Source: Frateuria sp. Soil773 (GTDB lineage Bacteria; Pseudomonadota; Gammaproteobacteria; Xanthomonadales; Rhodanobacteraceae). From it: a DNA stretch of 64,000 nucleotides. Shown here piece by piece: positions 1-64,000 of the stretch. The notes under the pieces were generated by a model. The model had not been told where the DNA came from. It saw nothing but the letters and a program-made list of their open reading frames with translations, and did not search any database. The stretch covers positions 81,028 to 145,027 of the forward strand of contig NZ_LMSL01000002.1 in the NCBI RefSeq assembly GCF_001428405.1. Reading direction: 5' to 3'. How positions within the stretch are numbered: position 1 is the stretch's first letter; the number at the start of each line of letters is the position of its first letter. The translations under genes and the position numbers were made by a program.

Positions 1-717
1 TGTCGGTGTCGGTGTCGGCGTGGTGCCGCCGAAATCGGCGTCGATCACGTGGTAGAACGCGTTGCCCGTATCGGCGATCTCCCACACCGCCAGGATGATC
101 TGGTAGCCCTGCCGCGCAGGCACGTTGCACTGGTGCGATACCGAGGCGGGCGGCTGCACGCCGCCGCCGTCCACGGTACAGAAAGGCACCAGGTCGAAGC
201 TGTCGCGGGTCAGCGGGGCGTTCGGGTTCCAGCCCGGCTTGGTGATGTAGTAGCGCCAGTTGGTGGTGGCGTGGCGCGCGGTCAGTGTCCAGGTGAAGGT
301 GTTGGCGCCGGCCTGCAGGCCGACCTTGCTCCAGCGGCCGGCGCTCTGCTGGTCCATTTCGGGAAACGCGCCGTTGGCGCTGGCGATGTGGCCGTCGGCC
401 GGGCCGGCGGCGGGAAAGCCCTTCGGCGCCTCGGTGCTCTGCGGCTCCCACTGGATCGCGCCGCAATCGGTGTTCACGTGGGTGGAACACAGGTACGCGC
501 GGCTGGCGGGCGCGCTCACGTAGCCGTGCGCCATCGCCTCGTGGGCGAACGGCGCGGCGCAGGCCACGGCAAACAGCGCCTTCGCCAGCGACGGCGTGTT
601 TCGCCGCGGATGCGCGGCCGCCAGTGGCGGCACGTGCGGCAAGACGGCATCGGCTCTCCTCGCGCCGATGCCGAGCGCGGCCAGCGCCGCGCTCAACGGA
701 TTGGTCTTCAACGACAT
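1..717 (-). CDS. AA10 lytic polysaccharide monooxygenase (chitin-binding protein), cut by left edge
   Basis: Secreted copper enzyme that breaks crystalline chitin by oxidation and helps chitinases. The reading frame is open to base 1, so 239 codons are visible and the C-terminus is missing. ATG at 717 has a purine-rich ribosome site (AGGGAGA). Cleavage after an Ala-Met-Ala sequence would leave His64 as residue 1 of the mature enzyme ([10 protein letters not shown]), the copper-brace histidine of the family. The conserved AA10 ending [12 protein letters not shown] is present near residue 220. After it comes a Gly-Gly-Thr-Thr-(Pro-Thr)n linker running off the edge, which suggests a further carbohydrate-binding module. 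The signal region is unusually long at 63 residues, so a shorter start is possible. The next gene on the same strand is a GH18 chitinase. Confidence 0.9.
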
Positions 718-1108
718 CACGGTTCTCCCTCCGGTTGGATGTGTGCGGTGCCGGGATGTGCGCGCGACGGATCGCGTCGTGCATCCCGGCTCCCCGGTCC
801 CCTGAATCAACGCTCCCTAGGTCCGGCAGGACCGCCGCGCCGGGCAAACGGCACGGCGGCCCGCCGCCGTGGATCACGTCCCTGTCAGCGTTGGCTTCCC
901 TTCCGGGCCGCAAGCGCGCGCCTGGGGCATCCGGACTTCCCACGGAACAGGCGTCCCATCCACCGCGTGGACACGACGCTTGCCTTCGCCATCGGCCATG
1001 CCGCCACCGGACCGCCAACTTTCACGGCGATCGGCCAGCGGCTTGCGGATGGACCTCGGCAGGGCCGGCGCCTCCCCGCGGATGCGGGAAGGCGCCGGCA
1101 CGGTTGCG
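718..1108. other. Intergenic region between chitinase and LPMO genes
   Basis: No convincing gene. It should hold the LPMO promoter (minus strand) and the end of the chitinase transcript. A strong hairpin lies at 1064-1099. Bases 882-897 match 11 of 16 positions of the palindrome found upstream of the chitinase and the TonB receptor; this is weak. Confidence 0.5.
1064..1099 (-). terminator. Hairpin downstream of the chitinase gene
   Basis: Ten-base stem GCCGGCGCCT/AGGCGCCGGC with a second inner stem (CCCGC/GCGGG), starting 10 bases after the chitinase stop. There is no T-run, so intrinsic termination is unproven. Confidence 0.5.
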
Positions 1109-3166
<2,058 letters not shown>

Positions 3167-3381
3167 GAGCGTTCTCCGTTCGGATACGGGTATCTGCCCG
3201 CGCCAGGCGCAGGCCGGCGCCACCATGGCGCCACACAGCAGCGTTCCCGCGCCGTTGCCGGCACGTGCCCTCGCATGTCCGAAAGTCGTCGTCCCCGCAC
3301 CCTCCCGGTGCGCTCCCCCGGTATCCCTACCGCCTCCCGTCTCCCGCATGCTCCCCAAGGACAGCCGGAAGCTGATCCGAT

Positions 3382-3397
3382 ATGACAACGTTGTCAA
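3382..3397. promoter_or_regulatory. Perfect palindromic operator-like site upstream of the chitinase
   Basis: The core TGACAACGTTGTCA (3383-3396) is a perfect 14-base palindrome. On the chitinase strand the 16-mer reads TTGACAACGTTGTCAT, identical to bases 53083-53098 in front of the TonB-dependent receptor. The centre CG with flanking symmetric AACGTT is typical of LacI-family operators and resembles those described for NagR-type GlcNAc regulators. On the minus strand it sits where a -35 or spacer would fall, consistent with repression. No regulator gene of this family is in the window. Confidence 0.75.
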
Positions 3398-3847
3398 CGT
3401 CAAAAATGTAGGGTTTCTGCCTGAGATCGCAAAACCGTGAGGTCGTCCGTTGTCATTGCGTTAAACACGGCACCCAAAGGGCTTGCTTATTACTTTTCTT
3501 CATGGACGTTCGGACGTCTGGACGTCCGTTTTTCACTCGCCCCGTGCGACTCGCCGGATGAATGGATCGATCCAAGGCACGCCGGTCCGACCCGGCCGGC
3601 ATGCGCCGGCTTTCCGGAAAAGATCGATACCGAAGGGTCGACACCGATCTCCGCTGTGCCTGCGCATGGCTCCAGGGCGCCCTTGGGCCCGACGCCCCGT
3701 CGAACCGGGCCTGCACGGCGCCGGTGTGCGCCCCTGCTTGGGCGAATACCGCTCGCCACCGGTCGTACCACTGCACGACAGGCACATCCCCATCCCATGG
3801 AAGGCCGGACTCGGCCTGCCGCCATGAGGCAAGCGAACCTGGCACAT

Positions 3848-3881
3848 CCGGATCGGACCCGAGTCGCCGGACCCGATCCGG
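3848..3881 (-). terminator. Hairpin after the GH9 gene
   Basis: CCGGATCGG (3848-3856) pairs with CCGATCCGG (3873-3881), 5 bases beyond the GH9 stop. No T-run follows on the minus strand. Confidence 0.4.
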
Positions 3882-3886
3882 CCGCC

Positions 3887-5749
3887 TCACTTCCTGCCGG
3901 CTTCCGCGCCGGACGTTGGGCGGGCGGCCACCGCCAGCAGGTACCACGCCGAATGCGGCAGCCACTGCTCGCCCCAGCGCCAGTCCACATCCTTGCCGGT
4001 CTGTGCGTAAGGCAGGTTGAAGTCGATGCCGCGGTCGTCCTCCAGCCCCGAGGTGACGCCGTTGACGATGCCGCCCGGCGTCTGCGTGTACTGCCAGCTA
4101 CCGAAGAAGCCGTACTCGGGATTGTTGCGCCCCGTGCCCTGCAACATGCTGGCATCGAAGGGATTAAGGCCGAGGATCCAGTTCAACTGGTCGGCGGCGT
4201 ACGCCTGCAAGCGCCGCTGGAACGCGGGGTCGTCGCCGAACAGGGGTACGGCCAGGCGCGCGGCGGCGGCCAGCGAGGCCAGGCGCGCGTTCTCGCCCTG
4301 CCACCACGGCGCGGTTTCGGTGTCGTGCGGGAAGAAGAACGCGCCGTACCGGCCCCTGCTGCGACTCTGCACGTACTGGCGCGCCAGGCCGAACGGGTTG
4401 GCCACCTCGCGGGTGATGCCCAGCTCGAACTGCAGCGAGCGCCGCACCGCCTCGCGGATGCGCGCCTGCATCGGCGTATCGGCCAGCGCGTGGTAGCGCA
4501 GCAGGCTCACCACCGGTGCTCCGGCGTCGGAGGGGTGGAAGAACGGCCGGTCCTTGCCGTCGGCGCGCCAGTAGTCCCGGTAGGCGCCGTCGGAAGCCAG
4601 CCGTTCCATCAGGTTTTGCGCACGCTGCCCGGCCGCGGCCGCATAGACCGGCTTGCCGGTGGCGCGCAGCAGCTCGGTGGCGGCGACCAGCGCGCCGTAG
4701 TCGTCGACGATGTTTTCCACGCCGTCGTTGAGCAGTTCGCGGTTGTGCGCCTGGAGATAGGCGAACGCGTCCTCGGCATGCTGCAGATACGTCTTGCGGT
4801 CGAAGTCCCCACCCGCCCCCAGCCGCGCCGCGATGGCCAGGCCGGCGATGGCGAAACCGCCGCCGCTGCGATAGCCCGACTCGTAGATGCCGTCGTGCCG
4901 GAAGGCCTGCTGGTCCTTGGCGCTATCCTTGATGCCGAAGCCGGTCATCGTATGGGCGATGCGGCGGTCCTGCGCCTTCTTGCCGGGCCCCGGCGCCTGG
5001 ATGCTCTCGTAGAACGAATGGCCCGGCCGGTGCATGCGCACCAGGAAGTCGGCGCCGTAGCTCATCTCGTCGATCAGACGACGCTCGATCTGGGCGAAGT
5101 TCGGGTCGTGCCGCGCCTCCAGCAGCTCGAAGCTGCGGCCCAGGCTGTACACCACCAGGGGCACCTGCTGCGGGTTGAAGTAGGTGCTGAAATCCAGGTG
5201 CGACAGGTGGATGCCGTAGTCGCCGGTGGCGTCGTACCAGCCGCCGCGCGCATCGATGGGTGGTCGCGGGGAACCCTCGAACGCGAGGTGCCGGTCCGCC
5301 TGGTCCATGTCGCCCGATGCGCGCTCGGCCTTGAAGTAGGCGAGCACGCTGGAGAGCGTGGCCCGCTCCAGCGCGTTCTGCCGCACCGCGAACGGGAACG
5401 AGCGCACCACACCCTCGCTGTCCGGGCGGCCATCGCCGCATTCGACCGTGTAGCGCCCTTCCTTCTGCAGGGCGCCGAAGTCGAACGTCCAGAAACGCCA
5501 GTCGCGCCAGTCGGCCACCCGGATTCCGGGCGCGGCCTTGCCCTGGAACACCACCGCGCCGCCCGGGTAGGCGCGCACCGCGCACTGCGCGAAGCGGTCG
5601 CCGGCGCCGCCCTGGATCACCGCCTGCTTGGGACCGGCAGGCTCGTAGCCCACGTGGTTGGTGAGGATCCGCGCCGGCTCCGCTGCCGGCGATGCAGATA
5701 TCTGGAAAACCGCAAGCGCAGCCGCGCCTAACACGTACCGTTTCCTCAC
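3887..5749 (-). CDS. Exported GH9-family glycoside hydrolase, possible exo-glucosaminidase
   Basis: The 620-residue product has an N-terminal signal peptide (VRKRYVLGAAALAVFQISA), the Ig-like domain that precedes many GH9 enzymes (ILTNHVGYEPAGPKQAVI), and an alpha/alpha-barrel catalytic domain. GGWYDATGDYG supplies the GH9 acidic pair, Asp173 and Asp177. GTG 5749 was chosen because AGGAG lies just upstream and the signal peptide follows at once; the nearby ATG at 5753 is in another frame. GH9 proteins of this GGWYDA(S/T)GD-containing type in chitin-degrading bacteria include exo-beta-D-glucosaminidases, and the LPMO and chitinase next door favour a chitin or chitosan oligomer substrate over cellulose. 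The substrate is inferred. Confidence 0.85.
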   Translation of the reverse strand: MRKRYVLGAAALAVFQISASPAAEPARILTNHVGYEPAGPKQAVIQGGAGDRFAQCAVRAYPGGAVVFQGKAAPGIRVADWRDWRFWTFDFGALQKEGRYTVECGDGRPDSEGVVRSFPFAVRQNALERATLSSVLAYFKAERASGDMDQADRHLAFEGSPRPPIDARGGWYDATGDYGIHLSHLDFSTYFNPQQVPLVVYSLGRSFELLEARHDPNFAQIERRLIDEMSYGADFLVRMHRPGHSFYESIQAPGPGKKAQDRRIAHTMTGFGIKDSAKDQQAFRHDGIYESGYRSGGGFAIAGLAIAARLGAGGDFDRKTYLQHAEDAFAYLQAHNRELLNDGVENIVDDYGALVAATELLRATGKPVYAAAAGQRAQNLMERLASDGAYRDYWRADGKDRPFFHPSDAGAPVVSLLRYHALADTPMQARIREAVRRSLQFELGITREVANPFGLARQYVQSRSRGRYGAFFFPHDTETAPWWQGENARLASLAAAARLAVPLFGDDPAFQRRLQAYAADQLNWILGLNPFDASMLQGTGRNNPEYGFFGSWQYTQTPGGIVNGVTSGLEDDRGIDFNLPYAQTGKDVDWRWGEQWLPHSAWYLLAVAARPTSGAEAGRK

Positions 5750-6063
5750 GCATGTCTCCTCGAGCTTCCAAGGGTGGGCCGCAGGATCGCGCCGGCGCCG
5801 ACGACAGCCCCTGGCGCCAGCGGAGGGGGATCGGGCAAGGTATACGCAGCCGGCCGCCCCTGCAAAAAGTGCCGCGCCGCCGTTGGATGCGGATGCGTTG
5901 GTGCCCATCCCATACCCGACCGCCTCGTCGCGCCTTCCTCGACGCATGCCCGCCTGCGAATTCGTTGACAGCGTTCGCACTCCGGGCCATGGCATGGCAG
6001 ATGGCCGTGCCTCGCCGCGAATCGGGGATTAGGCTCGCCTGGTTCCCCCTCGAGGACACCGCC
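5750..6063. other. Divergent intergenic region, GH9 / S9 peptidase
   Basis: This 314-base region must hold promoters for both divergent genes. Bases 5965-5980 (TTGACAGCGTTCGCAC) match 12 of 16 positions of the chitinase/TonB-receptor palindrome and could be a degenerate operator for the GH9 gene. No gene is seen. Confidence 0.45.
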
Positions 6064-8283
6064 ATGCATCGCCACCCCCGTTCGCACCGCCAGCCGCTCG
6101 TCCGGCGTGCCGCCGCCCTTGCCTGCATGCTGGCCCTGGCCGCACTTCCCGCCTTCGCCGGCGACCCTGCGCCACCGCCCGAAGCGCGCGCGACCGACGT
6201 GGTCGACCACGTGTTCGGCGCGACGCTGCACGACCCCTACCGCTGGATGGAGGGCGAGCACAACGCCGAATTCCAGCAGTGGCTCGCCGCGCAGGGCGAG
6301 TACACGCGCGCACGGCTGGATGCGCTGCCCACGCTGTCGAACTGGCGGCAGGCGCTCGCCAGGACCAACGGCGACACCGTGGTCCACCGCGCCCAGCACT
6401 ATGCCGGCGGCCGGCTGTTCTTCATCCGGCAGACCGCGCAGGGCAACGGCACCCTGATGGTGAGAGAGGCGGACGGTTCCGAGCGCGCGCTGCTCGATCC
6501 GGCCACGCTCGACGGCAAAGGCGGCCACGCCTCGATCACCCTGTTCACGCCTTCCCCGGACGGCGGCAAGGTGGCGGTGAACATCGACCATGGCGGCAAC
6601 GAGGTCACGCGCCTGGAGGTGTTCGACGTGCGCAGCGGCAAGCCCACCGGCGATGCCGTCGAGCCGGTGTGGGGCGAGTTCGGCGCCGAGTGGCTGCCCG
6701 ACGGCGGCGGCTTCGCCTATACCCAGATGGTGCCGCCCGGCCGGCGCGCCGGCGGCGACCCGTTGCTGGGCATGCGCACGCGCCTGCACCGGCTCGGCAC
6801 GCCCGCCGCCCAGGACCCGATCCTGCTGCGCGCCGGCACCGGCGCAGGTGCCAGCGCATCGTTCCCGGTGCCCGCCAACCGTTTCCCGGTGATCGAGTTC
6901 CCCGCCGGCTCGCGCTGGGCCCTGGGCTCGTTCTCGGGCGCGCAGGCCGAGAAGCGCTACTGCGTGGCACCGCAGGCCGAGGCGGTGAAGCCCGGTGTGC
7001 ACTGGCGCTGCATCGCCGGCCTGGATGACAAGGTGCAGTCGGCCGCCCTCCACGGCGACACGCTCTACCTGGTCTCCACCCGCGCGCGCTCCGACGGCCA
7101 GGTGCTCGCGCTCGACCTGTCGCGCCCGAACGCGTCGATCGGGGACGCGCGCTCCGTCCTGCCGCTGCAGGGCGACGAGATGGTCTCCGGCATCAGCCTG
7201 TACGACACGCAGCAGGTGGCGACGGCGCGCGACGCGCTGTACGTGAAGGTATCCCGCAACGGTCTCGACGGCATCCGCCGCGTCGACTACCGCACCGGCA
7301 AGGCCGAGGCCGTGCCGATGCCGCTGGCCGGCGCCGCCTCGCTGTTCCGCGCCGACAGCGGCGAGGACGGCTTCCTGCTCGAACTGCGCGGCTGGACCAC
7401 GCCGCCGAAGTCCTGGCGCTACGACGCGGCCGGCCGCGCCCTGCGCAGCCTCGGCCAGGACGAGGCCAGCCCGGCCGACTACAGCATGATCGAGGCGACC
7501 GAGACCGAGCTGGTGAGCCGGGACGGCACCCGCGTGCCGCTGACCGTCCTGCATCGCAAGGACGCCGCGCTGGACGGCTCCCACCGCGCCATCCTGTTCG
7601 CCTACGGCAGTTACGGCATATCCGTCCTGCCCTCGTTCAAGCCGGTGCGGCTGGAGTGGGTCAAGCACGGCAACGTGTTCGCCTACGCGCACGTGCGCGG
7701 CGGCGGCGAAAAGGGCGAGGCCTGGCACCTGGCCGGCAAGGGGCCGAACAAGCACAAGGGCGTGGAGGATTTCGTCGCCGGCGTGGCGCGCCTGAGCGAG
7801 CTGGGCTACAGCCGGCCGCAGCGCACGGCGCTGCTCTCGGGCAGCGCCGGCGGCCTGCTGGTCGGCGGCGCGGTGACGCATTACCCCGACAGGTTCGGCG
7901 CCGCCGTCTCCCTGGTCAGCTTCTTCAACCCGGTACGCATGCTGCAGATGCCCAACGGCGCGAACCAGATCGGCGAATTCGGCGATCCGCGCAAGGCTTC
8001 GGACTTCCCCGCGCTCCTGGCGATGGACCCCTACCAGTCCATCAAGCCGCACACCGCCTACCCGGCGATGATGATGGACGTGGGCCTCAACGACAGCCGC
8101 ATGGCGCCGTGGCAGACCGGCAAGTTCGCCGCCCGCCTGCGCGCCGCCGACACCAGCGGGCGCCCGGTCTGGATCCGCACCGACGCCAACGCCGGCCACG
8201 GCATGCAGGCCTCGCTCGGCGCCGAGGCGGCCGAGTTCGCCGACATCTATGCGTTCCTGGATGCGCAGTTGCCGGGGTCGTAG
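6064..8283 (+). CDS. Exported prolyl-oligopeptidase-family serine peptidase (S9)
   Basis: A 739-residue peptidase expected to cleave short peptides in the periplasm. A signal peptide (about 1-36, ending ALPAFAG) is followed by the seven-bladed propeller entrance domain (about 75-470), then the alpha/beta-hydrolase domain. The catalytic triad is visible: Ser594 in GSAGG, Asp677 in GLNDSRM and His712 in NAGHGM. GSAGG, as opposed to the GGSNGG of classical prolyl oligopeptidase, resembles oligopeptidase B, so cleavage specificity is not assured. ATG 6064 was chosen because it directly starts the signal peptide and follows GAGGA. It is divergent from the GH9 gene and shows no operon partner. Confidence 0.92.
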   Translation: MHRHPRSHRQPLVRRAAALACMLALAALPAFAGDPAPPPEARATDVVDHVFGATLHDPYRWMEGEHNAEFQQWLAAQGEYTRARLDALPTLSNWRQALARTNGDTVVHRAQHYAGGRLFFIRQTAQGNGTLMVREADGSERALLDPATLDGKGGHASITLFTPSPDGGKVAVNIDHGGNEVTRLEVFDVRSGKPTGDAVEPVWGEFGAEWLPDGGGFAYTQMVPPGRRAGGDPLLGMRTRLHRLGTPAAQDPILLRAGTGAGASASFPVPANRFPVIEFPAGSRWALGSFSGAQAEKRYCVAPQAEAVKPGVHWRCIAGLDDKVQSAALHGDTLYLVSTRARSDGQVLALDLSRPNASIGDARSVLPLQGDEMVSGISLYDTQQVATARDALYVKVSRNGLDGIRRVDYRTGKAEAVPMPLAGAASLFRADSGEDGFLLELRGWTTPPKSWRYDAAGRALRSLGQDEASPADYSMIEATETELVSRDGTRVPLTVLHRKDAALDGSHRAILFAYGSYGISVLPSFKPVRLEWVKHGNVFAYAHVRGGGEKGEAWHLAGKGPNKHKGVEDFVAGVARLSELGYSRPQRTALLSGSAGGLLVGGAVTHYPDRFGAAVSLVSFFNPVRMLQMPNGANQIGEFGDPRKASDFPALLAMDPYQSIKPHTAYPAMMMDVGLNDSRMAPWQTGKFAARLRAADTSGRPVWIRTDANAGHGMQASLGAEAAEFADIYAFLDAQLPGS

Positions 8284-8449
8284 CGCGGGATGGCGGGCAA
8301 GATCCGAAGCCTGCCGGGCGTTCGGGCCGCACGGGTCGCGCGCCGCTTCGTCGTCGCCACGCGGAGCGGCGCGCGCCTCCACGGACGGCTTGCCTGGACG
8401 GCAGCAACCGGAGAGCGCCCCCGCTATCGCCAAGAATGGCCGCCCCCGG

Positions 8450-9058
8450 TCAGCCCCGGCGATAGCGCTGCATCTTCTCGGCGGTGCCACAGGTCTCCAT
8501 CGCGCACCAGCGGCGGCGGCGGTTCTTGCTGGTATCGAGGAACAGCCACCCGCAGGAGGTGACGTTGGCGCAGCGGCGGAGCCGCGAGACGTCCGGATCG
8601 CCGAGCAGGTCCAGCGCATCGAGCGCGATGCGCTTCAGCGGCAGCAGCGCATCGCGGGCATCGGCACGCCAATGCATGTGCCCGTCCGCGCCGAGCGACT
8701 GGCTGGCCCAGGCCCGGTGCAGCCAGCGATCGAGGCCGCGCACCGCCTCTGCGGGCGGCGTCTGGCCGTCGATCCGCGCGGCGAACAACGCATGCAGGTG
8801 CTCGCGCAGGGCCGCCACCTCGCGCATCAATGCCGCGCGCTTCTGCGCGGTCCGCGGCTCGCGGACGCCGTCGTCCGGGTGCAGCGCCCCGGTGCGCCCG
8901 CTCCACGCGATGAAACGCTGCGGATCCTGCACGTAGTCTTCCGCGTCCGCGGCGTAGCGGTCGTGGATGGTGTTGACGAAATCCAGGCACAGGCGCCCGC
9001 CGTCCAGCCGGACGGCGGCTACCGGCCGAGGGATCGCAGGAGGGGGCGCGGGCGACAT
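8450..9058 (-). CDS. ABATE/CGNR zinc-finger family protein, putative regulator
   Basis: The 202-residue product matches the layout of CGNR proteins: an N-terminal ABATE-type domain (RLCLDFVNTIHDR near residue 22) and a C-terminal treble-clef zinc finger with CANVTSCGWLFLD, then RRRWC and METCG. The usual C-terminal CGNR reads CGTA here, so the name-giving Asn-Arg pair is lost, although the four zinc-ligand cysteines remain. Such proteins are thought to be stress-related transcription factors. It is transcribed away from a membrane-protein gene, and a near-perfect inverted repeat lies between the two starts, which fits a local autoregulator. No strong ribosome site precedes ATG 9058. Confidence 0.8.
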   Translation of the reverse strand: MSPAPPPAIPRPVAAVRLDGGRLCLDFVNTIHDRYAADAEDYVQDPQRFIAWSGRTGALHPDDGVREPRTAQKRAALMREVAALREHLHALFAARIDGQTPPAEAVRGLDRWLHRAWASQSLGADGHMHWRADARDALLPLKRIALDALDLLGDPDVSRLRRCANVTSCGWLFLDTSKNRRRRWCAMETCGTAEKMQRYRRG

Positions 9059-9093
9059 GCGGTACGGCTCGATTCTCAGGTCCAGATCCAGGA

Positions 9094-9123
9094 GCTACCA
9101 TCTAAACGATTTTAAGTGGTAGC
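9094..9123. promoter_or_regulatory. Inverted repeat in a divergent promoter region
   Basis: GCTACCA (9094-9100) and TGGTAGC (9117-9123) are perfect complements, and the inner bases (CTAAA/TTTTAAG) extend the symmetry. The AT-rich centre is rare in this GC-rich window. It lies 36 bases from the CGNR-gene start and about 40 from the membrane-protein start, as expected for an operator. Confidence 0.6.
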
Positions 9124-9163
9124 CTGCTCGACGACATCGACCTCACGACGGCGAGACCCCTGC

Positions 9164-10477
9164 ATGATGCCCCAATCGTCCCCTTCGACGGCACCAGCGG
9201 CCGACGCGACGCAGCGCAGACTGATGGCCGGCATCGTCGTCGTGACGCTGCTGACCGCCATCCTCATGATCGTCGACCTGGCGATCGGCGGCCGACCCGA
9301 CCCGGCGCCGCTGCGCGCCGCATCCACCCTGCTCGACGGCCCCTGGCGGTTCCATACCGGCGACGATCCGCAATGGGCAGCCGCCGGCACGGACGACAGC
9401 GCCTGGGAAACCATCGACATGACCGCCCCGCCCGGCAGCCACGACGGCGACGTGGGCCTGCCCGACTACGTGGGCGGATGGATGGCGCACGGCCATCCCG
9501 ACCACCACGGCTACGCCTGGTACCGGCGCACGGTGACGGTGCCGGCCGGAAGCGCGTCGTGGGACATCCTCGGGCCGACCCTGGTCGAGGACGGCTACGA
9601 GCTGTACTGGAACGGCCAGTTGCTGGGCAGCTCGGGCAGGCTCGGCCCCGATCCGCGCCTGGTCGGCACGCGGCCGCTGAAATTCGCCCTTCCCGCCGGT
9701 GTCGCGGGCACCCGCGGCGTGCTGGCCGTGCGTACCTACATGCTGCCCGGCTCCGGCGCCAGCGCGGATGGCGGCGGCATGCACACCCCGCCCATCCTGT
9801 CGCCGCGGCCGGCGAGCGATGCGCTGCACCGCGCGCAATGGCAGCGGACCATCGCCGGCTACATCCTCGATGCGGTCGAGCCGGCCGCCATGCTGGCGCT
9901 CGTCGGCCTGGCGCTCGTGTACGGCGCGCGCAGCAGCCGCAAGGGCTTCCTGGTGTTCGCCTGCATCGCGCTCGTGCTTACGGCGGCCAGGCGACTCAAC
10001 AACGCGATCGTCGCGTGGACCGACCTGCAAGACCTGGTCACCTATACATGGCTGGCCTCGGTGATGTGGGTGCCGACGATGACCGCCTGGGTGCTGGCCT
10101 GGAATCGCTGGTGCCTGCCCGCGTGGCGAAGCGTCGACGCGCTGGCCGTCGCGCTGGGCGTCGCCGGCATCGTCGGCGCCCTGGCCCACTTGCCTGTCTG
10201 GACAAGCGTCAGCCGGCTGGGCTCGCTCGCGCTGTTCGTCGTGATCGTCGCGCGCATCGTCCGCGGCGGCCCGATGCGCGTCCTGGCGCTCGTCACGCTA
10301 GTCTCGGTCCTGACCACGCTGTTCGGCCCCGAGCTGCTCGACACGATCGGCGTGCCGGGCATCTGGTTCCCGTTCAACATCGGCGTGGCGCGGACGCAGT
10401 ACATCTACGCGATCAGCATCCCGCTATTGGCCTTCCTGATCGTGCGCACCCTGCTGCCGAGGAACGCACGGCAGTAG
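9164..10477 (+). CDS. Membrane protein with periplasmic sugar-binding-like domain
   Basis: Function unknown. The 437-residue product has one N-terminal membrane segment (about residues 22-44), then a roughly 200-residue extracytoplasmic domain resembling the galactose-binding-like fold of GH2 enzymes (WYRRTVTVPAG and DGYELYWNGQLLGSSG), then six or seven hydrophobic segments to the C-terminus. This resembles the 7TM-DISM receptor plan but no signalling output domain follows. The start is uncertain: tandem ATGs at 9164 and 9167 have only weak ribosome sites, and GTG 9116 would place the start inside the inverted repeat. The divergent CGNR gene may regulate it. Confidence 0.65.
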   Translation: MMPQSSPSTAPAADATQRRLMAGIVVVTLLTAILMIVDLAIGGRPDPAPLRAASTLLDGPWRFHTGDDPQWAAAGTDDSAWETIDMTAPPGSHDGDVGLPDYVGGWMAHGHPDHHGYAWYRRTVTVPAGSASWDILGPTLVEDGYELYWNGQLLGSSGRLGPDPRLVGTRPLKFALPAGVAGTRGVLAVRTYMLPGSGASADGGGMHTPPILSPRPASDALHRAQWQRTIAGYILDAVEPAAMLALVGLALVYGARSSRKGFLVFACIALVLTAARRLNNAIVAWTDLQDLVTYTWLASVMWVPTMTAWVLAWNRWCLPAWRSVDALAVALGVAGIVGALAHLPVWTSVSRLGSLALFVVIVARIVRGGPMRVLALVTLVSVLTTLFGPELLDTIGVPGIWFPFNIGVARTQYIYAISIPLLAFLIVRTLLPRNARQ

Positions 10478-10485
10478 CGGGAGAA

Positions 10486-10521
10486 CGCCGGTGCACCGCG
10501 ACAACCCGCGGTGCACCGGCG
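10486..10521 (+). terminator. Perfect 15-base hairpin after the membrane-protein gene
   Basis: CGCCGGTGCACCGCG (10486-10500), loop ACAACC, then the exact complement (10507-10521), 8 bases after the stop. It is followed by CCCCCTTCT and not a clean T-run. Confidence 0.55.
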
Positions 10522-10672
10522 CCCCCTTCTCCGCGCATAGCCGAACCGCCTCGTTTTTCACGCGGCGTGCACGGTACGAAACAGGAACCGAACCGGCATC
10601 CGGCTGGCACGAAACCGGGCAAGCCCGCCCGCCTGCGACGCAGGCGAGTACGCCTCCTCCCGCCACTCCGAC

Positions 10673-10700
10673 GCCGTAGCCGTAGCCGTAGCCGTAGCCG
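10673..10700. repeat. GCCGTA hexamer tandem repeat
   Basis: Four perfect GCCGTA units plus a partial fifth, in a non-coding stretch between the membrane protein and the small protein. Possibly variable in copy number. Confidence 0.8.
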
Positions 10701-10770
10701 GGCCATCGTCTTGCAGCCGGCAGGAATGGCGCGCACCATCGCGAAACCGGACCACACGAGGCGACCGCTC

Positions 10771-10971
10771 ATGAGCACTCCCCTCAGATTCGACCGTCAA
10801 ACCGAGCTTGGCCCCTACATCGCCTGGATCAGGAAACTCGACGACAGCGAATACACCGTCTTCGTCCAGGTCGGCGAGCACCCGCTGACGGGCGACGACG
10901 AAGCCACGTTCGAAACCGAAGAGGATGCCCTCCGGGCCGCCGACGAGCTCGCCCATCGGTTGCAGAGGTAG
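10771..10971 (+). CDS. Small acidic protein of unknown function, 66 aa
   Basis: I do not recognise a named family. The product is compact and acidic, starts MSTPLRFDRQTELGPYIAWI and ends in a helix-like segment (ALRAADELAHRLQR). The alternating pattern around EYTVFVQVGEHPLTGDDE suggests a small alpha/beta or beta-hairpin fold. There are no cysteines and no signal peptide, so it is probably cytosolic. ATG 10771 fits best because upstream in-frame sequence is low-complexity; no strong ribosome site is seen. Third positions are GC-rich as in neighbours, which supports real coding. Confidence 0.6.
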   Translation: MSTPLRFDRQTELGPYIAWIRKLDDSEYTVFVQVGEHPLTGDDEATFETEEDALRAADELAHRLQR

Positions 10972-11162
10972 CCTGGGCGCTGCAACGATGCCGGCGACCC
11001 TGCGATCTTGCGCACCTGCCCGATGATCCGGTGCCGTATCTGGAAGCGCCGGCCGGCACTGCACGGGCAAATAGCCCTGAGCCACCGGACTACGCGTGGC
11101 AGCGGACAGTGCAACCGCGCGGAAATGAAACCGGCGCCGACATTCCCTGGAATCCAACGGGC

Positions 11163-11783
11163 ATGAAACCCTCATCGCCATCGCTGCGCCCTCGCAAGAA
11201 ACCCGTACAGCCGCGCGCAGTCGAGACCTACGCCTGGATGCTGGAGGCCGCCGCGCAAATCCTCGAAAGCCAGGGTATCGACGCCTTCAACACCAACCTC
11301 GTCGCCGAACGCGCCGGCGTGAGCATCGGTTCGCTCTACCAGTATTTTCCCGGCAAGGAGGCGCTGCTGGTTGCGCTGATGCAGCGCGAGAAGGCGTGCA
11401 TGGGCGCCGATGCGGCAACCGCGCTGGCCGCGCCCGATGGCCGCGCCGCGCTGGCGCACATGGTCGGTGCGGCCGTGCGCCACCAACTCGATCGCCCGGA
11501 GCTGGCGCGGCTGATCGATGTCGAGGAAACACGACCCGGAGTACAACAGGAAGTCGAGAACGTCAGCAATTACCTTGGACTGCTGCGAAGCACGCTCGCC
11601 CGCCCCGACCTGCCGCCGCAGCCCGACCCGGAGGCCGCCGCCGCTGACATCGCCGCGCTGGTGCGCCTGTTGGTGGACGCCGCCGGCGCACGCGGCGAGA
11701 CCGATGCGCAGCACCTCGAGCGCCGCGTGCTGGCGGCGATCCTTGGCTACCTCGGCGCGCCATCCGGCATTGGCGACCGCTGA
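11163..11783 (+). CDS. TetR/AcrR-family transcriptional regulator
   Basis: The 206-residue product has the family's N-terminal helix-turn-helix at about residues 25-65: ILESQGIDAFNTNLVAERAG followed by the recognition segment SIGSLYQYFPGKEALL. The C-terminal helical ligand domain is not informative, so the inducer is unknown. A basic leader (RPRKKPVQPR) precedes the domain. ATG 11163 was chosen because it is the start closest to the domain and most of the upstream frame lacks family similarity. The next gene on the same strand, 156 bases downstream, encodes a VOC protein and is the most likely target besides its own promoter. Confidence 0.88.
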   Translation: MKPSSPSLRPRKKPVQPRAVETYAWMLEAAAQILESQGIDAFNTNLVAERAGVSIGSLYQYFPGKEALLVALMQREKACMGADAATALAAPDGRAALAHMVGAAVRHQLDRPELARLIDVEETRPGVQQEVENVSNYLGLLRSTLARPDLPPQPDPEAAAADIAALVRLLVDAAGARGETDAQHLERRVLAAILGYLGAPSGIGDR

Positions 11784-11939
11784 AATGTGAGCAACGGAGC
11801 ACCCAGCCGAAAGGCGGCATGCCTCGAGCCCGCAGCGACACCCGCCACGCGCGGACAAGGCATGCGAGTACGCGGGGCCAGGCTCTGCCGACATCATGAA
11901 GTCACCCGGATCACCCGATCCATCGCTCCTGGGAACCTC

Positions 11940-12341
11940 ATGTCCAACACGCCTTTCGCCATGAAACTCAACCACCTCAGCTTTCCTTCCCACGACCCGG
12001 CGCGCACCGCGGCCTTCTTCGAGACCTACCTCGGTTTCGCCATCGCACCGGCCGAGGGCCACTGGATACTGAAGCGCCCCGGCTTCGACGTGGTCATCGA
12101 GGACGTCCAGCCGGAGATCCCCCAATGGCCCCGCACCTTCCACGTCGGCTTCGAACTGCCGTCGCGCGCAGACGTCGAATCCCTGCATGCACGGATGCTC
12201 GCCGATGGCGTGCCGATGGAAACGGACGTGATCGGCCACGAACGCGGATCGCGCTTCTTCTGCCGTGCACCCGGCGGCGTCATGTTCGAACTCAACACCC
12301 GCGCCGATGCATCGCCGGAATATCGCGGCACGTTCGACTGA
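11940..12341 (+). CDS. VOC-superfamily protein (glyoxalase/dioxygenase fold)
   Basis: A 133-residue single-domain member of the vicinal-oxygen-chelate family. The two beta-alpha-beta-beta-beta halves are visible: MKLNHLSFPSHDPARTAAFF with YLGF in the first, and HVGFELPSRADVESLHARM then GVMFELNTR in the second. His in NHLSF and Glu in MFELN are the usual metal-ligand positions. The substrate cannot be told; members include glyoxalase I, fosfomycin-resistance enzymes and dioxygenases. ATG 11940 is used; ATG 11961 (MKLNHL) is an alternative and both have weak ribosome sites. A TetR gene sits upstream in the same orientation. Confidence 0.82.
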   Translation: MSNTPFAMKLNHLSFPSHDPARTAAFFETYLGFAIAPAEGHWILKRPGFDVVIEDVQPEIPQWPRTFHVGFELPSRADVESLHARMLADGVPMETDVIGHERGSRFFCRAPGGVMFELNTRADASPEYRGTFD

Positions 12342-12839
12342 GGCGGGGCGACGAATTCGTTGGCACCCGGCATCAGGGCAGCCCGCGCCGCCCTGATGCC
12401 GCGGAACCACGCCAGCCTTCGGTACCTTGCACCCTTGCCCCAGAATCCGTCATCCGCGGTATGGCGATCATCGCGCCGCCAGACCCTGCTGTTGCAGGTG
12501 TGAGGAAACATCGTGCGCCACCCGCGCTTGCTCACGGTCGCCCAACTCGTGCGGCAAACGAAGTACCTGCCGTATTGCGACCAGGTCGTGCAGCCAGCGC
12601 TCGGCCTTTGGCGCAACTGCGGCGGATGATGCAGGGTATGGAGCGTTCGGCCGCGACTGCGATCGACGCAAGTGCCTCAACCGCGCGTACAAGCCTCCAT
12701 GCCCGTTGAGCCAAAACGAAGCCGGCACCAGGGCCGGCTTCATCATGGTCAAGAAAGCGCTTACGCGGCGCGGGTGAGACTTCGTGACTCTTCGCCGAAG
12801 CCTTGCGGGCGCCGGCCACGATGTCCACTTACGAGGAAA
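12342..12839. other. Intergenic region between convergent VOC and nrdJb genes
   Basis: About 500 bases without a supportable gene. Base composition is more even than in neighbouring genes. The only clear element is the terminator for the nrdJb strand at 12711-12741. Confidence 0.6.
12711..12741 (-). terminator. Rho-independent terminator after nrdJb
   Basis: GAAGCCGGC/GCCGGCTTC stem (12718-12726 with 12733-12741), 6-base loop, followed on the minus strand by GTTTTGG. About 100 bases beyond the nrdJb stop. Confidence 0.75.
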
Positions 12840-13598
12840 TCACCCGCATTTGCTATAGCCGCAGTTGAGGCACGTCTGACACCCGTCCATCAACACCAGC
12901 GCCTGGGTATTGCACTTGGCGCACAGGGTGGCGCCCGGCGGGAAGCTGGAGGATTCGGGGGTGGAGGCTGCCGCGGTTGAATGGGCTCCCGCGGAAGCCG
13001 CGGTCACGTCAGTGCCTTTTTTTGCACCGGCCTGCTCGTAGGCGGCGCGCTTCTCGGCGATCAGGCGGCGGGTGGACTCGTCCATCTCCGGGTCGTGGAT
13101 CAGCCCGATGTTCTTCATGTGCTGCTCGATCACCGCGCCGATCTCGGCGACGATGCTGGGCATGTAGATGCCGCCGGCCTTGAAGTAGCCGCCGCGCGGG
13201 TCGAACACGGCCTTCAGCTCCTCGACGATGAAGGTGACGTCGCCGCCCTTGCGGAACACGGCCGAGAGGATACGGGTGAGCGCCACGATCCACTGGAAGT
13301 GGTCCATGTTCTTCGAGTTGATGAAGATCTCGAAGGGGCGGCGCTGTTCGTACTTGGTGCCGGCGTTGAGCACGATGTCGTTGATGGTGACGTACAGCGC
13401 GTGCTCGAACAGCGGCGACTTGATCTTGAAGGTGGAGCCGACGAGCTGCTCGGGGCGCTCGACGCTCTCGTGCATCTGGATCACTTCGGCCATCGGCGGC
13501 TCTTTGGGCGCGATGGGTGCGGCGGCGGCCGGCGCGGCCTTGTCCTCGGGCTTGACGACGTTGTAGCCCTTGATCTTCTTTTCGATCTTGATCGCCAT
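12840..13598 (-). CDS. nrdJb: Class II ribonucleotide reductase, C-terminal subunit NrdJb
   Basis: Second half of a split adenosylcobalamin-dependent ribonucleotide reductase, which supplies deoxynucleotides with or without oxygen. The 252-residue product has a lysine-rich start (MAIKIEKKIKGYNVVKPEDK), an Ala/Pro linker, the TSCPD-type domain (about residues 50-175) and a C-terminal zinc-ribbon-like cysteine cluster (CAKCN, DGCQTCLNCGYSKCG). The last cysteines probably reduce the active site of NrdJa. It is not directly next to nrdJa: a histone-like gene lies between them in the same direction. The same split is known in Pseudomonas aeruginosa. Confidence 0.88.
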   Translation of the reverse strand: MAIKIEKKIKGYNVVKPEDKAAPAAAAPIAPKEPPMAEVIQMHESVERPEQLVGSTFKIKSPLFEHALYVTINDIVLNAGTKYEQRRPFEIFINSKNMDHFQWIVALTRILSAVFRKGGDVTFIVEELKAVFDPRGGYFKAGGIYMPSIVAEIGAVIEQHMKNIGLIHDPEMDESTRRLIAEKRAAYEQAGAKKGTDVTAASAGAHSTAAASTPESSSFPPGATLCAKCNTQALVLMDGCQTCLNCGYSKCG

Positions 13599-13684
13599 GG
13601 TTGTGTGCTTCTTCTGTGTCTTGGTTGGCGGATAAGTCGGCGCGCGCGGCGTTGGGTGGGTCTGATGGGCCTTGCCGCCTGGGC

Positions 13685-13716
13685 GGCGCTGGATTCCAGC
13701 CTTCGCTGGAATGACG
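13685..13716. repeat. REP-like hairpin repeat, copy 1
   Basis: GGCGCTGGATTCCAGC, CTTC, GCTGGAATGACG: a 7-base stem (TTCCAGC/GCTGGAA). All but one base is repeated at 24173-24204. Both copies are intergenic, as expected for the dispersed REP-type repeats common in Xanthomonadales. Confidence 0.8.
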
Positions 13717-13761
13717 GCGCGTCAAGAGGCCTGGGCCGGGTGGACGTTCCCGGAGAAAAGA

Positions 13762-13790
13762 CAGCCGGCCCGGCCGAGCCGGGCCGGCTG
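13762..13790 (-). terminator. Terminator after the histone-like gene
   Basis: A 12-base GC stem (CAGCCGGCCCGG with CCGGGCCGGCTG), 5-base loop, followed on the minus strand by TCTTTTC. It lies 11 bases after the histone-like gene stop and would separate it from nrdJb. Confidence 0.8.
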
Positions 13791-13800
13791 CGTTCACGAC

Positions 13801-14349
13801 TTACTTCTTGCGGGCGGCCTTCTTGGCGGCGGGCTTCTTCGCCGCCTTGACGCTCGCCTTCTTGCTGGCAGTGGACCTCTTGGCCGCCTTGGGAGCGGCC
13901 TTCTTCACGGCAGCCTTCTTGGCTGTCTTCTTCGGAGCGGCCTTCTTGGCCGTCTTCTTGCTGCTGACCTTCTTTGCGACCTTGGCGGCGGTCTTCTTCA
14001 CCGCCTTCTTGGCGGAGGAAGCCTTCTTCGCCACCTTGCCGGCAACCTTCTTGGCGGCCTTCTTCACCGCCTTCTTGGCGGCGGCCGCCTTCTTCACCGC
14101 CTTCTTCGGCGCGGCCTTCTTGGCAGCGGCCTTCTTCACGGCCTTCTTGGCCGTCTTCTTGGCGGCGGCCTTCTTCGGCGCAGCCTTCTTCGCGGCGGCC
14201 TTCTTGGGAGCGGCCTTCTTCGCGGCCGGCTTCTTCCTGGCCGGTGCCTTCTTCGGCGCGGCCGGCGTCACCGCCGGTGCGGCCGCCGGCGCTTCGGGCG
14301 CGGCCGGCTTGGAGCTGTCTTTCACTTCGACTTCGGTATCGATGGACAT
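13801..14349 (-). CDS. Histone H1-like, lysine/alanine-rich DNA-binding protein
   Basis: The 182-residue product has a short acidic and proline-rich start (MSIDTEVEVKDSSKPAAPEA) and then about 145 residues of degenerate KKAAPKK/AKKAVKK repeats resembling the C-terminal tail of eukaryotic H1 and bacterial proteins such as Bordetella BpH1, chlamydial Hc and AlgP. Such tails bind DNA without sequence preference and may compact the nucleoid or affect transcription. Slippage within the repeat probably makes length variable between strains. It lies between the two halves of the split ribonucleotide reductase, with its own terminator. Confidence 0.9.
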   Translation of the reverse strand: MSIDTEVEVKDSSKPAAPEAPAAAPAVTPAAPKKAPARKKPAAKKAAPKKAAAKKAAPKKAAAKKTAKKAVKKAAAKKAAPKKAVKKAAAAKKAVKKAAKKVAGKVAKKASSAKKAVKKTAAKVAKKVSSKKTAKKAAPKKTAKKAAVKKAAPKAAKRSTASKKASVKAAKKPAAKKAARKK

Positions 14350-14407
14350 GCGGGTGTTCCCCTCCGACGTTTGTTTTTGAACGTGCCGTCAGCGTGCTAC
14401 GCGAGTG

Positions 14408-16555
14408 TCAGAACTTGCCGTAGTAGCCTTCCTTCAGGGCATCGAAGAGATTGGCGGCGGTGTGCATTTCGCCGTCGTACTCCACCTCTTCATTGCCCTT
14501 CAGTTCGATAACGCTACCGTCTTCCAGTTCGAAGCGGTAGAGGGTGCTTTCAAGGTCGGCTTCCTTCACCAGGACGCCCTGGAAGGCGGCGGGGTTGAAC
14601 CGGAAGGTGGTGCACCCCTTGAGGCCCTGCTTGTAGGCGTAGAAGTAGATGTCCTTGAAGTCTTCGTAGGGGTAGTCGGTGGGCACGTTGGCGGTCTTGG
14701 AGATCGACGAATCGATCCACAACTGCGAGGCGGCCTGGATGTCCACGTGCTCCTTCGGGCTGATGTCGTCGGCGGCCACGAAGTACTCCGGCAGCTTGGC
14801 GGCCGGGTCGTCGGAGAACGGCAGCGCGTTGGCGTTGATGAGGGCGCGGTAGGCGAGCAGCTCGTAGCTGTAGACCTCGACCTTTTCCTTGGACTTCTTG
14901 CCCTCGCGGATCACGTTGCGCGAGTAGTGGTGGGCGAAGCTCGGCTCGATGCCGTTGGAGGCGTTGTTGGCCAGCGACAGCGAGATGGTGCCGGTGGGCG
15001 CGATCGAGCTGTGGTGGGTGAAGCGCGCGCCGGTCTCGGCGAGCTGCTCGACCAGGTTGGGCGCCACGGTGGCGATGCGCTGCATGTAGCGGCTGTACCT
15101 GGCATGCAGCACGCGGCCGGGGATGGCATCGCCGACCTTGTAGCCGTCCTTCGCCATTTCCGGGCGCTTGCGCAGCATGTCGCCGGTGACCGTGAACTCC
15201 TTGGCGAGGATCGGCGCCGGGCCCTTCTCCCTGGCGAGGTCGAGCGCGACCTCCCAGCCGGCCACCGCCATCTCGCGGGAGACGTCCTCGGTGAAGGCCA
15301 CCGCCTGCTCGGTGCCGTAGCGCATCTTGAGCATGGTGAGGGTGGAGCCCAGGCCCAGGAAGCCCATGCCGTGGCGGCGCTTGCCCATGATCTCGTCGCG
15401 CTGCTGCTGCAGCGGCAGGCCGTTGATCTCCACCACGTTGTCGAGCATGCGGGTGAACACCTTGACCACCTCGCGGTACTCGTCCCAGTCGAAGCGGGCC
15501 TTGGGGCCGAACGGGTCGCGCACGAAGGTGGTGAGGTTGACCGAGCCGAGCAGGCACGAGCCGTACGGCGGCAGCGGCTGCTCGCCGCAGGGGTTGGTGG
15601 CGCGGATGTGCTCGCACCACCAGTTGTTGTTCATCTCGTTGACCTTGTCGATCAGGATGAAGCCGGGCTCCGCGTAGTCGTACGTGGAGACCATGATCAT
15701 GTCCCACAGGTGCCGCGCGCGGATGTGGCCGTAGACCTTGCAGGCGACCAGGCCGTCCTCGCGCTCGACGTAGTTCTCGTGGGTGGGCCACTCGCGCCAG
15801 ACCACCTTGGCGGGGTCGTCCAGGTCCAGCTCACCCTGCTCCTTCACGTGGATCGGGAACACCAGCGGCCAGTCCTGGTCGTGCTCCACCGCCTGCATGA
15901 AGCCGTCGGTGATCAGCAGCGACAGGTTGAACTGGCGCAACCGGCCGTCCTCGCGCTTGGCGCGGATGAATTCCTTGGCGTCCGGGTGGCTGATGTCGAA
16001 GGTGCCCATCTGCGCGCCGCGGCGGCCGCCGGCGGACGACACGGTGAAGCACATCTTGTCGTAGATGTCCATGAACGACAGCGGGCCGCTGGTGTAGGCG
16101 CCGGCGCCGGACACGTACGCGCCGCGCGGGCGCAGCGTGGAGAATTCGTAGCCGATGCCGCAGCCGGCCTTCAGGGTGAGGCCGGCCTCGTGCACCTTCT
16201 CCAGGATGTCGTCCATGGAGTCGCGGATGGTGCCCGAGACGGTGCAGTTGATCGTGCTGGTGGCGGGCTTGTGCTCCAGCGCGCCGGCATTGGAGGTGAT
16301 GCGGCCGGCCGGGATCGCGCCGCGGCGCAGCGCCCACAGGAAGCGCTCGTTCCAGTGCTCGCGCAGCTCCGGCGTGGCCTCCACGTCCGACAGCGCGCGC
16401 GCGACGCGCTGGTAGGTGCCGTCGACGCTGGCGTCGACCGGCTCGCCCTGCTTGTTCTTCAGGCGGTACTTCTTGTCCCAGATGTCATACGACGCGGGTT
16501 GCAGCGGAATGTCCACGGCGTCTCGGCTCACGGCTGGTGCACGCACGGTGCTCAT
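14408..16555 (-). CDS. nrdJa: Class II ribonucleotide reductase, catalytic subunit NrdJa
   Basis: Catalytic half of the B12-dependent ribonucleotide reductase, 715 residues. Visible motifs are the ten-strand barrel cysteine (TINCTVSGT), the glycine-rich GCGIGYEFSTLRPRG, the radical-site NPCGEQPLPPYGSC with its catalytic Cys and Glu, and SSIAPTGTISL in the phosphate-binding segment. The C-terminal cysteine tail is absent because it is encoded by nrdJb. ATG 16555 (MSTVRAPAV) was preferred to an upstream ATG at 16615 because it follows AGGAAACCG. Two tandem NrdR-box-like sites lie 167-213 bases upstream. No B12 riboswitch signature was found. Confidence 0.93.
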   Translation of the reverse strand: MSTVRAPAVSRDAVDIPLQPASYDIWDKKYRLKNKQGEPVDASVDGTYQRVARALSDVEATPELREHWNERFLWALRRGAIPAGRITSNAGALEHKPATSTINCTVSGTIRDSMDDILEKVHEAGLTLKAGCGIGYEFSTLRPRGAYVSGAGAYTSGPLSFMDIYDKMCFTVSSAGGRRGAQMGTFDISHPDAKEFIRAKREDGRLRQFNLSLLITDGFMQAVEHDQDWPLVFPIHVKEQGELDLDDPAKVVWREWPTHENYVEREDGLVACKVYGHIRARHLWDMIMVSTYDYAEPGFILIDKVNEMNNNWWCEHIRATNPCGEQPLPPYGSCLLGSVNLTTFVRDPFGPKARFDWDEYREVVKVFTRMLDNVVEINGLPLQQQRDEIMGKRRHGMGFLGLGSTLTMLKMRYGTEQAVAFTEDVSREMAVAGWEVALDLAREKGPAPILAKEFTVTGDMLRKRPEMAKDGYKVGDAIPGRVLHARYSRYMQRIATVAPNLVEQLAETGARFTHHSSIAPTGTISLSLANNASNGIEPSFAHHYSRNVIREGKKSKEKVEVYSYELLAYRALINANALPFSDDPAAKLPEYFVAADDISPKEHVDIQAASQLWIDSSISKTANVPTDYPYEDFKDIYFYAYKQGLKGCTTFRFNPAAFQGVLVKEADLESTLYRFELEDGSVIELKGNEEVEYDGEMHTAANLFDALKEGYYGKF

Positions 16556-16901
16556 CGGTTTCCTGACCTCCGGCCTCACGGCCCCGATTTGTTGTTCGAT
16601 GAAACCGCCCTTCAACCTCGATCATCGACTGCACCGCGCGGGAGCGTGGCTCCCTTTCCAGGCAATTCGTCCGAGTGATTGCCCGACTGCGTCATCCCTC
16701 CCCCAGGGATGTCCTGCCGATACCAACACTTGGGTGGAAGCCCGACGGGCACACACAAGATGTTGTGGTTGCGAACGGATAGGCAAGGTACCGCCCGGGC
16801 CTGTCGATGTAAAGTCTTTCCGGCGCGAAAATCGGCCCGGAACTGCGGCGGCGCCGCACGAGTCGAACGAGCGCCCTTTCCGCCCTTCCTCGGAGGATTC
16901 C
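16556..16901. other. Divergent control region, nrdJa / Deg protease
   Basis: No gene. It contains the tandem NrdR-like boxes (16722-16768) and a small hairpin ATCCCT/AGGGAT (16694-16711) that would lie in the nrdJa leader. The Deg-protease ribosome site (CGGAGG) ends the region. Confidence 0.6.
16722..16768 (-). promoter_or_regulatory. Tandem NrdR-box-like sites upstream of nrdJa
   Basis: The proximal-to-consensus box ACACAAGATGTTGTGG (16753-16768) agrees closely with the NrdR consensus ACACwATATwTTGTGT. A weaker partner ACCAACACTTGGGTGG (16722-16737) starts exactly 31 bases away, the three-helical-turn spacing typical of NrdR box pairs. NrdR is the zinc-finger/ATP-cone repressor of ribonucleotide reductase genes. 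The nrdR gene is not in this window. Confidence 0.65.
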
Positions 16902-18302
16902 ATGCCACAGCTACCCCACCTTTTCAGCCTGCGGCGGCCGCGCGCGCGCTGGCTCGCCGCGGCGCTGGCCGTGCTGACGGTCGGCGCCATGCCGGCTCCG
17001 GGCCTCGCGGCGCTGCCGCCGGCGGTCGGCGCGCAACCGCTGCCGTCGCTGGCGCCGATGCTGGAAAAGGTGACCCCGGCCGTGGTGAACATCTCCACCA
17101 AGACGCGCGTGCGGGTACGCGACCCCTACTTCGACGACCCGATGTTCCGCCAGTTCTTCGGCCTGCCCGGCACCCCGCGCGAGCGCGTCGAGCAGAGCCT
17201 GGGCTCGGGCGTGATCGTGGACGCCGCCAAGGGCTACGTGCTGACCAACAACCACGTGGTCGGCGGCGCCGACGACATCAGCGTGACCCTGCAGGACGGC
17301 CGCACCCTGAAGGGCAAGCTGATCGGCACCGACCCGGACACCGACGTGGCGGTGGTGCAGATCCCCGCCACCGGCCTCAAGGCGCTGCCGCTGGCCGATT
17401 CGTCGACGCTGCGCGTGGGCGATTTCGTGGTGGCGGTAGGCGACCCGTTCGGGCTGGGGCAGACGGTGACCTCGGGCATCGTCTCGGCACTGGGCCGCTC
17501 CGGCCTGGGCGGCTCGGGCTACCAGAACTTCATCCAGACCGACGCCTCGATCAACCCCGGCAATTCCGGCGGCGCGCTGGTGAACCTGCGCGGCGAGCTG
17601 GTCGGCATCAACACGATGATCTTCTCGCCGTCGGGCGGCAACGTCGGCATCGGCTTCGCCATCCCCACCCGGATCACCAGCGAGGTGATGCAGCAGTTGA
17701 TCGCCCACGGCAAGGTGCGCCGCGGCAGCCTCGGCGTGCAGGCGCAGGACATCACCCCGCGGATCGCCCGGATCCTCGGCGTGAAAGCCGACAGCGGCGT
17801 GGTGGTGACCCAGGTCGCCACCGGCTCGGCCGCCGAGGCCGCCGGCCTGCAGCCGGGCGACGTGATCGGCGCGATCGACGGCAAGCGGCTGCGCAGCGCC
17901 GACGACCTGCGCAACGCCGAGGGCCTGCTGCCGCTGGGCAGCACGCTCAAGCTCGACGTGCTGCGCGACGGCAAGACCCGCAGCGTGAGCGCCACGCTGA
18001 CCCCGGAGAAACTCGCCACGCTCGATGGCGGCCGGCTGGACCCGCGCCTGGCGGGCGTGAGCTTCAGCGACCTGCCGCAGCAGCTTCGCGGCCAGGGCAT
18101 CGCCGGCGTCGCGGTGAGCGCGGTGGGCAGCCGCAGCCGCGCCGCGCTGGCCGGGCTGCAGGCGAACGACGTGGTGATCGGGGTGGGCAACCGCCGCGTC
18201 ACCAGCCTGCGCGAGCTGCAGGCGCTGGCCGGCGCGCGGCCGCGGCAACTGGTGCTGGTGGTCGCCGACGACGACGGCGCGCACTACGTGGTCGTGCAGT
18301 AA
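16902..18302 (+). CDS. Periplasmic Deg-type serine protease with two PDZ domains
   Basis: A 466-residue HtrA/Deg protease for periplasmic protein quality control. ATG 16902 follows CGGAGG. After a signal peptide (cleaved near residue 38, GLAALPP) comes the trypsin-like domain with His118 (TNNHVV), Asp148 (DTDVAV) and Ser222 (GNSGG). Two PDZ domains follow: about 275-360 (GSLGVQAQDI to LDVLRDG) and about 385-465. The short Q-linker and length near 460 resemble DegQ or DegS-with-two-PDZ proteins more than DegP, but I cannot separate them firmly. It is transcribed divergently from nrdJa, with no operon partner. Confidence 0.93.
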   Translation: MPQLPHLFSLRRPRARWLAAALAVLTVGAMPAPGLAALPPAVGAQPLPSLAPMLEKVTPAVVNISTKTRVRVRDPYFDDPMFRQFFGLPGTPRERVEQSLGSGVIVDAAKGYVLTNNHVVGGADDISVTLQDGRTLKGKLIGTDPDTDVAVVQIPATGLKALPLADSSTLRVGDFVVAVGDPFGLGQTVTSGIVSALGRSGLGGSGYQNFIQTDASINPGNSGGALVNLRGELVGINTMIFSPSGGNVGIGFAIPTRITSEVMQQLIAHGKVRRGSLGVQAQDITPRIARILGVKADSGVVVTQVATGSAAEAAGLQPGDVIGAIDGKRLRSADDLRNAEGLLPLGSTLKLDVLRDGKTRSVSATLTPEKLATLDGGRLDPRLAGVSFSDLPQQLRGQGIAGVAVSAVGSRSRAALAGLQANDVVIGVGNRRVTSLRELQALAGARPRQLVLVVADDDGAHYVVVQ

Positions 18303-18529
18303 GCAAGCTGAACGAAGCCGCGCGCGGCGCCGCGGATGGCCCCGATCCGTGACGCCGCGCACGCCCTCGCCAGTGCGGCAGCGCACACCCGGGGCACTTC
18401 CTTAACGCCAACCCATCCGCGTGCTTGATGTTTTGCCCCCGGCCCGATGAAATGCGGGACTAGAAGTCGCATGCACGCCCGATCGGCGGCACGCCCAACG
18501 CCATCCATGAATCGGGGTCTTCCAGCATC

Positions 18530-19909
18530 ATGTCCGTCCGCCTTGCCCGCCTGCTCTGCGTTGCGCTGATCGGCACCTGCCTCAGCACGTCCGCGTTCGC
18601 CAAAACCAAGCACCGCACCAAGGCGCCCGCCGCGCCCAAGGGGCCGACCCTGGTCTGGCGCGGCGACGTCACCACCGCCCGCGGCGTGGTCGGCGACGTG
18701 GCGGCCGTCTGGGAGAAAGCGGGCCACGGCCGCATCGAGCTGCAATCGTTCAACACCGCCTCGGGCCTGGACGCGGTCGCCAAGGGCACCGCCGACCTCG
18801 CCGGCGCCGCGCGCGGCAGCGACCACAGCGCCGCCGACAGCAGCCTCAGCTTCACCCCGGTGGCCTGGGACGGCCTGGTGATGATCGCGAATCCGTCCAA
18901 TCCGGTCAGCAACCTCACCCTGAAGCAGTTGCACGACATCTACTACGGCAAGATCACCAACTGGAGCGAGGTCGGCGGCAACAACGAGCCGATCGACCTG
19001 GTTGCGGTGGCCAGCCCGGGCGACGGCGTGGAATACAGCCTGCGCCGCCTGCTGTTCGGCCGCGGCAACCAGCCGGTGGCCGCGCCGCGCCTGTACGTCA
19101 ATACCTCCAAGCTGGAGGAAGGCATCGCGCTGGATACCAAGGGCCTGGGCGTGACCACGCTGTCGGGCGTGTCCGGCAACGGCAAGGTCAAGCTGATCAA
19201 GATCAACGGCACCGCGCCGAGCGTGGCCAACGTCGCCGACGGCAGCTACGTGCTGTTCACCCCGCTCTACCTGGTGACCAACCCGAACAGCCCGAACGCG
19301 GCGAAGGCGCAGGAATTCATCGACTTCATGTCCACCGACCCGGCCAAGGCCGCGCTGCGCCGGCATGCCGTGCTGCCGTTCGACGACGGCGCGGCACTGG
19401 TTTCGCTGGACGGCCCGCGCCGCGCCAAGATCCTCGCCGAGGTCGGCGCCAGGGCGGCGCCGGAACCGTCCACGCCGATCGCCGCCCCGGGCGCCACCTA
19501 CGCGTCGCGCGCCGCGGTGGCGCCGACCTCGGAGCGCACGCTGGAAGCGAAGCGGGCGCTGGACAAGGCCAAGGACGAGAAGGCCGCCGCCGAGGCCGCC
19601 GCCGAGGCCGCCGCCGCGGTGGCGGAAAAGGCCAGCCTGAAGAACGTGCGCGGCGACGCCACCACGGTCGACACCGCCGCTGCGCACGGCAAGGACTTCG
19701 CCAAGGTCTCCGCCAGCGCGAACGTCGCGGCCGCCGCCCCGGCCAAGCCGGCTGCCACGGCCGACGGCACCTACAAGGTAGCCAAGGGCGACACGCTGTC
19801 CTCGATCGCGCGCAAGCATTCGGTGGACGTGGCCGACCTGCGCGCCTGGAACAACCTCAAGGGCGACCAGCTCAAGCTCGGCCAGACGCTGCGCCTCAGC
19901 GCCCGCTGA
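18530..19909 (+). CDS. Phosphate-binding (PstS-like) protein fused to a LysM domain
   Basis: The 459-residue exported protein starts with a signal peptide (MSVRLARLLCVALIGTCLST, cleaved at SAFA). Residues about 38-290 form a PBP-like substrate-binding domain of the PstS type (LKQLHDIYYGKITNWSEVGG is the hallmark segment, followed by the PAKAALRRH end). Residues about 320-410 are Ala/Lys/Glu-rich and probably helical. Residues about 415-459 are a LysM domain (YKVAKGDTLSSIARKH, then LKLGQTLRL). LysM should anchor the protein to peptidoglycan. There are no pst permease genes nearby, so a role other than transport is plausible. The next gene begins 5 bases after the stop. Confidence 0.87.
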   Translation: MSVRLARLLCVALIGTCLSTSAFAKTKHRTKAPAAPKGPTLVWRGDVTTARGVVGDVAAVWEKAGHGRIELQSFNTASGLDAVAKGTADLAGAARGSDHSAADSSLSFTPVAWDGLVMIANPSNPVSNLTLKQLHDIYYGKITNWSEVGGNNEPIDLVAVASPGDGVEYSLRRLLFGRGNQPVAAPRLYVNTSKLEEGIALDTKGLGVTTLSGVSGNGKVKLIKINGTAPSVANVADGSYVLFTPLYLVTNPNSPNAAKAQEFIDFMSTDPAKAALRRHAVLPFDDGAALVSLDGPRRAKILAEVGARAAPEPSTPIAAPGATYASRAAVAPTSERTLEAKRALDKAKDEKAAAEAAAEAAAAVAEKASLKNVRGDATTVDTAAAHGKDFAKVSASANVAAAAPAKPAATADGTYKVAKGDTLSSIARKHSVDVADLRAWNNLKGDQLKLGQTLRLSAR

Positions 19910-19914
19910 GCCGC

Positions 19915-20610
19915 GTGCGGATCCTCGCGCTGACGCTGGACCTGGACGACACCCTGTGGCCGGTGCTGCCGGCCCTGGAACGCGCCGACAGCGACGTCGA
20001 CGCCTACCTGCGCCGGCACCATCCCGACGTGGCGCAACGCTGGCCGATCCCGGCGATGCGCGCCCTGCGCGCGCAGATCGCCGCCGAGCGGCTCGATCTC
20101 GCGCACGATTTCACCGCCCAGCGCCATCTCACGATGCGGCATGCGTTCGCCGCCTGCGGCATCGCCGAGGCGCCGGTCGAGGCGCTGTGGGAGATCTACT
20201 TCGCCGCGCGCAACCGCGTCGAGCTGTATCCCGACGCGCTGCCCGCGCTCGAGCGGATCGCCGCGCGCTGGCCGGTGGCCAGCCTCACCAACGGCAACGC
20301 CGACCTGCGGCGGATCGGCCTGCACGCCCACTTCGCCTACCAGGTCTGCGCGCGCGACACCGGCGCGGCGAAGCCGGACGCGCGCATCTTCCGCGCCGCC
20401 GCCGACCTGCTCGGTGAGCCGCCGGGACACATCCTGCACGTCGGCGACGATCCCGAGCTGGACGTGCTCGGCGCCCGCGCCGCCGGCCTGCGCACCGCCT
20501 GGATCAACCGCGGCGGCCAATCCTGGCCGGAGGCGCTCGGCGCGCCACCGGACCTCGACCTGCCCGACCTGGCCGCCCTCGCCGACTGGCTCGACGCGCA
20601 GGCGGCCTGA
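19915..20610 (+). CDS. HAD-superfamily hydrolase
   Basis: A 231-residue cytosolic phosphatase-like HAD subfamily IA protein. Motif I is LDLDDTLWP (nucleophile Asp and acid Asp), motif II is SLTNGN, motif III is the Lys in AKPDARIF, and motif IV is HVGDDPELD. The length and the helical cap between motifs I and II fit small-molecule phosphatases such as YigB (FMN or sugar phosphates); the substrate cannot be told. It starts with GTG 5 bases after the LysM-fusion stop codon, so the two are probably one operon. No other start fits motif I at the N-terminus. Confidence 0.88.
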   Translation: MRILALTLDLDDTLWPVLPALERADSDVDAYLRRHHPDVAQRWPIPAMRALRAQIAAERLDLAHDFTAQRHLTMRHAFAACGIAEAPVEALWEIYFAARNRVELYPDALPALERIAARWPVASLTNGNADLRRIGLHAHFAYQVCARDTGAAKPDARIFRAAADLLGEPPGHILHVGDDPELDVLGARAAGLRTAWINRGGQSWPEALGAPPDLDLPDLAALADWLDAQAA

Positions 20611-20721
20611 GCGTCCGCAGCGCGCCCCCGCGTTTGGAATCGGGCCGCCAAAGAGCGCATCATGGGCGACTGCGCAGGCCCCGGCGCTGACGGGGACCAC
20701 GCCACCGACGCAAGGAGCCCC

Positions 20722-22101
20722 ATGTCCGCCCTGATCGAACGCCAGGCCAGCGATCGCCACAGCATCGCGATCGAGACCACCTCCGCCGCGCACTACGCCG
20801 CCACCCGGCGGCGGCTGACCGCGCCGCAACGCCGCTGGCTGGCCGACAGCGGCTTCGAGGCGGCGCCGGGCAGCTTCGCCCTGCTCGCCGACGCGAACGG
20901 CAAGCTGGTGCGCGTGCTGGCCGGCGTCGATCCGCACGATCCGCTCGCCGCGCTGGCGGCGCTGCCGATGGCCCTGCCCGAGGCCACCTACCACCTCGCC
21001 GGCGAAGGCGCGCTCGCCGACCGTCGCCAGGCCGCGCTGGGCTGGGCGCTCGGCGCCTACCAGTTCACCCGCTACCGCAAGGCCCGGCGCGCGCCCGCGC
21101 GCCTGGCCGTGCCGGCCGACGAGCTGCAGGCGCTGCTGCCGCTGGTCGAGGCCACCGCGCTGGTCCGCGACCTGGTCAACACGCCCACCGAGGACATGGG
21201 CCCGAAGCAACTGGCCGAGGCGGTGAAGCAGCTCGGCAAGCAGCACCGGGCGAAGGTGCGCGAATGGGCCGGCGACGAGCTGCTGAAGGCGAATTTCCCG
21301 ACCATCCACGCGGTCGGCCGCGCCAGCCACCGGGCGCCGCGGCTGGTCGAGCTGGCATGGGGCAAGGCCGGCGACCCGAAGCTGGTGATCGTCGGCAAGG
21401 GCGTGTGCTTCGACACCGGCGGGCTCGACCTGAAGCCCGCCGACGGCATGCGCAACATGAAGAAGGACATGGGCGGCGCCGCCCATGCGATCGCCCTGGC
21501 CGGGCTGGTGATGCGCGCGAAGCTTCCGGTGCGGCTGACCCTGCTGATCCCCGCGGTGGAGAACGCGGTGGCCGGCAACGCGATGCGCCCGGGCGAGGTC
21601 GTCACCACCCGCGCCGGCCACACCGTGGAGATCGACAACACAGACGCCGAGGGGCGGCTGGTGCTGTGCGACGCGATCGCCTACGGCGTCGAGCAGCAGC
21701 CGGATCTGGTGGTCGATTTCGCCACGCTCACCGGCGCCGCGCGCGTCGCGCTCGGCCCGGACCTGCCGGCGCTGTTCGGCAACCGCGACGACCTGGCCGA
21801 AGCCGTGCTGGCCTCCGGCCGCGCGGTGAACGACCCGCTGTGGCGGCTGCCGCTGTGGCGCCCCTACCGCAAGCTGCTCGACTCGGCGGTCGCCGACTTC
21901 GCCAATGCCGGCCCCTCGCGCCATGCGGGCGCGATCACCGCCGCACTGTACCTGGAACGCTTCGTGCCGGACGGCACGCCGTGGCTGCACCTGGACACCT
22001 ACGCCTGGAACGACGCCGACCGCCCGGGACGCCCGCGCGGCGGCGAGGCGCTGGGCCTGCGCGCGTTCTTCGCCTTCCTGCAGCAACGCTACGGCCGCTG
22101 A
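20722..22101 (+). CDS. M17 leucyl aminopeptidase family protein
   Basis: A 459-residue cytosolic metallo-aminopeptidase. ATG 20722 follows AAGGAG. The N-terminal regulatory domain (about 1-145) is followed by the catalytic domain with the two-metal motifs: KGVCFDTGGLDLKP (Lys and Asp), MKKDMGGAA (Asp), and the signature NTDAEGRL (Asp and Glu, with Arg for bicarbonate). Processing of N-terminal amino acids in peptide recycling is expected. The family usually forms hexamers. An exported M1 aminopeptidase lies 199 bases downstream on the same strand. Confidence 0.93.
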   Translation: MSALIERQASDRHSIAIETTSAAHYAATRRRLTAPQRRWLADSGFEAAPGSFALLADANGKLVRVLAGVDPHDPLAALAALPMALPEATYHLAGEGALADRRQAALGWALGAYQFTRYRKARRAPARLAVPADELQALLPLVEATALVRDLVNTPTEDMGPKQLAEAVKQLGKQHRAKVREWAGDELLKANFPTIHAVGRASHRAPRLVELAWGKAGDPKLVIVGKGVCFDTGGLDLKPADGMRNMKKDMGGAAHAIALAGLVMRAKLPVRLTLLIPAVENAVAGNAMRPGEVVTTRAGHTVEIDNTDAEGRLVLCDAIAYGVEQQPDLVVDFATLTGAARVALGPDLPALFGNRDDLAEAVLASGRAVNDPLWRLPLWRPYRKLLDSAVADFANAGPSRHAGAITAALYLERFVPDGTPWLHLDTYAWNDADRPGRPRGGEALGLRAFFAFLQQRYGR

Positions 22102-22135
22102 GCTGGGGAACCCCGGCCCGCGCCCCGGAAACGGC

Positions 22136-22155
22136 CCCTGCCCTGCCGGGCAGGG
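22136..22155 (+). terminator. Hairpin after the M17 peptidase gene
   Basis: CCCTGCCC/GGGCAGGG with a 4-base loop, 34 bases after the stop; no T-run. Confidence 0.35.
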
Positions 22156-22300
22156 ACCGCTGCGGCCGGAATCCTGTCCGCGAGCGCAGGCGGAGCGGCT
22201 CCCGCAAGGCCGGCGGCCCTCCGGGCATGACTTCTGGCGCAGTCGCGGCGGCGACCGAGGTTGCATGCTGAGCGACTGCCCCACCGTCGGAGATCCTCCC

Positions 22301-24073
22301 GTGCGCCATCGCCTGAAACTCCTCGCCCTCGGCACCGCCATCGGCCTCGCCTGCAGCGCCGGCGCCTGGGCGGCCAAGCCCGCCGCGCCGGCCCAGCCGG
22401 AACTGACCGCGCTGACGCGCGACTCCGGCGGCACCATGCCGGCCGAGCAGAAGCGGCTGCACTTCGACCATGCCGAGCTGCACTTCGGCATCGACGCTGC
22501 AAAGCAGAGCATCGAAGCCACCGCCACGCTGAGCTTCACCGCCAAGGCAGCCACCGACGTGCTGCTGCTGGACCTGGACCGCAACCTGGCGATCCGCGAC
22601 GTCGCGCTGGACGGCAAGCCGCTGGCGCGCAGCGCCTGGAGCAATCCGGACGGCCGCCTGCGCATCCAGTTGCCGGCGATGCTCGCCGCCGGCGGCAAGG
22701 TGCAGGCCACCGTGCGCTACGGCGGCAAGCCGCACGTGGCGAAGAAGGCGCCGTGGGACGGCGGCTTCGTCTGGAGCCATACCGACGACGGCCAGCCGTG
22801 GGTCGCCAGCGCGGTCGAAGGCGAGGGCTGCGACCTGTTCTGGCCGTGCATCGACCAGCCCACCGGCGAGCCGGACCTGGTCGACACCTACGTCACCGTG
22901 CCGAAGGGCTTGGCCGCGCCCGGCAACGGCGTGCTGGTCGGCATCACCGACGAGGGCGACAAGCACACCTACCACTGGCGCGCCAAGCACCCGGACACCT
23001 ACGCGATCACCATCAACGTCGGCCCGTTCGAGCTGCTGAAGGGCGACTACGCCAGCCGCTACGGCAACACCATCCCGATGGAGTTCTGGTACCTGCGCGG
23101 CCACGAGAAGCAGGCGCAGGGCCTGTTCGCCGAGTTCCCGCGCATGCTCGACTTCTTCGAGCAGCAGATCGGCCCCTACCCGTTCGGCGACGAGAAGATG
23201 GGCGTGGTGGAAACCCCGCACCTGGGGATGGAGCACCAGACCATCAACGCCTACGGCAACGGCTACCGCAAGGACGGCTACGGCTTCGACTGGCTGCTGC
23301 AGCACGAGTTCGCGCACGAGTGGTTCGGCAACCAGGTGACCAACACCGACTGGGACGACATGTGGATCCACGAGGGCTTCGGCACCTACATGCAGCCGCT
23401 GTACGGCCAGTACCTCAGCGGCGACATGGACTACTTCGCGATGCTGCACACCGAGCGCCTGTCGCTGAAGAACGCCTACCCGATCGTGTCCGGCCACAGC
23501 CAGACCGAGGCGCAGGTGTACGACGCCGAGCACGGCCCCGGCAACGACATCTACTACAAGGGCTCGCTGATGCTGCACTCGCTGCGGCAACTGATCGGCG
23601 ACAAGGCTTTCTTCGAGACCGTGCGCCGGCTGGTTTACGGCCGGCCCGACCCGAAGCCGGGCAACTTCAGCCCGCGCTACGCCACCACCCGCGACTACAT
23701 CGACATCGTGAACCAGGTGACCGGGCGCGACCTGTCCTGGTTCTTCGACGTCTACCTATACGACTCGGCCCTGCCCAAGCTGGAGACCGCCCGGCACGGC
23801 GACACCCTCGACCTGCGCTGGACCACCCAGCACGGCAAGCCGTTCCCGCTGCCGGTGGAGGTGCAGGTGGGCGACACGCTGCAGGTCGTGCCGATGACCG
23901 GCGGCGCCGGCTCGCTGAAGGTGCCGGCCGGCAGCCTGATGATCATCGACCCGCGCTCCAAGCTGCTGCGCGACGATCCGAAGATCGACGCCTACCGGGC
24001 GTGGGCGAAGGAGCAGTTCGCGGCGAAGGCCAAGGCGCAGACCAAGGCCGAGGCGAAAAGCGCAGGGAACTGA
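22301..24073 (+). CDS. Exported M1-family zinc aminopeptidase
   Basis: The 590-residue product has a signal peptide (VRHRLKLLALGTAIGLACSA) and the M1 fold: a saddle-shaped N-terminal beta domain (about 60-260) and a thermolysin-like domain with zinc site HEFAH (335-339) plus Glu358, spaced 18 residues as in the family. The substrate motif is GMEH, where classical members have GAMEN. GTG 22301 is chosen for its ribosome site (GGAG) and immediate signal peptide; ATG 22265 would add 12 residues. The C-terminal end is lysine/alanine-rich. It probably trims peptides in the periplasm. Confidence 0.9.
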   Translation: MRHRLKLLALGTAIGLACSAGAWAAKPAAPAQPELTALTRDSGGTMPAEQKRLHFDHAELHFGIDAAKQSIEATATLSFTAKAATDVLLLDLDRNLAIRDVALDGKPLARSAWSNPDGRLRIQLPAMLAAGGKVQATVRYGGKPHVAKKAPWDGGFVWSHTDDGQPWVASAVEGEGCDLFWPCIDQPTGEPDLVDTYVTVPKGLAAPGNGVLVGITDEGDKHTYHWRAKHPDTYAITINVGPFELLKGDYASRYGNTIPMEFWYLRGHEKQAQGLFAEFPRMLDFFEQQIGPYPFGDEKMGVVETPHLGMEHQTINAYGNGYRKDGYGFDWLLQHEFAHEWFGNQVTNTDWDDMWIHEGFGTYMQPLYGQYLSGDMDYFAMLHTERLSLKNAYPIVSGHSQTEAQVYDAEHGPGNDIYYKGSLMLHSLRQLIGDKAFFETVRRLVYGRPDPKPGNFSPRYATTRDYIDIVNQVTGRDLSWFFDVYLYDSALPKLETARHGDTLDLRWTTQHGKPFPLPVEVQVGDTLQVVPMTGGAGSLKVPAGSLMIIDPRSKLLRDDPKIDAYRAWAKEQFAAKAKAQTKAEAKSAGN

Positions 24074-24172
24074 CGCGACCCAGGCGAAAGGCCGCCGGCG
24101 CCCCGGCCCGGCGGCTTTCGCCTGCCGTTCCCGCAGGGTGTTTCCGGTACGGGGGAATCCGGGGCTTTCGGA

Positions 24173-24204
24173 GGCGCTGGATTCCAGCTTTCGCTGGAAT
24201 GACG
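24173..24204. repeat. REP-like hairpin repeat, copy 2
   Basis: Same 32-base element as 13685-13716, differing by one base in the loop side (CTTTC for CCTTC). The TTCCAGC/GCTGGAA stem is intact. Confidence 0.8.
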
Positions 24205-24486
24205 TCTCGCGTCTTTTCTCGCCGTCCGGTTTTCCCGGTTTCCTGCCCCGCCTCGTCTCCTGCCTTGCCTCGAACTTGCCGATCCCTCGATCTTCCTGAT
24301 CCTTCGAGCCAGCTGGGTCCTCGATCTACCCGCAGGGTCGACCCTGCCGTCCGGTCTTTCCGGTGGACCGGTTTTTCCTGATCGCCCGATCTTCCCCGGT
24401 TGCCTGGGGCTTCCCGTCGCCGGCCACGATGACGCACCGCGCGCTACTGCCGCGGCGACGGCACACCGCGCGCTCTTGCCGCATCG

Positions 24487-24525
24487 CCCATGAAAAAACC
24501 GGCGCAAGGCCGGTTTTTTCATGGG
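24487..24525. terminator. Strong bidirectional terminator
   Basis: CCCATGAAAAAACCGGC, loop GCAAG, GCCGGTTTTTTCATGGG: a long stem with six A and six T flanking a GC core. It serves both the M1 peptidase (plus) and the Tsp-type protease (minus). Confidence 0.92.
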
Positions 24526-24543
24526 ACGGCGAAGGCCCGCGGC

Positions 24544-26790
24544 TCAGTGCGCGGCGGCCGGGTGCGGCGCGGGTTCCGCGGGCGGGGTCACCGCCGCGGT
24601 GGTGGAGAACTTGCCGCCGTACGGCAGCACCTCGGCGGCCAGCTTCGGGTCGGCCTTGATCAGGCCGATGGCGTCGAACAGGATGTGCGCGGTTTCCTGC
24701 AGTTGCGGGTCGCGCGCCTTCTTCGCTTCCTTCTCCTGCTTCAGCTCGGACTTCAGGCTGCGCTCGTTCGGATTGAGGCCGTCGTCGAGGCCGGATTCGT
24801 CGCTGGCGAGCGAGCCGTCGGTGCCGTCGATCGCCTTGTGGCGGGCGCGGAAGCTGGCCTGCAGCGCGTCCTGCTGCTTGCGCTCGGCCTCGCGCTTGGC
24901 GAAGTTCAGCGAGATCGAGGTCATGTCGCGCATCTTCCGGTACTGCGCCAGTTCGTCGAGCATCAGCTTCCACGCCGGCGACTTCGCCACGCGCGCGTCG
25001 TGCTTCTCCTGCAGTTGCGGCAGGTAGGCCTTGAGGTCGGCCACCGGCTTGTAGTCGGCCGGGGCGATCTGCGTCCACGGCAGCGCGTTGTCGTAGGTGG
25101 ACTCGCCGAAATCCTTCTCGTCGCCGTTCTTCGGGAACTGGATGTCCGGGGTCACGCCCTTGAGCTGGGTCGAGCCGCCGTTGATGCGGAAGAACTCGGC
25201 GATCGTCATCTTCAGTTCGCCCAACTGCGGCTTCTCGCCGTCGCCCTGGGCGAAGCGGTCGAGGTCGACCAGGTTCTGCACGGTGCCCTTGCCGAAGGTC
25301 GGCTCGCCGACGATCAGGCCGCGGCCGTGGTCCTGGATCGCCGCGGCGAAGATCTCCGAGGCCGAGGCCGAGCCGCGGTTGACCAGCACCGCCAGCGGGC
25401 CGCTCCAGGCCATGCCCTGCTCGTCGTCGCCCTGCGCCTCGACCTGGCCGCGCGCGTCGCGCACCTGCACCACCGGGCCGGTGTCGATGAACAGGCCGGT
25501 CAGCTCGTTGGCCTCGGCCAGCGAGCCGCCGCCGTTGTTGCGCAGGTCCACCACCACGCCCTGCACGCCGTCGGCCTTCAGCTCGCCGAGCAGCTTGGCG
25601 ACGTCGCGGGTGGCGCTCTTGAAGTTCTTGTCGCCCTCGCGGCGCGCGCCGAAGTCGGAATAGAAGGTGGGCAGGTCGATCACGCCGATCTTGCGGCTGA
25701 CGTCGCCGTCCTTGATCTCGATCACCTTCTTCTTGGCCGCCTGCTCCTCGATGCTGACCTTCTTGCGCACCAGGGTCACCACCTCGTGCTTGCCGTCCAG
25801 GCCGACGTCGGCCGGCAGGATCTCCAGCCGCACCGTGGTGTCCTTCTTGCCGCGGATCTTGTTGACCACGTCGTCGAGGCGCCAGCCGATCACGTCGGTC
25901 ATCGGGCCGTCGGTGCCCTGCCCGATCGCCACGATGCGGTCGCCGACGTGGATCTTGCCGGACTTGGCCGCCGGGCCGGCCGGCACCACCTCGCGGATCT
26001 GGGTGTACTCGTCGCGCGCCTGCAGCACCGCGCCGATGCCTTCCAGCGACAGCTTCATGGAGATGTCGAAGTTCTCGGCCATGCGCGGGCCGAGGTAGTC
26101 GGTGTGCGGGTCGGTGGTCTCGGCGTAGGCGTTCATGAAGGTCTGGAACGCGTCCTCGCCGTCGAGCTGGCGCACCCGCTCGATGTAGCCGGCGTAGCGC
26201 TTGTCCAGCGTCTTGCGGATCTCGTCGTCGTTCTTGCCGGCGAGCTTCAGGCGCAGCCAGTCGTTCTTGGTGCGCTTGCGCCACAGGTCGTCCAGCTCGG
26301 CCTGGTCCTTCGGCCAGTCGGCCTTCTTGCGGTTGTAGTCGTAGCTTTCGTCCTTGTCGAAGTCGAAGCCCTTCTTCAGCAGCTCGCGCGCGTAGCTCAT
26401 GCGCTCGACCGCGCGCTGCACGTACAGGTTGAACACCGAGAACGGCGCGGACAGGTCCTTGTTCCAGATCGCGTCGTCGAGCTTGGTCTTCAGCGGCTCG
26501 AACTTCGCCATGTCGGCCTGGGTGAAGAACACCTTCTCGCCGTCGAGCTGGTCGAAGTACGCCTTGTAGATGCGCTCGGACATCGCGTCGTCGAGCGGTT
26601 TGGCGTCGTAGTGGAAGCGGGTGAGGAAGCGCGCCGACAACTGCGCGGCGTCGGCCTGGACGGCGTCCGGCTTCAGCGGCAGCGAAGAGGCCTTGCGCCC
26701 GCCGCCGGCCCCGAGGTCGTCGGCCGATTGCGCGTGCGCGCAGGTCAGGGTGAAGGCCAGCAGCAGGGCGAACGTGGGGCGCAGGGTCAT
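24544..26790 (-). CDS. prc: Tail-specific protease, S41 family (Prc/Tsp)
   Basis: A 748-residue periplasmic C-terminal processing protease. A signal peptide (MTLRPTFALLLAFTLTCAHA) is followed by the N-terminal helical domain, a PDZ domain (about 225-310, LSLEGIGAVLQ and GDRIVAIGQG), and the S41 core with the catalytic Ser in NRGSASASEIF and the Lys in GEPTFGKGTVQ. The C-terminal DUF3340 extension is lysine- and glutamate-rich. In E. coli Prc degrades lipoproteins and MepS and so tunes peptidoglycan growth, which suits its place at the end of the cell-wall/lipoate block. It starts only 8 bases after lipA ends. Confidence 0.93.
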   Translation of the reverse strand: MTLRPTFALLLAFTLTCAHAQSADDLGAGGGRKASSLPLKPDAVQADAAQLSARFLTRFHYDAKPLDDAMSERIYKAYFDQLDGEKVFFTQADMAKFEPLKTKLDDAIWNKDLSAPFSVFNLYVQRAVERMSYARELLKKGFDFDKDESYDYNRKKADWPKDQAELDDLWRKRTKNDWLRLKLAGKNDDEIRKTLDKRYAGYIERVRQLDGEDAFQTFMNAYAETTDPHTDYLGPRMAENFDISMKLSLEGIGAVLQARDEYTQIREVVPAGPAAKSGKIHVGDRIVAIGQGTDGPMTDVIGWRLDDVVNKIRGKKDTTVRLEILPADVGLDGKHEVVTLVRKKVSIEEQAAKKKVIEIKDGDVSRKIGVIDLPTFYSDFGARREGDKNFKSATRDVAKLLGELKADGVQGVVVDLRNNGGGSLAEANELTGLFIDTGPVVQVRDARGQVEAQGDDEQGMAWSGPLAVLVNRGSASASEIFAAAIQDHGRGLIVGEPTFGKGTVQNLVDLDRFAQGDGEKPQLGELKMTIAEFFRINGGSTQLKGVTPDIQFPKNGDEKDFGESTYDNALPWTQIAPADYKPVADLKAYLPQLQEKHDARVAKSPAWKLMLDELAQYRKMRDMTSISLNFAKREAERKQQDALQASFRARHKAIDGTDGSLASDESGLDDGLNPNERSLKSELKQEKEAKKARDPQLQETAHILFDAIGLIKADPKLAAEVLPYGGKFSTTAAVTPPAEPAPHPAAAH

Positions 26791-26798
26791 GGATGCTC

Positions 26799-27809
26799 TC
26801 AGGCGTGCTCGGTGACGCCGGCCGCGTGGGCCTGCAGGTCGGCGTGATAGGACGATCGCACCAGCGGGCCGGAGGCGACGTGATGGAAACCCATCGCCTC
26901 GCCGGCCTCGCGCAATGCCTCGAATTCTTCCGGCGTCCAGTAGCGCACGACCGGATGATGGTGCGGCGTGGGCTGCAGGTACTGGCCGATGGTGATCATC
27001 TCGACGTCATGGGCGCGTAAATCGCGCAGCGTCTCGAGCACCTGTTCGTGGGTCTCGCCGAGGCCGAGCATGATGCCGGACTTGGTCGGCACCGACGGGT
27101 GCTGCGCCTTGAAGCGCTTGAGCAGGTCCAGCGACCACTGGTAGTCGGCGCCCGGGCGCACCTCGCGGTACAGGTGCGGCACGGTTTCCAGGTTGTGGTT
27201 GAACACGTCCGGCGGGAAGTCCCTGAGCACGTCCAGCGCGCGCTCCATGCGGCCCTTGCCGCGGAAGTCCGGGGTGAGGATCTCGATCTTGATGCTGGGG
27301 CTGGCGTGGCGCACCGCGCGGATGCAACTGGCGAAGTGCTCGGCGCCGCCGTCGCGCAGGTCGTCGCGGTCCACCGAGGTGATCACCACGTACTTCAAAC
27401 GCATGTCGCGGATGGTCTCGGCCAGCCGCGCCGGCTCCAGCGGGTCCGGCGGCTGCGGGCGGCCGTGCGCGACGTCGCAGAACGAGCAGCGCCGGGTGCA
27501 CACCTCGCCCAGGATCATGAAGGTGGCGGTGCCCTTGCTGAAGCACTCGTGGATGTTCGGGCAACTGGCTTCCTCGCACACCGTCACCAGCGCGTTCTCG
27601 CGCAGGCGCGCCTTGAGCTGCTGCACGGCGTTGCCCTGCGGCAGCCGCACGCGGATCCAGCTCGGCTTGCGCAGGGCCGGCGCGGTGGTGTCGAAGCCGG
27701 CGCGGTTCAGCGCGATCTTGTCGTTGCCGAGCTGCTTTTCGCCGGCCGGCGCGCCGCTGACGACGCTGATCGGGATGACCTTGGGGGAAGATGTGGCGAT
27801 TTCGCTCAT
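26799..27809 (-). CDS. lipA: Lipoyl synthase
   Basis: Radical-SAM enzyme that inserts two sulfurs into octanoyl-protein to form lipoyl groups. The 336-residue product shows the auxiliary cluster motif [12 protein letters not shown], the radical-SAM motif CTRRCSFC and the C-terminal RSSYHAD with the auxiliary-cluster serine. It lies 9 bases downstream of lipB and is probably co-transcribed. Its targets here include the E2 and E3 lipoyl domains encoded at 44.6-48.1 kb. Confidence 0.97.
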
Positions 27810-27818
27810 GTAGGCAGC

Positions 27819-28517
27819 TCAGACCGCTACGCGAGCGGGGAGTTCGGGAAGGACGGGAGCGGCCGGCTCGGCATCGAACCCGAACTGGCGGCAGAACTCG
27901 CCGATCAGCGCGTCTTCGACGTCCGCCAGCTGCGACGGACCGCCCAAGTCTAGCACCTGCGTGACCGCCAAACCCTTGTAGCCGCAGGGGTTGATCCGGC
28001 CGAACGGCTCCAGGTCCATGGCCACGTTGAAGGCCAGCCCGTGGAAACTGCAGCCGCGGCGCACGCGCAGCCCCAGCGCGGCCACCTTGGCGCCGCCCAC
28101 GTAGACGCCGGGGGCGCCCTCCAGCCGCTCGGCCGCGATGGCCCAGTGCGCCAGCGTATCGATCAGCGCCTGCTCGATCCGGTGCACCAGCTCGCGCACC
28201 CCGACCCCGGCCCGGCGCAGGTCGATCAGCGGGTAGCCGACGATCTGGCCGGGGCCGTGGTAGGTCACCTGGCCGCCGCGGTCCACCGGCACCACCGGGA
28301 TCTCCCCCGGCGCCAGCACGTGCTCCATCTTGCCGGCCTGGCCCAGGGTGAACACCGGGTCGTGCTCCAGCAGCCACAGCTCGTCGACGGTGTCCGGGCC
28401 GCGCGCATCGGTGAACGCACTCATCGCCTTCCAGGTCGCCTCGTAGGGCTGGCGGCCGAGGCGGCGGATCTTGAGGGGAAGGGAATGGGGAATCGGGAAT
28501 CGGGAATCGGTGTTCAC
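27819..28517 (-). CDS. lipB: Octanoyl-[acyl-carrier-protein]:protein octanoyltransferase
   Basis: Transfers octanoyl from ACP to lipoyl domains, upstream of LipA. The 232-residue product has [18 protein letters not shown], the catalytic Lys in [11 protein letters not shown] and the acyl-thioester Cys in INPCGYKGL. The start is odd: the only ATG ahead of the conserved IRRLGRQPY lies in a GGGAATC repeat, which encodes the leader [13 protein letters not shown]. No other ATG, GTG or TTG fits. The gene follows ybeD and precedes lipA, as in E. coli. Confidence 0.95.
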
Positions 28518-28618
28518 GGCATGACCAGGTTGACTGGGAACGAGTGGAGCAATGGAGCAAGCATGACTCTACAAATGGCGACTCTTTTCCTATTCCCCAT
28601 TCCCGATTCTCGATTCCC
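28481..28618. repeat. Inverted GGGAATC repeat arrays flanking the lipB start
   Basis: 28481-28510 carries GGGAATC-type units in tandem; 28592-28618 carries the same words in reverse complement (ATTCCCCATTCCCGATTC and so on). The two arrays could pair across about 80 bases. The left array overlaps the first codons of lipB; the right one ends just after the ybeD stop. Confidence 0.75.
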
Positions 28619-28627
28619 TGCTCCCAC

Positions 28628-28918
28628 TCACATCGTGTAACGGATGTCCGGGTCGGCGCGCAGCGCGTGATGGGCCGACTCGTACTGCTCGCGGCTGTCG
28701 CAGTGGAAGCTCACCGTGACCGAGACGAAGTTGCCGGCGCCGGACTGGCGGTGCCGCACGGTCTCGTGCAGCACGCGCAGCCCCACGCGCTCCAGCAACT
28801 GGGGCACGTGGGTCGGCAGGTTGGCGCTGGCGTTGCCCACCGCGGTGATCTCGAACTCGCCGGGGAACTGGAAGCCCTTGCCTTCCTGCTTCGCCTTGCT
28901 GAAATCGATCGGCTGCAT
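28628..28918 (-). CDS. ybeD: YbeD/DUF493 family protein
   Basis: A 96-residue cytosolic protein with a ferredoxin-like (ACT-like) fold. It has the family's FQFPGEFEITAVGNA start and the alternating strands near GNFVSVTVSFHCDSREQYES. Its exact role is unknown, although it sits between dacA and lipB in many proteobacteria. Its ATG overlaps the dacA stop (TGATG), pointing to translational coupling. Confidence 0.9.
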   Translation of the reverse strand: MQPIDFSKAKQEGKGFQFPGEFEITAVGNASANLPTHVPQLLERVGLRVLHETVRHRQSGAGNFVSVTVSFHCDSREQYESAHHALRADPDIRYTM

Positions 28919-30171
28919 CACTTCGCGTCCGCGGCCTTGGCCGGCGCCTCGGCATCGGCCTTCTTGTCGCTGTGGAACCACAGCAGGATGGAATCCCAAA
29001 GCCGCGCGAAGAAGCCGCCCTGCGGCGCCTCGGCCAGCGCCACCAGCGGCACGCTCTGCACCGGCTGGCCGTCCAGCGTGATGCGCAGCGTGCCCACCTG
29101 CTGGCCCTTCTTGAACGGCGCGATCAGGGTGGCCGGGATGTCCATGGTGGCCTTGAGCTTGTCGTAGTCGCCGCGCTTGACGGTGACCAGCACGTTCTCG
29201 TTGACGCCGATCGGCAACTGGTTGGCATCGCCCTTCCACAGGCGCGGCGTGGCCAGCGGCTTGCTGCTGTCGTACAGCTTGTGCGTCTCGTAGAAGCGGA
29301 AGCCGTAGTTGAGCAGGGCCAGCGCCGAATCGGCGCGCGCCTTCTCGCTGCTGGCGCCCATCACGATCGCGATCATGCGCGCCTCGCCCTGCTTGGCCGA
29401 GGCGGCCAGGCAGTAGCCGGCGGCGGCGGTGTGGCCGGTCTTGATGCCGTCGACGGTCTGGTCGCGCCACAGCAGGGTGTTGCGGTTGTGCTGCTTGATG
29501 CCGTTCCACTCGAACTCCTTCACCGCGGAGATCGCGTAGTCCTCGGGGAAGTCGTGGATCAGCGAGCGCGACAGGATCGCGACGTCGTGCGCGGTGGTGT
29601 AGTGATTCGCGATCGGATAGCCCGACGCATTCTCGAAGTTCGAGTTGACCATGCCCAGCTGCTTGGCATAGGCGTTCATCAGGTTGGCGAAGGCCGATTC
29701 GGAACCGGCGGTGTGCTCGGCCAGCGCGATCGCCGCGTCGTTGCCGGACTGGATGATCATGCCGTACAGCAGGTCCTTCAGCGGCACCTGGCTGTTGAGC
29801 TTGAGGAAGCTGGTGGAGCCGTCGGTGCCGGCGCCGCCGCCGCGCCAGGCGTTCTCGCTGATGGTCACCGGGTCGGTCATGTGGACCTTGCCGTTGGCGA
29901 CCTCGGCCGAGACCACGTAGTCGGTCATCACCTTGGTGATCGAGGCCGGCTCGACGCGCAGGTCGGGATCCTTCGAGGCGAGGATCTGGCCGGTGGCGTA
30001 GTCCATCAGCACCCAGCTCTTGCCGTCCACGTCCGGCGGCGGCGGCACCGGCGCCTCAGGCACCACGGGGCGCGGCACGACCGGGCGCGGCGGCGTCTGC
30101 TGGGCGAAGGCGGCGCCGGCGACCAGCGCGGCGACGGCAAGCGAGGAGAAGGTACGGCGGAAAAAGCTCAT
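28918..30171 (-). CDS. dacA: D-alanyl-D-alanine carboxypeptidase (PBP5/6 type)
   Basis: Removes the terminal D-Ala from peptidoglycan pentapeptides in the periplasm. The 417-residue product has a signal peptide (cleaved near residue 23, AFAQ), a Pro/Val-rich linker, and the penicillin-binding motifs Ser77-Ile-Thr-Lys80, Ser142-Gly-Asn144 and Lys244-Thr-Gly. The C-terminal PBP5 beta domain and an amphipathic end (FFARLWDSILLWFHSDKK) would hold it at the inner membrane. It follows rlpA by 62 bases and overlaps ybeD by one base. Confidence 0.95.
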   Translation of the reverse strand: MSFFRRTFSSLAVAALVAGAAFAQQTPPRPVVPRPVVPEAPVPPPPDVDGKSWVLMDYATGQILASKDPDLRVEPASITKVMTDYVVSAEVANGKVHMTDPVTISENAWRGGGAGTDGSTSFLKLNSQVPLKDLLYGMIIQSGNDAAIALAEHTAGSESAFANLMNAYAKQLGMVNSNFENASGYPIANHYTTAHDVAILSRSLIHDFPEDYAISAVKEFEWNGIKQHNRNTLLWRDQTVDGIKTGHTAAAGYCLAASAKQGEARMIAIVMGASSEKARADSALALLNYGFRFYETHKLYDSSKPLATPRLWKGDANQLPIGVNENVLVTVKRGDYDKLKATMDIPATLIAPFKKGQQVGTLRITLDGQPVQSVPLVALAEAPQGGFFARLWDSILLWFHSDKKADAEAPAKAADAK

Positions 30172-30233
30172 CGTTGGGTCCAATCCAGTCTCGGGTGGCC
30201 GCCGCACCGCGCGCCGGCCGGGAAAAGCATCGT

Positions 30234-31235
30234 TCAGTCTACCGCGACCTGCGGCCGGGGCAGACCCATGTCCTCGATCTGCGCGGTGACGGCATCGGCG
30301 CGATCGACGTCGGCCAGGGGGCCGACCCGCACCCGGTGCACGGCACGGCCGTTCAGTTGCACCTCGATCACCTGCACCGGCGCGAGATTCGCCGAGCGCA
30401 GCCGCTGCGCGGTGCGCTCGGCGTTCGAGGCGTCGGCGAACGCCCCCACCTGCAGGTAGATCGCCGGCTTCGCGCCGGACACTGGGACCGCCGGGCCGGC
30501 CGGCAGTTCCTCGCGCGCGGCCGGCGCCACGGACGGCAGGCCGCGCGTGACCACCGCCGGCGTCCGGCCGGGCGGCACGCCGGCCACCGGCGCCGGGACG
30601 TCGTCCGGATGCTGCGGATCGATCGCACGCACCTCGACCAGACCGGTGCCCTTGGGCCACACGCCGATCTTCACCGCGGCGGCGTACGACAGGTCGATGA
30701 TGCGGTTCTCGTGGAACGGGCCGCGGTCGTTCACGCGCACCACCACGCTCTTGCCGTTCTCCAGGTTGGTGACACGCGCGTAGCTGGGCAGCGGCAGCAC
30801 CTTGCTGGCGGCACTGAACTGGTACATGTCGTAGTTTTCCAGGCTGGAGGTCTTGTAGCCGTGGAACTTGTTGCCGTAGAACGAGGCGATGCCGCGTTCC
30901 ACGTAGCCGCGCGCGGTCGGCAGCACGCGGTAGGTCTGCCCCAGCACGGTGTATGGCGACTTGTTGCCGTACAGCGAGCGCGGCTCGACCTTCGGCACCG
31001 GCTCGGCCAGCCGGCTCACGTCGATAGGTGGCGGCACGCTGTCGTTGTCGTCGCGGTAGCGGCTGGACTGGGGCCTGCGCACGTCGTCGTAGACCCCGCC
31101 GCGCGAAACGGCGCCGGCCCCGCCGCCGCGGTAGACCCCGCCCTTGCCGGCCGGCCGAGTCGCCTTGTGCCCACCGCAGGCGGCCAGCAGCAATACGGCC
31201 ACCCCGAGCAGGAGCCAGCGGCGGCACGGCCTCAT
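30234..31235 (-). CDS. rlpA: Septal-ring lipoprotein RlpA, lytic transglycosylase
   Basis: An outer-membrane lipoprotein (lipobox LLLAACGG) of 333 residues. A double-psi beta-barrel catalytic domain is visible (GIASFYGNKFHGYKTSS and VRVNDRGPFHENRIIDLS, with the catalytic Asp and the histidines). A C-terminal SPOR domain follows (IYLQVGAFADASNAERTAQR) that binds denuded glycan at the septum. In Pseudomonas RlpA cuts denuded strands. Its ATG overlaps the mltB stop as ATGA, so translation is probably coupled. Confidence 0.94.
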   Translation of the reverse strand: MRPCRRWLLLGVAVLLLAACGGHKATRPAGKGGVYRGGGAGAVSRGGVYDDVRRPQSSRYRDDNDSVPPPIDVSRLAEPVPKVEPRSLYGNKSPYTVLGQTYRVLPTARGYVERGIASFYGNKFHGYKTSSLENYDMYQFSAASKVLPLPSYARVTNLENGKSVVVRVNDRGPFHENRIIDLSYAAAVKIGVWPKGTGLVEVRAIDPQHPDDVPAPVAGVPPGRTPAVVTRGLPSVAPAAREELPAGPAVPVSGAKPAIYLQVGAFADASNAERTAQRLRSANLAPVQVIEVQLNGRAVHRVRVGPLADVDRADAVTAQIEDMGLPRPQVAVD

Positions 31236-32227
31236 CGGGCGGCGTCCGCCCCGCGCGCGCCCTGCGCGATCGCCTGCGCCAGTTGCTCCACCGCCATCGC
31301 GTAGAGCGGGCTGCGGTTGTAGCGGGTGATCACGTAGAAGTTCTGGAAGGTGAACCAGTATTCCGGCCCGTTCGGCCCATCGAGGGTCTGCAGGCTGCTC
31401 GGCTGGCCCGGATCGAACGGCTGCAGCGGCGCGTAGCCCCACGCCTCGAGCTGCTCCAGCGGCCACTGCGGCTTGGAGTCCTTCACCGCGATCGGCTTCG
31501 CCGCCGCGTCCGGCTGCGCGCGCGCGGCCACCGGGCCGCCGCCCACCCAGCCATGCTGGGCGAAATAGTTGGCCACGCTGGCGAAGATGTCCGGCAGCGA
31601 ACCCTGCATGTCGATGCGGCCGTCGCCGTCGGCATCCACGCCGAAGTCGCGGATGCTCGAAGGCATGAACTGGCCCCAGCCCTGCGCGCCGGCATAGGAG
31701 CCGGTGAGCGTGTCGAGCGGGCCGGCCAGGTGGTTGTCCGGCAGTTCGAGCAGCGTCTTCAGCTGCTCGCGGAAGAACTTCGCGCGCGGCGGGTAGTACA
31801 GGCCCAGCGTCACCAGCGCGTCGAGCACCTTGTACTTGCCGCTGTTGCGGCCGTAGAAGGTCTCCACCCCGATGATCGCGACGATGTACTCGGGCGCCAC
31901 CCCGTACTGCCGGCCGATGCGCTCGAGCAGGTCGCGGTGCTCGCGGTAGAACGCGATACCGTCGCCGATCCGCTTGTCGGTGAGGAAGATCGGCCGGTAG
32001 TCCTTCCACGGCTTGGCCTCGGCGGGCCGGCTGATCGCATCGAGGATGCTCTGCTGCTTCTGCGCGCCATCCAGCAGCGCGTTCAGCGCGGCCGGCGTCT
32101 TGCCGGTATCCCGCGCCACCTCGCGCACCAGGTCGGCCTGGCCCGGATGGGTTTCCGCCAGCGCCGACAGGCACGGGATGCAGGCCAGAACCAGGAAGAG
32201 CGAACGGAAACGGAGGAAGAAGCGCAT
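31232..32227 (-). CDS. mltB: Lytic murein transglycosylase B
   Basis: A 331-residue periplasmic enzyme that cuts the MurNAc-GlcNAc bond to form 1,6-anhydro ends. The catalytic Glu is in IIGVETFYGRNSG; YAGAQGWGQFMPSS and FGVDADGDGRIDM are further MltB signatures. The start MRFFLRFRSLFLVLACIPCL is a signal peptide; the Cys near residue 16 could be a lipidation site, though it is not a clean lipobox. It is followed by rlpA with a 4-base overlap. In the usual order this gene directly follows rodA; here another gene intervenes. Confidence 0.94.
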   Translation of the reverse strand: MRFFLRFRSLFLVLACIPCLSALAETHPGQADLVREVARDTGKTPAALNALLDGAQKQQSILDAISRPAEAKPWKDYRPIFLTDKRIGDGIAFYREHRDLLERIGRQYGVAPEYIVAIIGVETFYGRNSGKYKVLDALVTLGLYYPPRAKFFREQLKTLLELPDNHLAGPLDTLTGSYAGAQGWGQFMPSSIRDFGVDADGDGRIDMQGSLPDIFASVANYFAQHGWVGGGPVAARAQPDAAAKPIAVKDSKPQWPLEQLEAWGYAPLQPFDPGQPSSLQTLDGPNGPEYWFTFQNFYVITRYNRSPLYAMAVEQLAQAIAQGARGADAAR

Positions 32228-32336
32228 GCCTTGCTTTGCAGAAATCCCGTAGTGGAAACAAGCCTAGCATGTTGAATCACAACGGCCGCCATCGATGCGA
32301 ACGCCCCGTCGGCCCGTTTCCGGAACGCCGTGGAGG

Positions 32337-33929
32337 CTACTTCGAAGCCTGCCCGGCTTTTTCGAGAGCCGATTCGATGCCTGCGATCGTCTTGATCTGC
32401 CGAGGGTCGCTGCGATCCGCCACCGCCAGGAACTGCTTCAGCTCCTCCATGGGAATGCTCTGGCCGAGCCGGCCCAGGCAGTCGAAGTGATAGATCCAGC
32501 CCCTGCCGTCCTTGGGATACTCGGCCAACAGCCTGTCCACGAAGGGCTTGGCCTTGATGGCGCCGGTCTTGCCGTCCAGACCGGCGTCGAAGAGCCACAT
32601 CGTGCTCAATTCGCGCAACGATCTATGGCGCTGCTTCGGATCCTTGATCGCCGCCTCGTAGTGCTGCTGGGCCAAGGCGAAGCGGTGCGTATTGTGGTAG
32701 GCCGCTCCCAGCAGGTACTGCAATTGCGCATTGGCCGGCTCGAGCTTCTGCGCGCGCGCCAGGTAATGCAGGGCCCATTCGGGCTCGCTCTGCACCAGAT
32801 CCCAGGCAATCATGCGGTCGGCCCAGGCATTGCCATAACGGAAGCGGGCCTCTTGCAGCAGCAGCGCCAGCGAGCGCCATTCGTCGGAGGGGGCATCGAC
32901 CCGGTTGAGTGCGATATCTCCCGCCTGTTGCAACGCATCGTCGTAGGAGCCCACGTCGACCGCGTGGTCCACCAAGGCCGCAGCCGGCGCCTTGTAGAAA
33001 TCGTCGCCCTCGAAGTAGCTGGCCTGGTCCAGGTACGGCACCGAGAAGTAGGTCGCCAGGCCCGGATGCTCCTTCAGGTGGGGAGCCAGCTCGGCCATAT
33101 AGGCCGCGCTCCGCGCGTAGGAACCGCCCCAGCGCGGCAACAGGATTTGCAGGCGCTGCCTGACCAGGAGCAGGCAGGCCGGATCCTGTTTCTGCGCCGA
33201 GGCGAAAGCCGCCTCGATCAGGTCGCTGCGCCCTATCAGCATGGCCGCACTCATCATGCCGATATAGGCAGGCATCAGGCGCGGCTCGAGCTTGCTCGCC
33301 TTGTCGAACAGCGGCATGGCCCGATCCACCAGGGAATGCATGTTTTCCATGTTCCCTTCCGGGGTTTTGGCAACATACTCCTTGCCGCGCACCTTCCAGG
33401 CTTTCTCCAGCAGATAGTCGGCCCGTGCCAGGTTGGCGTACGGATCGTCGGGAGCCGACATCAGCCAACGCTGGGAGAGGCGATCGCTGCGATCGCTCTC
33501 GTCGAATGCCCCGAACATCATGTGGATGTCTTCGCCCTGCCCCTCTTTGGCGAAGTGCCGGTCCAGGTAACCGTCCATCTTGGCCCGCAGGCCCTTGATG
33601 TCCTTGCGCTGCAGATAGCCTTCCAGCGTATCCAGGCTCATGGTCGGCACCCTTTGCAGCGCGTGGTAGGCGCAGTGGGCCGCCGCGTGGCCTTCAGGCC
33701 AGTGGTTGCCGGGCAGGTCGGGAAACGCCAGGCAGCGCCGCAGCGGATCGGCGATCCGCTCGGCGGCGCGCGCCTTGATCAGGTAGCTGCGCCAAGGCTC
33801 AGGCGCCTCCCGCAGCACCTGGGCCGCATCCTTTTTCGGAATGGCCGGCACCGGAATATCCGCCGCTCCAGCCGTCATGCATACCGTGGCGCCGACAAGC
33901 GCCGCCCAAGCCCAGTTCCTGGCCTTCAT
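32337..33929 (-). CDS. Exported TPR-like protein, possible DUF4034 member
   Basis: The 530-residue product has a signal peptide (MKARNWAWAALVGATVCMTA) and is otherwise helical. The central part (LDTLEGYLQRKDIKGLRAKM to about residue 200) resembles DUF4034 proteins; family assignment is tentative. The second half has TPR-like pairs (ALHYLARAQKLEPANAQLQY and HRFALAQQHYEAAI). ATG 33929 follows GGGGAAG. It sits within an otherwise conserved rodA-mltB gene order with gaps of about 150 and 109 bases on either side, and looks less GC-biased than neighbours, both consistent with later insertion. Function unknown. Confidence 0.72.
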   Translation of the reverse strand: MKARNWAWAALVGATVCMTAGAADIPVPAIPKKDAAQVLREAPEPWRSYLIKARAAERIADPLRRCLAFPDLPGNHWPEGHAAAHCAYHALQRVPTMSLDTLEGYLQRKDIKGLRAKMDGYLDRHFAKEGQGEDIHMMFGAFDESDRSDRLSQRWLMSAPDDPYANLARADYLLEKAWKVRGKEYVAKTPEGNMENMHSLVDRAMPLFDKASKLEPRLMPAYIGMMSAAMLIGRSDLIEAAFASAQKQDPACLLLVRQRLQILLPRWGGSYARSAAYMAELAPHLKEHPGLATYFSVPYLDQASYFEGDDFYKAPAAALVDHAVDVGSYDDALQQAGDIALNRVDAPSDEWRSLALLLQEARFRYGNAWADRMIAWDLVQSEPEWALHYLARAQKLEPANAQLQYLLGAAYHNTHRFALAQQHYEAAIKDPKQRHRSLRELSTMWLFDAGLDGKTGAIKAKPFVDRLLAEYPKDGRGWIYHFDCLGRLGQSIPMEELKQFLAVADRSDPRQIKTIAGIESALEKAGQASK

Positions 33930-34081
33930 GTCTTCCCCTGAATGGATTCCCCGTTGCCGCCCCATGTTGCGACGCATGCGGACCGTCGGCAAGACGCGGG
34001 GCTCCACGGGCGCGCCGGGACGAAGGCTCCCGGCAACGCAGCGCAGTCGGCACGACGGATCAACAGGAGCGCAGGCGTGCC

Positions 34082-35197
34082 CTAGTCGTGCATCTTGCGG
34101 TTGGCGTGGATCGACATCAGCACGCCGAAGCCGGTGAGCAGGGATACCGCCGAGGTGCCGCCGTAGCTGACCAGCGGCAGCGGCACGCCGACCACCGGCA
34201 GCATGCCGGCGATCATGCCGCCGTTGACGAACACGTAGACGAAGAAGCTCATGCCGATCGCGCCGGCGAGCAGGCGCGAGTAGGTGTCGCGCGCCTCCAT
34301 CGCGATCCACAGGCAGCGGCCGATGATGAAGGCGTACAGCGCGAGCAGGGCCAGCACGCCGACCAGGCCGAACTCCTCGGAGAACACCGCGAAGATGAAG
34401 TCGGTGGTGTGCTCGGGCAGGAATTCCAGCCGCGACTGCGTGCTGTGCTGCCAGCCCTTGCCGAACACGCCGCCGGAGCCCACCGCGATCTGCGACTGGA
34501 TGATGTGCCAGCCGTTGCCGAGCGGGTCGGATTCCGGGTCGAGCAGGGTCAGCACGCGGTCGCGCTGGTACTGGTGCAGGAAATGCCAGGCCACCGGGAT
34601 CATCCCGCCCACCGCCGCCAGCAGCAGGCCGATGCGCCACCACGCCACGCCCGACAGGAACAGCGCGAACGCGCCGGCCGCGGTCACCAGCACGGCGGTG
34701 CCAAGGTCCGGCTGCTCGGCGATCAGCCCGGCCGGGATCGCGATCATCACGCCGACCACCGCCATGTCTTTCCACGACGGCGGCAACTGGCGCGGGTGCA
34801 GGTACCAGGCCACCATCATCGGCATGGTCAGCTTGAGCAGCTCGGACGGCTGGAATCGCATCACGCCCAGGTCCAGCCAGCGGATCGAGCCGCGCCCCTC
34901 GCCCAGCACCGCCACCACCACCAGCAGCAGGGTGCTGCCGGCGTAGAGCCACGGCGTCCAGCTACGCAGCACGGTCGGCGGGATGCGCGAGACCAGCAGC
35001 AGCAGGACGGTGCCCATCACGAAGCGGGCGGCCTGGCCGCCGACCAGGGCGAGGCTGGCGTCGCCGGCGCTGTACAGCGTGGCCAGGCCGACGCAGGCCA
35101 GCACGAACAGGCCGGCGGCCAGCGGCAGGTCGATCCGCGGCCGGGTCAGCATGCGGCGGGCGAAACGGTACAGGCGGGCCTGCAGCGCATTGATCAT
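34082..35197 (-). CDS. rodA: Rod-shape SEDS peptidoglycan polymerase
   Basis: A 371-residue inner-membrane glycosyltransferase that polymerises lipid II for lateral wall growth with PBP2. About ten membrane segments; SEDS signatures include GSIRWLDLGVMRFQPSELLK, AEQPDLGTA with the essential Asp, and the C-terminal GGTSAVSLLTGFGVLMS. Its ATG overlaps the mrdA stop by four bases (ATGA), so the pair is probably translated together. Confidence 0.96.
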   Translation of the reverse strand: MINALQARLYRFARRMLTRPRIDLPLAAGLFVLACVGLATLYSAGDASLALVGGQAARFVMGTVLLLLVSRIPPTVLRSWTPWLYAGSTLLLVVVAVLGEGRGSIRWLDLGVMRFQPSELLKLTMPMMVAWYLHPRQLPPSWKDMAVVGVMIAIPAGLIAEQPDLGTAVLVTAAGAFALFLSGVAWWRIGLLLAAVGGMIPVAWHFLHQYQRDRVLTLLDPESDPLGNGWHIIQSQIAVGSGGVFGKGWQHSTQSRLEFLPEHTTDFIFAVFSEEFGLVGVLALLALYAFIIGRCLWIAMEARDTYSRLLAGAIGMSFFVYVFVNGGMIAGMLPVVGVPLPLVSYGGTSAVSLLTGFGVLMSIHANRKMHD

Positions 35198-37149
35198 GGC
35201 ATGCCTCCGGCACCGCCCTGCACGGGCACGTCCTCTTCCTCGCCCGCCGGCGGCGCGGCCGTGGCGGGCGGAGACGAGGACGCGGGCGTCTGCGGCGGCG
35301 CGCCGTCCTGCGTCGCCAGCCACGCATCGAAGATCCGGCGCGTGATCGGGGCCGCGTCCCTGCCCCAGGCGCCCGCCTCCAGCACCGCCGCCACCGCGAT
35401 CCGCGGCGCCTCGGCCGGCGTATAGGCGATGAACCAGGCGCGGTGGCGGGCGGCGAGGTAGCTGGAATTGCGGTTGGTGTCGTAGGCGTTGGTGGTGCGC
35501 GAGAAGCGCTCGGCGGTGCCGCTCTTGCCGGCCACCTCGTAGGGGAAGCCGGTGAACTGGCCCTTGCCGGTGCCGGCCTCGACCACCGCCTGCATGCCCT
35601 GGTTGATCACCGCCCAGTCCTCCGGGCGCCGGATCAGCGACGGCCCGCTGGGCGGGTTGGCCAGCGGCTCGGGCCGGCTGTCGACGCCCTTCTGGGTGGA
35701 CATCACCAACCGCGGCGCATACGGCACGCCGTGCCCGGCCAGGGTGGCGGTGGCGTGCGCCAGTTGCAGCGGCGTCACCGCCCAGTAGCCCTGGCCGATG
35801 CCGGCGATGATCGTCTCGCCCGGGAACCACGCCTTCTGCTTGCTGTTCGCCGCCTTCCACGCGCGCGAGGGCAGCACGCCTTCCGATTCGCCGATCAGGT
35901 CGATGCCGGTCCTGCCGCCGAAGCTGAAACGGCTCATCCACTCGCTGAGCCGGTCGATGCCCAGGTCCAGTGCCAGCTTGTAGAAGTAGGTGTTGGTGGA
36001 GAGCTGGATCGCCCGCACCATGTTGACCACGCCGTCGCCGCCGCGCTTGTCGTCGCGACGGCAGAAGGTGGTTCCCGGCAGGCAGAACTCGCCGGTGGAC
36101 AGCACCGTGTCCTGCGGCCGCCGCACGCCGTATTCGAGTCCGCCCAGGGCGAGGAACGGCTTCACCGTCGAGCCCGGCGGGTACACGCCGCGCAGCGCGC
36201 GGTTGTACAGCGGCTTGTCCTCGGCGGTGGTCAGCGCGGTGTAGTCGGCATGGCTGATGCCGTTGACGAACAGGTTCGGATCGAAGCTCGGCACGCTCAC
36301 CATCGCCAGCACCTGGCCGTTGCGCGGGTCGATCGCCACCGCCGCGCCGGGCCGGCCTTCGAAGGCTTCCTCGGCGGCCTTCTGCACGCGCACGTCGATC
36401 GACAGGTAGAGGTTCTTGCCGGGAACCGGCGCGTGCGTCTCCAGCACGCGCTGGGTACGCCCATCCGCGTTCACCTCGACCAGCTCGTAGCCGGGCGTGC
36501 CGTGCAGCACGTCCTCGTATGAGCGCTCGATGCCGCTGCGGCCGACGTGGCTGGTGCCCTTGTAGCGGACCGGGTCGAGCCGCTGCAGGTCGTCCGCGTC
36601 GATCCGCCCGACGTAGCCGACCACGTGGGCGAAGCGCGCGCCGAACGGGTAGCGGCGGGTCAGGTAGGGCACCACGTCCACGCCCGGGAAGCGCCAGCGG
36701 TTGATCGCGAAGCGGGCGATGTCGTCCTCGCTCAGGCGCAGCTTCAGCGGCACGCTCTCGAAGCGCCGGCTCTGCTTGAGCTGCTTCCTGAAGGCGTCGA
36801 TGTCGTCCTGGTCCAGCGGTACCACCGCGCCGATCTGCGCCAGCATCGCGGCCATGTCCGGCACCTGCTCGGGCACCACCTCCAGGCGGAACGCGGGCAC
36901 GTTGTCGGCCAGCAGCACGCCGTTGCGGTCGAAGATCAGCCCGCGCGCCGGTGGGATCGCCCGCGGCTTGACGCGGTTGGCGTCGGAGCGGGTGACGAAC
37001 TCGTCGTGGCGCAGCACCTGCAGGTAGAAGAAGCGCCCACCCAGCGCCGCCAGGCCGAGCACGATCAGCGCGAAGCCGGCCAGCGCGCGGTAGCGGAACA
37101 GCGTGCTTTCGCCACGCGCGTCCTTGATTGAGCGCCGCCGCACTTTCAT
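35194..37149 (-). CDS. mrdA: Penicillin-binding protein 2, elongation transpeptidase
   Basis: A 651-residue class B PBP that crosslinks new lateral wall. It has one N-terminal membrane anchor (about 20-42), the pedestal (RAIPPARGLIFDRNGVLLA), and the transpeptidase motifs Ser-Thr-Val-Lys (PPGSTVKPF), Ser-Thr-Asn (QLSTNTYF) and Lys-Ser-Gly-Thr (VAGKSGTAERF). The C-terminus ends in a Pro/Ala/Glu-rich tail. The gene starts 16 bases after mreD and overlaps rodA. Confidence 0.96.
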   Translation of the reverse strand: MKVRRRSIKDARGESTLFRYRALAGFALIVLGLAALGGRFFYLQVLRHDEFVTRSDANRVKPRAIPPARGLIFDRNGVLLADNVPAFRLEVVPEQVPDMAAMLAQIGAVVPLDQDDIDAFRKQLKQSRRFESVPLKLRLSEDDIARFAINRWRFPGVDVVPYLTRRYPFGARFAHVVGYVGRIDADDLQRLDPVRYKGTSHVGRSGIERSYEDVLHGTPGYELVEVNADGRTQRVLETHAPVPGKNLYLSIDVRVQKAAEEAFEGRPGAAVAIDPRNGQVLAMVSVPSFDPNLFVNGISHADYTALTTAEDKPLYNRALRGVYPPGSTVKPFLALGGLEYGVRRPQDTVLSTGEFCLPGTTFCRRDDKRGGDGVVNMVRAIQLSTNTYFYKLALDLGIDRLSEWMSRFSFGGRTGIDLIGESEGVLPSRAWKAANSKQKAWFPGETIIAGIGQGYWAVTPLQLAHATATLAGHGVPYAPRLVMSTQKGVDSRPEPLANPPSGPSLIRRPEDWAVINQGMQAVVEAGTGKGQFTGFPYEVAGKSGTAERFSRTTNAYDTNRNSSYLAARHRAWFIAYTPAEAPRIAVAAVLEAGAWGRDAAPITRRIFDAWLATQDGAPPQTPASSSPPATAAPPAGEEEDVPVQGGAGGMP

Positions 37150-37165
37150 CTCACCGGGCCATGCT

Positions 37166-37651
37166 TCACTGGATCCGCAGGCGCATGCGCAGGTCGTCCA
37201 GCAGCAGGAACAGGAACGGCCACAGCGCCGCGCCGACGAACGGCGCCACCCACCAGCTCGCCGGCGGCAGCGGATCGCCGGCGAACACGCGCACCACCAG
37301 CAGCAGCACGCGGTCGTTCAGCAGCAGCGCGAACACCGCCAGGGTCTGCTGCCACATCGGGAAGAAGCGCAGCCGCGAGCGGAAGCGCAGCGCGATGAAT
37401 ACCAGCGCGCACAGGCGCAGCGCCTGCTCGCCGAGCAGCACGCCGTCGAGCAGGTCCGCGGCCAGCCCCATCAGGAAGGCCAGCCCGAGGCTGACCCGGT
37501 CGTTCGATTCGAGCGACCAGTACAGCAGGAACAGCGCCGGCCAGTACGGCTTGAACGGCGCCAGCACGTCGGGCAGCGGCACCAGCATCGACAGCAGCGA
37601 GAACACCAGGGTGCCGACGAACCACCACAGGCTCAGGCGCTGGCGGCTCAT
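37166..37651 (-). CDS. mreD: Rod-shape-determining protein MreD
   Basis: A 161-residue inner-membrane protein of the elongasome with five or six hydrophobic helices, including the family's PYWPALFLLYWSLES and GLAFLMGLAADLLDG. ATG 37651 overlaps the mreC stop (ATGA). The length is normal for the family. Confidence 0.93.
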   Translation of the reverse strand: MSRQRLSLWWFVGTLVFSLLSMLVPLPDVLAPFKPYWPALFLLYWSLESNDRVSLGLAFLMGLAADLLDGVLLGEQALRLCALVFIALRFRSRLRFFPMWQQTLAVFALLLNDRVLLLVVRVFAGDPLPPASWWVAPFVGAALWPFLFLLLDDLRMRLRIQ

Positions 37652-38613
37652 CGCGCCGCTCCGGCCGGCGGCGCCGGCGTGCTGGCCGCCGCCGCGGGCG
37701 CACCGGCCGGCACCGGCGCCAGGTCGGCGGGCGGCCCCATCGGCGTCACCGGCGCCGGCGGCCCGGCCGGCTCGGCCTGGTCGTGCAGCAGCAGCACGTC
37801 TCCGCTGCGGTTGAGGTCGGCGCTCGGCCGCGCGTGCGCTTCCAGGAACATCCCGGTCGGCGCCGGCGCCACCGCGGTGACCTCGCCCACCGGGAAGCCC
37901 GGCGGGAAGCGCCCGCCGAGGCCGGAAGTGAGCAGGCGGTCGCCCACCTTGACGTCGGCCACCAACGGGATCGTCGGCAGGCTGAGCTGGTTGCCGTCGC
38001 GCGAACCGTAGGCCATGGTGCGCAGGCCGGTGCGCTCGATCACCACCGGCACCGCGTGGTTGGGGTCGGTCACCAGCATCATCACCGAGGTGGTCGGCAG
38101 CACCTCGATCACCTGGCCCATCACGCCGCGCGCATCGATCACCGGCTGGCCCGGGCGGATGCCGTCGCGCGCGCCCAGGTTGAGCATCACCCGGTGCCGG
38201 TAGGCGCCCAGGTCGACGCCGATCACCCGCGCCAGTTGCACGTTGAGTTCGAGGCTGTGCTGGGTGTCCAGCAGTTCCTTCAGGCGCTGGTTCTGCTCGG
38301 CCACCGCGGCCATCCGGTTCAGCTTGGCATTGGCCAGCAGCAGGTCCTCGCCGAGGCGCTGGTTCTGCTCGGTCAGCCGCTGGCGGTCGGCGAACGCCAC
38401 GGTGAGCGTGCGCATGCCGGTGGCCGGCATGCCGGCGAGGCGGTACAGCGGCTCCACCACCGCGGCCGCCGCATAGCGGATGCGCCACATCCAGCCGTTG
38501 CGGTGGTCCAGCACCATCAGCACCATCGCCAGCGCCAGGTAGAAGATCAGCCGCAAGGTGCCGGCGACGGAGCCGGCAAACAGGGGCGAGGCATCCTCGC
38601 GCGCGAGCGCCAT
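37648..38613 (-). CDS. mreC: Rod-shape-determining protein MreC
   Basis: A 321-residue bitopic elongasome scaffold that activates PBP2. One membrane helix (about 21-38, LIFYLALAMVLMVLD), a coiled coil (about 75-115) and the double beta-barrel domain (VIGVDLGAYRHRVMLNLG to about 270) are clear. The C-terminal 50 residues are Pro/Ala-rich and low-complexity. It starts 9 bases after mreB. Confidence 0.95.
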   Translation of the reverse strand: MALAREDASPLFAGSVAGTLRLIFYLALAMVLMVLDHRNGWMWRIRYAAAAVVEPLYRLAGMPATGMRTLTVAFADRQRLTEQNQRLGEDLLLANAKLNRMAAVAEQNQRLKELLDTQHSLELNVQLARVIGVDLGAYRHRVMLNLGARDGIRPGQPVIDARGVMGQVIEVLPTTSVMMLVTDPNHAVPVVIERTGLRTMAYGSRDGNQLSLPTIPLVADVKVGDRLLTSGLGGRFPPGFPVGEVTAVAPAPTGMFLEAHARPSADLNRSGDVLLLHDQAEPAGPPAPVTPMGPPADLAPVPAGAPAAAASTPAPPAGAAR

Positions 38614-38622
38614 GGCCGCGCT

Positions 38623-39714
<1,092 letters not shown>

Positions 39715-39944
39715 CTAGTGAGCGAGGCTCCCCCGCGCAAGCGCAAAGACGTTAAGAAAGCCTTGCGAAACGGGATGATGCAGGCATTTTCTCTGTCCGG
39801 CCGCAGCACCGGCGAACCGGCCAGCTGTCGCCTTGCGCGGCGGTTGCGGGTAGGATTCACCGGTTTGCCGGACGCCTCGCCGTCCGCCGCCTGCGGCCGT
39901 CCTTGTCCCGGCCGCCTACACGTTCCACGGGGTCACTACACATC

Positions 39945-40880
39945 ATGTCAGCCGTCATCTGCGGTTCCCTGGCTTACGACACCATCATGGTGTTCCCGGA
40001 CCAGTTCAAGAACCACATCCTGCCGGACAAGGTCCACATCCTGAACGTCTCGTTCCTGGTGCCGCAGATGCGCCGCGAGTTCGGCGGCTGCGCCGGCAAC
40101 ATCGCCTACAACCTCAAGCTGCTCGGCGGCGACCCGCTGCCGATGGCCACCGTCGGCCAGGACTTCGCGCCGTACCGCGAGCACCTGGTCCGCTGCGGCA
40201 TCCGGCTGGAAGGCGTGCGCGTGTTCGACGACCAGTTCACCCCGCAGTGCTTCATCACCACCGACCTGGACAACAACCAGCTCACCGCCTTCCATCCGGG
40301 CGCGATGTCCAGCTCGCACCACAACCACGTCAACGACGTCCCCGACGTTGATTTCGGCATCGTGGCGCCGGACGGCCGCGAGGCGATGCTGCAGCACACC
40401 GACGACTTCGCCGCGCGCGGCGTGCCGTTCATCTTCGACCCGGGCCAGGCGATGCCGCTGTTCAACGGCGACGAGTTCCGCTCGATGATCGGCAAGGCCA
40501 CCTACGTCATCGTCAACGACTACGAGTCGCAACTGCTGCAGCAGCGCACCGGCTGGAGCGCCGAGGAGATCGCCGGCCGCACCCAGGCCTACATCGTGAC
40601 GCTGGGCCCGCGCGGTTCGCTGATCCACACCGGCGGCGAGGTGATCGAGATCCCGCCGGCGCGCGAACGCCAGGTGATCGACCCCACCGGCTGCGGCGAC
40701 GCGTACCGCGCCGGCCTGATCTTCGGCATCATGAAGGGCTACGACTGGCCCACCATCGGCCGCATGGCCTCGCTGATGGGCGCGCTGAAGGTCGAGCACC
40801 CCGGCACGCAGAACCAGCGGTTCAGCTACGCCGAGTTCGCCGCCGAGTTCCAGGAGCAGTTCGGCTACGCGCTGGCCTGA
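39945..40880 (+). CDS. PfkB-family carbohydrate/nucleoside kinase, adenosine-kinase-like
   Basis: A 311-residue cytosolic ribokinase-fold enzyme. It shows CGSLAYDTIM at the start, the GGCAGNIAYNLKLLGG glycine pair, and the C-terminal anion-hole motif DPTGCGDAYRAGLI with catalytic Asp. Adenosine is the substrate often assigned to this subgroup in Xanthomonadales, but sugars are possible. ATG 39945 starts directly at the first strand; upstream in-frame codons are not conserved-looking. It is divergent from mreB. Confidence 0.88.
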   Translation: MSAVICGSLAYDTIMVFPDQFKNHILPDKVHILNVSFLVPQMRREFGGCAGNIAYNLKLLGGDPLPMATVGQDFAPYREHLVRCGIRLEGVRVFDDQFTPQCFITTDLDNNQLTAFHPGAMSSSHHNHVNDVPDVDFGIVAPDGREAMLQHTDDFAARGVPFIFDPGQAMPLFNGDEFRSMIGKATYVIVNDYESQLLQQRTGWSAEEIAGRTQAYIVTLGPRGSLIHTGGEVIEIPPARERQVIDPTGCGDAYRAGLIFGIMKGYDWPTIGRMASLMGALKVEHPGTQNQRFSYAEFAAEFQEQFGYALA

Positions 40881-41165
40881 CCGCCGCTCCGGCCCCGCGC
40901 AAGGGCCGGAAATGGGCCGGAACCGGCCCGGCGACGGGCTTTCCCGTCGCCCGCCGGACGGTGCGGACCGGGCAAACCGCGCCCGCGAACCCCCGGAAAG
41001 TGCGGGAACCCCCCGGCCAAATCCGAAAAATCACTTTATCCGGCGTACTTTCGCGTATCCTTGTCGGGCAGCGCTTGAGGCGACTCCGGATGCACTGCGT
41101 CAAATTGCGGCGAGTCCGCCTCGCTCCACGCCGTCAAAACATCAACGTTTCAAAGGTTATGTGTC

Positions 41166-41375
41166 ATGTCCAATCGCCAGAGCGGTACCGTCAAGTGGTT
41201 CAACGACGCCAAGGGTTTCGGCTTCATCAGCCAGGAGAGCGGTGACGACCTGTTCGTCCATTTCCGTTCCATCCAGGGCAACGGCTTCAAGTCGCTGCAG
41301 GAAGGCCAGAAGGTCACCTTCGTCGTGACCAAGGGCCCGAAGGGCCTGCAGGCCGACGAGGTCCAGGTGGCCTGA
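41166..41375 (+). CDS. Cold-shock-domain protein (CspA family)
   Basis: A 69-residue single-stranded RNA/DNA-binding beta-barrel. RNP1 (KGFGFIS) and RNP2 (LFVHFRS) are present with the surface aromatics. A long leader (40881-41165, with an AT-rich promoter-like stretch at 41020-41065) precedes it, as for cold-induced csp genes whose leader folds with temperature. It ends at a strong terminator, so it is monocistronic. Confidence 0.95.
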
Positions 41376-41410
41376 AGCCGCCTGCTCGATCCGTCGAGCC
41401 AGTTGAAGTG

Positions 41411-41436
41411 AAAAGGCCCGCCTCAGCGGGCCTTTT
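41411..41436. terminator. Bidirectional Rho-independent terminator
   Basis: AAAAGGCCCGC, CTCA, GCGGGCCTTTT between the convergent csp and dapB-like genes. Confidence 0.92.
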
Positions 41437-41466
41437 CATGTCCGGCGCTCGCATCGGCCCGGCACC

Positions 41467-42267
41467 CTAGAGTTCCAGCACCGCATCCAGCCCGCGATGC
41501 ACGCCGACCAGGCCGGACACCTTGCGGATCGCCAGCAGCGCGCCGTCCACGTAGGGCCGTGCGCTGCCGCCCGCGTTGTGGCGCAGGGTCAGCGTCTGGT
41601 CGGGCATGCCGAAGATCACTTCCGCGCCCAGCACGAACCCGGGCAGGCGCACCGCATGCACCTGCGCGCCGCCGATCGTGCCGCCGCGCGTCTCGCGCAC
41701 GCCGCGGGTCTGCTCCAGCGGCACCGCCAGCTCCGGTATCCGTACCCGGCCCAGCCGGTAGGCCAGCTCGTTCACCGTGCCGCTGGGCGCGTCGGGCTTG
41801 CCCTCGTAGGCGTAGTCGATGATTTCCCATTGTGGGATCAGCTTCGCCGCCATTTCCGCGAACTTCTGCAGCAGCACCGCGGTGAGCGCGAAGTTGCCGC
41901 AGGCCAGCACGCCGCGCCGGCGTTCGCGCGCGACGGCGTCGATCCGGGCGTAGTCGTCGTCGCTGAGCCCGGACGTGCCCACCACCACGTGCGCCCCGTG
42001 GGCCAGGGCGGCCAGCACGTTCGCCTTGGCGCTGTCCGGCCGGGTGTATTCGACGAACACGTCGCAGGGAAGGGCCAGCGCCTCCTCCGCGCTGGCGAAG
42101 ACCGGCGCGGCCAGGCGCGGCTCGTCCAGCACGTCGCCGAGTCGCCGGCCCGCGTGCCGGCGCGACACCGCCGCCGTCAGCACGAGGTCGGGACATGCGG
42201 CGATGCCGCGGGCCAGTTCGGAGCCGGCCCAGCCGGTCGCGCCGGCAAGACAGATGTTCAGGGGCAT
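41467..42267 (-). CDS. Divergent dihydrodipicolinate reductase (DapB-like) protein
   Basis: The 266-residue product has the DapB fold: nucleotide-binding GATGWAG near the start, the VVGTSG turn, and the signature KPDAPSGT. ATG 42267 follows GGAGGT. In true DapB the signature begins HHRHKVDAPSGT with a catalytic His pair; here the sequence is AYEGKPDAPSGT, keeping the Lys but not the His residues. It is therefore either a low-activity or differently specific paralogue. No other lysine-biosynthesis gene is nearby, which supports a paralogue. It is divergent from ohrR. Confidence 0.8.
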   Translation of the reverse strand: MPLNICLAGATGWAGSELARGIAACPDLVLTAAVSRRHAGRRLGDVLDEPRLAAPVFASAEEALALPCDVFVEYTRPDSAKANVLAALAHGAHVVVGTSGLSDDDYARIDAVARERRRGVLACGNFALTAVLLQKFAEMAAKLIPQWEIIDYAYEGKPDAPSGTVNELAYRLGRVRIPELAVPLEQTRGVRETRGGTIGGAQVHAVRLPGFVLGAEVIFGMPDQTLTLRHNAGGSARPYVDGALLAIRKVSGLVGVHRGLDAVLEL

Positions 42268-42382
42268 GCGTACCTCCGGATCGGTGAGGACCGGACCGCG
42301 GCGGCGAACCGCGGCCGCAAGGCGTCCATGATGCTCCGCCGCGCCGCCCGATGGCAGGCCGTCGCCGCCCGAAACAAATAGC

Positions 42383-42404
42383 TTGCAATTGTATTGTGCG
42401 CTAT
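42383..42404. promoter_or_regulatory. Candidate OhrR operator at the ohrR promoter
   Basis: GCAATTGTATTG (imperfect CAAT/ATTG dyad) overlaps ATTGTGCGCTAT (42393-42404), which resembles the perfect palindrome before ohr. AT-rich, directly upstream of ohrR ATG 42420. Confidence 0.5.
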
Positions 42405-42419
42405 CTATATTCCCCAGCC

Positions 42420-42884
42420 ATGACGACCAGGAATCCACGCAAGCCGCCGCCCGAGCCGCCGCTGGAACTCGACCAGCAACTTTGCTTCGCGCTGTATTCG
42501 GCCGGCCTGGCGATGAACAAGGTCTACCGCAGGCTGCTGTCCCGGCTCGGGCTCACCTACCCGCAATACCTGGCGATGCTGGTGCTGTGGGAGCGCGACC
42601 GGCTCACCGTGTCGGAGGTCGGCGAGCGGCTGTTCCTCGACTCGGCCACGCTGACCCCGCTGCTGAAGCGGCTGGAATCCGCCGGCCTGGTGCGCCGCAC
42701 GCGCTCGACCGAGGACGAGCGCCAGGTCGTCGTCTCGCTGACCGACCAGGGCCGCGCGCTGAAGAAGCAGGCCGGCACGGTGCCCGGCGCCGTGTTCTGC
42801 GCCACCGGCTGCGAGGCCGGCGAACTCGTCGCCCTGAAAGGCCAGCTCACGCAACTGCGCGAACGCCTCGCCGGCCACGGCTGA
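42420..42884 (+). CDS. ohrR: Organic-hydroperoxide-sensing MarR-type repressor
   Basis: A 154-residue winged-helix dimer that represses ohr until oxidised. The redox Cys is Cys22 in QLCFALYS, the same position as in Xanthomonas OhrR; a second Cys pair (CATGC near residue 125) lies in the region of the resolving Cys. Winged-helix segments [20 protein letters not shown] and [17 protein letters not shown] are typical. Two candidate operators lie before ohrR and before ohr. The start was set at ATG 42420 because no ribosome site separates alternatives. Confidence 0.93.
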
Positions 42885-42930
42885 CCTCCCCGTCCAACGC
42901 GCATCGCCAGGCGATATGGGCCACCAAATA

Positions 42931-42944
42931 AATAGTGCACTATT
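42931..42944. promoter_or_regulatory. Perfect palindrome before ohr, candidate OhrR operator
   Basis: AATAGTGCACTATT is a perfect 14-base palindrome in an AT-rich stretch between ohrR and ohr, about 100 bases before the ohr start. Confidence 0.6.
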
Positions 42945-43045
42945 AAATAGACATCGATATTAAAGGCCGTGCGAGCACGCCATGATCGGCCCATCGCCTC
43001 CACCGTTCCATCGCAAGCGAACACCCACCCCGCCAGGAGATCCCA

Positions 43046-43471
43046 GTGTCCATCGAGAAAGTCCTCTACCGCGCCCACGCCAGGGCCACCGGCGGCCGCG
43101 ACGGCCACGCCGCCTCGTCCGACGGCGCGCTCGACATCAAGCTGTCCACGCCGCGCGAACTCGGCGGCACTGGCGGCGACGGCACCAACCCGGAACAGTT
43201 GTTCGCCGCCGGCTACTCGGCCTGCTTCCTCGGCGCGCTGAAGTTCGTCGCGGCCCAGCAGAAGGTCGCCCTGCCCGCGGAGACCGCCATCGAAGGCAGC
43301 GTCGGCATCGGCCCGATCCCGGCCGGCTTCGGCATCGAGGCGGAACTGAGGATCAGCCTGCCGGGCCTGCCCCGCGCCGAGGCCGAGGCGCTGGTGCAGA
43401 AGGCACACCTCGTCTGCCCCTACTCCAACGCCACCCGCGGCAACATCGACGTCACCCTGACCGTGCTGTAA
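43046..43471 (+). CDS. ohr: Organic hydroperoxide reductase Ohr
   Basis: A 141-residue thiol peroxidase of the Ohr/OsmC family that reduces lipid and organic hydroperoxides using lipoyl groups as electron donor. Peroxidatic Cys60 (YSACFLGAL) and resolving Cys124 ([10 protein letters not shown]) match the family numbering, as does the active-site TNPEQL. GTG 43046 follows AGGAG. Ohr is known to be reduced through lipoylated E2 and lipoamide dehydrogenase, both encoded 1.1 kb and more downstream. Confidence 0.96.
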
Positions 43472-43659
43472 GCGCGGCGGTGCCGGCCTGCGCATCCCGC
43501 GGCGCCGGCACCGCCTCTGCCACGGACACGCCCGCCGGATGACCGAGTGCACCGATCCGGTTACCGTGACGGCGCCCGCGAAGCCCGTCGCTCCTGCCGA
43601 ACCGTGTTTGCAGGAAGCAGGCTACCGGAGGGCATGGGCACGACACGGGCCGACGAAAG

Positions 43660-43938
43660 ATGGCGTGGTATCTGTACCTGATCGAGTGCCGCAACGGCAG
43701 CTACTACGCCGGCATCACCAACCGGCTGGAAGCGCGCTATGCCGCGCATGCGGCCGGCCGCGGCGCGCGCTACACGCGCGCCAACCCGCCGCTGCGGCTG
43801 CTGGGTTTCCGCAGCTACCCCGACCGCGCCAGCGCGTCGCGCGCGGAGTGGGCGATCAAGCAACTGCCGCGCGAGCGGAAACTCGCCTTCCTGCTGGCCG
43901 GCGACATGCCGGACGCTCCATGCGGCTCCCCCGGCTGA
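43660..43938 (+). CDS. GIY-YIG domain protein (YhbQ/UPF0213 type)
   Basis: A 92-residue single GIY-YIG nuclease-fold protein. The motif is [19 protein letters not shown], followed by the conserved [16 protein letters not shown] (Arg and Glu-region) and [10 protein letters not shown] with the Glu. Family members are structure-specific or non-specific nucleases of unclear role. ATG 43660 is the first start before the motif; it has only a weak purine stretch (CGAAAG). It stands alone between ohr and the EF-hand gene. Confidence 0.87.
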
Positions 43939-44071
43939 AACGGCAATGCGGCCCCCGACGCCGGAGCGCCGTCCTGCATCGCGCACGACCCTGGCGCGCA
44001 ACGCGACCCGGCACTAAGCTGAACGGACCGTTCATGCCATGATGTCCACTCGTCCGCCACGGAGGCAGGTC

Positions 44072-44419
44072 ATGCACTCGTACAAGTCCGTCGTTCTCGT
44101 CGCCCCATTCATCGCCACGATGATCGTGACCACGCTTGCCATGGCGCAGACGCCACCGGCGGGTTACGTGTCTCCCAACCGCGAAAATATGACCCGGTCG
44201 CTCATGCTGAAGCCATCGCAGCTTTCGCAAGGCTCCGGCCCCAGCTTCGACGAGCTGGACGTCAACCACGACAAATTCATCAGCCGCTCCGAAGTGCCGA
44301 AGAGCCTGACCGCGCTGCGCGCCCACTTCGCCGAGTACGACCGCGACGGCGATCATCGCCTGACACCGCAGGAATACATGACCTATTCCGCCAACCAGGT
44401 GGAAATCCTCACGCAATAG
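44072..44419 (+). CDS. Exported EF-hand calcium-binding protein
   Basis: The 115-residue product has a signal peptide (MHSYKSVVLVAPFIATMIVT, cleaved at AMAQ) and two EF-hand loops: DVNHDKFISRSE and DRDGDHRLTPQE, each with acidic residues at positions 1, 3, 5 and 12. ATG 44072 follows GGAGG; an upstream ATG at 44039 would hide the signal peptide. Probably a periplasmic calcium buffer or sensor; its partner is unknown. The next gene is convergent, beyond a shared terminator. Confidence 0.88.
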   Translation: MHSYKSVVLVAPFIATMIVTTLAMAQTPPAGYVSPNRENMTRSLMLKPSQLSQGSGPSFDELDVNHDKFISRSEVPKSLTALRAHFAEYDRDGDHRLTPQEYMTYSANQVEILTQ

Positions 44420-44545
44420 GCCGCCGCGCGCGTCCGCAAAGAACGCTGGTGCGAGCCCTGCCCGGACCTGGCCGAGGGCGCTCCGCCGCAGGGTCGCGCG
44501 GCCATCGCGCGCCGCTGAACGGGCCCAGCCGAGGTTGGAACATGA

Positions 44546-44573
44546 AAAAGCCCGGCCAGGAGGCCGGGCTTTT
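44546..44573. terminator. Bidirectional Rho-independent terminator
   Basis: AAAAGCCCGGC, CAGGAG, GCCGGGCTTTT between the convergent EF-hand gene and the E3 gene; ends lpdA-strand transcription just after its stop. Confidence 0.92.
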
Positions 44574-44593
44574 ATGGTTGCGAGAACCGGAAC

Positions 44594-46372
44594 CTACTTC
44601 TTCTTCGGCATGTACAGGTCCGTGATGGTGCCCTCGTAGGCCTCCGCCGCCATGCCCACCGATTCGCTCAGGGTGGGATGCGGGTGGATGGTCAGGCCGA
44701 TGTCGGCCGCCTCGCTGCCCATCTCGATCGCCAGCGCGATCTCGGAGATCAGGTCGCCGGCGTGCGGGCCGACGATGCCGCCGCCGACCACGCGGTGGGT
44801 CTCCTCGTCGAACAGCAGCTTGGTGAAGCCCTCGGTGCGGTCGATGCCGATCGCGCGGCCGCTGGCGGCCCACGGGAACTTGCCCACGCCGACCTTCAGG
44901 CCCTTTTCCTTCGCCTCGCGCTCGGTCACGCCGACCCAGGCGATTTCCGGATCGGTATAGGCCACCGACGGGATCACCCGCGCGTCGAAGTGGCTCTTGT
45001 GGCCGGCCACGACCTCGGCCGCGACCTTGGCCTCGTGGGTGGCCTTGTGCGCCAGCATCGGCTGGCCGACCAGGTCGCCGATCGCGAAGATGTGCGGCAC
45101 GTTGGTGCGCATCTGCGTGTCGACGTCGATGAAGCCGCGCTCGGTGACGGCCACGCCGGCCTTGTCGGCGCCGATCTTGTTGCCGTTGGGCGAGCGCCCC
45201 ACCGACACCAGCACGCGGTCGAACAGCGTGGTCTCGGGGATGCTGTCGCCCTCGTAGCGGACCTCGATGCCTTTCTTGGTGGCCTTCGCCTCGACCACCT
45301 TGGTCTTGAGGTGGATGCCCTTGAGCCGGCTGCCCAGCCGCTTGGCCAGCGGCTTGATCAGGTCGGCGTCGGCGCCTGGGATGATCTGGTCCATGAACTC
45401 GACCACGGTCACCTCGCTGCCGAGCGCCGAGTACACCGTGGCCATCTCCAGCCCGATGATGCCGCCGCCGACCACCAGCAGCTTCTTCGGTACGTCCTTC
45501 AGCTCCAGCGCGCCGGTGGAATCCATGATGCGCTCGTCGTCCCACGGGAACGAGGGCAGCTTCACCGACTGCGAGCCGGCGGCGATGACCGCGTGCTCGA
45601 AGCGGATCAGCTTCACGCCGTCCTTCGTCTGCACTTCCAGCTCGTGCGGCGAGACGAACGCGCCGATGCCTTCGACCGTGCGCACCTTGCGCTGCTTCGC
45701 CATGCCGGCCAGCCCGCCGGTGAGCTGGCCGACCACCTTGTCCTTGAAGCCGCGCAGCTTGTCGATGTCGATCTTGGGCGCGCCGAAGCTGACGCCGTGC
45801 GCGGCCATCGCCGCGGCCTCGTCGATCACCGCGGCGGCGTGCAGCAGGGCCTTGGACGGGATGCAGCCCACGTTGAGGCAGACGCCGCCGAGGCTGGCGT
45901 AGCGTTCCACCAGCACGGTGTCCACGCCCAGGTCCGCGGCGCGGAACGCCGCCGTGTAGCCGCCGGGACCGGAGCCCAGCACCACCAGCTTGCATTCGAT
46001 GTCGGCCTGGCGGCCCGACGCGCCGGCCGCCCGCGGTGCGGCAGCCGGCGCCGCCTTGGCCGGGGCGGGCGCGGCGGCCGGTGCCGGCGCAGCCGCCTGT
46101 GGCGCCTCGGCCTTGGGTGCGGCGGCATCGCCGCTAGCTTCCAGCACGGCGATCACCGCGCCTTCGGACAGCTCGTCGCCCAGCTTGACCTTCAGTTCCT
46201 TGACCACGCCGGCGGCGCTGGAGGGAATCTCCATGGTCGCCTTGTCCGACTCCAGGGTAATCAGGCTCTGGTCCTTCGCCACCGTGTCGCCGGCCTTCAC
46301 CAGCACCTCGATCACCGGCACGCCGTCGTGGCCGCCGATGTCGGGAACCTTCACTTCGATCGTGTTCGCCAT
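44594..46372 (-). CDS. lpdA: Dihydrolipoyl dehydrogenase (E3) with N-terminal lipoyl domain
   Basis: FAD enzyme that reoxidises dihydrolipoyl groups of pyruvate dehydrogenase. The 592-residue product is longer than plain E3 (about 475) because a lipoyl domain occupies residues 1-80 (lipoyl-Lys in ESDKATME), linked by an Ala/Pro hinge. The FAD motif GSGPGGYTAAF, redox pair GGVCLNVGCIPSK, NAD motif VVGGGIIGLEMA and C-terminal HPHPTLSE (His/Glu pair) are intact. ATG 46372 is preferred to ATG 46378, because GGAGG sits 7 bases from the former but only 1 from the latter. It follows E2 by 13 bases. Confidence 0.96.
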   Translation of the reverse strand: MANTIEVKVPDIGGHDGVPVIEVLVKAGDTVAKDQSLITLESDKATMEIPSSAAGVVKELKVKLGDELSEGAVIAVLEASGDAAAPKAEAPQAAAPAPAAAPAPAKAAPAAAPRAAGASGRQADIECKLVVLGSGPGGYTAAFRAADLGVDTVLVERYASLGGVCLNVGCIPSKALLHAAAVIDEAAAMAAHGVSFGAPKIDIDKLRGFKDKVVGQLTGGLAGMAKQRKVRTVEGIGAFVSPHELEVQTKDGVKLIRFEHAVIAAGSQSVKLPSFPWDDERIMDSTGALELKDVPKKLLVVGGGIIGLEMATVYSALGSEVTVVEFMDQIIPGADADLIKPLAKRLGSRLKGIHLKTKVVEAKATKKGIEVRYEGDSIPETTLFDRVLVSVGRSPNGNKIGADKAGVAVTERGFIDVDTQMRTNVPHIFAIGDLVGQPMLAHKATHEAKVAAEVVAGHKSHFDARVIPSVAYTDPEIAWVGVTEREAKEKGLKVGVGKFPWAASGRAIGIDRTEGFTKLLFDEETHRVVGGGIVGPHAGDLISEIALAIEMGSEAADIGLTIHPHPTLSESVGMAAEAYEGTITDLYMPKKK

Positions 46373-46385
46373 CGTCATGCCTCCG

Positions 46386-48059
46386 TCACAGCAACAGCCG
46401 GCGGATGTCGCCGAGCTGGGCGGCGAGGAACGCGGCGAAGCGCGCGGCGAGCGCGCCGTCGATCACCCGGTGGTCGTAGCTGAGCGACAGCGGCAGCATC
46501 AGCCGCGGCGCGAACTCCTTGCCGTTCCACACCGGCTTCGTCGCCGCCTTGGAGACGCCCAGGATCGCCACCTCCGGCGCGTTGACGATCGGCGTGAACG
46601 CCGTGCCGCCGATGCCGCCGAGCGAGGAGATCGAGAAGCAGCCGCCGGACATCTCGGCCGGACCGAGCTTCTTGTCGCGCGCCTTCTTCGAGATCTCGCC
46701 CAGTTCGCGGGCCAGGTCGAGCAGACCCTTCTTGTCCACGTCGCGGATCACCGGCACCACCAGGCCGTCGGGCGTGTCCACCGCGATGCCGATGTGGAAG
46801 TACTTCTTGAGGATCAGCTTCTCGCCGGTCTCGTCGAGCGAGGCGTTGAACTGCGGGAACTGCTTCAGCGCCGCCACCACCGCCTTCATCTGGAATACCA
46901 GCGGGGTGATCTTGAGGTCCTTGTTCTCCTCGCCGAGCTTCTTGCGGAAGGCTTCCAGCTCGGTGATGTCGGCATCCTCGTGCTGGGTGACGTGCGGGAT
47001 CATCGCCCAGTTGCGCGCGAGGTTGGCGCCGGAGATCTTCTGGATGCGCGAGAGCGGCTTCTCCTCGATCTCGCCGAACTTGGCGAAGTCGACCTTCGGC
47101 CACGGCAGCAGGTTGAGCCCGCCGCCGGCGGCCACCGGGGTGCCGGCGACCGGGCGCGCGCCGGAGGCCAGCGCGTGCTTCACGTAGGCGCTGACGTCCT
47201 CGCGCTGGATGCGGCCGCCGCGGCCGGAACCCTTCACCTGCTGGATGTCCACGCCCAGCTCGCGCGCGAACGCGCGCACCGCCGGGCTGGCGTACGGCGC
47301 GTCGCCCGGCATCACCAGCCGCGCATCGACCGGCGGGCGCGCCTGCGGGGGCGCATCGCCCTCGGGGGCGTTGCCGGGCAGTACGCTGCGGCCGCCGACC
47401 GGCGCAGGCTTTTCCTCCGCCGGCGGCGCGGCAGGCGCCGCCGCAGCGGGCGCGGGCGCCGGCGCGGCGCCGTCGCTGCTCTCGATCAGCGCGATCACGC
47501 TGCCTTCGGACAGCTCGTCGCCCAGCTTTACCTTCAGTTCCTTCACCACGCCGGCGAACGGCGCGGGCACTTCCATCGTGGCCTTGTCCGATTCCAGCGT
47601 GACCAGGCCCTGGTCCTTGGCGACGGTGTCGCCCACCTTCACCAGCACCTCGATCACCGGCACGCCGCTGCTGCCGATGTCCGGCACGCGCGCCTCGCGC
47701 ACGCTCGCGGCGCCTCCGGCGGCGGGCGCAGGGGCGGGTGCCGGGGCAGGCTCCGCCTTCGCCGGCGCGGCGGCCTTGGCAGGAGCAGGAGCCGGGGCCG
47801 GAGCGGGCGCAGCGGTGGCGCCGTCGGCCTCGATCAGCGCGATCAGCGCGCCCTCGGAGACCTCGTCGCCCACCTTCAGCTTCACTTCCTTCACCGTACC
47901 GGCGAACGGCGCGGGCACCTCCATGGTCGCCTTGTCCGACTCCAGCGTGACCAGGCCCTGTTCCTTCTCGACCCGGTCGCCGGCTTTGACCAGCACCTCG
48001 ATCACCGGCACGTTGTCGCTGCCGATGTCGGGTACGCGCGCTTCTTTGATGTCGGCCAT
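46386..48059 (-). CDS. aceF: Pyruvate dehydrogenase E2, dihydrolipoamide acetyltransferase
   Basis: A 557-residue core subunit that moves acetyl groups to CoA. It has two near-identical lipoyl domains (about 1-80 and 120-200, both with [19 protein letters not shown]), an E1/E3-binding domain (about 255-290, [15 protein letters not shown]) and the acetyltransferase domain with [10 protein letters not shown] (His and Asp). Low-complexity Ala/Pro hinges separate domains. ATG 48059 follows AGGAG. No E1 (aceE) gene is adjacent; the next gene upstream is a divergent ABC ATPase, so E1 must be encoded elsewhere. Confidence 0.96.
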
Positions 48060-48275
48060 GGGTTCTCCTGCGATGACGATGGCGCGCCACCCGGGGACGG
48101 TGGCCGCAAGACCTCAATCATAGCGAACAGGCGCCCGTTCCGTATGGAACGGCCTGCCGCGGCCTGAACATCCGGCCGCGTACGCCGGCCGTGCATGACC
48201 TCAGGCGCATGTGCCCGGCCCACCCGGCACCTAAGCTGGCCCCATGGCGCCGCGCCGTGCGGCGCGGAGGGAACC

Positions 48276-49160
48276 ATGCTGGCCATTCGCGACCTGTCCA
48301 AGACCTATGCCAATGGCGTGCAGGCGCTGCGGCAGGTGACCCTCGACATCCCGCACGGCATGTTCGGCCTGCTCGGGCCCAACGGGGCGGGCAAGTCGTC
48401 GCTGATGCGCATCATCGCCACGCTGCAGGACCCGGATGCCGGCAGCATCGCCCTGGACGGCATGGACCTGCTGGTCGACAAGCAGGCCACCCGGCGCCTG
48501 CTCGGCTACCTGCCGCAGGAATTCGGGGTGTACCCGAAGGTCTCGGCCGAGGCGATGCTGGACCACTTCGCTGTGCTCAAGGGCGTCACCGTGAAGGCGG
48601 AGCGACGCGAACTGGTGGAATCCCTGCTGCGCCAGGTGAACCTGTGGGACGTGCGCAAGCGCAAGCTGGGCACCTATTCCGGCGGCATGCGCCAGCGCTT
48701 CGGCATCGCCCAGGCGCTGATCGGCGATCCCCGGCTGGTGATCGTGGACGAGCCCACCGCCGGCCTCGACCCGGAGGAGCGCAACCGCTTCCTCAACCTG
48801 CTGGCCGAGATCGGCGAGCGGGTGGTGGTGATCCTGTCCACCCACATCGTGGAGGACGTGACCGACCTGTGCCCGCGCATGGCGATCATCGGCCAGGGCC
48901 AGTTGCTGCTCACCGGCGAGCCGCACGAGGCGATCCGCAGCCTGGACGGCCGCGTGTGGCGGCGCTCGATCGAGAAGCACGAGCTGGACCACTACCGCGC
49001 CCGCATGAACATCCTTTCCACCCGGCTCGCCGCCGGCCGCACGCTGATCCACGTGCTGGCCGAGCAGTGCCCGGACGCCGGCTTCGAAGCGGTCGCGCCC
49101 GACCTGGAGGACGTCTACTTCGGCCGCCTGCGCGCGCAGGCCACGTCGCAGGCCGCCTGA
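48276..49160 (+). CDS. ABC transporter ATP-binding protein
   Basis: A 294-residue ATPase of the ABC-2 export type. Walker A is GPNGAGKSS, the Q-loop is LPQEFG, the signature is YSGGMRQR, Walker B is LVIVDEPTAGLD and the H-loop His is in STHIVED. A C-terminal extension of about 80 residues follows the core. ATG 48276 follows GGAGGG. The partner permease starts 23 bases downstream and is fused to a metallopeptidase. The substrate is unknown. Confidence 0.93.
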   Translation: MLAIRDLSKTYANGVQALRQVTLDIPHGMFGLLGPNGAGKSSLMRIIATLQDPDAGSIALDGMDLLVDKQATRRLLGYLPQEFGVYPKVSAEAMLDHFAVLKGVTVKAERRELVESLLRQVNLWDVRKRKLGTYSGGMRQRFGIAQALIGDPRLVIVDEPTAGLDPEERNRFLNLLAEIGERVVVILSTHIVEDVTDLCPRMAIIGQGQLLLTGEPHEAIRSLDGRVWRRSIEKHELDHYRARMNILSTRLAAGRTLIHVLAEQCPDAGFEAVAPDLEDVYFGRLRAQATSQAA

Positions 49161-49183
49161 CGCGCCGCCCGGGACGGACCCGC

Positions 49184-52100
49184 ATGTTCCTCGAAATCCT
49201 CCGCTTCGAGCTGCGCCAGCAACTGAAGGCGCCGCTGTTCTGGATCGTCGCCGCCGTGTTCGCCGCGATCGCCTTCGTGCTGACCGGCACCGAGGCGGTG
49301 GTGTCCGGCGGCGCCAGCGGCAACGTGCTGCGCAACGCGCCGATGGTGATCGCCCGGCTGCTCACCTCGCTGAGCGTGTTCAGCATGCTGTTCGTGGGGA
49401 TCTTCGTGGCCGGCGCCGCGCTGCGGGATTTCGACCAGGGCACCGCCGAACTGGTGTTCGCCACGCCGGTGGGCCGCGGCGCCTACCTGGGCGGCCGCTT
49501 CGGCGCCGGCTACCTGGCCGCGCTCGCGATCATGCTGGTCTGCGCGCTCGGCCTCGCGCTGGGCGGCTCGATGCCGTGGATCGACCCGGCCCGGCTGGGG
49601 CCGCCGGACTGGCGCGGCTACGGCTGGGCGTTCGGCGTGATCGTGCTGCCGGACATGCTGTTCGTCGCCGCCCTGCTGTTCCTGCTCGCCACCGCCACGC
49701 GCTCGCTGCTGGCCACCTACATCGGCGTGATCGGCTTCATGGTGCTGCTGTCGATCTCCGGCCTGCTGACCCGCGACGTCAACCACCACGTGGTCGCCAG
49801 CCTGCTCGACCCGTTCGGCAGCCGCACGCTGGCCATCGTCACCCGCTACTGGTCGGCCGACGACTTCAACCGCCGGCTGCCTCCGCTGGACGGCCTGCTG
49901 CTGTTCAACCGCCTGCTGTGGGGCTCGATCGGCTGCGTACTGTGCGGGGCCGCCTTCGCGCTGTTCCGCGCAAACCGCGACGGCCTGCGCCGGCCGGGCC
50001 GGAAGCCGCGCGCCGAACCGCCGCGGCTGCTGCCGCAGGCCGACGCACCCGCGCTGGCGCTGCCCCGCGCGCGGCTCCGCGACGACTGGCGCGCGCGCCT
50101 GCTGCAACTGCGCACGCTGTGCGCGTTCGACACCGCCAGCGTGCTGCGCGGCGCGCCGTTCCGGGTGATGCTGGCCTTCGGCCTGGTCAACCTGGTCTTC
50201 GCGCTGGCGCTGGCCGGGCAGATCTACGGCACGCCCACCTACCCGGTCACCCACGAGGTGCTGGAGACTGTCCGCGGCGCCTTCCACTGGCTGCTGTACA
50301 TCGTGGTCACCTTCTATGCCGGCGAGCTGGTGTGGCGCGAGCGCGGCCTGCGCTCGTCCGAGGTCAGCGACGCCTTCCCGCTGCCGGACTGGATACCGCT
50401 GGCGGCGAAGCTGCTGGCCCTGTGCGCGGTGATCCTGGCGTTCCTGCTGGCCGGCTCGCTGGTCGGCGTGGGCGCCCAGCTCAGCCGCGGCTATACCCGG
50501 CTGGAACCGGGCCTGTACCTGGCCTCGCTGGCGCTGGACGCGGTGCCGTTCGTGCTGCTGGCGGTCCTGGCGCTGTTCCTGCAGACGGCCTCCAACAACA
50601 AGTTCCTCGGCTACCTGCTGACGGTGACCTGGCTGGTGCTGTCGGTCATCGGCTTCCCGCTGCTGCACTGGGACCACAACCTCTACGACTACGGCCATGC
50701 GCCGGAGACGCCGTACTCGGACCTCAACGGCTTCGGCCACTTCCTGCGGGCGGCGCTGTGGTTCGACTTCTACTGGGCCAGTTGCGCCGCGGTCCTGCTG
50801 GTGCTGACCGCGCTGCTGTGGGTGCGCGGCACCGGCCAGGGCTGGCGCGAGCGCCTGCGCGAGGCGCGCCGGCGGCTGCGCGCGCCGGCGCGGATCGCCC
50901 TGGCCGCGGCGCTGCTCGCCTTCGCCGGCAGCGGCGCGTGGATCTTCTACAACACCAACGTGCTCAACCATTACCGCACCGAGGACGACCGCACCCGCCA
51001 GCAGGCCGACTACGAAAAGAAATACGCCAAGTACCGCGGCCTGCCGCAGCCGCGCATCAGCGCGATGAAGCTCGACGTGGACATCCATCCGTACGGCCGC
51101 CGCCACCTGGAGGTCCACGGCCGCTACACCCTGGTCAACCGGCATGCCGTGCCGATCAGCGAGCTGCACGTGAGCACCAGCACGGCGCTCGCGCCGGTGT
51201 CGCTGGACTTCGCACCGCACGACACCGTGCTCGACGACCGCCGGCTGGGCTACGCGATCTACCGGCTCAAGACGCCGCTCGCGCCCGGCGCCTCGATGCC
51301 GCTCGACTTCACGCTGGACTACGCGCCGCGCGGCTTCCGCAACAGCCCGGATGACGACACCTTCCTGGTCGGCAACGGCACCTTCTTCGACAACAGCCTG
51401 TTCCCGCGGCTCGGCTACCAGGACAACCGGCAGCTCACCGACCGCAACGACCGGCGCAAGTACGGCCTGGGCGCCGACGTGCCGCGCATGCCCCGGCTCG
51501 GCGACGAGGCGGCCCGCGCCAACACCTACGCCGGCAACGACGCGGACTGGATCGACTTCGACGCCACCCTTTCCACCGCCGCCGACCAGATCGCGCTGGC
51601 GCCCGGCTACCTGCAGAAGGAGTGGACCGCCGGCGGCCGGCGCTACTTCCACTACAGCACCCATCCAGGCAGCACCCATCCAGGCGGTGCGGACCGGCCG
51701 ATCCTCGACTTCGTCTCGTTCCAGTCCGCCCGCTACGCGGTGAAGCGCGACCGCTGGAAGGACGTCGCGATCGAGGTCTACTACGACCCTGCGCACGGCT
51801 GGAACGTGGACCGCATGATCGCCGCCGCCAAGGACGCACTGGCCTACTACGAGGCGCACTACACGCCCTACCAGTTCCGCCAGTTGCGCATCCTGGAGTT
51901 CCCGAACTACAGGCGCTTCGCGCAGTCGTTCGCCAACACCATCCCGTTCTCCGAGTCGCTGGGCTTCATCGCCGACCTGCGCGACGCCGGCAAGATCGAC
52001 TACGTCACCTACGTCACCGCCCACGAGGTGGCCCACCAGTGGTGGGCGCACCAGGTGATCGGCGCGAACATGCAGGGCTCGACCATGCTCAGCGAGTCGC

Positions 52101-52807
52101 TGGCCCAGTACTCGGCACTGATGGTGATGAAGCACAGGTACGGCGCCGACCAGATGCGCAAGTTCCTCAAGTACGAGCTGGACGGCTACCTGGCCGGCCG
52201 CGCCACCGAAAGGGTCGCGGAGGAGCCGCTGGCGAAGGTGGAGAACCAGCAGTACATCCACTACAGGAAGGGCTCGCTGGTGTTCTACGCGCTGCAGGAC
52301 TACCTCGGCGAGGACACCGTCGACCGCGTGCTGCAGCGGTTCCTGCGCGACAAGGGCTTCCAGTCCCCGCCCTACACCACCTCGCAGGAGTTCATGGACT
52401 ACCTGGCGCGTGGCAGCGACCCGAAGTGGAAGGGTCTGCTGGACGACCTGTTCTGGAAGATCACCCTGTTCGACAACCGCATCACCGGCGCCACCGCGAA
52501 GAAGCTGCCCGACGGCCGCTACGAGGTGACCCTGCAGGTGCACGCCGGCAAGGTCCACGTCGACGGCACCGGCCGGGAGACTCCGGCGGCGCCGGGCATC
52601 CCGATCGAGATCGGCGTGTTCGCCGCCGCCCCGGGCAAGGAGCGCGACGGCAAGCCGCTGTACCTGGAAAAGCGCGTGCTGCCGGACGGCGACAGCAGCG
52701 TCACGGTGACCGTCGACGGGTTCCCCGCCGAGGCCGGCATCGATCCGTACAACGAGCTGATCGACCGCGTTTCCGACGACAACCGCGCGCCGGTGATCGT
52801 GCAGTAG
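49184..52807 (+). CDS. ABC-2 permease fused to a C-terminal M1-type metallopeptidase
   Basis: A 1207-residue inner-membrane protein. Residues 1-270 and about 310-590 are two six-helix ABC-2 permease halves (first: MFLEILRFELRQQLKAPLFW). A helix near 575-595 leads to an extracytoplasmic part (about 600-1207) with an M1-like beta domain and a thermolysin-like domain: HEVAHQWW (His947, Glu948, His951) and Glu971. The HExxH-to-Glu spacing is 19 residues, one more than in usual M1 enzymes. Homologous permease-peptidase fusions exist in Bacteroidetes and Proteobacteria but I know of no assigned substrate. The ATPase gene is immediately upstream. Confidence 0.88.
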   Translation: MFLEILRFELRQQLKAPLFWIVAAVFAAIAFVLTGTEAVVSGGASGNVLRNAPMVIARLLTSLSVFSMLFVGIFVAGAALRDFDQGTAELVFATPVGRGAYLGGRFGAGYLAALAIMLVCALGLALGGSMPWIDPARLGPPDWRGYGWAFGVIVLPDMLFVAALLFLLATATRSLLATYIGVIGFMVLLSISGLLTRDVNHHVVASLLDPFGSRTLAIVTRYWSADDFNRRLPPLDGLLLFNRLLWGSIGCVLCGAAFALFRANRDGLRRPGRKPRAEPPRLLPQADAPALALPRARLRDDWRARLLQLRTLCAFDTASVLRGAPFRVMLAFGLVNLVFALALAGQIYGTPTYPVTHEVLETVRGAFHWLLYIVVTFYAGELVWRERGLRSSEVSDAFPLPDWIPLAAKLLALCAVILAFLLAGSLVGVGAQLSRGYTRLEPGLYLASLALDAVPFVLLAVLALFLQTASNNKFLGYLLTVTWLVLSVIGFPLLHWDHNLYDYGHAPETPYSDLNGFGHFLRAALWFDFYWASCAAVLLVLTALLWVRGTGQGWRERLREARRRLRAPARIALAAALLAFAGSGAWIFYNTNVLNHYRTEDDRTRQQADYEKKYAKYRGLPQPRISAMKLDVDIHPYGRRHLEVHGRYTLVNRHAVPISELHVSTSTALAPVSLDFAPHDTVLDDRRLGYAIYRLKTPLAPGASMPLDFTLDYAPRGFRNSPDDDTFLVGNGTFFDNSLFPRLGYQDNRQLTDRNDRRKYGLGADVPRMPRLGDEAARANTYAGNDADWIDFDATLSTAADQIALAPGYLQKEWTAGGRRYFHYSTHPGSTHPGGADRPILDFVSFQSARYAVKRDRWKDVAIEVYYDPAHGWNVDRMIAAAKDALAYYEAHYTPYQFRQLRILEFPNYRRFAQSFANTIPFSESLGFIADLRDAGKIDYVTYVTAHEVAHQWWAHQVIGANMQGSTMLSESLAQYSALMVMKHRYGADQMRKFLKYELDGYLAGRATERVAEEPLAKVENQQYIHYRKGSLVFYALQDYLGEDTVDRVLQRFLRDKGFQSPPYTTSQEFMDYLARGSDPKWKGLLDDLFWKITLFDNRITGATAKKLPDGRYEVTLQVHAGKVHVDGTGRETPAAPGIPIEIGVFAAAPGKERDGKPLYLEKRVLPDGDSSVTVTVDGFPAEAGIDPYNELIDRVSDDNRAPVIVQ

Positions 52808-53200
52808 GCGTCTTACGGGCGCCCGAAGCCGTTCGCACGTTGATCGGGAAAAGGTGAGGGACCTGCGGGAAGGTTCCATGACCGTGCCTGCTTTGGGGCA
52901 GCGGTCGTGGACGTCCATCCACGACCGCGCAATGGCCGGGCAAGCAGGCGCTTGTCGCCTGTCGGCCGCCCTCGAATGCCGGAGGCGGCTGATCCGGGCC
53001 TGCCGCACCGTGCCGCCTGGACAGCAGGCGATGGCATTCACGAAGGCCCGTTCCGATCCGCGCAAACTGTGACACGGTCGAATTGACAACGTTGTCATGC
53101 GACACGCATGGTTGACCCCATCCGGGGACAGGGGCTCGGTCGTCGTGCGGCAGCATCCAGCGCTGCCGCTCCTGCCGATTCATCCGGAGGGGATGAGCCC
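52808..53200. other. Intergenic region upstream of the TonB-dependent receptor
   Basis: No gene in these 393 bases. It holds the 16-base palindrome at 53083-53098. Its first bases (TTGACA, 53083-53088) could be a -35 element, although the matching -10 is poor. Confidence 0.6.
53083..53098. promoter_or_regulatory. Perfect palindromic operator-like site upstream of the TonB receptor
   Basis: TTGACAACGTTGTCAT, core palindrome 53084-53097, 103 bases before the receptor start. Identical to the site upstream of the chitinase at 3382-3397. Overlap with a possible -35 hexamer would fit repression. Confidence 0.75.
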
Positions 53201-55942
53201 ATGCCGAACCGCAGAACCCTGTTGGCCGCGAGCATCTTCGCCAGCCTGTGCCTGCCCGTCGCCGCGCAGGCGCAGGACAACGATCCATCCGCCAACGCCG
53301 CCACGGCCAAACCGGCATCCGGCGGCAAGCAGCCGGTGAAGGAGTTGCAAGGCGTCACCGTCACCGGCATCCGCGCCAGCCTGGCCAAGTCGATCGACAC
53401 CAAGCGCAACGCCGACGCGGTGGTGGAGGCGGTCACCGCCGAGGACATCGGCAAGTTCCCCAGCACCAACGTGGCCGAGGCGATCTCGCAGATCCCGGGC
53501 GTGACCATCGACCGCCGCTTCGGCCAGGGCGAGCGGGTCAGCATCGACGGCACCGACCCCAGCCTCAACCTCACCTTCCTCGACGGCCATCCGGTCGCGC
53601 AGACGCCGTGGCTGCTCGGCGAACAGCCCAACCGCGGCTTCGACTACACCCAGCTCGCGCCGGAAGTCCTCGGCCGCCTGGAGGTCTACAAATCGCCCGA
53701 GGCGCGCCTGCCCGAAGGCAGCATCGGCGGCACGGTGATCATGCACACGCGCCAGCCGTTCGACCTCGCCCCGAACACGCTGAGCGGATCGGTGGGCACG
53801 GTCTACAACGACCAGGCCCGGCGCGGCCGGCCGAACGCCTCGGTGCTGTACAGCTGGCACGATGCGGACAGCACGTTCGGCGTCGCCACCTCGATCGCGC
53901 ACTACGAGGAACAGGTCGACCGCCAGGGCATCGAGATCTTCGGCTACTCGCCGGTGTCCGACCTGACCACGAACCCGAATGTCGCCGCGCAGGTCGCCAG
54001 CGGCCAGATCAAGCCGGGCGACCAGATGGCGCAGGAGGTCAACGGCGCCTATTTCCAGCAGCATCGCCAGCGCGACAGCGTCACCCTCGGCATGCAGTGG
54101 AAGCCGACCGACCGCCTGCAGTTCGACCTCAACGGCCTGTACGTGCGCGAGAACTTCCAGAACTGGAACCAGTCGCTGTACGCCATCACCTCCGACCACA
54201 TCAACGGCATCACCGGCCTCGCTTCCGACGGCAACGGCCGGATCACCGGCGGCCACTCCTGCGGCACCGACACCGCCGGCTGCCCCGACCATGCCATCAC
54301 CATGCTCGACGAGAACGTGCGCAAGTCGGTGGTGACCACCAAGGGCCTCGACCTCAAGGGCGCCTACCGTGGCGACGGCTGGTCGCTCGGCGGCCAGGGC
54401 GGCTTCAGCAACTCCGGCAACCCGAACGCCGACGCCGCGCTGTTCACGCCGCGCTACTACGGCGGCTACGCCTGGGACGCGCGCAAGGGCATGCGCTTCG
54501 ACGACCCCGCCGCCGCGCGCGACCCGGCCAACTGGAAGCTGGACAACAACAGCTACTACACCCGCACGCCCACGCATACCCGCGACGTCTACGGCCAGCT
54601 CGACTTCGGCAAGGATTTCGACGGCTTCTTCAACCAGTTGCAGGCCGGCGTGCGCTACACCAAGCACACCGAGGATTCCTCGTGGCTGCGCTACTACGTA
54701 CCGGCCTCGGCCGACGGCACCACCGTGGCCGACATCGGCGGAGCCGGCTACACCGACATCTTCGGCGCGTTCCCGGGCATGTCGGACGACTACCGCCGGC
54801 ACCTCCAGGTCGAGCGCGGCAAGGCGCGCGACTGGGTGATCGGCCAGACGCTCGGCAACGGCGTGTCGCCCGACCCGTCCACCTACCTCAACAACACCTG
54901 GAACCTCGAGCAGAAGGCCAGGGCGGCCTACGCCCAGCTCGACTTCGCCAGCGGCGACTGGCACGGCAACCTCGGCGTGCGCTACGTGCACACCGTCATC
55001 GACAGCCTCGGCTACGAGGCCGGCGCCGACGCCGCGCTACCGCCACCGCCGGGCGCAGCGCAACGAAGCTCGCGTACCTTCAACGACTGGCTGCCGTCGA
55101 TCAACGTGGTCTACGACACCAGCGGCCCCCTGGTGCTGCGCGGCTCGGCGGCCAAGGTGATCGCCTGGGCGCCGTACAACCAGCTGGTCAACAACACCTC
55201 GCTGGTGGACGACCAGCTCACCGGCTCCGGCGGCAACAACAAGCTCGACCCGTACACCTCGTACAACTTCAACGTATCGGCCGAGCTGTACTTCGACGAG
55301 CAGTCCATGCTCGCGCTCTCCGTGTTCTACAAGCACATCCTCAACTACATCGAGACCGACGCGCGGATCGAGCGGCAGTTCAACTCGCTGTTCGGCTCGG
55401 ACACCTACGATGCCCTCGCCGCGCGCCCGCCGACACCGGGCCGCCAGGGCAACTGCGACGCGCAGGGTTTCTGCGACTACAGCGTGCTGCGCCCGGCCAA
55501 CGGCGGCGCGGCCAGCGTCAAGGGCTTCACCCTGAGCTACCAGCAGCCGTTCGGCGACAGCGGCTTCGGCATCGCCGCCAACTACACCTATTCCCACGGC
55601 AAGACCGATACGGGCGAAGACCTGCCGTACAACTCGACCAGCGCGTTCAACGTCAGCCCGTACTTCGAGAAGGGCGCGTTCACCGCGCGCATCAACTACG
55701 GCCGGCGCGGCCGCTACCTGGCGGGCGGCTACGTGGCCGGCGCGCCGCCGGCCAGCGTGGACAGCTACACCAACGTGAGCGCCACGCTGGGCTGGCGGTT
55801 CAACGACAACTTCTCGCTGACGCTGGACGGCATGAACCTGCTCGACGAGAAGTACTACCAGTTCGACCGCGGCTCCGGCCGCGCCTGGAACGACTACAGC
55901 ACCGGCCGCCGCTACCTGGCCAGCGCGCACTTCAAGTTCTGA
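53201..55942 (+). CDS. TonB-dependent outer-membrane receptor, putative chitin-oligosaccharide uptake
   Basis: A 913-residue outer-membrane transporter. A signal peptide (MPNRRTLLAASIFASLCLPV, cleaved at AAQAQ) is followed by a TonB-box-like VKELQGVTVTGIRASLAKSI, the plug (AEDIGKFPSTNVAEAISQIP and GSIGGTVIMHTR), then a 22-strand barrel ending in the expected aromatic (ASAHFKF). This variant belongs to the Xanthomonas/Caulobacter sugar-receptor type. The palindrome shared with the chitinase suggests it imports GlcNAc oligomers, which is an inference. ATG 53201 was chosen for the signal peptide; GGAGGGG lies 12-18 bases upstream. Confidence 0.9.
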   Translation: MPNRRTLLAASIFASLCLPVAAQAQDNDPSANAATAKPASGGKQPVKELQGVTVTGIRASLAKSIDTKRNADAVVEAVTAEDIGKFPSTNVAEAISQIPGVTIDRRFGQGERVSIDGTDPSLNLTFLDGHPVAQTPWLLGEQPNRGFDYTQLAPEVLGRLEVYKSPEARLPEGSIGGTVIMHTRQPFDLAPNTLSGSVGTVYNDQARRGRPNASVLYSWHDADSTFGVATSIAHYEEQVDRQGIEIFGYSPVSDLTTNPNVAAQVASGQIKPGDQMAQEVNGAYFQQHRQRDSVTLGMQWKPTDRLQFDLNGLYVRENFQNWNQSLYAITSDHINGITGLASDGNGRITGGHSCGTDTAGCPDHAITMLDENVRKSVVTTKGLDLKGAYRGDGWSLGGQGGFSNSGNPNADAALFTPRYYGGYAWDARKGMRFDDPAAARDPANWKLDNNSYYTRTPTHTRDVYGQLDFGKDFDGFFNQLQAGVRYTKHTEDSSWLRYYVPASADGTTVADIGGAGYTDIFGAFPGMSDDYRRHLQVERGKARDWVIGQTLGNGVSPDPSTYLNNTWNLEQKARAAYAQLDFASGDWHGNLGVRYVHTVIDSLGYEAGADAALPPPPGAAQRSSRTFNDWLPSINVVYDTSGPLVLRGSAAKVIAWAPYNQLVNNTSLVDDQLTGSGGNNKLDPYTSYNFNVSAELYFDEQSMLALSVFYKHILNYIETDARIERQFNSLFGSDTYDALAARPPTPGRQGNCDAQGFCDYSVLRPANGGAASVKGFTLSYQQPFGDSGFGIAANYTYSHGKTDTGEDLPYNSTSAFNVSPYFEKGAFTARINYGRRGRYLAGGYVAGAPPASVDSYTNVSATLGWRFNDNFSLTLDGMNLLDEKYYQFDRGSGRAWNDYSTGRRYLASAHFKF

Positions 55943-55954
55943 CGCGGACACCGC

Positions 55955-55975
55955 CGCCCCGGCGAGGCCGGGGCG
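55955..55975. terminator. Hairpin between convergent receptor and mscS genes
   Basis: CGCCCCGGC, GAG, GCCGGGGCG; no T-run on either side. Confidence 0.5.
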
Positions 55976-55981
55976 CGGCGA

Positions 55982-56839
55982 TCAGGGCGACTGCGGGCGC
56001 TGGCCGCCCGGCAGCGGGCCGCCCTGGATCACGGTCAGCTCGCGCTGCGGGAACGGCAGGCTGATGCCCTCGGCGTCGAAGCGCTCCTTCAGTGCGCGCA
56101 GGAAATCGGTCTGCGCCGCCCACACGTCGCCGTAGCGGGTGTACGCGCGCAGCACCAAGTTGACCGCGCTATCGCCCAGGCTGTCGGTCCACACGCCGGG
56201 CGCCGGCTGCTTGAGAATGCGCGGGTCGGCGTCGAACAGTTGCCGCACGATGTGCATCGCCTTGCCGATGTCGTCCTTGTAGCCGATCCCGACCTTCAGC
56301 TCGAACCGCCGCGTGCCGCGCCGGTTGAAGTTGACGATCGCGTCGCCGCCGATCTTGGCGTTCGGCACGAAGGCCTCGCGGTTGTCCGGCAGCACCAGTT
56401 GGGTGTGCATCAGGCTGATGCTTTCCACCGTGCCGTCGACGCCGCCGACGGTGACGTAGTCGCCGACGCGGAACGGCCGGAACACGATCAGCAGCACGCC
56501 CCACGCCAGGTTGCTCAGCGAACCCTGCAGGGCCAGCCCGATCGCCAGGCCGGCGGTGCCCAGCGCGGCGACCAGCGGCGCCGAGGGAATGCCCGCCTTG
56601 GTCAGCGCCATCACCACCAGCACCGCCACCAGCACGCCGTAGATCAGGTTGCGCAGGAAGCCGATCAGCGTGGCATCCACCCGCGCCCGCTGCAGCGCAC
56701 GCTGGGCGATGTTGGCCAGGCGCGCGGCCAGCCACACGCCGACCAGCAGGATCAGCAGCGCAGCCAGCAGGTTCAGGGCGATCTGGGTGCCGTGCTCGGT
56801 GAGGTAAGGCAGGGTGAAATGCTCGGGAACGGCGGACAT
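55982..56839 (-). CDS. Small-conductance mechanosensitive channel (MscS family)
   Basis: A 285-residue inner-membrane channel relieving osmotic pressure. Three N-terminal helices include the pore helix TM3 (LGTAGLAIGLALQGSLSNLA, with Ala/Gly packing and LQGSLSN), followed by the beta domain (FRPFRVGDYVTVGGVDGTVE) and the cytoplasmic cage. The length matches short MscS proteins. It starts at ATG 56839; no partner gene. Confidence 0.94.
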   Translation of the reverse strand: MSAVPEHFTLPYLTEHGTQIALNLLAALLILLVGVWLAARLANIAQRALQRARVDATLIGFLRNLIYGVLVAVLVVMALTKAGIPSAPLVAALGTAGLAIGLALQGSLSNLAWGVLLIVFRPFRVGDYVTVGGVDGTVESISLMHTQLVLPDNREAFVPNAKIGGDAIVNFNRRGTRRFELKVGIGYKDDIGKAMHIVRQLFDADPRILKQPAPGVWTDSLGDSAVNLVLRAYTRYGDVWAAQTDFLRALKERFDAEGISLPFPQRELTVIQGGPLPGGQRPQSP

Positions 56840-56907
56840 CGGCGAGGCGACTCATGGCGAAACCGTGGGGCAGCCTAGCAGCGCGCCCATGAAGAAAATG
56901 CAGGCGC

Positions 56908-56943
56908 AAAAAAAGCCGCGCCGGCTGGGGAGTCCGGCGCGGC
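56908..56943 (-). terminator. Rho-independent terminator after the DUF2884 gene
   Basis: GCCGCGCCGG/CCGGCGCGGC stem with 9-base loop, followed on the minus strand by seven T. It ends 49 bases beyond the stop of the gene at 56992. Confidence 0.93.
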
Positions 56944-56991
56944 ATCGGTGGGCCGCTCAAGTGGGGTCTTGGGGGAAGCGGCCTCTGCGCA

Positions 56992-57807
56992 TCACCGGCT
57001 GGCGACTTCTTTGGAGGCCTTCTCCGGTGGCGCGCTTTCATGATGCAGCAGTTGCAGGGGCGAGCCGTCGCCGAGCCGGAACTGGAACTGCCGTTGCAAC
57101 TGGTCGAGCCGCGCCAGGCGCGGGCACAGGGCATCGGCGCGCTTCTCCAGCGCGTCCGCGCGCGCGTCGACTTCGCGGTCGATGGATTTGTCCAGGCTGT
57201 CCGCGCGCGCTTCCAGCGCCTGCACCTTGCTCTCGTCGCCGCTGAGCGCCGCCTTCACCGCGCTGGCGGTCACCGTGCCGACCAGCTCGGAAACGGTGTC
57301 GCCGATGCCGTCCTCGACCACGTCGTCCATGGCGTGCCGTTTCCACACGCCGCTGCCGATGCCCTGGTCGATCCGCGCCAGCGCCTGGCGGTGGCGCAGG
57401 CTCATCTTCCCGACCAGTCGGCTGCGTTCCTCGGGATTCTCGGCGAACGTCGCCACCACCGAGCTCATCGCGGAGAAGCCGATGTCCACGCCTTCGCGGG
57501 CGATCCCGGCCACCTCCGGCAGCAGCGCGCGCACCTGCGACTCGTAGTCGCGCAGGCGCGCCGCGTCGGCGTCCGATACCGCGACGTCGCGGCCGTCCAC
57601 GCGCAGCGCGCCGTCGTGCATGAACACGCTGGCCGGCTCGCCGCCGGCACGGTCGAACGCCACGCCGGCGGCGGTGACCCGCACGTCGTAGTCGGTATCG
57701 AAACCGCACTGGTCGTGGTGGATGCGGAGCTCGTGCGCCTGCAGGCCGGCGGCCATGCCCATGCCCAGCACGAGGGCGGACGCGATCGTCTTGAGGTTTC
57801 GGTGCAT
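56992..57807 (-). CDS. DUF2884 (YggN-like) periplasmic protein, copy 1
   Basis: A 271-residue exported protein (signal peptide MHRNLKTIASALVLGMGMAA, cleaved at LQAH) of the YggN/DUF2884 family. Features shared with the copy at 61080: an N-terminal strand region with an early Cys, the sentence MHDGALRVDGRDV, and long charged helices, then a C-terminal segment with a conserved Cys (DALCPRLARLDQLQRQFQ). The function of the family is unknown. The gene is monocistronic with a strong terminator. Confidence 0.82.
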   Translation of the reverse strand: MHRNLKTIASALVLGMGMAAGLQAHELRIHHDQCGFDTDYDVRVTAAGVAFDRAGGEPASVFMHDGALRVDGRDVAVSDADAARLRDYESQVRALLPEVAGIAREGVDIGFSAMSSVVATFAENPEERSRLVGKMSLRHRQALARIDQGIGSGVWKRHAMDDVVEDGIGDTVSELVGTVTASAVKAALSGDESKVQALEARADSLDKSIDREVDARADALEKRADALCPRLARLDQLQRQFQFRLGDGSPLQLLHHESAPPEKASKEVASR

Positions 57808-57923
57808 GGCGGTCTCCCCGGCTGACGCACCAGGGCGCGCCGAACATGGCCAAGCTTCGCGCGGCGCCGCGCGCCCGGCATGGGCCAGGCGTCATCCCCT
57901 GCCATCGGTCATGCCATGCCGCG

Positions 57924-59126
57924 CTATTCCGCCAGCGCCCGCCGCAACGAGCGCAGCGACAGCGTCTCCCACACCGCCACCAGCGCGAGCACCGCGCTGG
58001 AGAACAGCGCCAGGCCGAGCACCGGCAGCCGCGCCGCCGGCATCGCCGCCAGCGCCAGCAGGCCCAGCCCGACCAGGTGCGACAGCGGCCAATGGGTGTC
58101 GTTGACGGTCTTCTTGAACAGCGCGTTGCCGAGCAGGTAGAGCATCGGGCCGCCGAGCAGCACCGCCGCCGTCGCCGGCGCGGCCGGCGCCTGCGGGTGG
58201 CTCAGGCTCAGTTCGTCGGCGACCGCGCAGACGATGATCCCGCCGACGATCAGCAGGTGCAGGTAGGTATAGGCCAGCCGCGCCTTGCGGCCGGGGTCGG
58301 CCGAGGCCCTGATCGAGCGGCTGCCGCGCTCGGCGCCCAGGTCGAAATAGATCCACCACATCGCCACGCAGCCGACGAAGGCGCCCACGAACGCGCTCAC
58401 CGCCGAAGCGCTCCAGCCGGCCTCGGCGAAGCTGGAGCCGGTCGCCAGTACCGACTCGCCCAGGGCGATGATCACGAACAGGCTGCAGCGCTCGGCCAGG
58501 TGGCCGCCTTCCACGTCCCAGTCGCTGGTGCGCGAGCGCCCCATCCCGGGCACCCGGAAACCCGCCGCCGGGCCGGCGTACTCCAGCACCAGCGCGGCCG
58601 CCCACAGCGGCAGTTGCAGCGCCCCCCGCAACCAGCCGCCGGCCAGCCACAGCACGCCCGACACGGCCAGCCATGCACCGATGCGCTGGAAGTTGCGCCG
58701 GTTGGCCGGCGCATGGCGGCCCAGCGCCCACAGCATGAAGACGGTGCGCCCCAGTTGCATCGACACGTAGGCGCCGGCGAACAGCAGCGCATGCGCGCCG
58801 AACGCCTCCGGCAGCGCGCTCGACAGCAGCAACCCGGCCAGCATCAGGCCCAGCAGCAGCAGGCGTACCGCGATGCGCTCCGGGTCCAGCCAGTTGGTGA
58901 CCCAGCCGGTGAACACCCACACCCACCACACCGCGAGGAACAGCAGCAGCACCCGCAGCGCGCCCGCGCCGTCGAGATGGTGCAGCAAGGTATGCGACAA
59001 CTGGGTCACCGCATAGACGAAGACCAGGTCGAAGAACAGCTCGATGTTGGTGACCCGGCCGCCGCCGTCGCTGCGCGAGCGCAGCAGTCCGGCAGGATGG
59101 TCGCTGCGGGAAGTGGCTTCGTCCAT
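57924..59126 (-). CDS. Low-temperature-requirement protein A (LtrA) family
   Basis: A 400-residue polytopic inner-membrane protein with about ten helices. Family hallmarks are NIELFFDLVFVYAVTQLSH near the start, WWVWVFTGWVTNWLD, and the central HLAERCSLFVIIALGES. The role is undefined beyond the original Listeria cold-growth phenotype. ATG 59126 follows GAGGG. It is followed by DUF2884 copy 1 and preceded by the DUF2845 pair. Confidence 0.9.
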   Translation of the reverse strand: MDEATSRSDHPAGLLRSRSDGGGRVTNIELFFDLVFVYAVTQLSHTLLHHLDGAGALRVLLLFLAVWWVWVFTGWVTNWLDPERIAVRLLLLGLMLAGLLLSSALPEAFGAHALLFAGAYVSMQLGRTVFMLWALGRHAPANRRNFQRIGAWLAVSGVLWLAGGWLRGALQLPLWAAALVLEYAGPAAGFRVPGMGRSRTSDWDVEGGHLAERCSLFVIIALGESVLATGSSFAEAGWSASAVSAFVGAFVGCVAMWWIYFDLGAERGSRSIRASADPGRKARLAYTYLHLLIVGGIIVCAVADELSLSHPQAPAAPATAAVLLGGPMLYLLGNALFKKTVNDTHWPLSHLVGLGLLALAAMPAARLPVLGLALFSSAVLALVAVWETLSLRSLRRALAE

Positions 59127-59173
59127 GGCGCGGCCCTCGCGGAATCAGCCGCCACTCTATCGCACGGCGGCGC

Positions 59174-59497
59174 TCAGTCGCGGCGGTCGTCGATGTCCGC
59201 CACCGCGCCGTCGACGATGGTCAGCACGACGGTATGGCCGCCGCGGCGGTACTGCCACCGTTCGCCGGCGGGCACGGCCACCGCCACGCCGCCGCGGCGT
59301 CCGCGCCGGCCCGCGCGCCGACGGGCGACGTGCGACGGCCGGCCCAGCAGCTCGACCGCCCGCGCCGCACTGTCGCCGGCCACCAGCACCCGGCTGCCGA
59401 CGCGCAGCGTGCTCGACGCCTGCGCCGCCGCCCCGGCCAGCAGGCCGGCCAGCACCAGGCCCGCAAACGACAAACCCCGAAACAACGAAGAACGCAT
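59174..59497 (-). CDS. DUF2845 family exported protein, copy 1
   Basis: A 107-residue protein with a signal peptide (MRSSLFRGLSFAGLVLAGLL, cleaved near AAAQA). It carries the DUF2845 pattern LRVGSRVLVAGDSAARAVELLGRPS and GERWQYRRGGHTVVLTI, shared with the gene just upstream. An Arg/Gly-rich insertion (about residues 58-72) separates the two halves and is missing in copy 2. ATG 59497 follows AGGGAG. Function unknown. Confidence 0.8.
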   Translation of the reverse strand: MRSSLFRGLSFAGLVLAGLLAGAAAQASSTLRVGSRVLVAGDSAARAVELLGRPSHVARRRAGRRGRRGGVAVAVPAGERWQYRRGGHTVVLTIVDGAVADIDDRRD

Positions 59498-59609
59498 CGC
59501 GACACTCCCTGTCGATGAAGCCCCGGATCACCGAGACCCGGATCGATGAAACACCCTGGTCCGACGAAGCCCGTCCAGTGGGCGAAGCCGTCGGCGCGGC
59601 CGCGCCGGA

Positions 59610-59882
59610 TCAGCGCACGCGGTCCTCGATCTCGCCGACCTTGCCGGCGACGATCGTCAGCGTGACCACGCGCCTGCCGCGCGGGTACTGCCAGCGTTCG
59701 CCGCGATAGGCGCCGTACGCGTTCTCCAGCGGCTCCTTGTAGGCCGGCGTACCGAGCAGTTCGAGCGCGTGCGTGGCGCTGTCGCCCACGGTGAGCACCT
59801 GGTTGCCCACGCGCAGGGTGTTGCCGGCCTGGGCGGCGAGGCTTAGCCCGAGCAGGGCGATGGCGAGCGGATAACGGCGCAT
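59610..59882 (-). CDS. DUF2845 family exported protein, copy 2
   Basis: A 90-residue protein with a signal peptide (MRRYPLAIALLGLSLAAQAG). LRVGNQVLTVGDSATHALEL and GERWQYPRGRRVVTLTIVAG match copy 1, so the two are a tandem duplication. ATG 59882 follows GGAG. DUF2845 proteins resemble small outer-membrane or periplasmic lipoprotein-like domains of unknown role; no lipobox is visible here. Confidence 0.82.
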   Translation of the reverse strand: MRRYPLAIALLGLSLAAQAGNTLRVGNQVLTVGDSATHALELLGTPAYKEPLENAYGAYRGERWQYPRGRRVVTLTIVAGKVGEIEDRVR

Positions 59883-59922
59883 GGCAGGCTCCTTGCCCGG
59901 TCGGGCGGTTCGCGCGTCGATC

Positions 59923-60495
59923 CTAGAACCCCGACCCCGGCTGCGCCAGGTACTCGCGCTCGTCCGCGGTATCGGCACGACCGAGCGCGGCGTTGCGGTG
60001 CGGGAAGCGGCCGTAGCGGGTGATCACTTCGCAATGGCGCTGGGCGTAGTCCAGGAAGTTGTCGTACTGGCCGCGCTCCCGCGCCGGCACGTGCGACGCC
60101 AGTGCCCGGAACAGCGCCACCGACCGCTGCTGCAACGACAGGTCCTCGGCGTGTTCCAGCGGCAGGTAGGCGAAGATGCGCTCCAGCGGCGCGAGGCGCT
60201 CGTCGTCGCCGCGCTCGATCCCCGCCAGCGCCAGCGCCTGCGCCTTCGGGTCCTGCGCCCAGGCGCGCGCATCGTTGCGATGGATGTTGCGGCTGAACTG
60301 GTCGAGCACGATCAGCAGCGCCAGCCAGCCCCGCGGCGTCGCCGCCCAGCGGTCCAGCTCACCGCGCGCGGCGGCTTCCAGCGTCGCGCCGAAACGCTCG
60401 CGGATCTGCGCGTCGAACTCGGCATCGCGGACGAACCAGCGCACCGCGCTGTCGTCGGCGAACCAGAAATCGAGCACATCCTGTGCATTCGTCAT
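59923..60495 (-). CDS. DUF924 family protein
   Basis: A 190-residue cytosolic helical protein. The family pattern is clear: VLDFWFADDSAVRWF, LIVLDQFSRNIHRNDARAWA, FAYLPLEHAEDLSLQQRSV and GRFPHRNAALGR. DUF924 has a TPR-like fold and no established activity. It starts 15 bases after the four-helix-bundle gene ends and may be in one operon with it. Confidence 0.92.
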   Translation of the reverse strand: MTNAQDVLDFWFADDSAVRWFVRDAEFDAQIRERFGATLEAAARGELDRWAATPRGWLALLIVLDQFSRNIHRNDARAWAQDPKAQALALAGIERGDDERLAPLERIFAYLPLEHAEDLSLQQRSVALFRALASHVPARERGQYDNFLDYAQRHCEVITRYGRFPHRNAALGRADTADEREYLAQPGSGF

Positions 60496-60510
60496 GCCGT
60501 CTCCACGTCG

Positions 60511-60945
60511 TCAGCAGCGCCCGGCCCGGGCCAGGCTGTGCATGTCCAGGTGGATACCTTGCAGCCTGGGCAGCTGCCGGCGCAAGACCAGGGCCGCATC
60601 CGCCGGCGCCTGCTCGATGCCGCGCTCGAAGGCTTGCAGCAGGGCCGCCTCGCTGCGCGCCAACCGGCGGATCCAGGCCTGGTCGCGGTATGGCGCCGAC
60701 GGCAGCAGCCATGCCGCCAGGTGGCGCTGCGCCTGCCCGGCGAAGCGCCCGTGCGAGGCCGGCTCGGCGCCGCTGCCGCGGATCTGCGCCTGCAGCTCGC
60801 CGATCAACTGGCCCAGCGCGGCCGCGTTCTCGCCCAGGACCGCGCGCAGCCCGGGCTCCTGCGCCTGCGTCGCGGCGTCGCGGTACAACGCGCGCATGTC
60901 GATGCTGCGGCGGATCAAGGCGTTGTAAAGCGCATGCGGATCCAT
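60511..60945 (-). CDS. PA2169/DUF2383-like four-helix-bundle protein
   Basis: The 144-residue product is nearly all helical, in the four-helix ferritin-like plan of PA2169/DUF2383: ALYNALIRRSIDMRALYRDA, LGQLIGELQAQI, IRRLARSEAALLQAFERGIE and LRRQLPRLQGIHLDMHSL. Metal-ligand Glu/His positions are only partly kept. ATG 60945 is preferred because GGAGGAACGG precedes it; an upstream ATG at 61017 has no such site. Stress role is suggested by family context only. Confidence 0.7.
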   Translation of the reverse strand: MDPHALYNALIRRSIDMRALYRDAATQAQEPGLRAVLGENAAALGQLIGELQAQIRGSGAEPASHGRFAGQAQRHLAAWLLPSAPYRDQAWIRRLARSEAALLQAFERGIEQAPADAALVLRRQLPRLQGIHLDMHSLARAGRC

Positions 60946-61079
60946 CTCGACCGTTCCTCCAAGGCTGGATGCCAAAGGGTGCTGGATGCAACGGCGCCCA
61001 TCCTCGGCTCCCGCCACTTAGCCGCGCATTAACCTGCGCCCCCGGCGCGGCCCGCCGCTCAGCCGCGGTTGAACGAACC

Positions 61080-61832
61080 TCAGCCGCCCACCTGCACCAG
61101 CTCCAGCGGCCGGCCGTTGCCGCCGCGCACGCCTTGCTGCAATTCCGCCAGACGCCGGATCGAAGGGCACAGCGCCTGGATCTGCGGGCGCAGGGCCTGC
61201 ATGCGCCGCTCCAGCCGCGGGCGCAACTGGGTGGAAAGGTCCGCCGCGCGATCGCGCAGGCTCGCCGCCGCCTGCATGTCTCCGCTCACCGCCGCGGTGA
61301 TGGCCTGCTGGCCCAGGTCGGCCGCCAACAGCGGCAGGATGTCACTGGCGATCTGGCTGGCGTACCGGTCGGCCACATCGCCCTGCCAGTCGTGCGTACT
61401 GTTGCTGGCGGCGATCCGCTGCTTCAGCTCGGCCGCGCGCCGGTCCAGCCGGCGATCGAGTTCGGCCAGGGTATCGGCGCTCAGTTGCATGCCGGCGGCC
61501 TCCTCGCGCATCGACCTGGCCGCCAGGTCGACGCCCTGCTGGGCCACCACGCGCACCCGCGGCGCCAGCGCGCGCAGTTCGCGTTCGAACAGCGCCAGCC
61601 GGTCCTGGTCTTCGGCGTTGAGCCGCACGGCGGTGCCGTCGGTGCGCAGCGCGCCGTCGTGCAGCTCGACATGGAACGGCGCCGGCTGCGGCCGGTCGAA
61701 GCGCAGGCTGTCCGGCCGCAGCGTGAGGTCGTAGCTGCTGCTGGCGCGGCAGGTGCCGGCCAGGTCCTGGGCATGCAGGTGCGCGGCCAGCGGCAACGAC
61801 AGCAGGAGGACAACCAGGGATGACGTGCGCAT
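61080..61832 (-). CDS. DUF2884 (YggN-like) periplasmic protein, copy 2
   Basis: A 250-residue exported protein (signal peptide MRTSSLVVLLLSLPLAAHLH, cleaved near AQ). It shares with the copy at 56992 the early Cys, the ELHDGALRTDGTAV strand, a helical body, and a late Cys (IQALCPSIRRLAELQQG). The two are diverged paralogues 4 kb apart. Function unknown; both may bind or chaperone envelope components. Confidence 0.78.
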   Translation of the reverse strand: MRTSSLVVLLLSLPLAAHLHAQDLAGTCRASSSYDLTLRPDSLRFDRPQPAPFHVELHDGALRTDGTAVRLNAEDQDRLALFERELRALAPRVRVVAQQGVDLAARSMREEAAGMQLSADTLAELDRRLDRRAAELKQRIAASNSTHDWQGDVADRYASQIASDILPLLAADLGQQAITAAVSGDMQAAASLRDRAADLSTQLRPRLERRMQALRPQIQALCPSIRRLAELQQGVRGGNGRPLELVQVGG

Positions 61833-61923
61833 GGGCTTTCCGGCGGACCGCGAAAGCCTATCGATACCCGGCCGCGGACCAACCCGTGCTGAATCCGCCC
61901 GCCGGCGCGGCGCGCCCGGCGGC

Positions 61924-62403
61924 TCAGCGCGTGCCGCGGCGCGCGCGGAACTGCCCGCGCACCGCCGGCTGGCCGAGCCGCCAGGCCAGCCACAGCAGCA
62001 GCGGCACCAGCAGCGCCTTGAGCACCAGACCGAGCAGATAGCTGCGCCGCGCCTGCTCGATCATCGCCAGCAGGACGTCGGCGATCTGCGGCTGGGCCAA
62101 CGCATGCTGGCGGGCCTGCTCGAACTGGCCCCACTGCGCCAGCATCAGGCCGCCGCTCGCCAGTGCCCACAGCACCAGCAGCACGGCGAGCACGCGCATC
62201 GGCTGCCGTGCCCAGGCCTGGCGCAGGATGCAGCCGGCGCTGACCACGATCACCGCGAAGGACGCCAGCAGGTAGGGATAGGCGGCGTGCCGCAGGTATT
62301 GCAGGCCGCCGAACGCGGCCAGCAGCAGCACGATCCAGCAGGCGATGCTCCAGCCGGCGAAGCGGTGCGCCGACGACGGGCCGCCGCGTCGTGCCGGCGG
62401 CAT
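61924..62403 (-). CDS. Small membrane protein of unknown function
   Basis: A 159-residue protein with four hydrophobic segments (starting near residues 18, 45, 72 and 125) and a basic C-terminus (RGQFRARRGTR). I do not recognise the family. Its ATG overlaps the stop of the peroxiredoxin gene (TGATG), so translation is coupled and the two products may act together at the inner membrane. Confidence 0.65.
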   Translation of the reverse strand: MPPARRGGPSSAHRFAGWSIACWIVLLLAAFGGLQYLRHAAYPYLLASFAVIVVSAGCILRQAWARQPMRVLAVLLVLWALASGGLMLAQWGQFEQARQHALAQPQIADVLLAMIEQARRSYLLGLVLKALLVPLLLWLAWRLGQPAVRGQFRARRGTR

Positions 62404-62933
62404 CAGGAGGCCGCCTTCAGCGCGGCGAGGTCGGCCAGTACCTGGGCGGCGTTCTTTTCCGGGTCGACGTCCTCGTAGACCTTCGCCACCCTGCCCTGCG
62501 GGTCGATCAGGAAGGTGGTGCGCCTGGCGTAGTGGAAGCCGAGCTTCGAGCCCAGCACGCCGTAGGCCTCGGCCGCCTTGCGATCGGTATCGGCCAGCAG
62601 CGGGAACGGCACGCGGTACTTTTCGGCGAACTTCGCGTGCGACGCCACGTCGTCCAGGCTCACGCCGACCACGTCGGCGCCGGCCTTGCGCAGCCTCAGC
62701 ACGTCGTCGCGGAAGGTGCACACCTCGGTGGTGCAGCCGGGGGTGAAATCCTTCGGGTAGAAGTACAGCACCAGCCAGCGTCCATGGTGGTCGGCGGGCG
62801 ACTGCCAGTGGCCGTTCTGGTCCTGCAGGCGGAAGTCGGGGGCGCGCCGGCCCACCTGCGGCGTCGCGGCGAAGGCCGCGGCAAGGCAACCGTAGAGCAG
62901 GCCTGTAGCGAGCAGTTGCAGGAAACGACGCAT
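62403..62933 (-). CDS. Peroxiredoxin of the Bcp/PrxQ type, with export signal
   Basis: A 176-residue thiol peroxidase. The PrxQ motif PKDFTPGCTTEVC gives peroxidatic and resolving cysteines five residues apart, and the conserved LVLYFYP, GVSLDD and FLIDPQGRV are present. Unlike cytosolic Bcp, it begins with a signal peptide (MRRFLQLLATGLLYGCLAAA, cleaved at AFAAT), so it should act in the periplasm. Reduction there would need a Dsb- or TlpA-like donor. It is translationally coupled to a small membrane protein. Confidence 0.9.
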   Translation of the reverse strand: MRRFLQLLATGLLYGCLAAAFAATPQVGRRAPDFRLQDQNGHWQSPADHHGRWLVLYFYPKDFTPGCTTEVCTFRDDVLRLRKAGADVVGVSLDDVASHAKFAEKYRVPFPLLADTDRKAAEAYGVLGSKLGFHYARRTTFLIDPQGRVAKVYEDVDPEKNAAQVLADLAALKAAS

Positions 62934-62984
62934 GGCGATACTCCGCGAAGGGAAACCGCCCCAGTGTATACGCGCCCGGTCAAG

Positions 62985-63010
62985 CGGAAGGCGCCTCGCG
63001 GCGCCTTCCG
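62985..63010 (-). terminator. Hairpin after the secreted-protein gene
   Basis: An 11-base perfect stem CGGAAGGCGCC/GGCGCCTTCCG with loop TCGC, 21 bases beyond the stop at 63031. No T-run. Confidence 0.5.
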
Positions 63011-63030
63011 AAGACCCCGGCCTTCGCCGC

Positions 63031-63486
63031 TCAGGGCTTGGCGATGGTGAACTTGCCCACCGACACGCCCAGGTTCACGCCCTCGCCGGTGCCGGCGAGC
63101 GCCAGCGAGGTGGTGCCCTTGGTCAGCACCTGCGCGGTCGAGCTTTTCACCACGCCCGCCTCGGCGCCGGCCTGCGCGTAGTCGCCGAAGACGTCGGCGA
63201 TGCCGCGCACCTTGCTGATCTCGCCCTTGCCGTTGGTGATGCGGTACTTGCCCGCGGTGAGGCCGCCGCCGACCACGCTGATCTTCACCGGCGACGACTG
63301 GCCGTTGCTGCAGGTCACCGTGCCGCGGCCCTCGGCATGCTTGTAGATCAACGACCAGCCTTCCAGGTTGAAGCGGAGGTCGCATTTCACCTGCGCGTCA
63401 TCGGCGCGCGCCATCGTCGGCAGGGCGGCCGTGGCCGTGGCACATGCCAGCACCAGTGCCGCCATTCCCAAAGTACGCTTGATCAT
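63031..63486 (-). CDS. Exported protein of unknown function, 151 aa
   Basis: The product has a signal peptide (MIKRTLGMAALVLACATATA, cleaved at ARADD) and a mature part rich in beta-prone segments. Two cysteines (KCDLRF and TVTCSNGQ) could form a disulfide. ATG 63486 follows GGAGGAAG and gives the clean signal peptide; a longer frame upstream lacks support. Secreted homologues are seen in other proteobacteria, but I cannot assign a function. It is divergent from the universal stress protein gene. Confidence 0.72.
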   Translation of the reverse strand: MIKRTLGMAALVLACATATAALPTMARADDAQVKCDLRFNLEGWSLIYKHAEGRGTVTCSNGQSSPVKISVVGGGLTAGKYRITNGKGEISKVRGIADVFGDYAQAGAEAGVVKSSTAQVLTKGTTSLALAGTGEGVNLGVSVGKFTIAKP

Positions 63487-63719
63487 TGTGGCTTCCTCCG
63501 TAAGACCGGGTGGTCGGGTTGTGACGCGGAGCGAGTCTGGAGCGACATTCGTGAAGAAACCGCCTGCGCCCGCACGCGCGTTCAGCAAGGAAAAAACCGC
63601 GTGAAAGACAAGGCCGCGACCATTGGCCGCGGCCGCACGGGCGGACGGAACCGGCCTGCCGCGGCTCGTCCGCCGGCCGCAGGCGGCATAATCGGCGCAT
63701 TCCATGCGGAGGTTGCGAC

Positions 63720-64000
63720 ATGCTCAAGTATTCACTGGTCGGCTACGACGGTTCGGAATCCTCGCGCCGCGCCTTCGAGTTCGCCACGGCGCTGGCCCGC
63801 GCCTGCGGCGGCCGCGTGCGCGTGGTGTCGGTGCTCCAGGTGATCGAGAGCGGCGCCGACGCGACCACGCTGATGATGTCCGACGCCGACGCCGGCACCC
63901 GGCGGATCGCCGAACTGACCGAGGAACTGGCCGCGCTGGCTCCCGACATGGCCAGCCTGGTCGACCTGGAAGTGGTCCACGGCAGCCCCGGCGACAGCCT
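63720..64000 (+). CDS. Universal stress protein (UspA family), cut by right edge
   Basis: Only 93 complete codons are in the window. ATG 63720 follows GGAGG. The start MLKYSLVGYDGSESSRRAFE with its Asp is the UspA nucleotide-binding first strand, and VVHGSPGDS at the visible end is the beginning of the GxxGx9G(S/T) ATP motif, which would continue past the edge. The rest of the protein is unseen. Confidence 0.85.
   Translation, partial: MLKYSLVGYDGSESSRRAFEFATALARACGGRVRVVSVLQVIESGADATTLMMSDADAGTRRIAELTEELAALAPDMASLVDLEVVHGSPGDS

Follow-up and report, generated by a model that had tools for sequence, protein, structure and literature searches.

The class II ribonucleotide reductase gene nrdJ of Frateuria sp. 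Soil773 is preceded by two palindromes that, judged from their sequence and conservation, very probably constitute an operator for the repressor NrdR, and the prediction that NrdR controls nrdJ is well supported. The window analyzed here is a 64,000-nucleotide stretch of contig NZ_LMSL01000002.1 (positions 81,028 to 145,027). In this window, nrdJ (nrdJa), which codes for the catalytic part of an adenosylcobalamin-dependent class II ribonucleotide reductase, occupies positions 14408–16555 on the minus strand (NCBIfam TIGR02504, 579.9 bits against a cut-off of 399.95). Divergent from it lies a gene for a Do/HtrA-family serine protease (16902–18302, plus strand; TIGR02037), a neighbor that we judge not to be the target of the boxes. 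A further gene on the minus strand (12840–13598) encodes an NrdJb-like protein that resembles full-length B12-dependent reductases in their C-terminal part (NF006417 positions 585–759, E 2.4e-14, which is below the curated cut-off set for the full-length model). Between the nrdJa and nrdJb-like genes, at 13801–14349 on the same strand, there is a gene for a Lys/Ala-rich protein that by eye is histone H1-like and has no NCBIfam match.

Two NrdR boxes upstream of nrdJ

Sites were scored against a weighted 16-position consensus with a maximum of 12, using ACACWATATATWGTGT, the 16-bp palindrome of the NrdR-box consensus, and weights that we set ourselves. Box 1, located at 16753–16768 on the minus strand (CCACAACATCTTGTGT as read on the nrdJ strand, ACACAAGATGTTGTGG on the plus strand), is close to this consensus, with a score of 10.5, and is the sole 16-mer of the window that scores at least 10. 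The strong NrdR box called in the first-pass annotation is thereby confirmed, based on the consensus score, a genome pattern scan, and the conservation described below. In the 4.55-Mb draft genome, box 1 is the only site with at most one mismatch to the symmetric pattern ACACAANATNTTGTGT. With up to three mismatches this pattern occurs at 15 sites, compared to 12 for a reversed control, and 2 of the other 14 sites are the pair preceding nrdA. The literal box 1 16-mer, again with up to three mismatches, gave 12 matches in the draft genome versus 29 for its reversed control, and the core CWANATNTWG gave 15 sites versus 61. We rejected such site counts as proof of NrdR boxes, and since they do not clearly outnumber the hits of the reversed patterns, the weight was placed on conservation.

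The first-pass annotation had also placed a degenerate second box exactly 31 bases away, a three-turn spacing suited to cooperative NrdR binding. A weak box without the central AT is indeed present, and its best position is a different one. The pair score is highest (17.5) when box 2 is read at 16720–16735 on the minus strand (ACCCAAGTGTTGGTAT), 33 bp from box 1, followed by 16.5 for the alternative register at 16721–16736 (32 bp) and 15.5 when it starts at 16722 (31 bp). As the third of the three registers, the 31-bp reading was rejected; read from the sequence, it also leaves box 2 with a single conserved C/G position, whereas the readings at 32 and 33 bp retain both. The boxes are separated by a spacer of 17 bp (16 bp with box 2 in the alternative register), which corresponds to approximately three helical turns from box to box. 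NrdR requires two boxes that are in phase, with spacers of 14–17 or 24–27 bp (PMC12051234), and the distances of 32–33 bp fall within the shorter range, which is bound in vitro; the detail of exactly 31 bp is not borne out. The pair at 33 bp has the highest score in the window, and when the intergenic region was dinucleotide-shuffled 2000 times, the largest value obtained was 16.0, so that 17.5 was never reached. Elsewhere in the genome, a pair score of 16.5 is attained at one of the 15 core-pattern sites (L052), which means that real sites cannot be recognized by this score alone.

Conservation of the boxes and position of the promoter

The reading of the first-pass annotation hinged on the boxes being conserved, and this proved to be the case. 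A search for NrdJ in 61 genomes provided 57 loci from 56 genomes, the locus of the window included, because one genome (G019) has two nrdJ copies. Left out of this set were two genomes without an NrdJ match (G040 and G054), two with matches to the class I enzyme only (G044 and G057), and one owing to a contig end (G052). With thresholds that were chosen after the scores had been seen, a box 1 scoring at least 9.5 of 12 was found in all 57 nrdJ upstream regions, compared to 0.5% of shuffled sequences, and a partner scoring at least 6.5 at a distance of 31–33 bp was found in 50 of the 57, compared to 4.8% of shuffled sequences; related sequences within the sets used here are not independent. In one genome (G038) two boxes share the score of 9.5, and we assigned the upstream one as box 1 by hand. 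The site in G059 is doubtful, being located as far upstream as −419, with its best-scoring partners at 36 and 42 bp. For 16 of the 56 genomes, no reductase other than nrdJ was seen, the class I search matching nothing there except, weakly, nrdJ itself; these genomes retain the box as well, G059 being the doubtful case.

A second set comprised 80 named nrdJ loci, the best 80 of 581 confirmed matches, some of them from organisms shared with the first set. These are mostly Rhodanobacteraceae and Lysobacteraceae (Dyella, Rhodanobacter, Luteibacter, Lysobacter, Pseudoxanthomonas, Stenotrophomonas, and others), together with two Pseudomonas. Among these best 80 of 581, a box 1 of at least 9.5 was present within 500 bp in 78, and the remaining two loci had a box 1 at −512 and a box scoring 9.0, respectively. 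A separate observation concerns the reductase itself: in six genomes of the first set (G010, G014, G017, G022, G035, and G059) an in-frame stretch of approximately 1.1 kb splits NrdJ near residues 319–324, probably an intein at one site.

It is conceivable that box 1 alone is functional and that box 2 is a chance resemblance, since box 2 of the window scores 7.0 of 12, with a chance probability of about 0.009 at a fixed place, and in 7 of the 57 loci no partner reaches the threshold. We consider this very unlikely, because box 2 is conserved. What makes it convincing is the recurrence of the partner at 31–33 bp in the other 50 loci, at a far higher frequency than in the shuffled sequences. When the loci were aligned on box 1, 12 of the 16 box 1 columns reached at least 1.5 bits and the box 2 columns up to 1.4, whereas the columns in between stayed near background, at no more than 0.4. 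Moreover, high-affinity binding of NrdR requires two boxes (PMC12051234), and a non-canonical second box is real at E. coli nrdAB (PMC12176259).

On the nrdJ strand, we predict a −35 element TTTACA (16808–16813) and, after a 17-nt spacer, a −10 element TACCTT (16785–16790), both at a position that is conserved in relatives. A strict consensus promoter scan called no promoter at TTTACA-17-TACCTT, and for this reason the promoter call rests on conservation: the best −35/−10 pair near box 1 ends 9–17 nt before box 1 in 51 of the 57 loci, compared to 12% of mononucleotide shuffles, and the same was found for 73 of the 80 named loci (best 80 of 581). Transcription of nrdJ would then be expected to start near 16778. 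Relative to this position, box 1 runs from about +11 to +26 and box 2 from about +44 to +59, so both are situated in the leader. Since the promoter precedes the boxes, NrdR would bind just downstream of the predicted start site.

The intergenic region is common to nrdJ and the divergent htrA gene, and 68 of the 80 named loci (best 80 of 581) carry a divergent htrA, therefore the boxes might belong to htrA or form an operator shared by both genes. Control of htrA is nevertheless a highly improbable reason for the boxes, because box 1 is kept in all 12 named loci (best 80 of 581) without a detected divergent htrA, the two Pseudomonas included, three of these 12 having only 420–740 upstream bases. 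The near-fixed distance of the boxes to the −10 element on the nrdJ strand also argues for nrdJ as the target, as does the presence of the same kind of pair at nrdA. A sigma-E-like htrA promoter at 16840–16867 on the plus strand was considered as well and dropped, as it was one loose pattern match in the window and was seen in none of the 80 related loci (best 80 of 581).

An RNA element in the nrdJ leader was another candidate. An Rfam search of window positions 16000–17500 returned no match at E values up to 1, and at the gathering score there were no matches in 11 nrdJ loci and one own-genome pattern-hit locus (L039). Inspected by eye, the nrdJ leaders of 31 loci seem to share little sequence apart from the boxes and the Shine-Dalgarno end. 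On these grounds, the candidate was rejected.

NrdR boxes and the cobalamin riboswitch at the class I operon

The genome of Frateuria sp. Soil773 contains nrdR itself (TIGR00244, 202.5 bits against a cut-off of 124.65), situated between glyA-like and ribD-like frames that were recognized by eye, and not adjacent to nrdJ. As read from its translation, the protein carries the Zn-ribbon and the DNA-reading residues R12, D15, R17, RRRR26–29, and R37, positions that are DNA contacts in the Streptomyces NrdR structure (PMC9110341). We found nrdR in 60 of the 61 genomes searched, the one without it being G044.

If NrdR acts on nrdJ, sites upstream of nrdAB were to be expected as well, as the first-pass annotation had pointed out, and these are present. 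The boxes CCACAATACCTTGGGT and GCCCGATATGTTGTGT precede nrdA at G000:C2 359926 and 359958, 32 bp apart, where they flank and overlap a TTGACC-N17-TATGTT promoter that was read by eye. The nrdA boxes thus cover their promoter, whereas both nrdJ boxes lie downstream of the predicted nrdJ promoter. For the nrdA genes of 30 genomes, our own included, the best pair was spaced by 32 bp (28 genomes) or 33 bp (2 genomes) in every case, with scores of at least 16.0, compared to at most 15.0 in 300 shuffles of 800-bp upstream regions. Thirteen further nrdA upstream regions, from 12 genomes, were scored, and 10 had a pair of at least 17. The three without a pair are those of G042 (contig end), the second nrdA copy in G035, and G044, where the pair score of 14.5 falls within the range of the shuffles.

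The assignment of the palindrome to NrdR is based on sequence, but that it is the site of another regulator, with an incidental likeness to NrdR boxes, is extremely unlikely, given that the 16-bp motif, the two-box spacing, and the occurrence at both reductase genes fit NrdR, and that the nrdA pair is missing in the one genome without nrdR, G044, which is a single and weak control because it is distant (its nrdA is 45% identical). A class III reductase was also considered as a third NrdR target and rejected, since no match to the anaerobic enzyme NrdD was found in the own genome.

In addition to the NrdR pair, the own nrdA gene has a cobalamin riboswitch (RF00174, 107.2 bits against a gathering score of 31.5) at G000:C2 359962–360174 (L032 476–688). 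It is placed between the pair and nrdA, and the Rfam match starts 12 nt before the end of box 2. The riboswitch was detected in 29 of the 30 nrdA loci, the exception being G006, and in 8 of the 13 further loci. All 37 start after the start of the NrdR pair and end before the nrdA match, and in 35 of them the Rfam match begins 11–13 nt before the end of box 2, an overlap that probably arises because the unpaired flank of the model is laid on promoter DNA. Counted by genome, and among those with enough upstream DNA to be assessed, 37 of 38 genomes with both reductases have the riboswitch on nrdA; outside this count are G042 (short upstream region), the second nrdA copy in G035, for which no riboswitch was found, and the partial class I match of G043. 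No riboswitch was found on nrdA in either of the two genomes that have nrdA without nrdJ, G044 and G057 (two copies). G057 belongs to the same genus as G048, which has nrdJ and the riboswitch.

G006 (L114), the only genome with both reductases and no detected nrdA riboswitch, has an NrdR-like pair close to the gene. In two relatives (L119 3310–3606 and L120 3296–3660) a second cobalamin riboswitch, in opposite orientation, lies beside the nrdA one.

Relation to known systems and proposed regulation

In Pseudomonas aeruginosa, NrdR represses nrdJa aerobically and an nrdR mutant shows raised nrdJa; no such repression is seen under anaerobic conditions, where an nrdJa fusion fell in the nrdR mutant with an unchanged transcript (PMC4409342). 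The layout of the operator is different, since NrdR box 1 of P. aeruginosa nrdJa is reported to overlap the −10 element (PMC4409342), whereas in Frateuria both boxes lie downstream of the predicted promoter and box 2 is degenerate. In Streptomyces coelicolor, NrdR binds nrdRJ and nrdAB (PMC9110341), and there is a B12 riboswitch on the class I operon nrdABS (PMC4991794). Frateuria shares with it the NrdR sites on class I and class II operons and the cobalamin riboswitch on class I, but differs from the nrdRJ arrangement in that nrdR is not beside nrdJ, and the lineage is Gammaproteobacteria. At E. coli nrdAB, too, a tight-binding pair reaches downstream of the promoter and the second box has a non-canonical center; that target is a class I operon with a spacer of 15 bp (PMC12176259), while the Frateuria target is class II and has a spacer of 16–17 bp.

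NrdR has been listed among the most conserved regulatory interactions in Proteobacteria (PMC5343134); the words nrdJ, nrdAB, and Xanthomonadales are absent from the main text of that study, and the operator is not treated in the accessible part of PMC2667541. In the accessible literature on NrdR in Xanthomonadales or Xanthomonas, and on B12 riboswitches and reductases, no description of the operator was found; a prior prediction in a database such as RegPrecise is quite possible. Since the mechanism is known in other bacteria, with Pseudomonas and Streptomyces nrdJ as NrdR targets, the operator extends a known kind. The NrdR pair at nrdJ is an ordinary, expected arrangement with unusually clean conservation.

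The following regulation can be proposed. When dATP is plentiful, NrdR tetramers loaded with dATP and ATP would occupy the two boxes, which are spaced by roughly three helical turns, so that the class II gene is not transcribed; when dATP falls, NrdR would release the DNA and nrdJ would be expressed. With the operator just downstream of the predicted start site, NrdR would act on early transcription, and might hinder open complex formation or promoter escape and not operate by covering the −35 element. The same NrdR would act on nrdAB, by way of boxes that cover the promoter, and the cobalamin riboswitch would add a further layer, silencing class I as long as B12 is available for NrdJ.

A more far-reaching proposal, which we put forward tentatively and regard as rather doubtful, is that NrdR works differently at the two reductases in this order. 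At nrdAB it would cover the promoter, and at nrdJ it would bind the transcribed leader and block a later step by means of one strong box and one that is kept weak, giving the class II gene a softer response to dATP than class I. The B12 riboswitch would then rank the two enzymes and would be lost once nrdJ is lost.

Comparative support is strong for assigning the class II reductase in Rhodanobacteraceae and related families to the dATP-sensing repressor of class I. The layered logic, in which both enzymes would be subject to NrdR and class I also to a B12 riboswitch, is mildly interesting, and the distribution of the riboswitch, found in 37 of 38 genomes with nrdJ and in neither of the two without it, provides a natural test of this combined NrdR and B12 logic.
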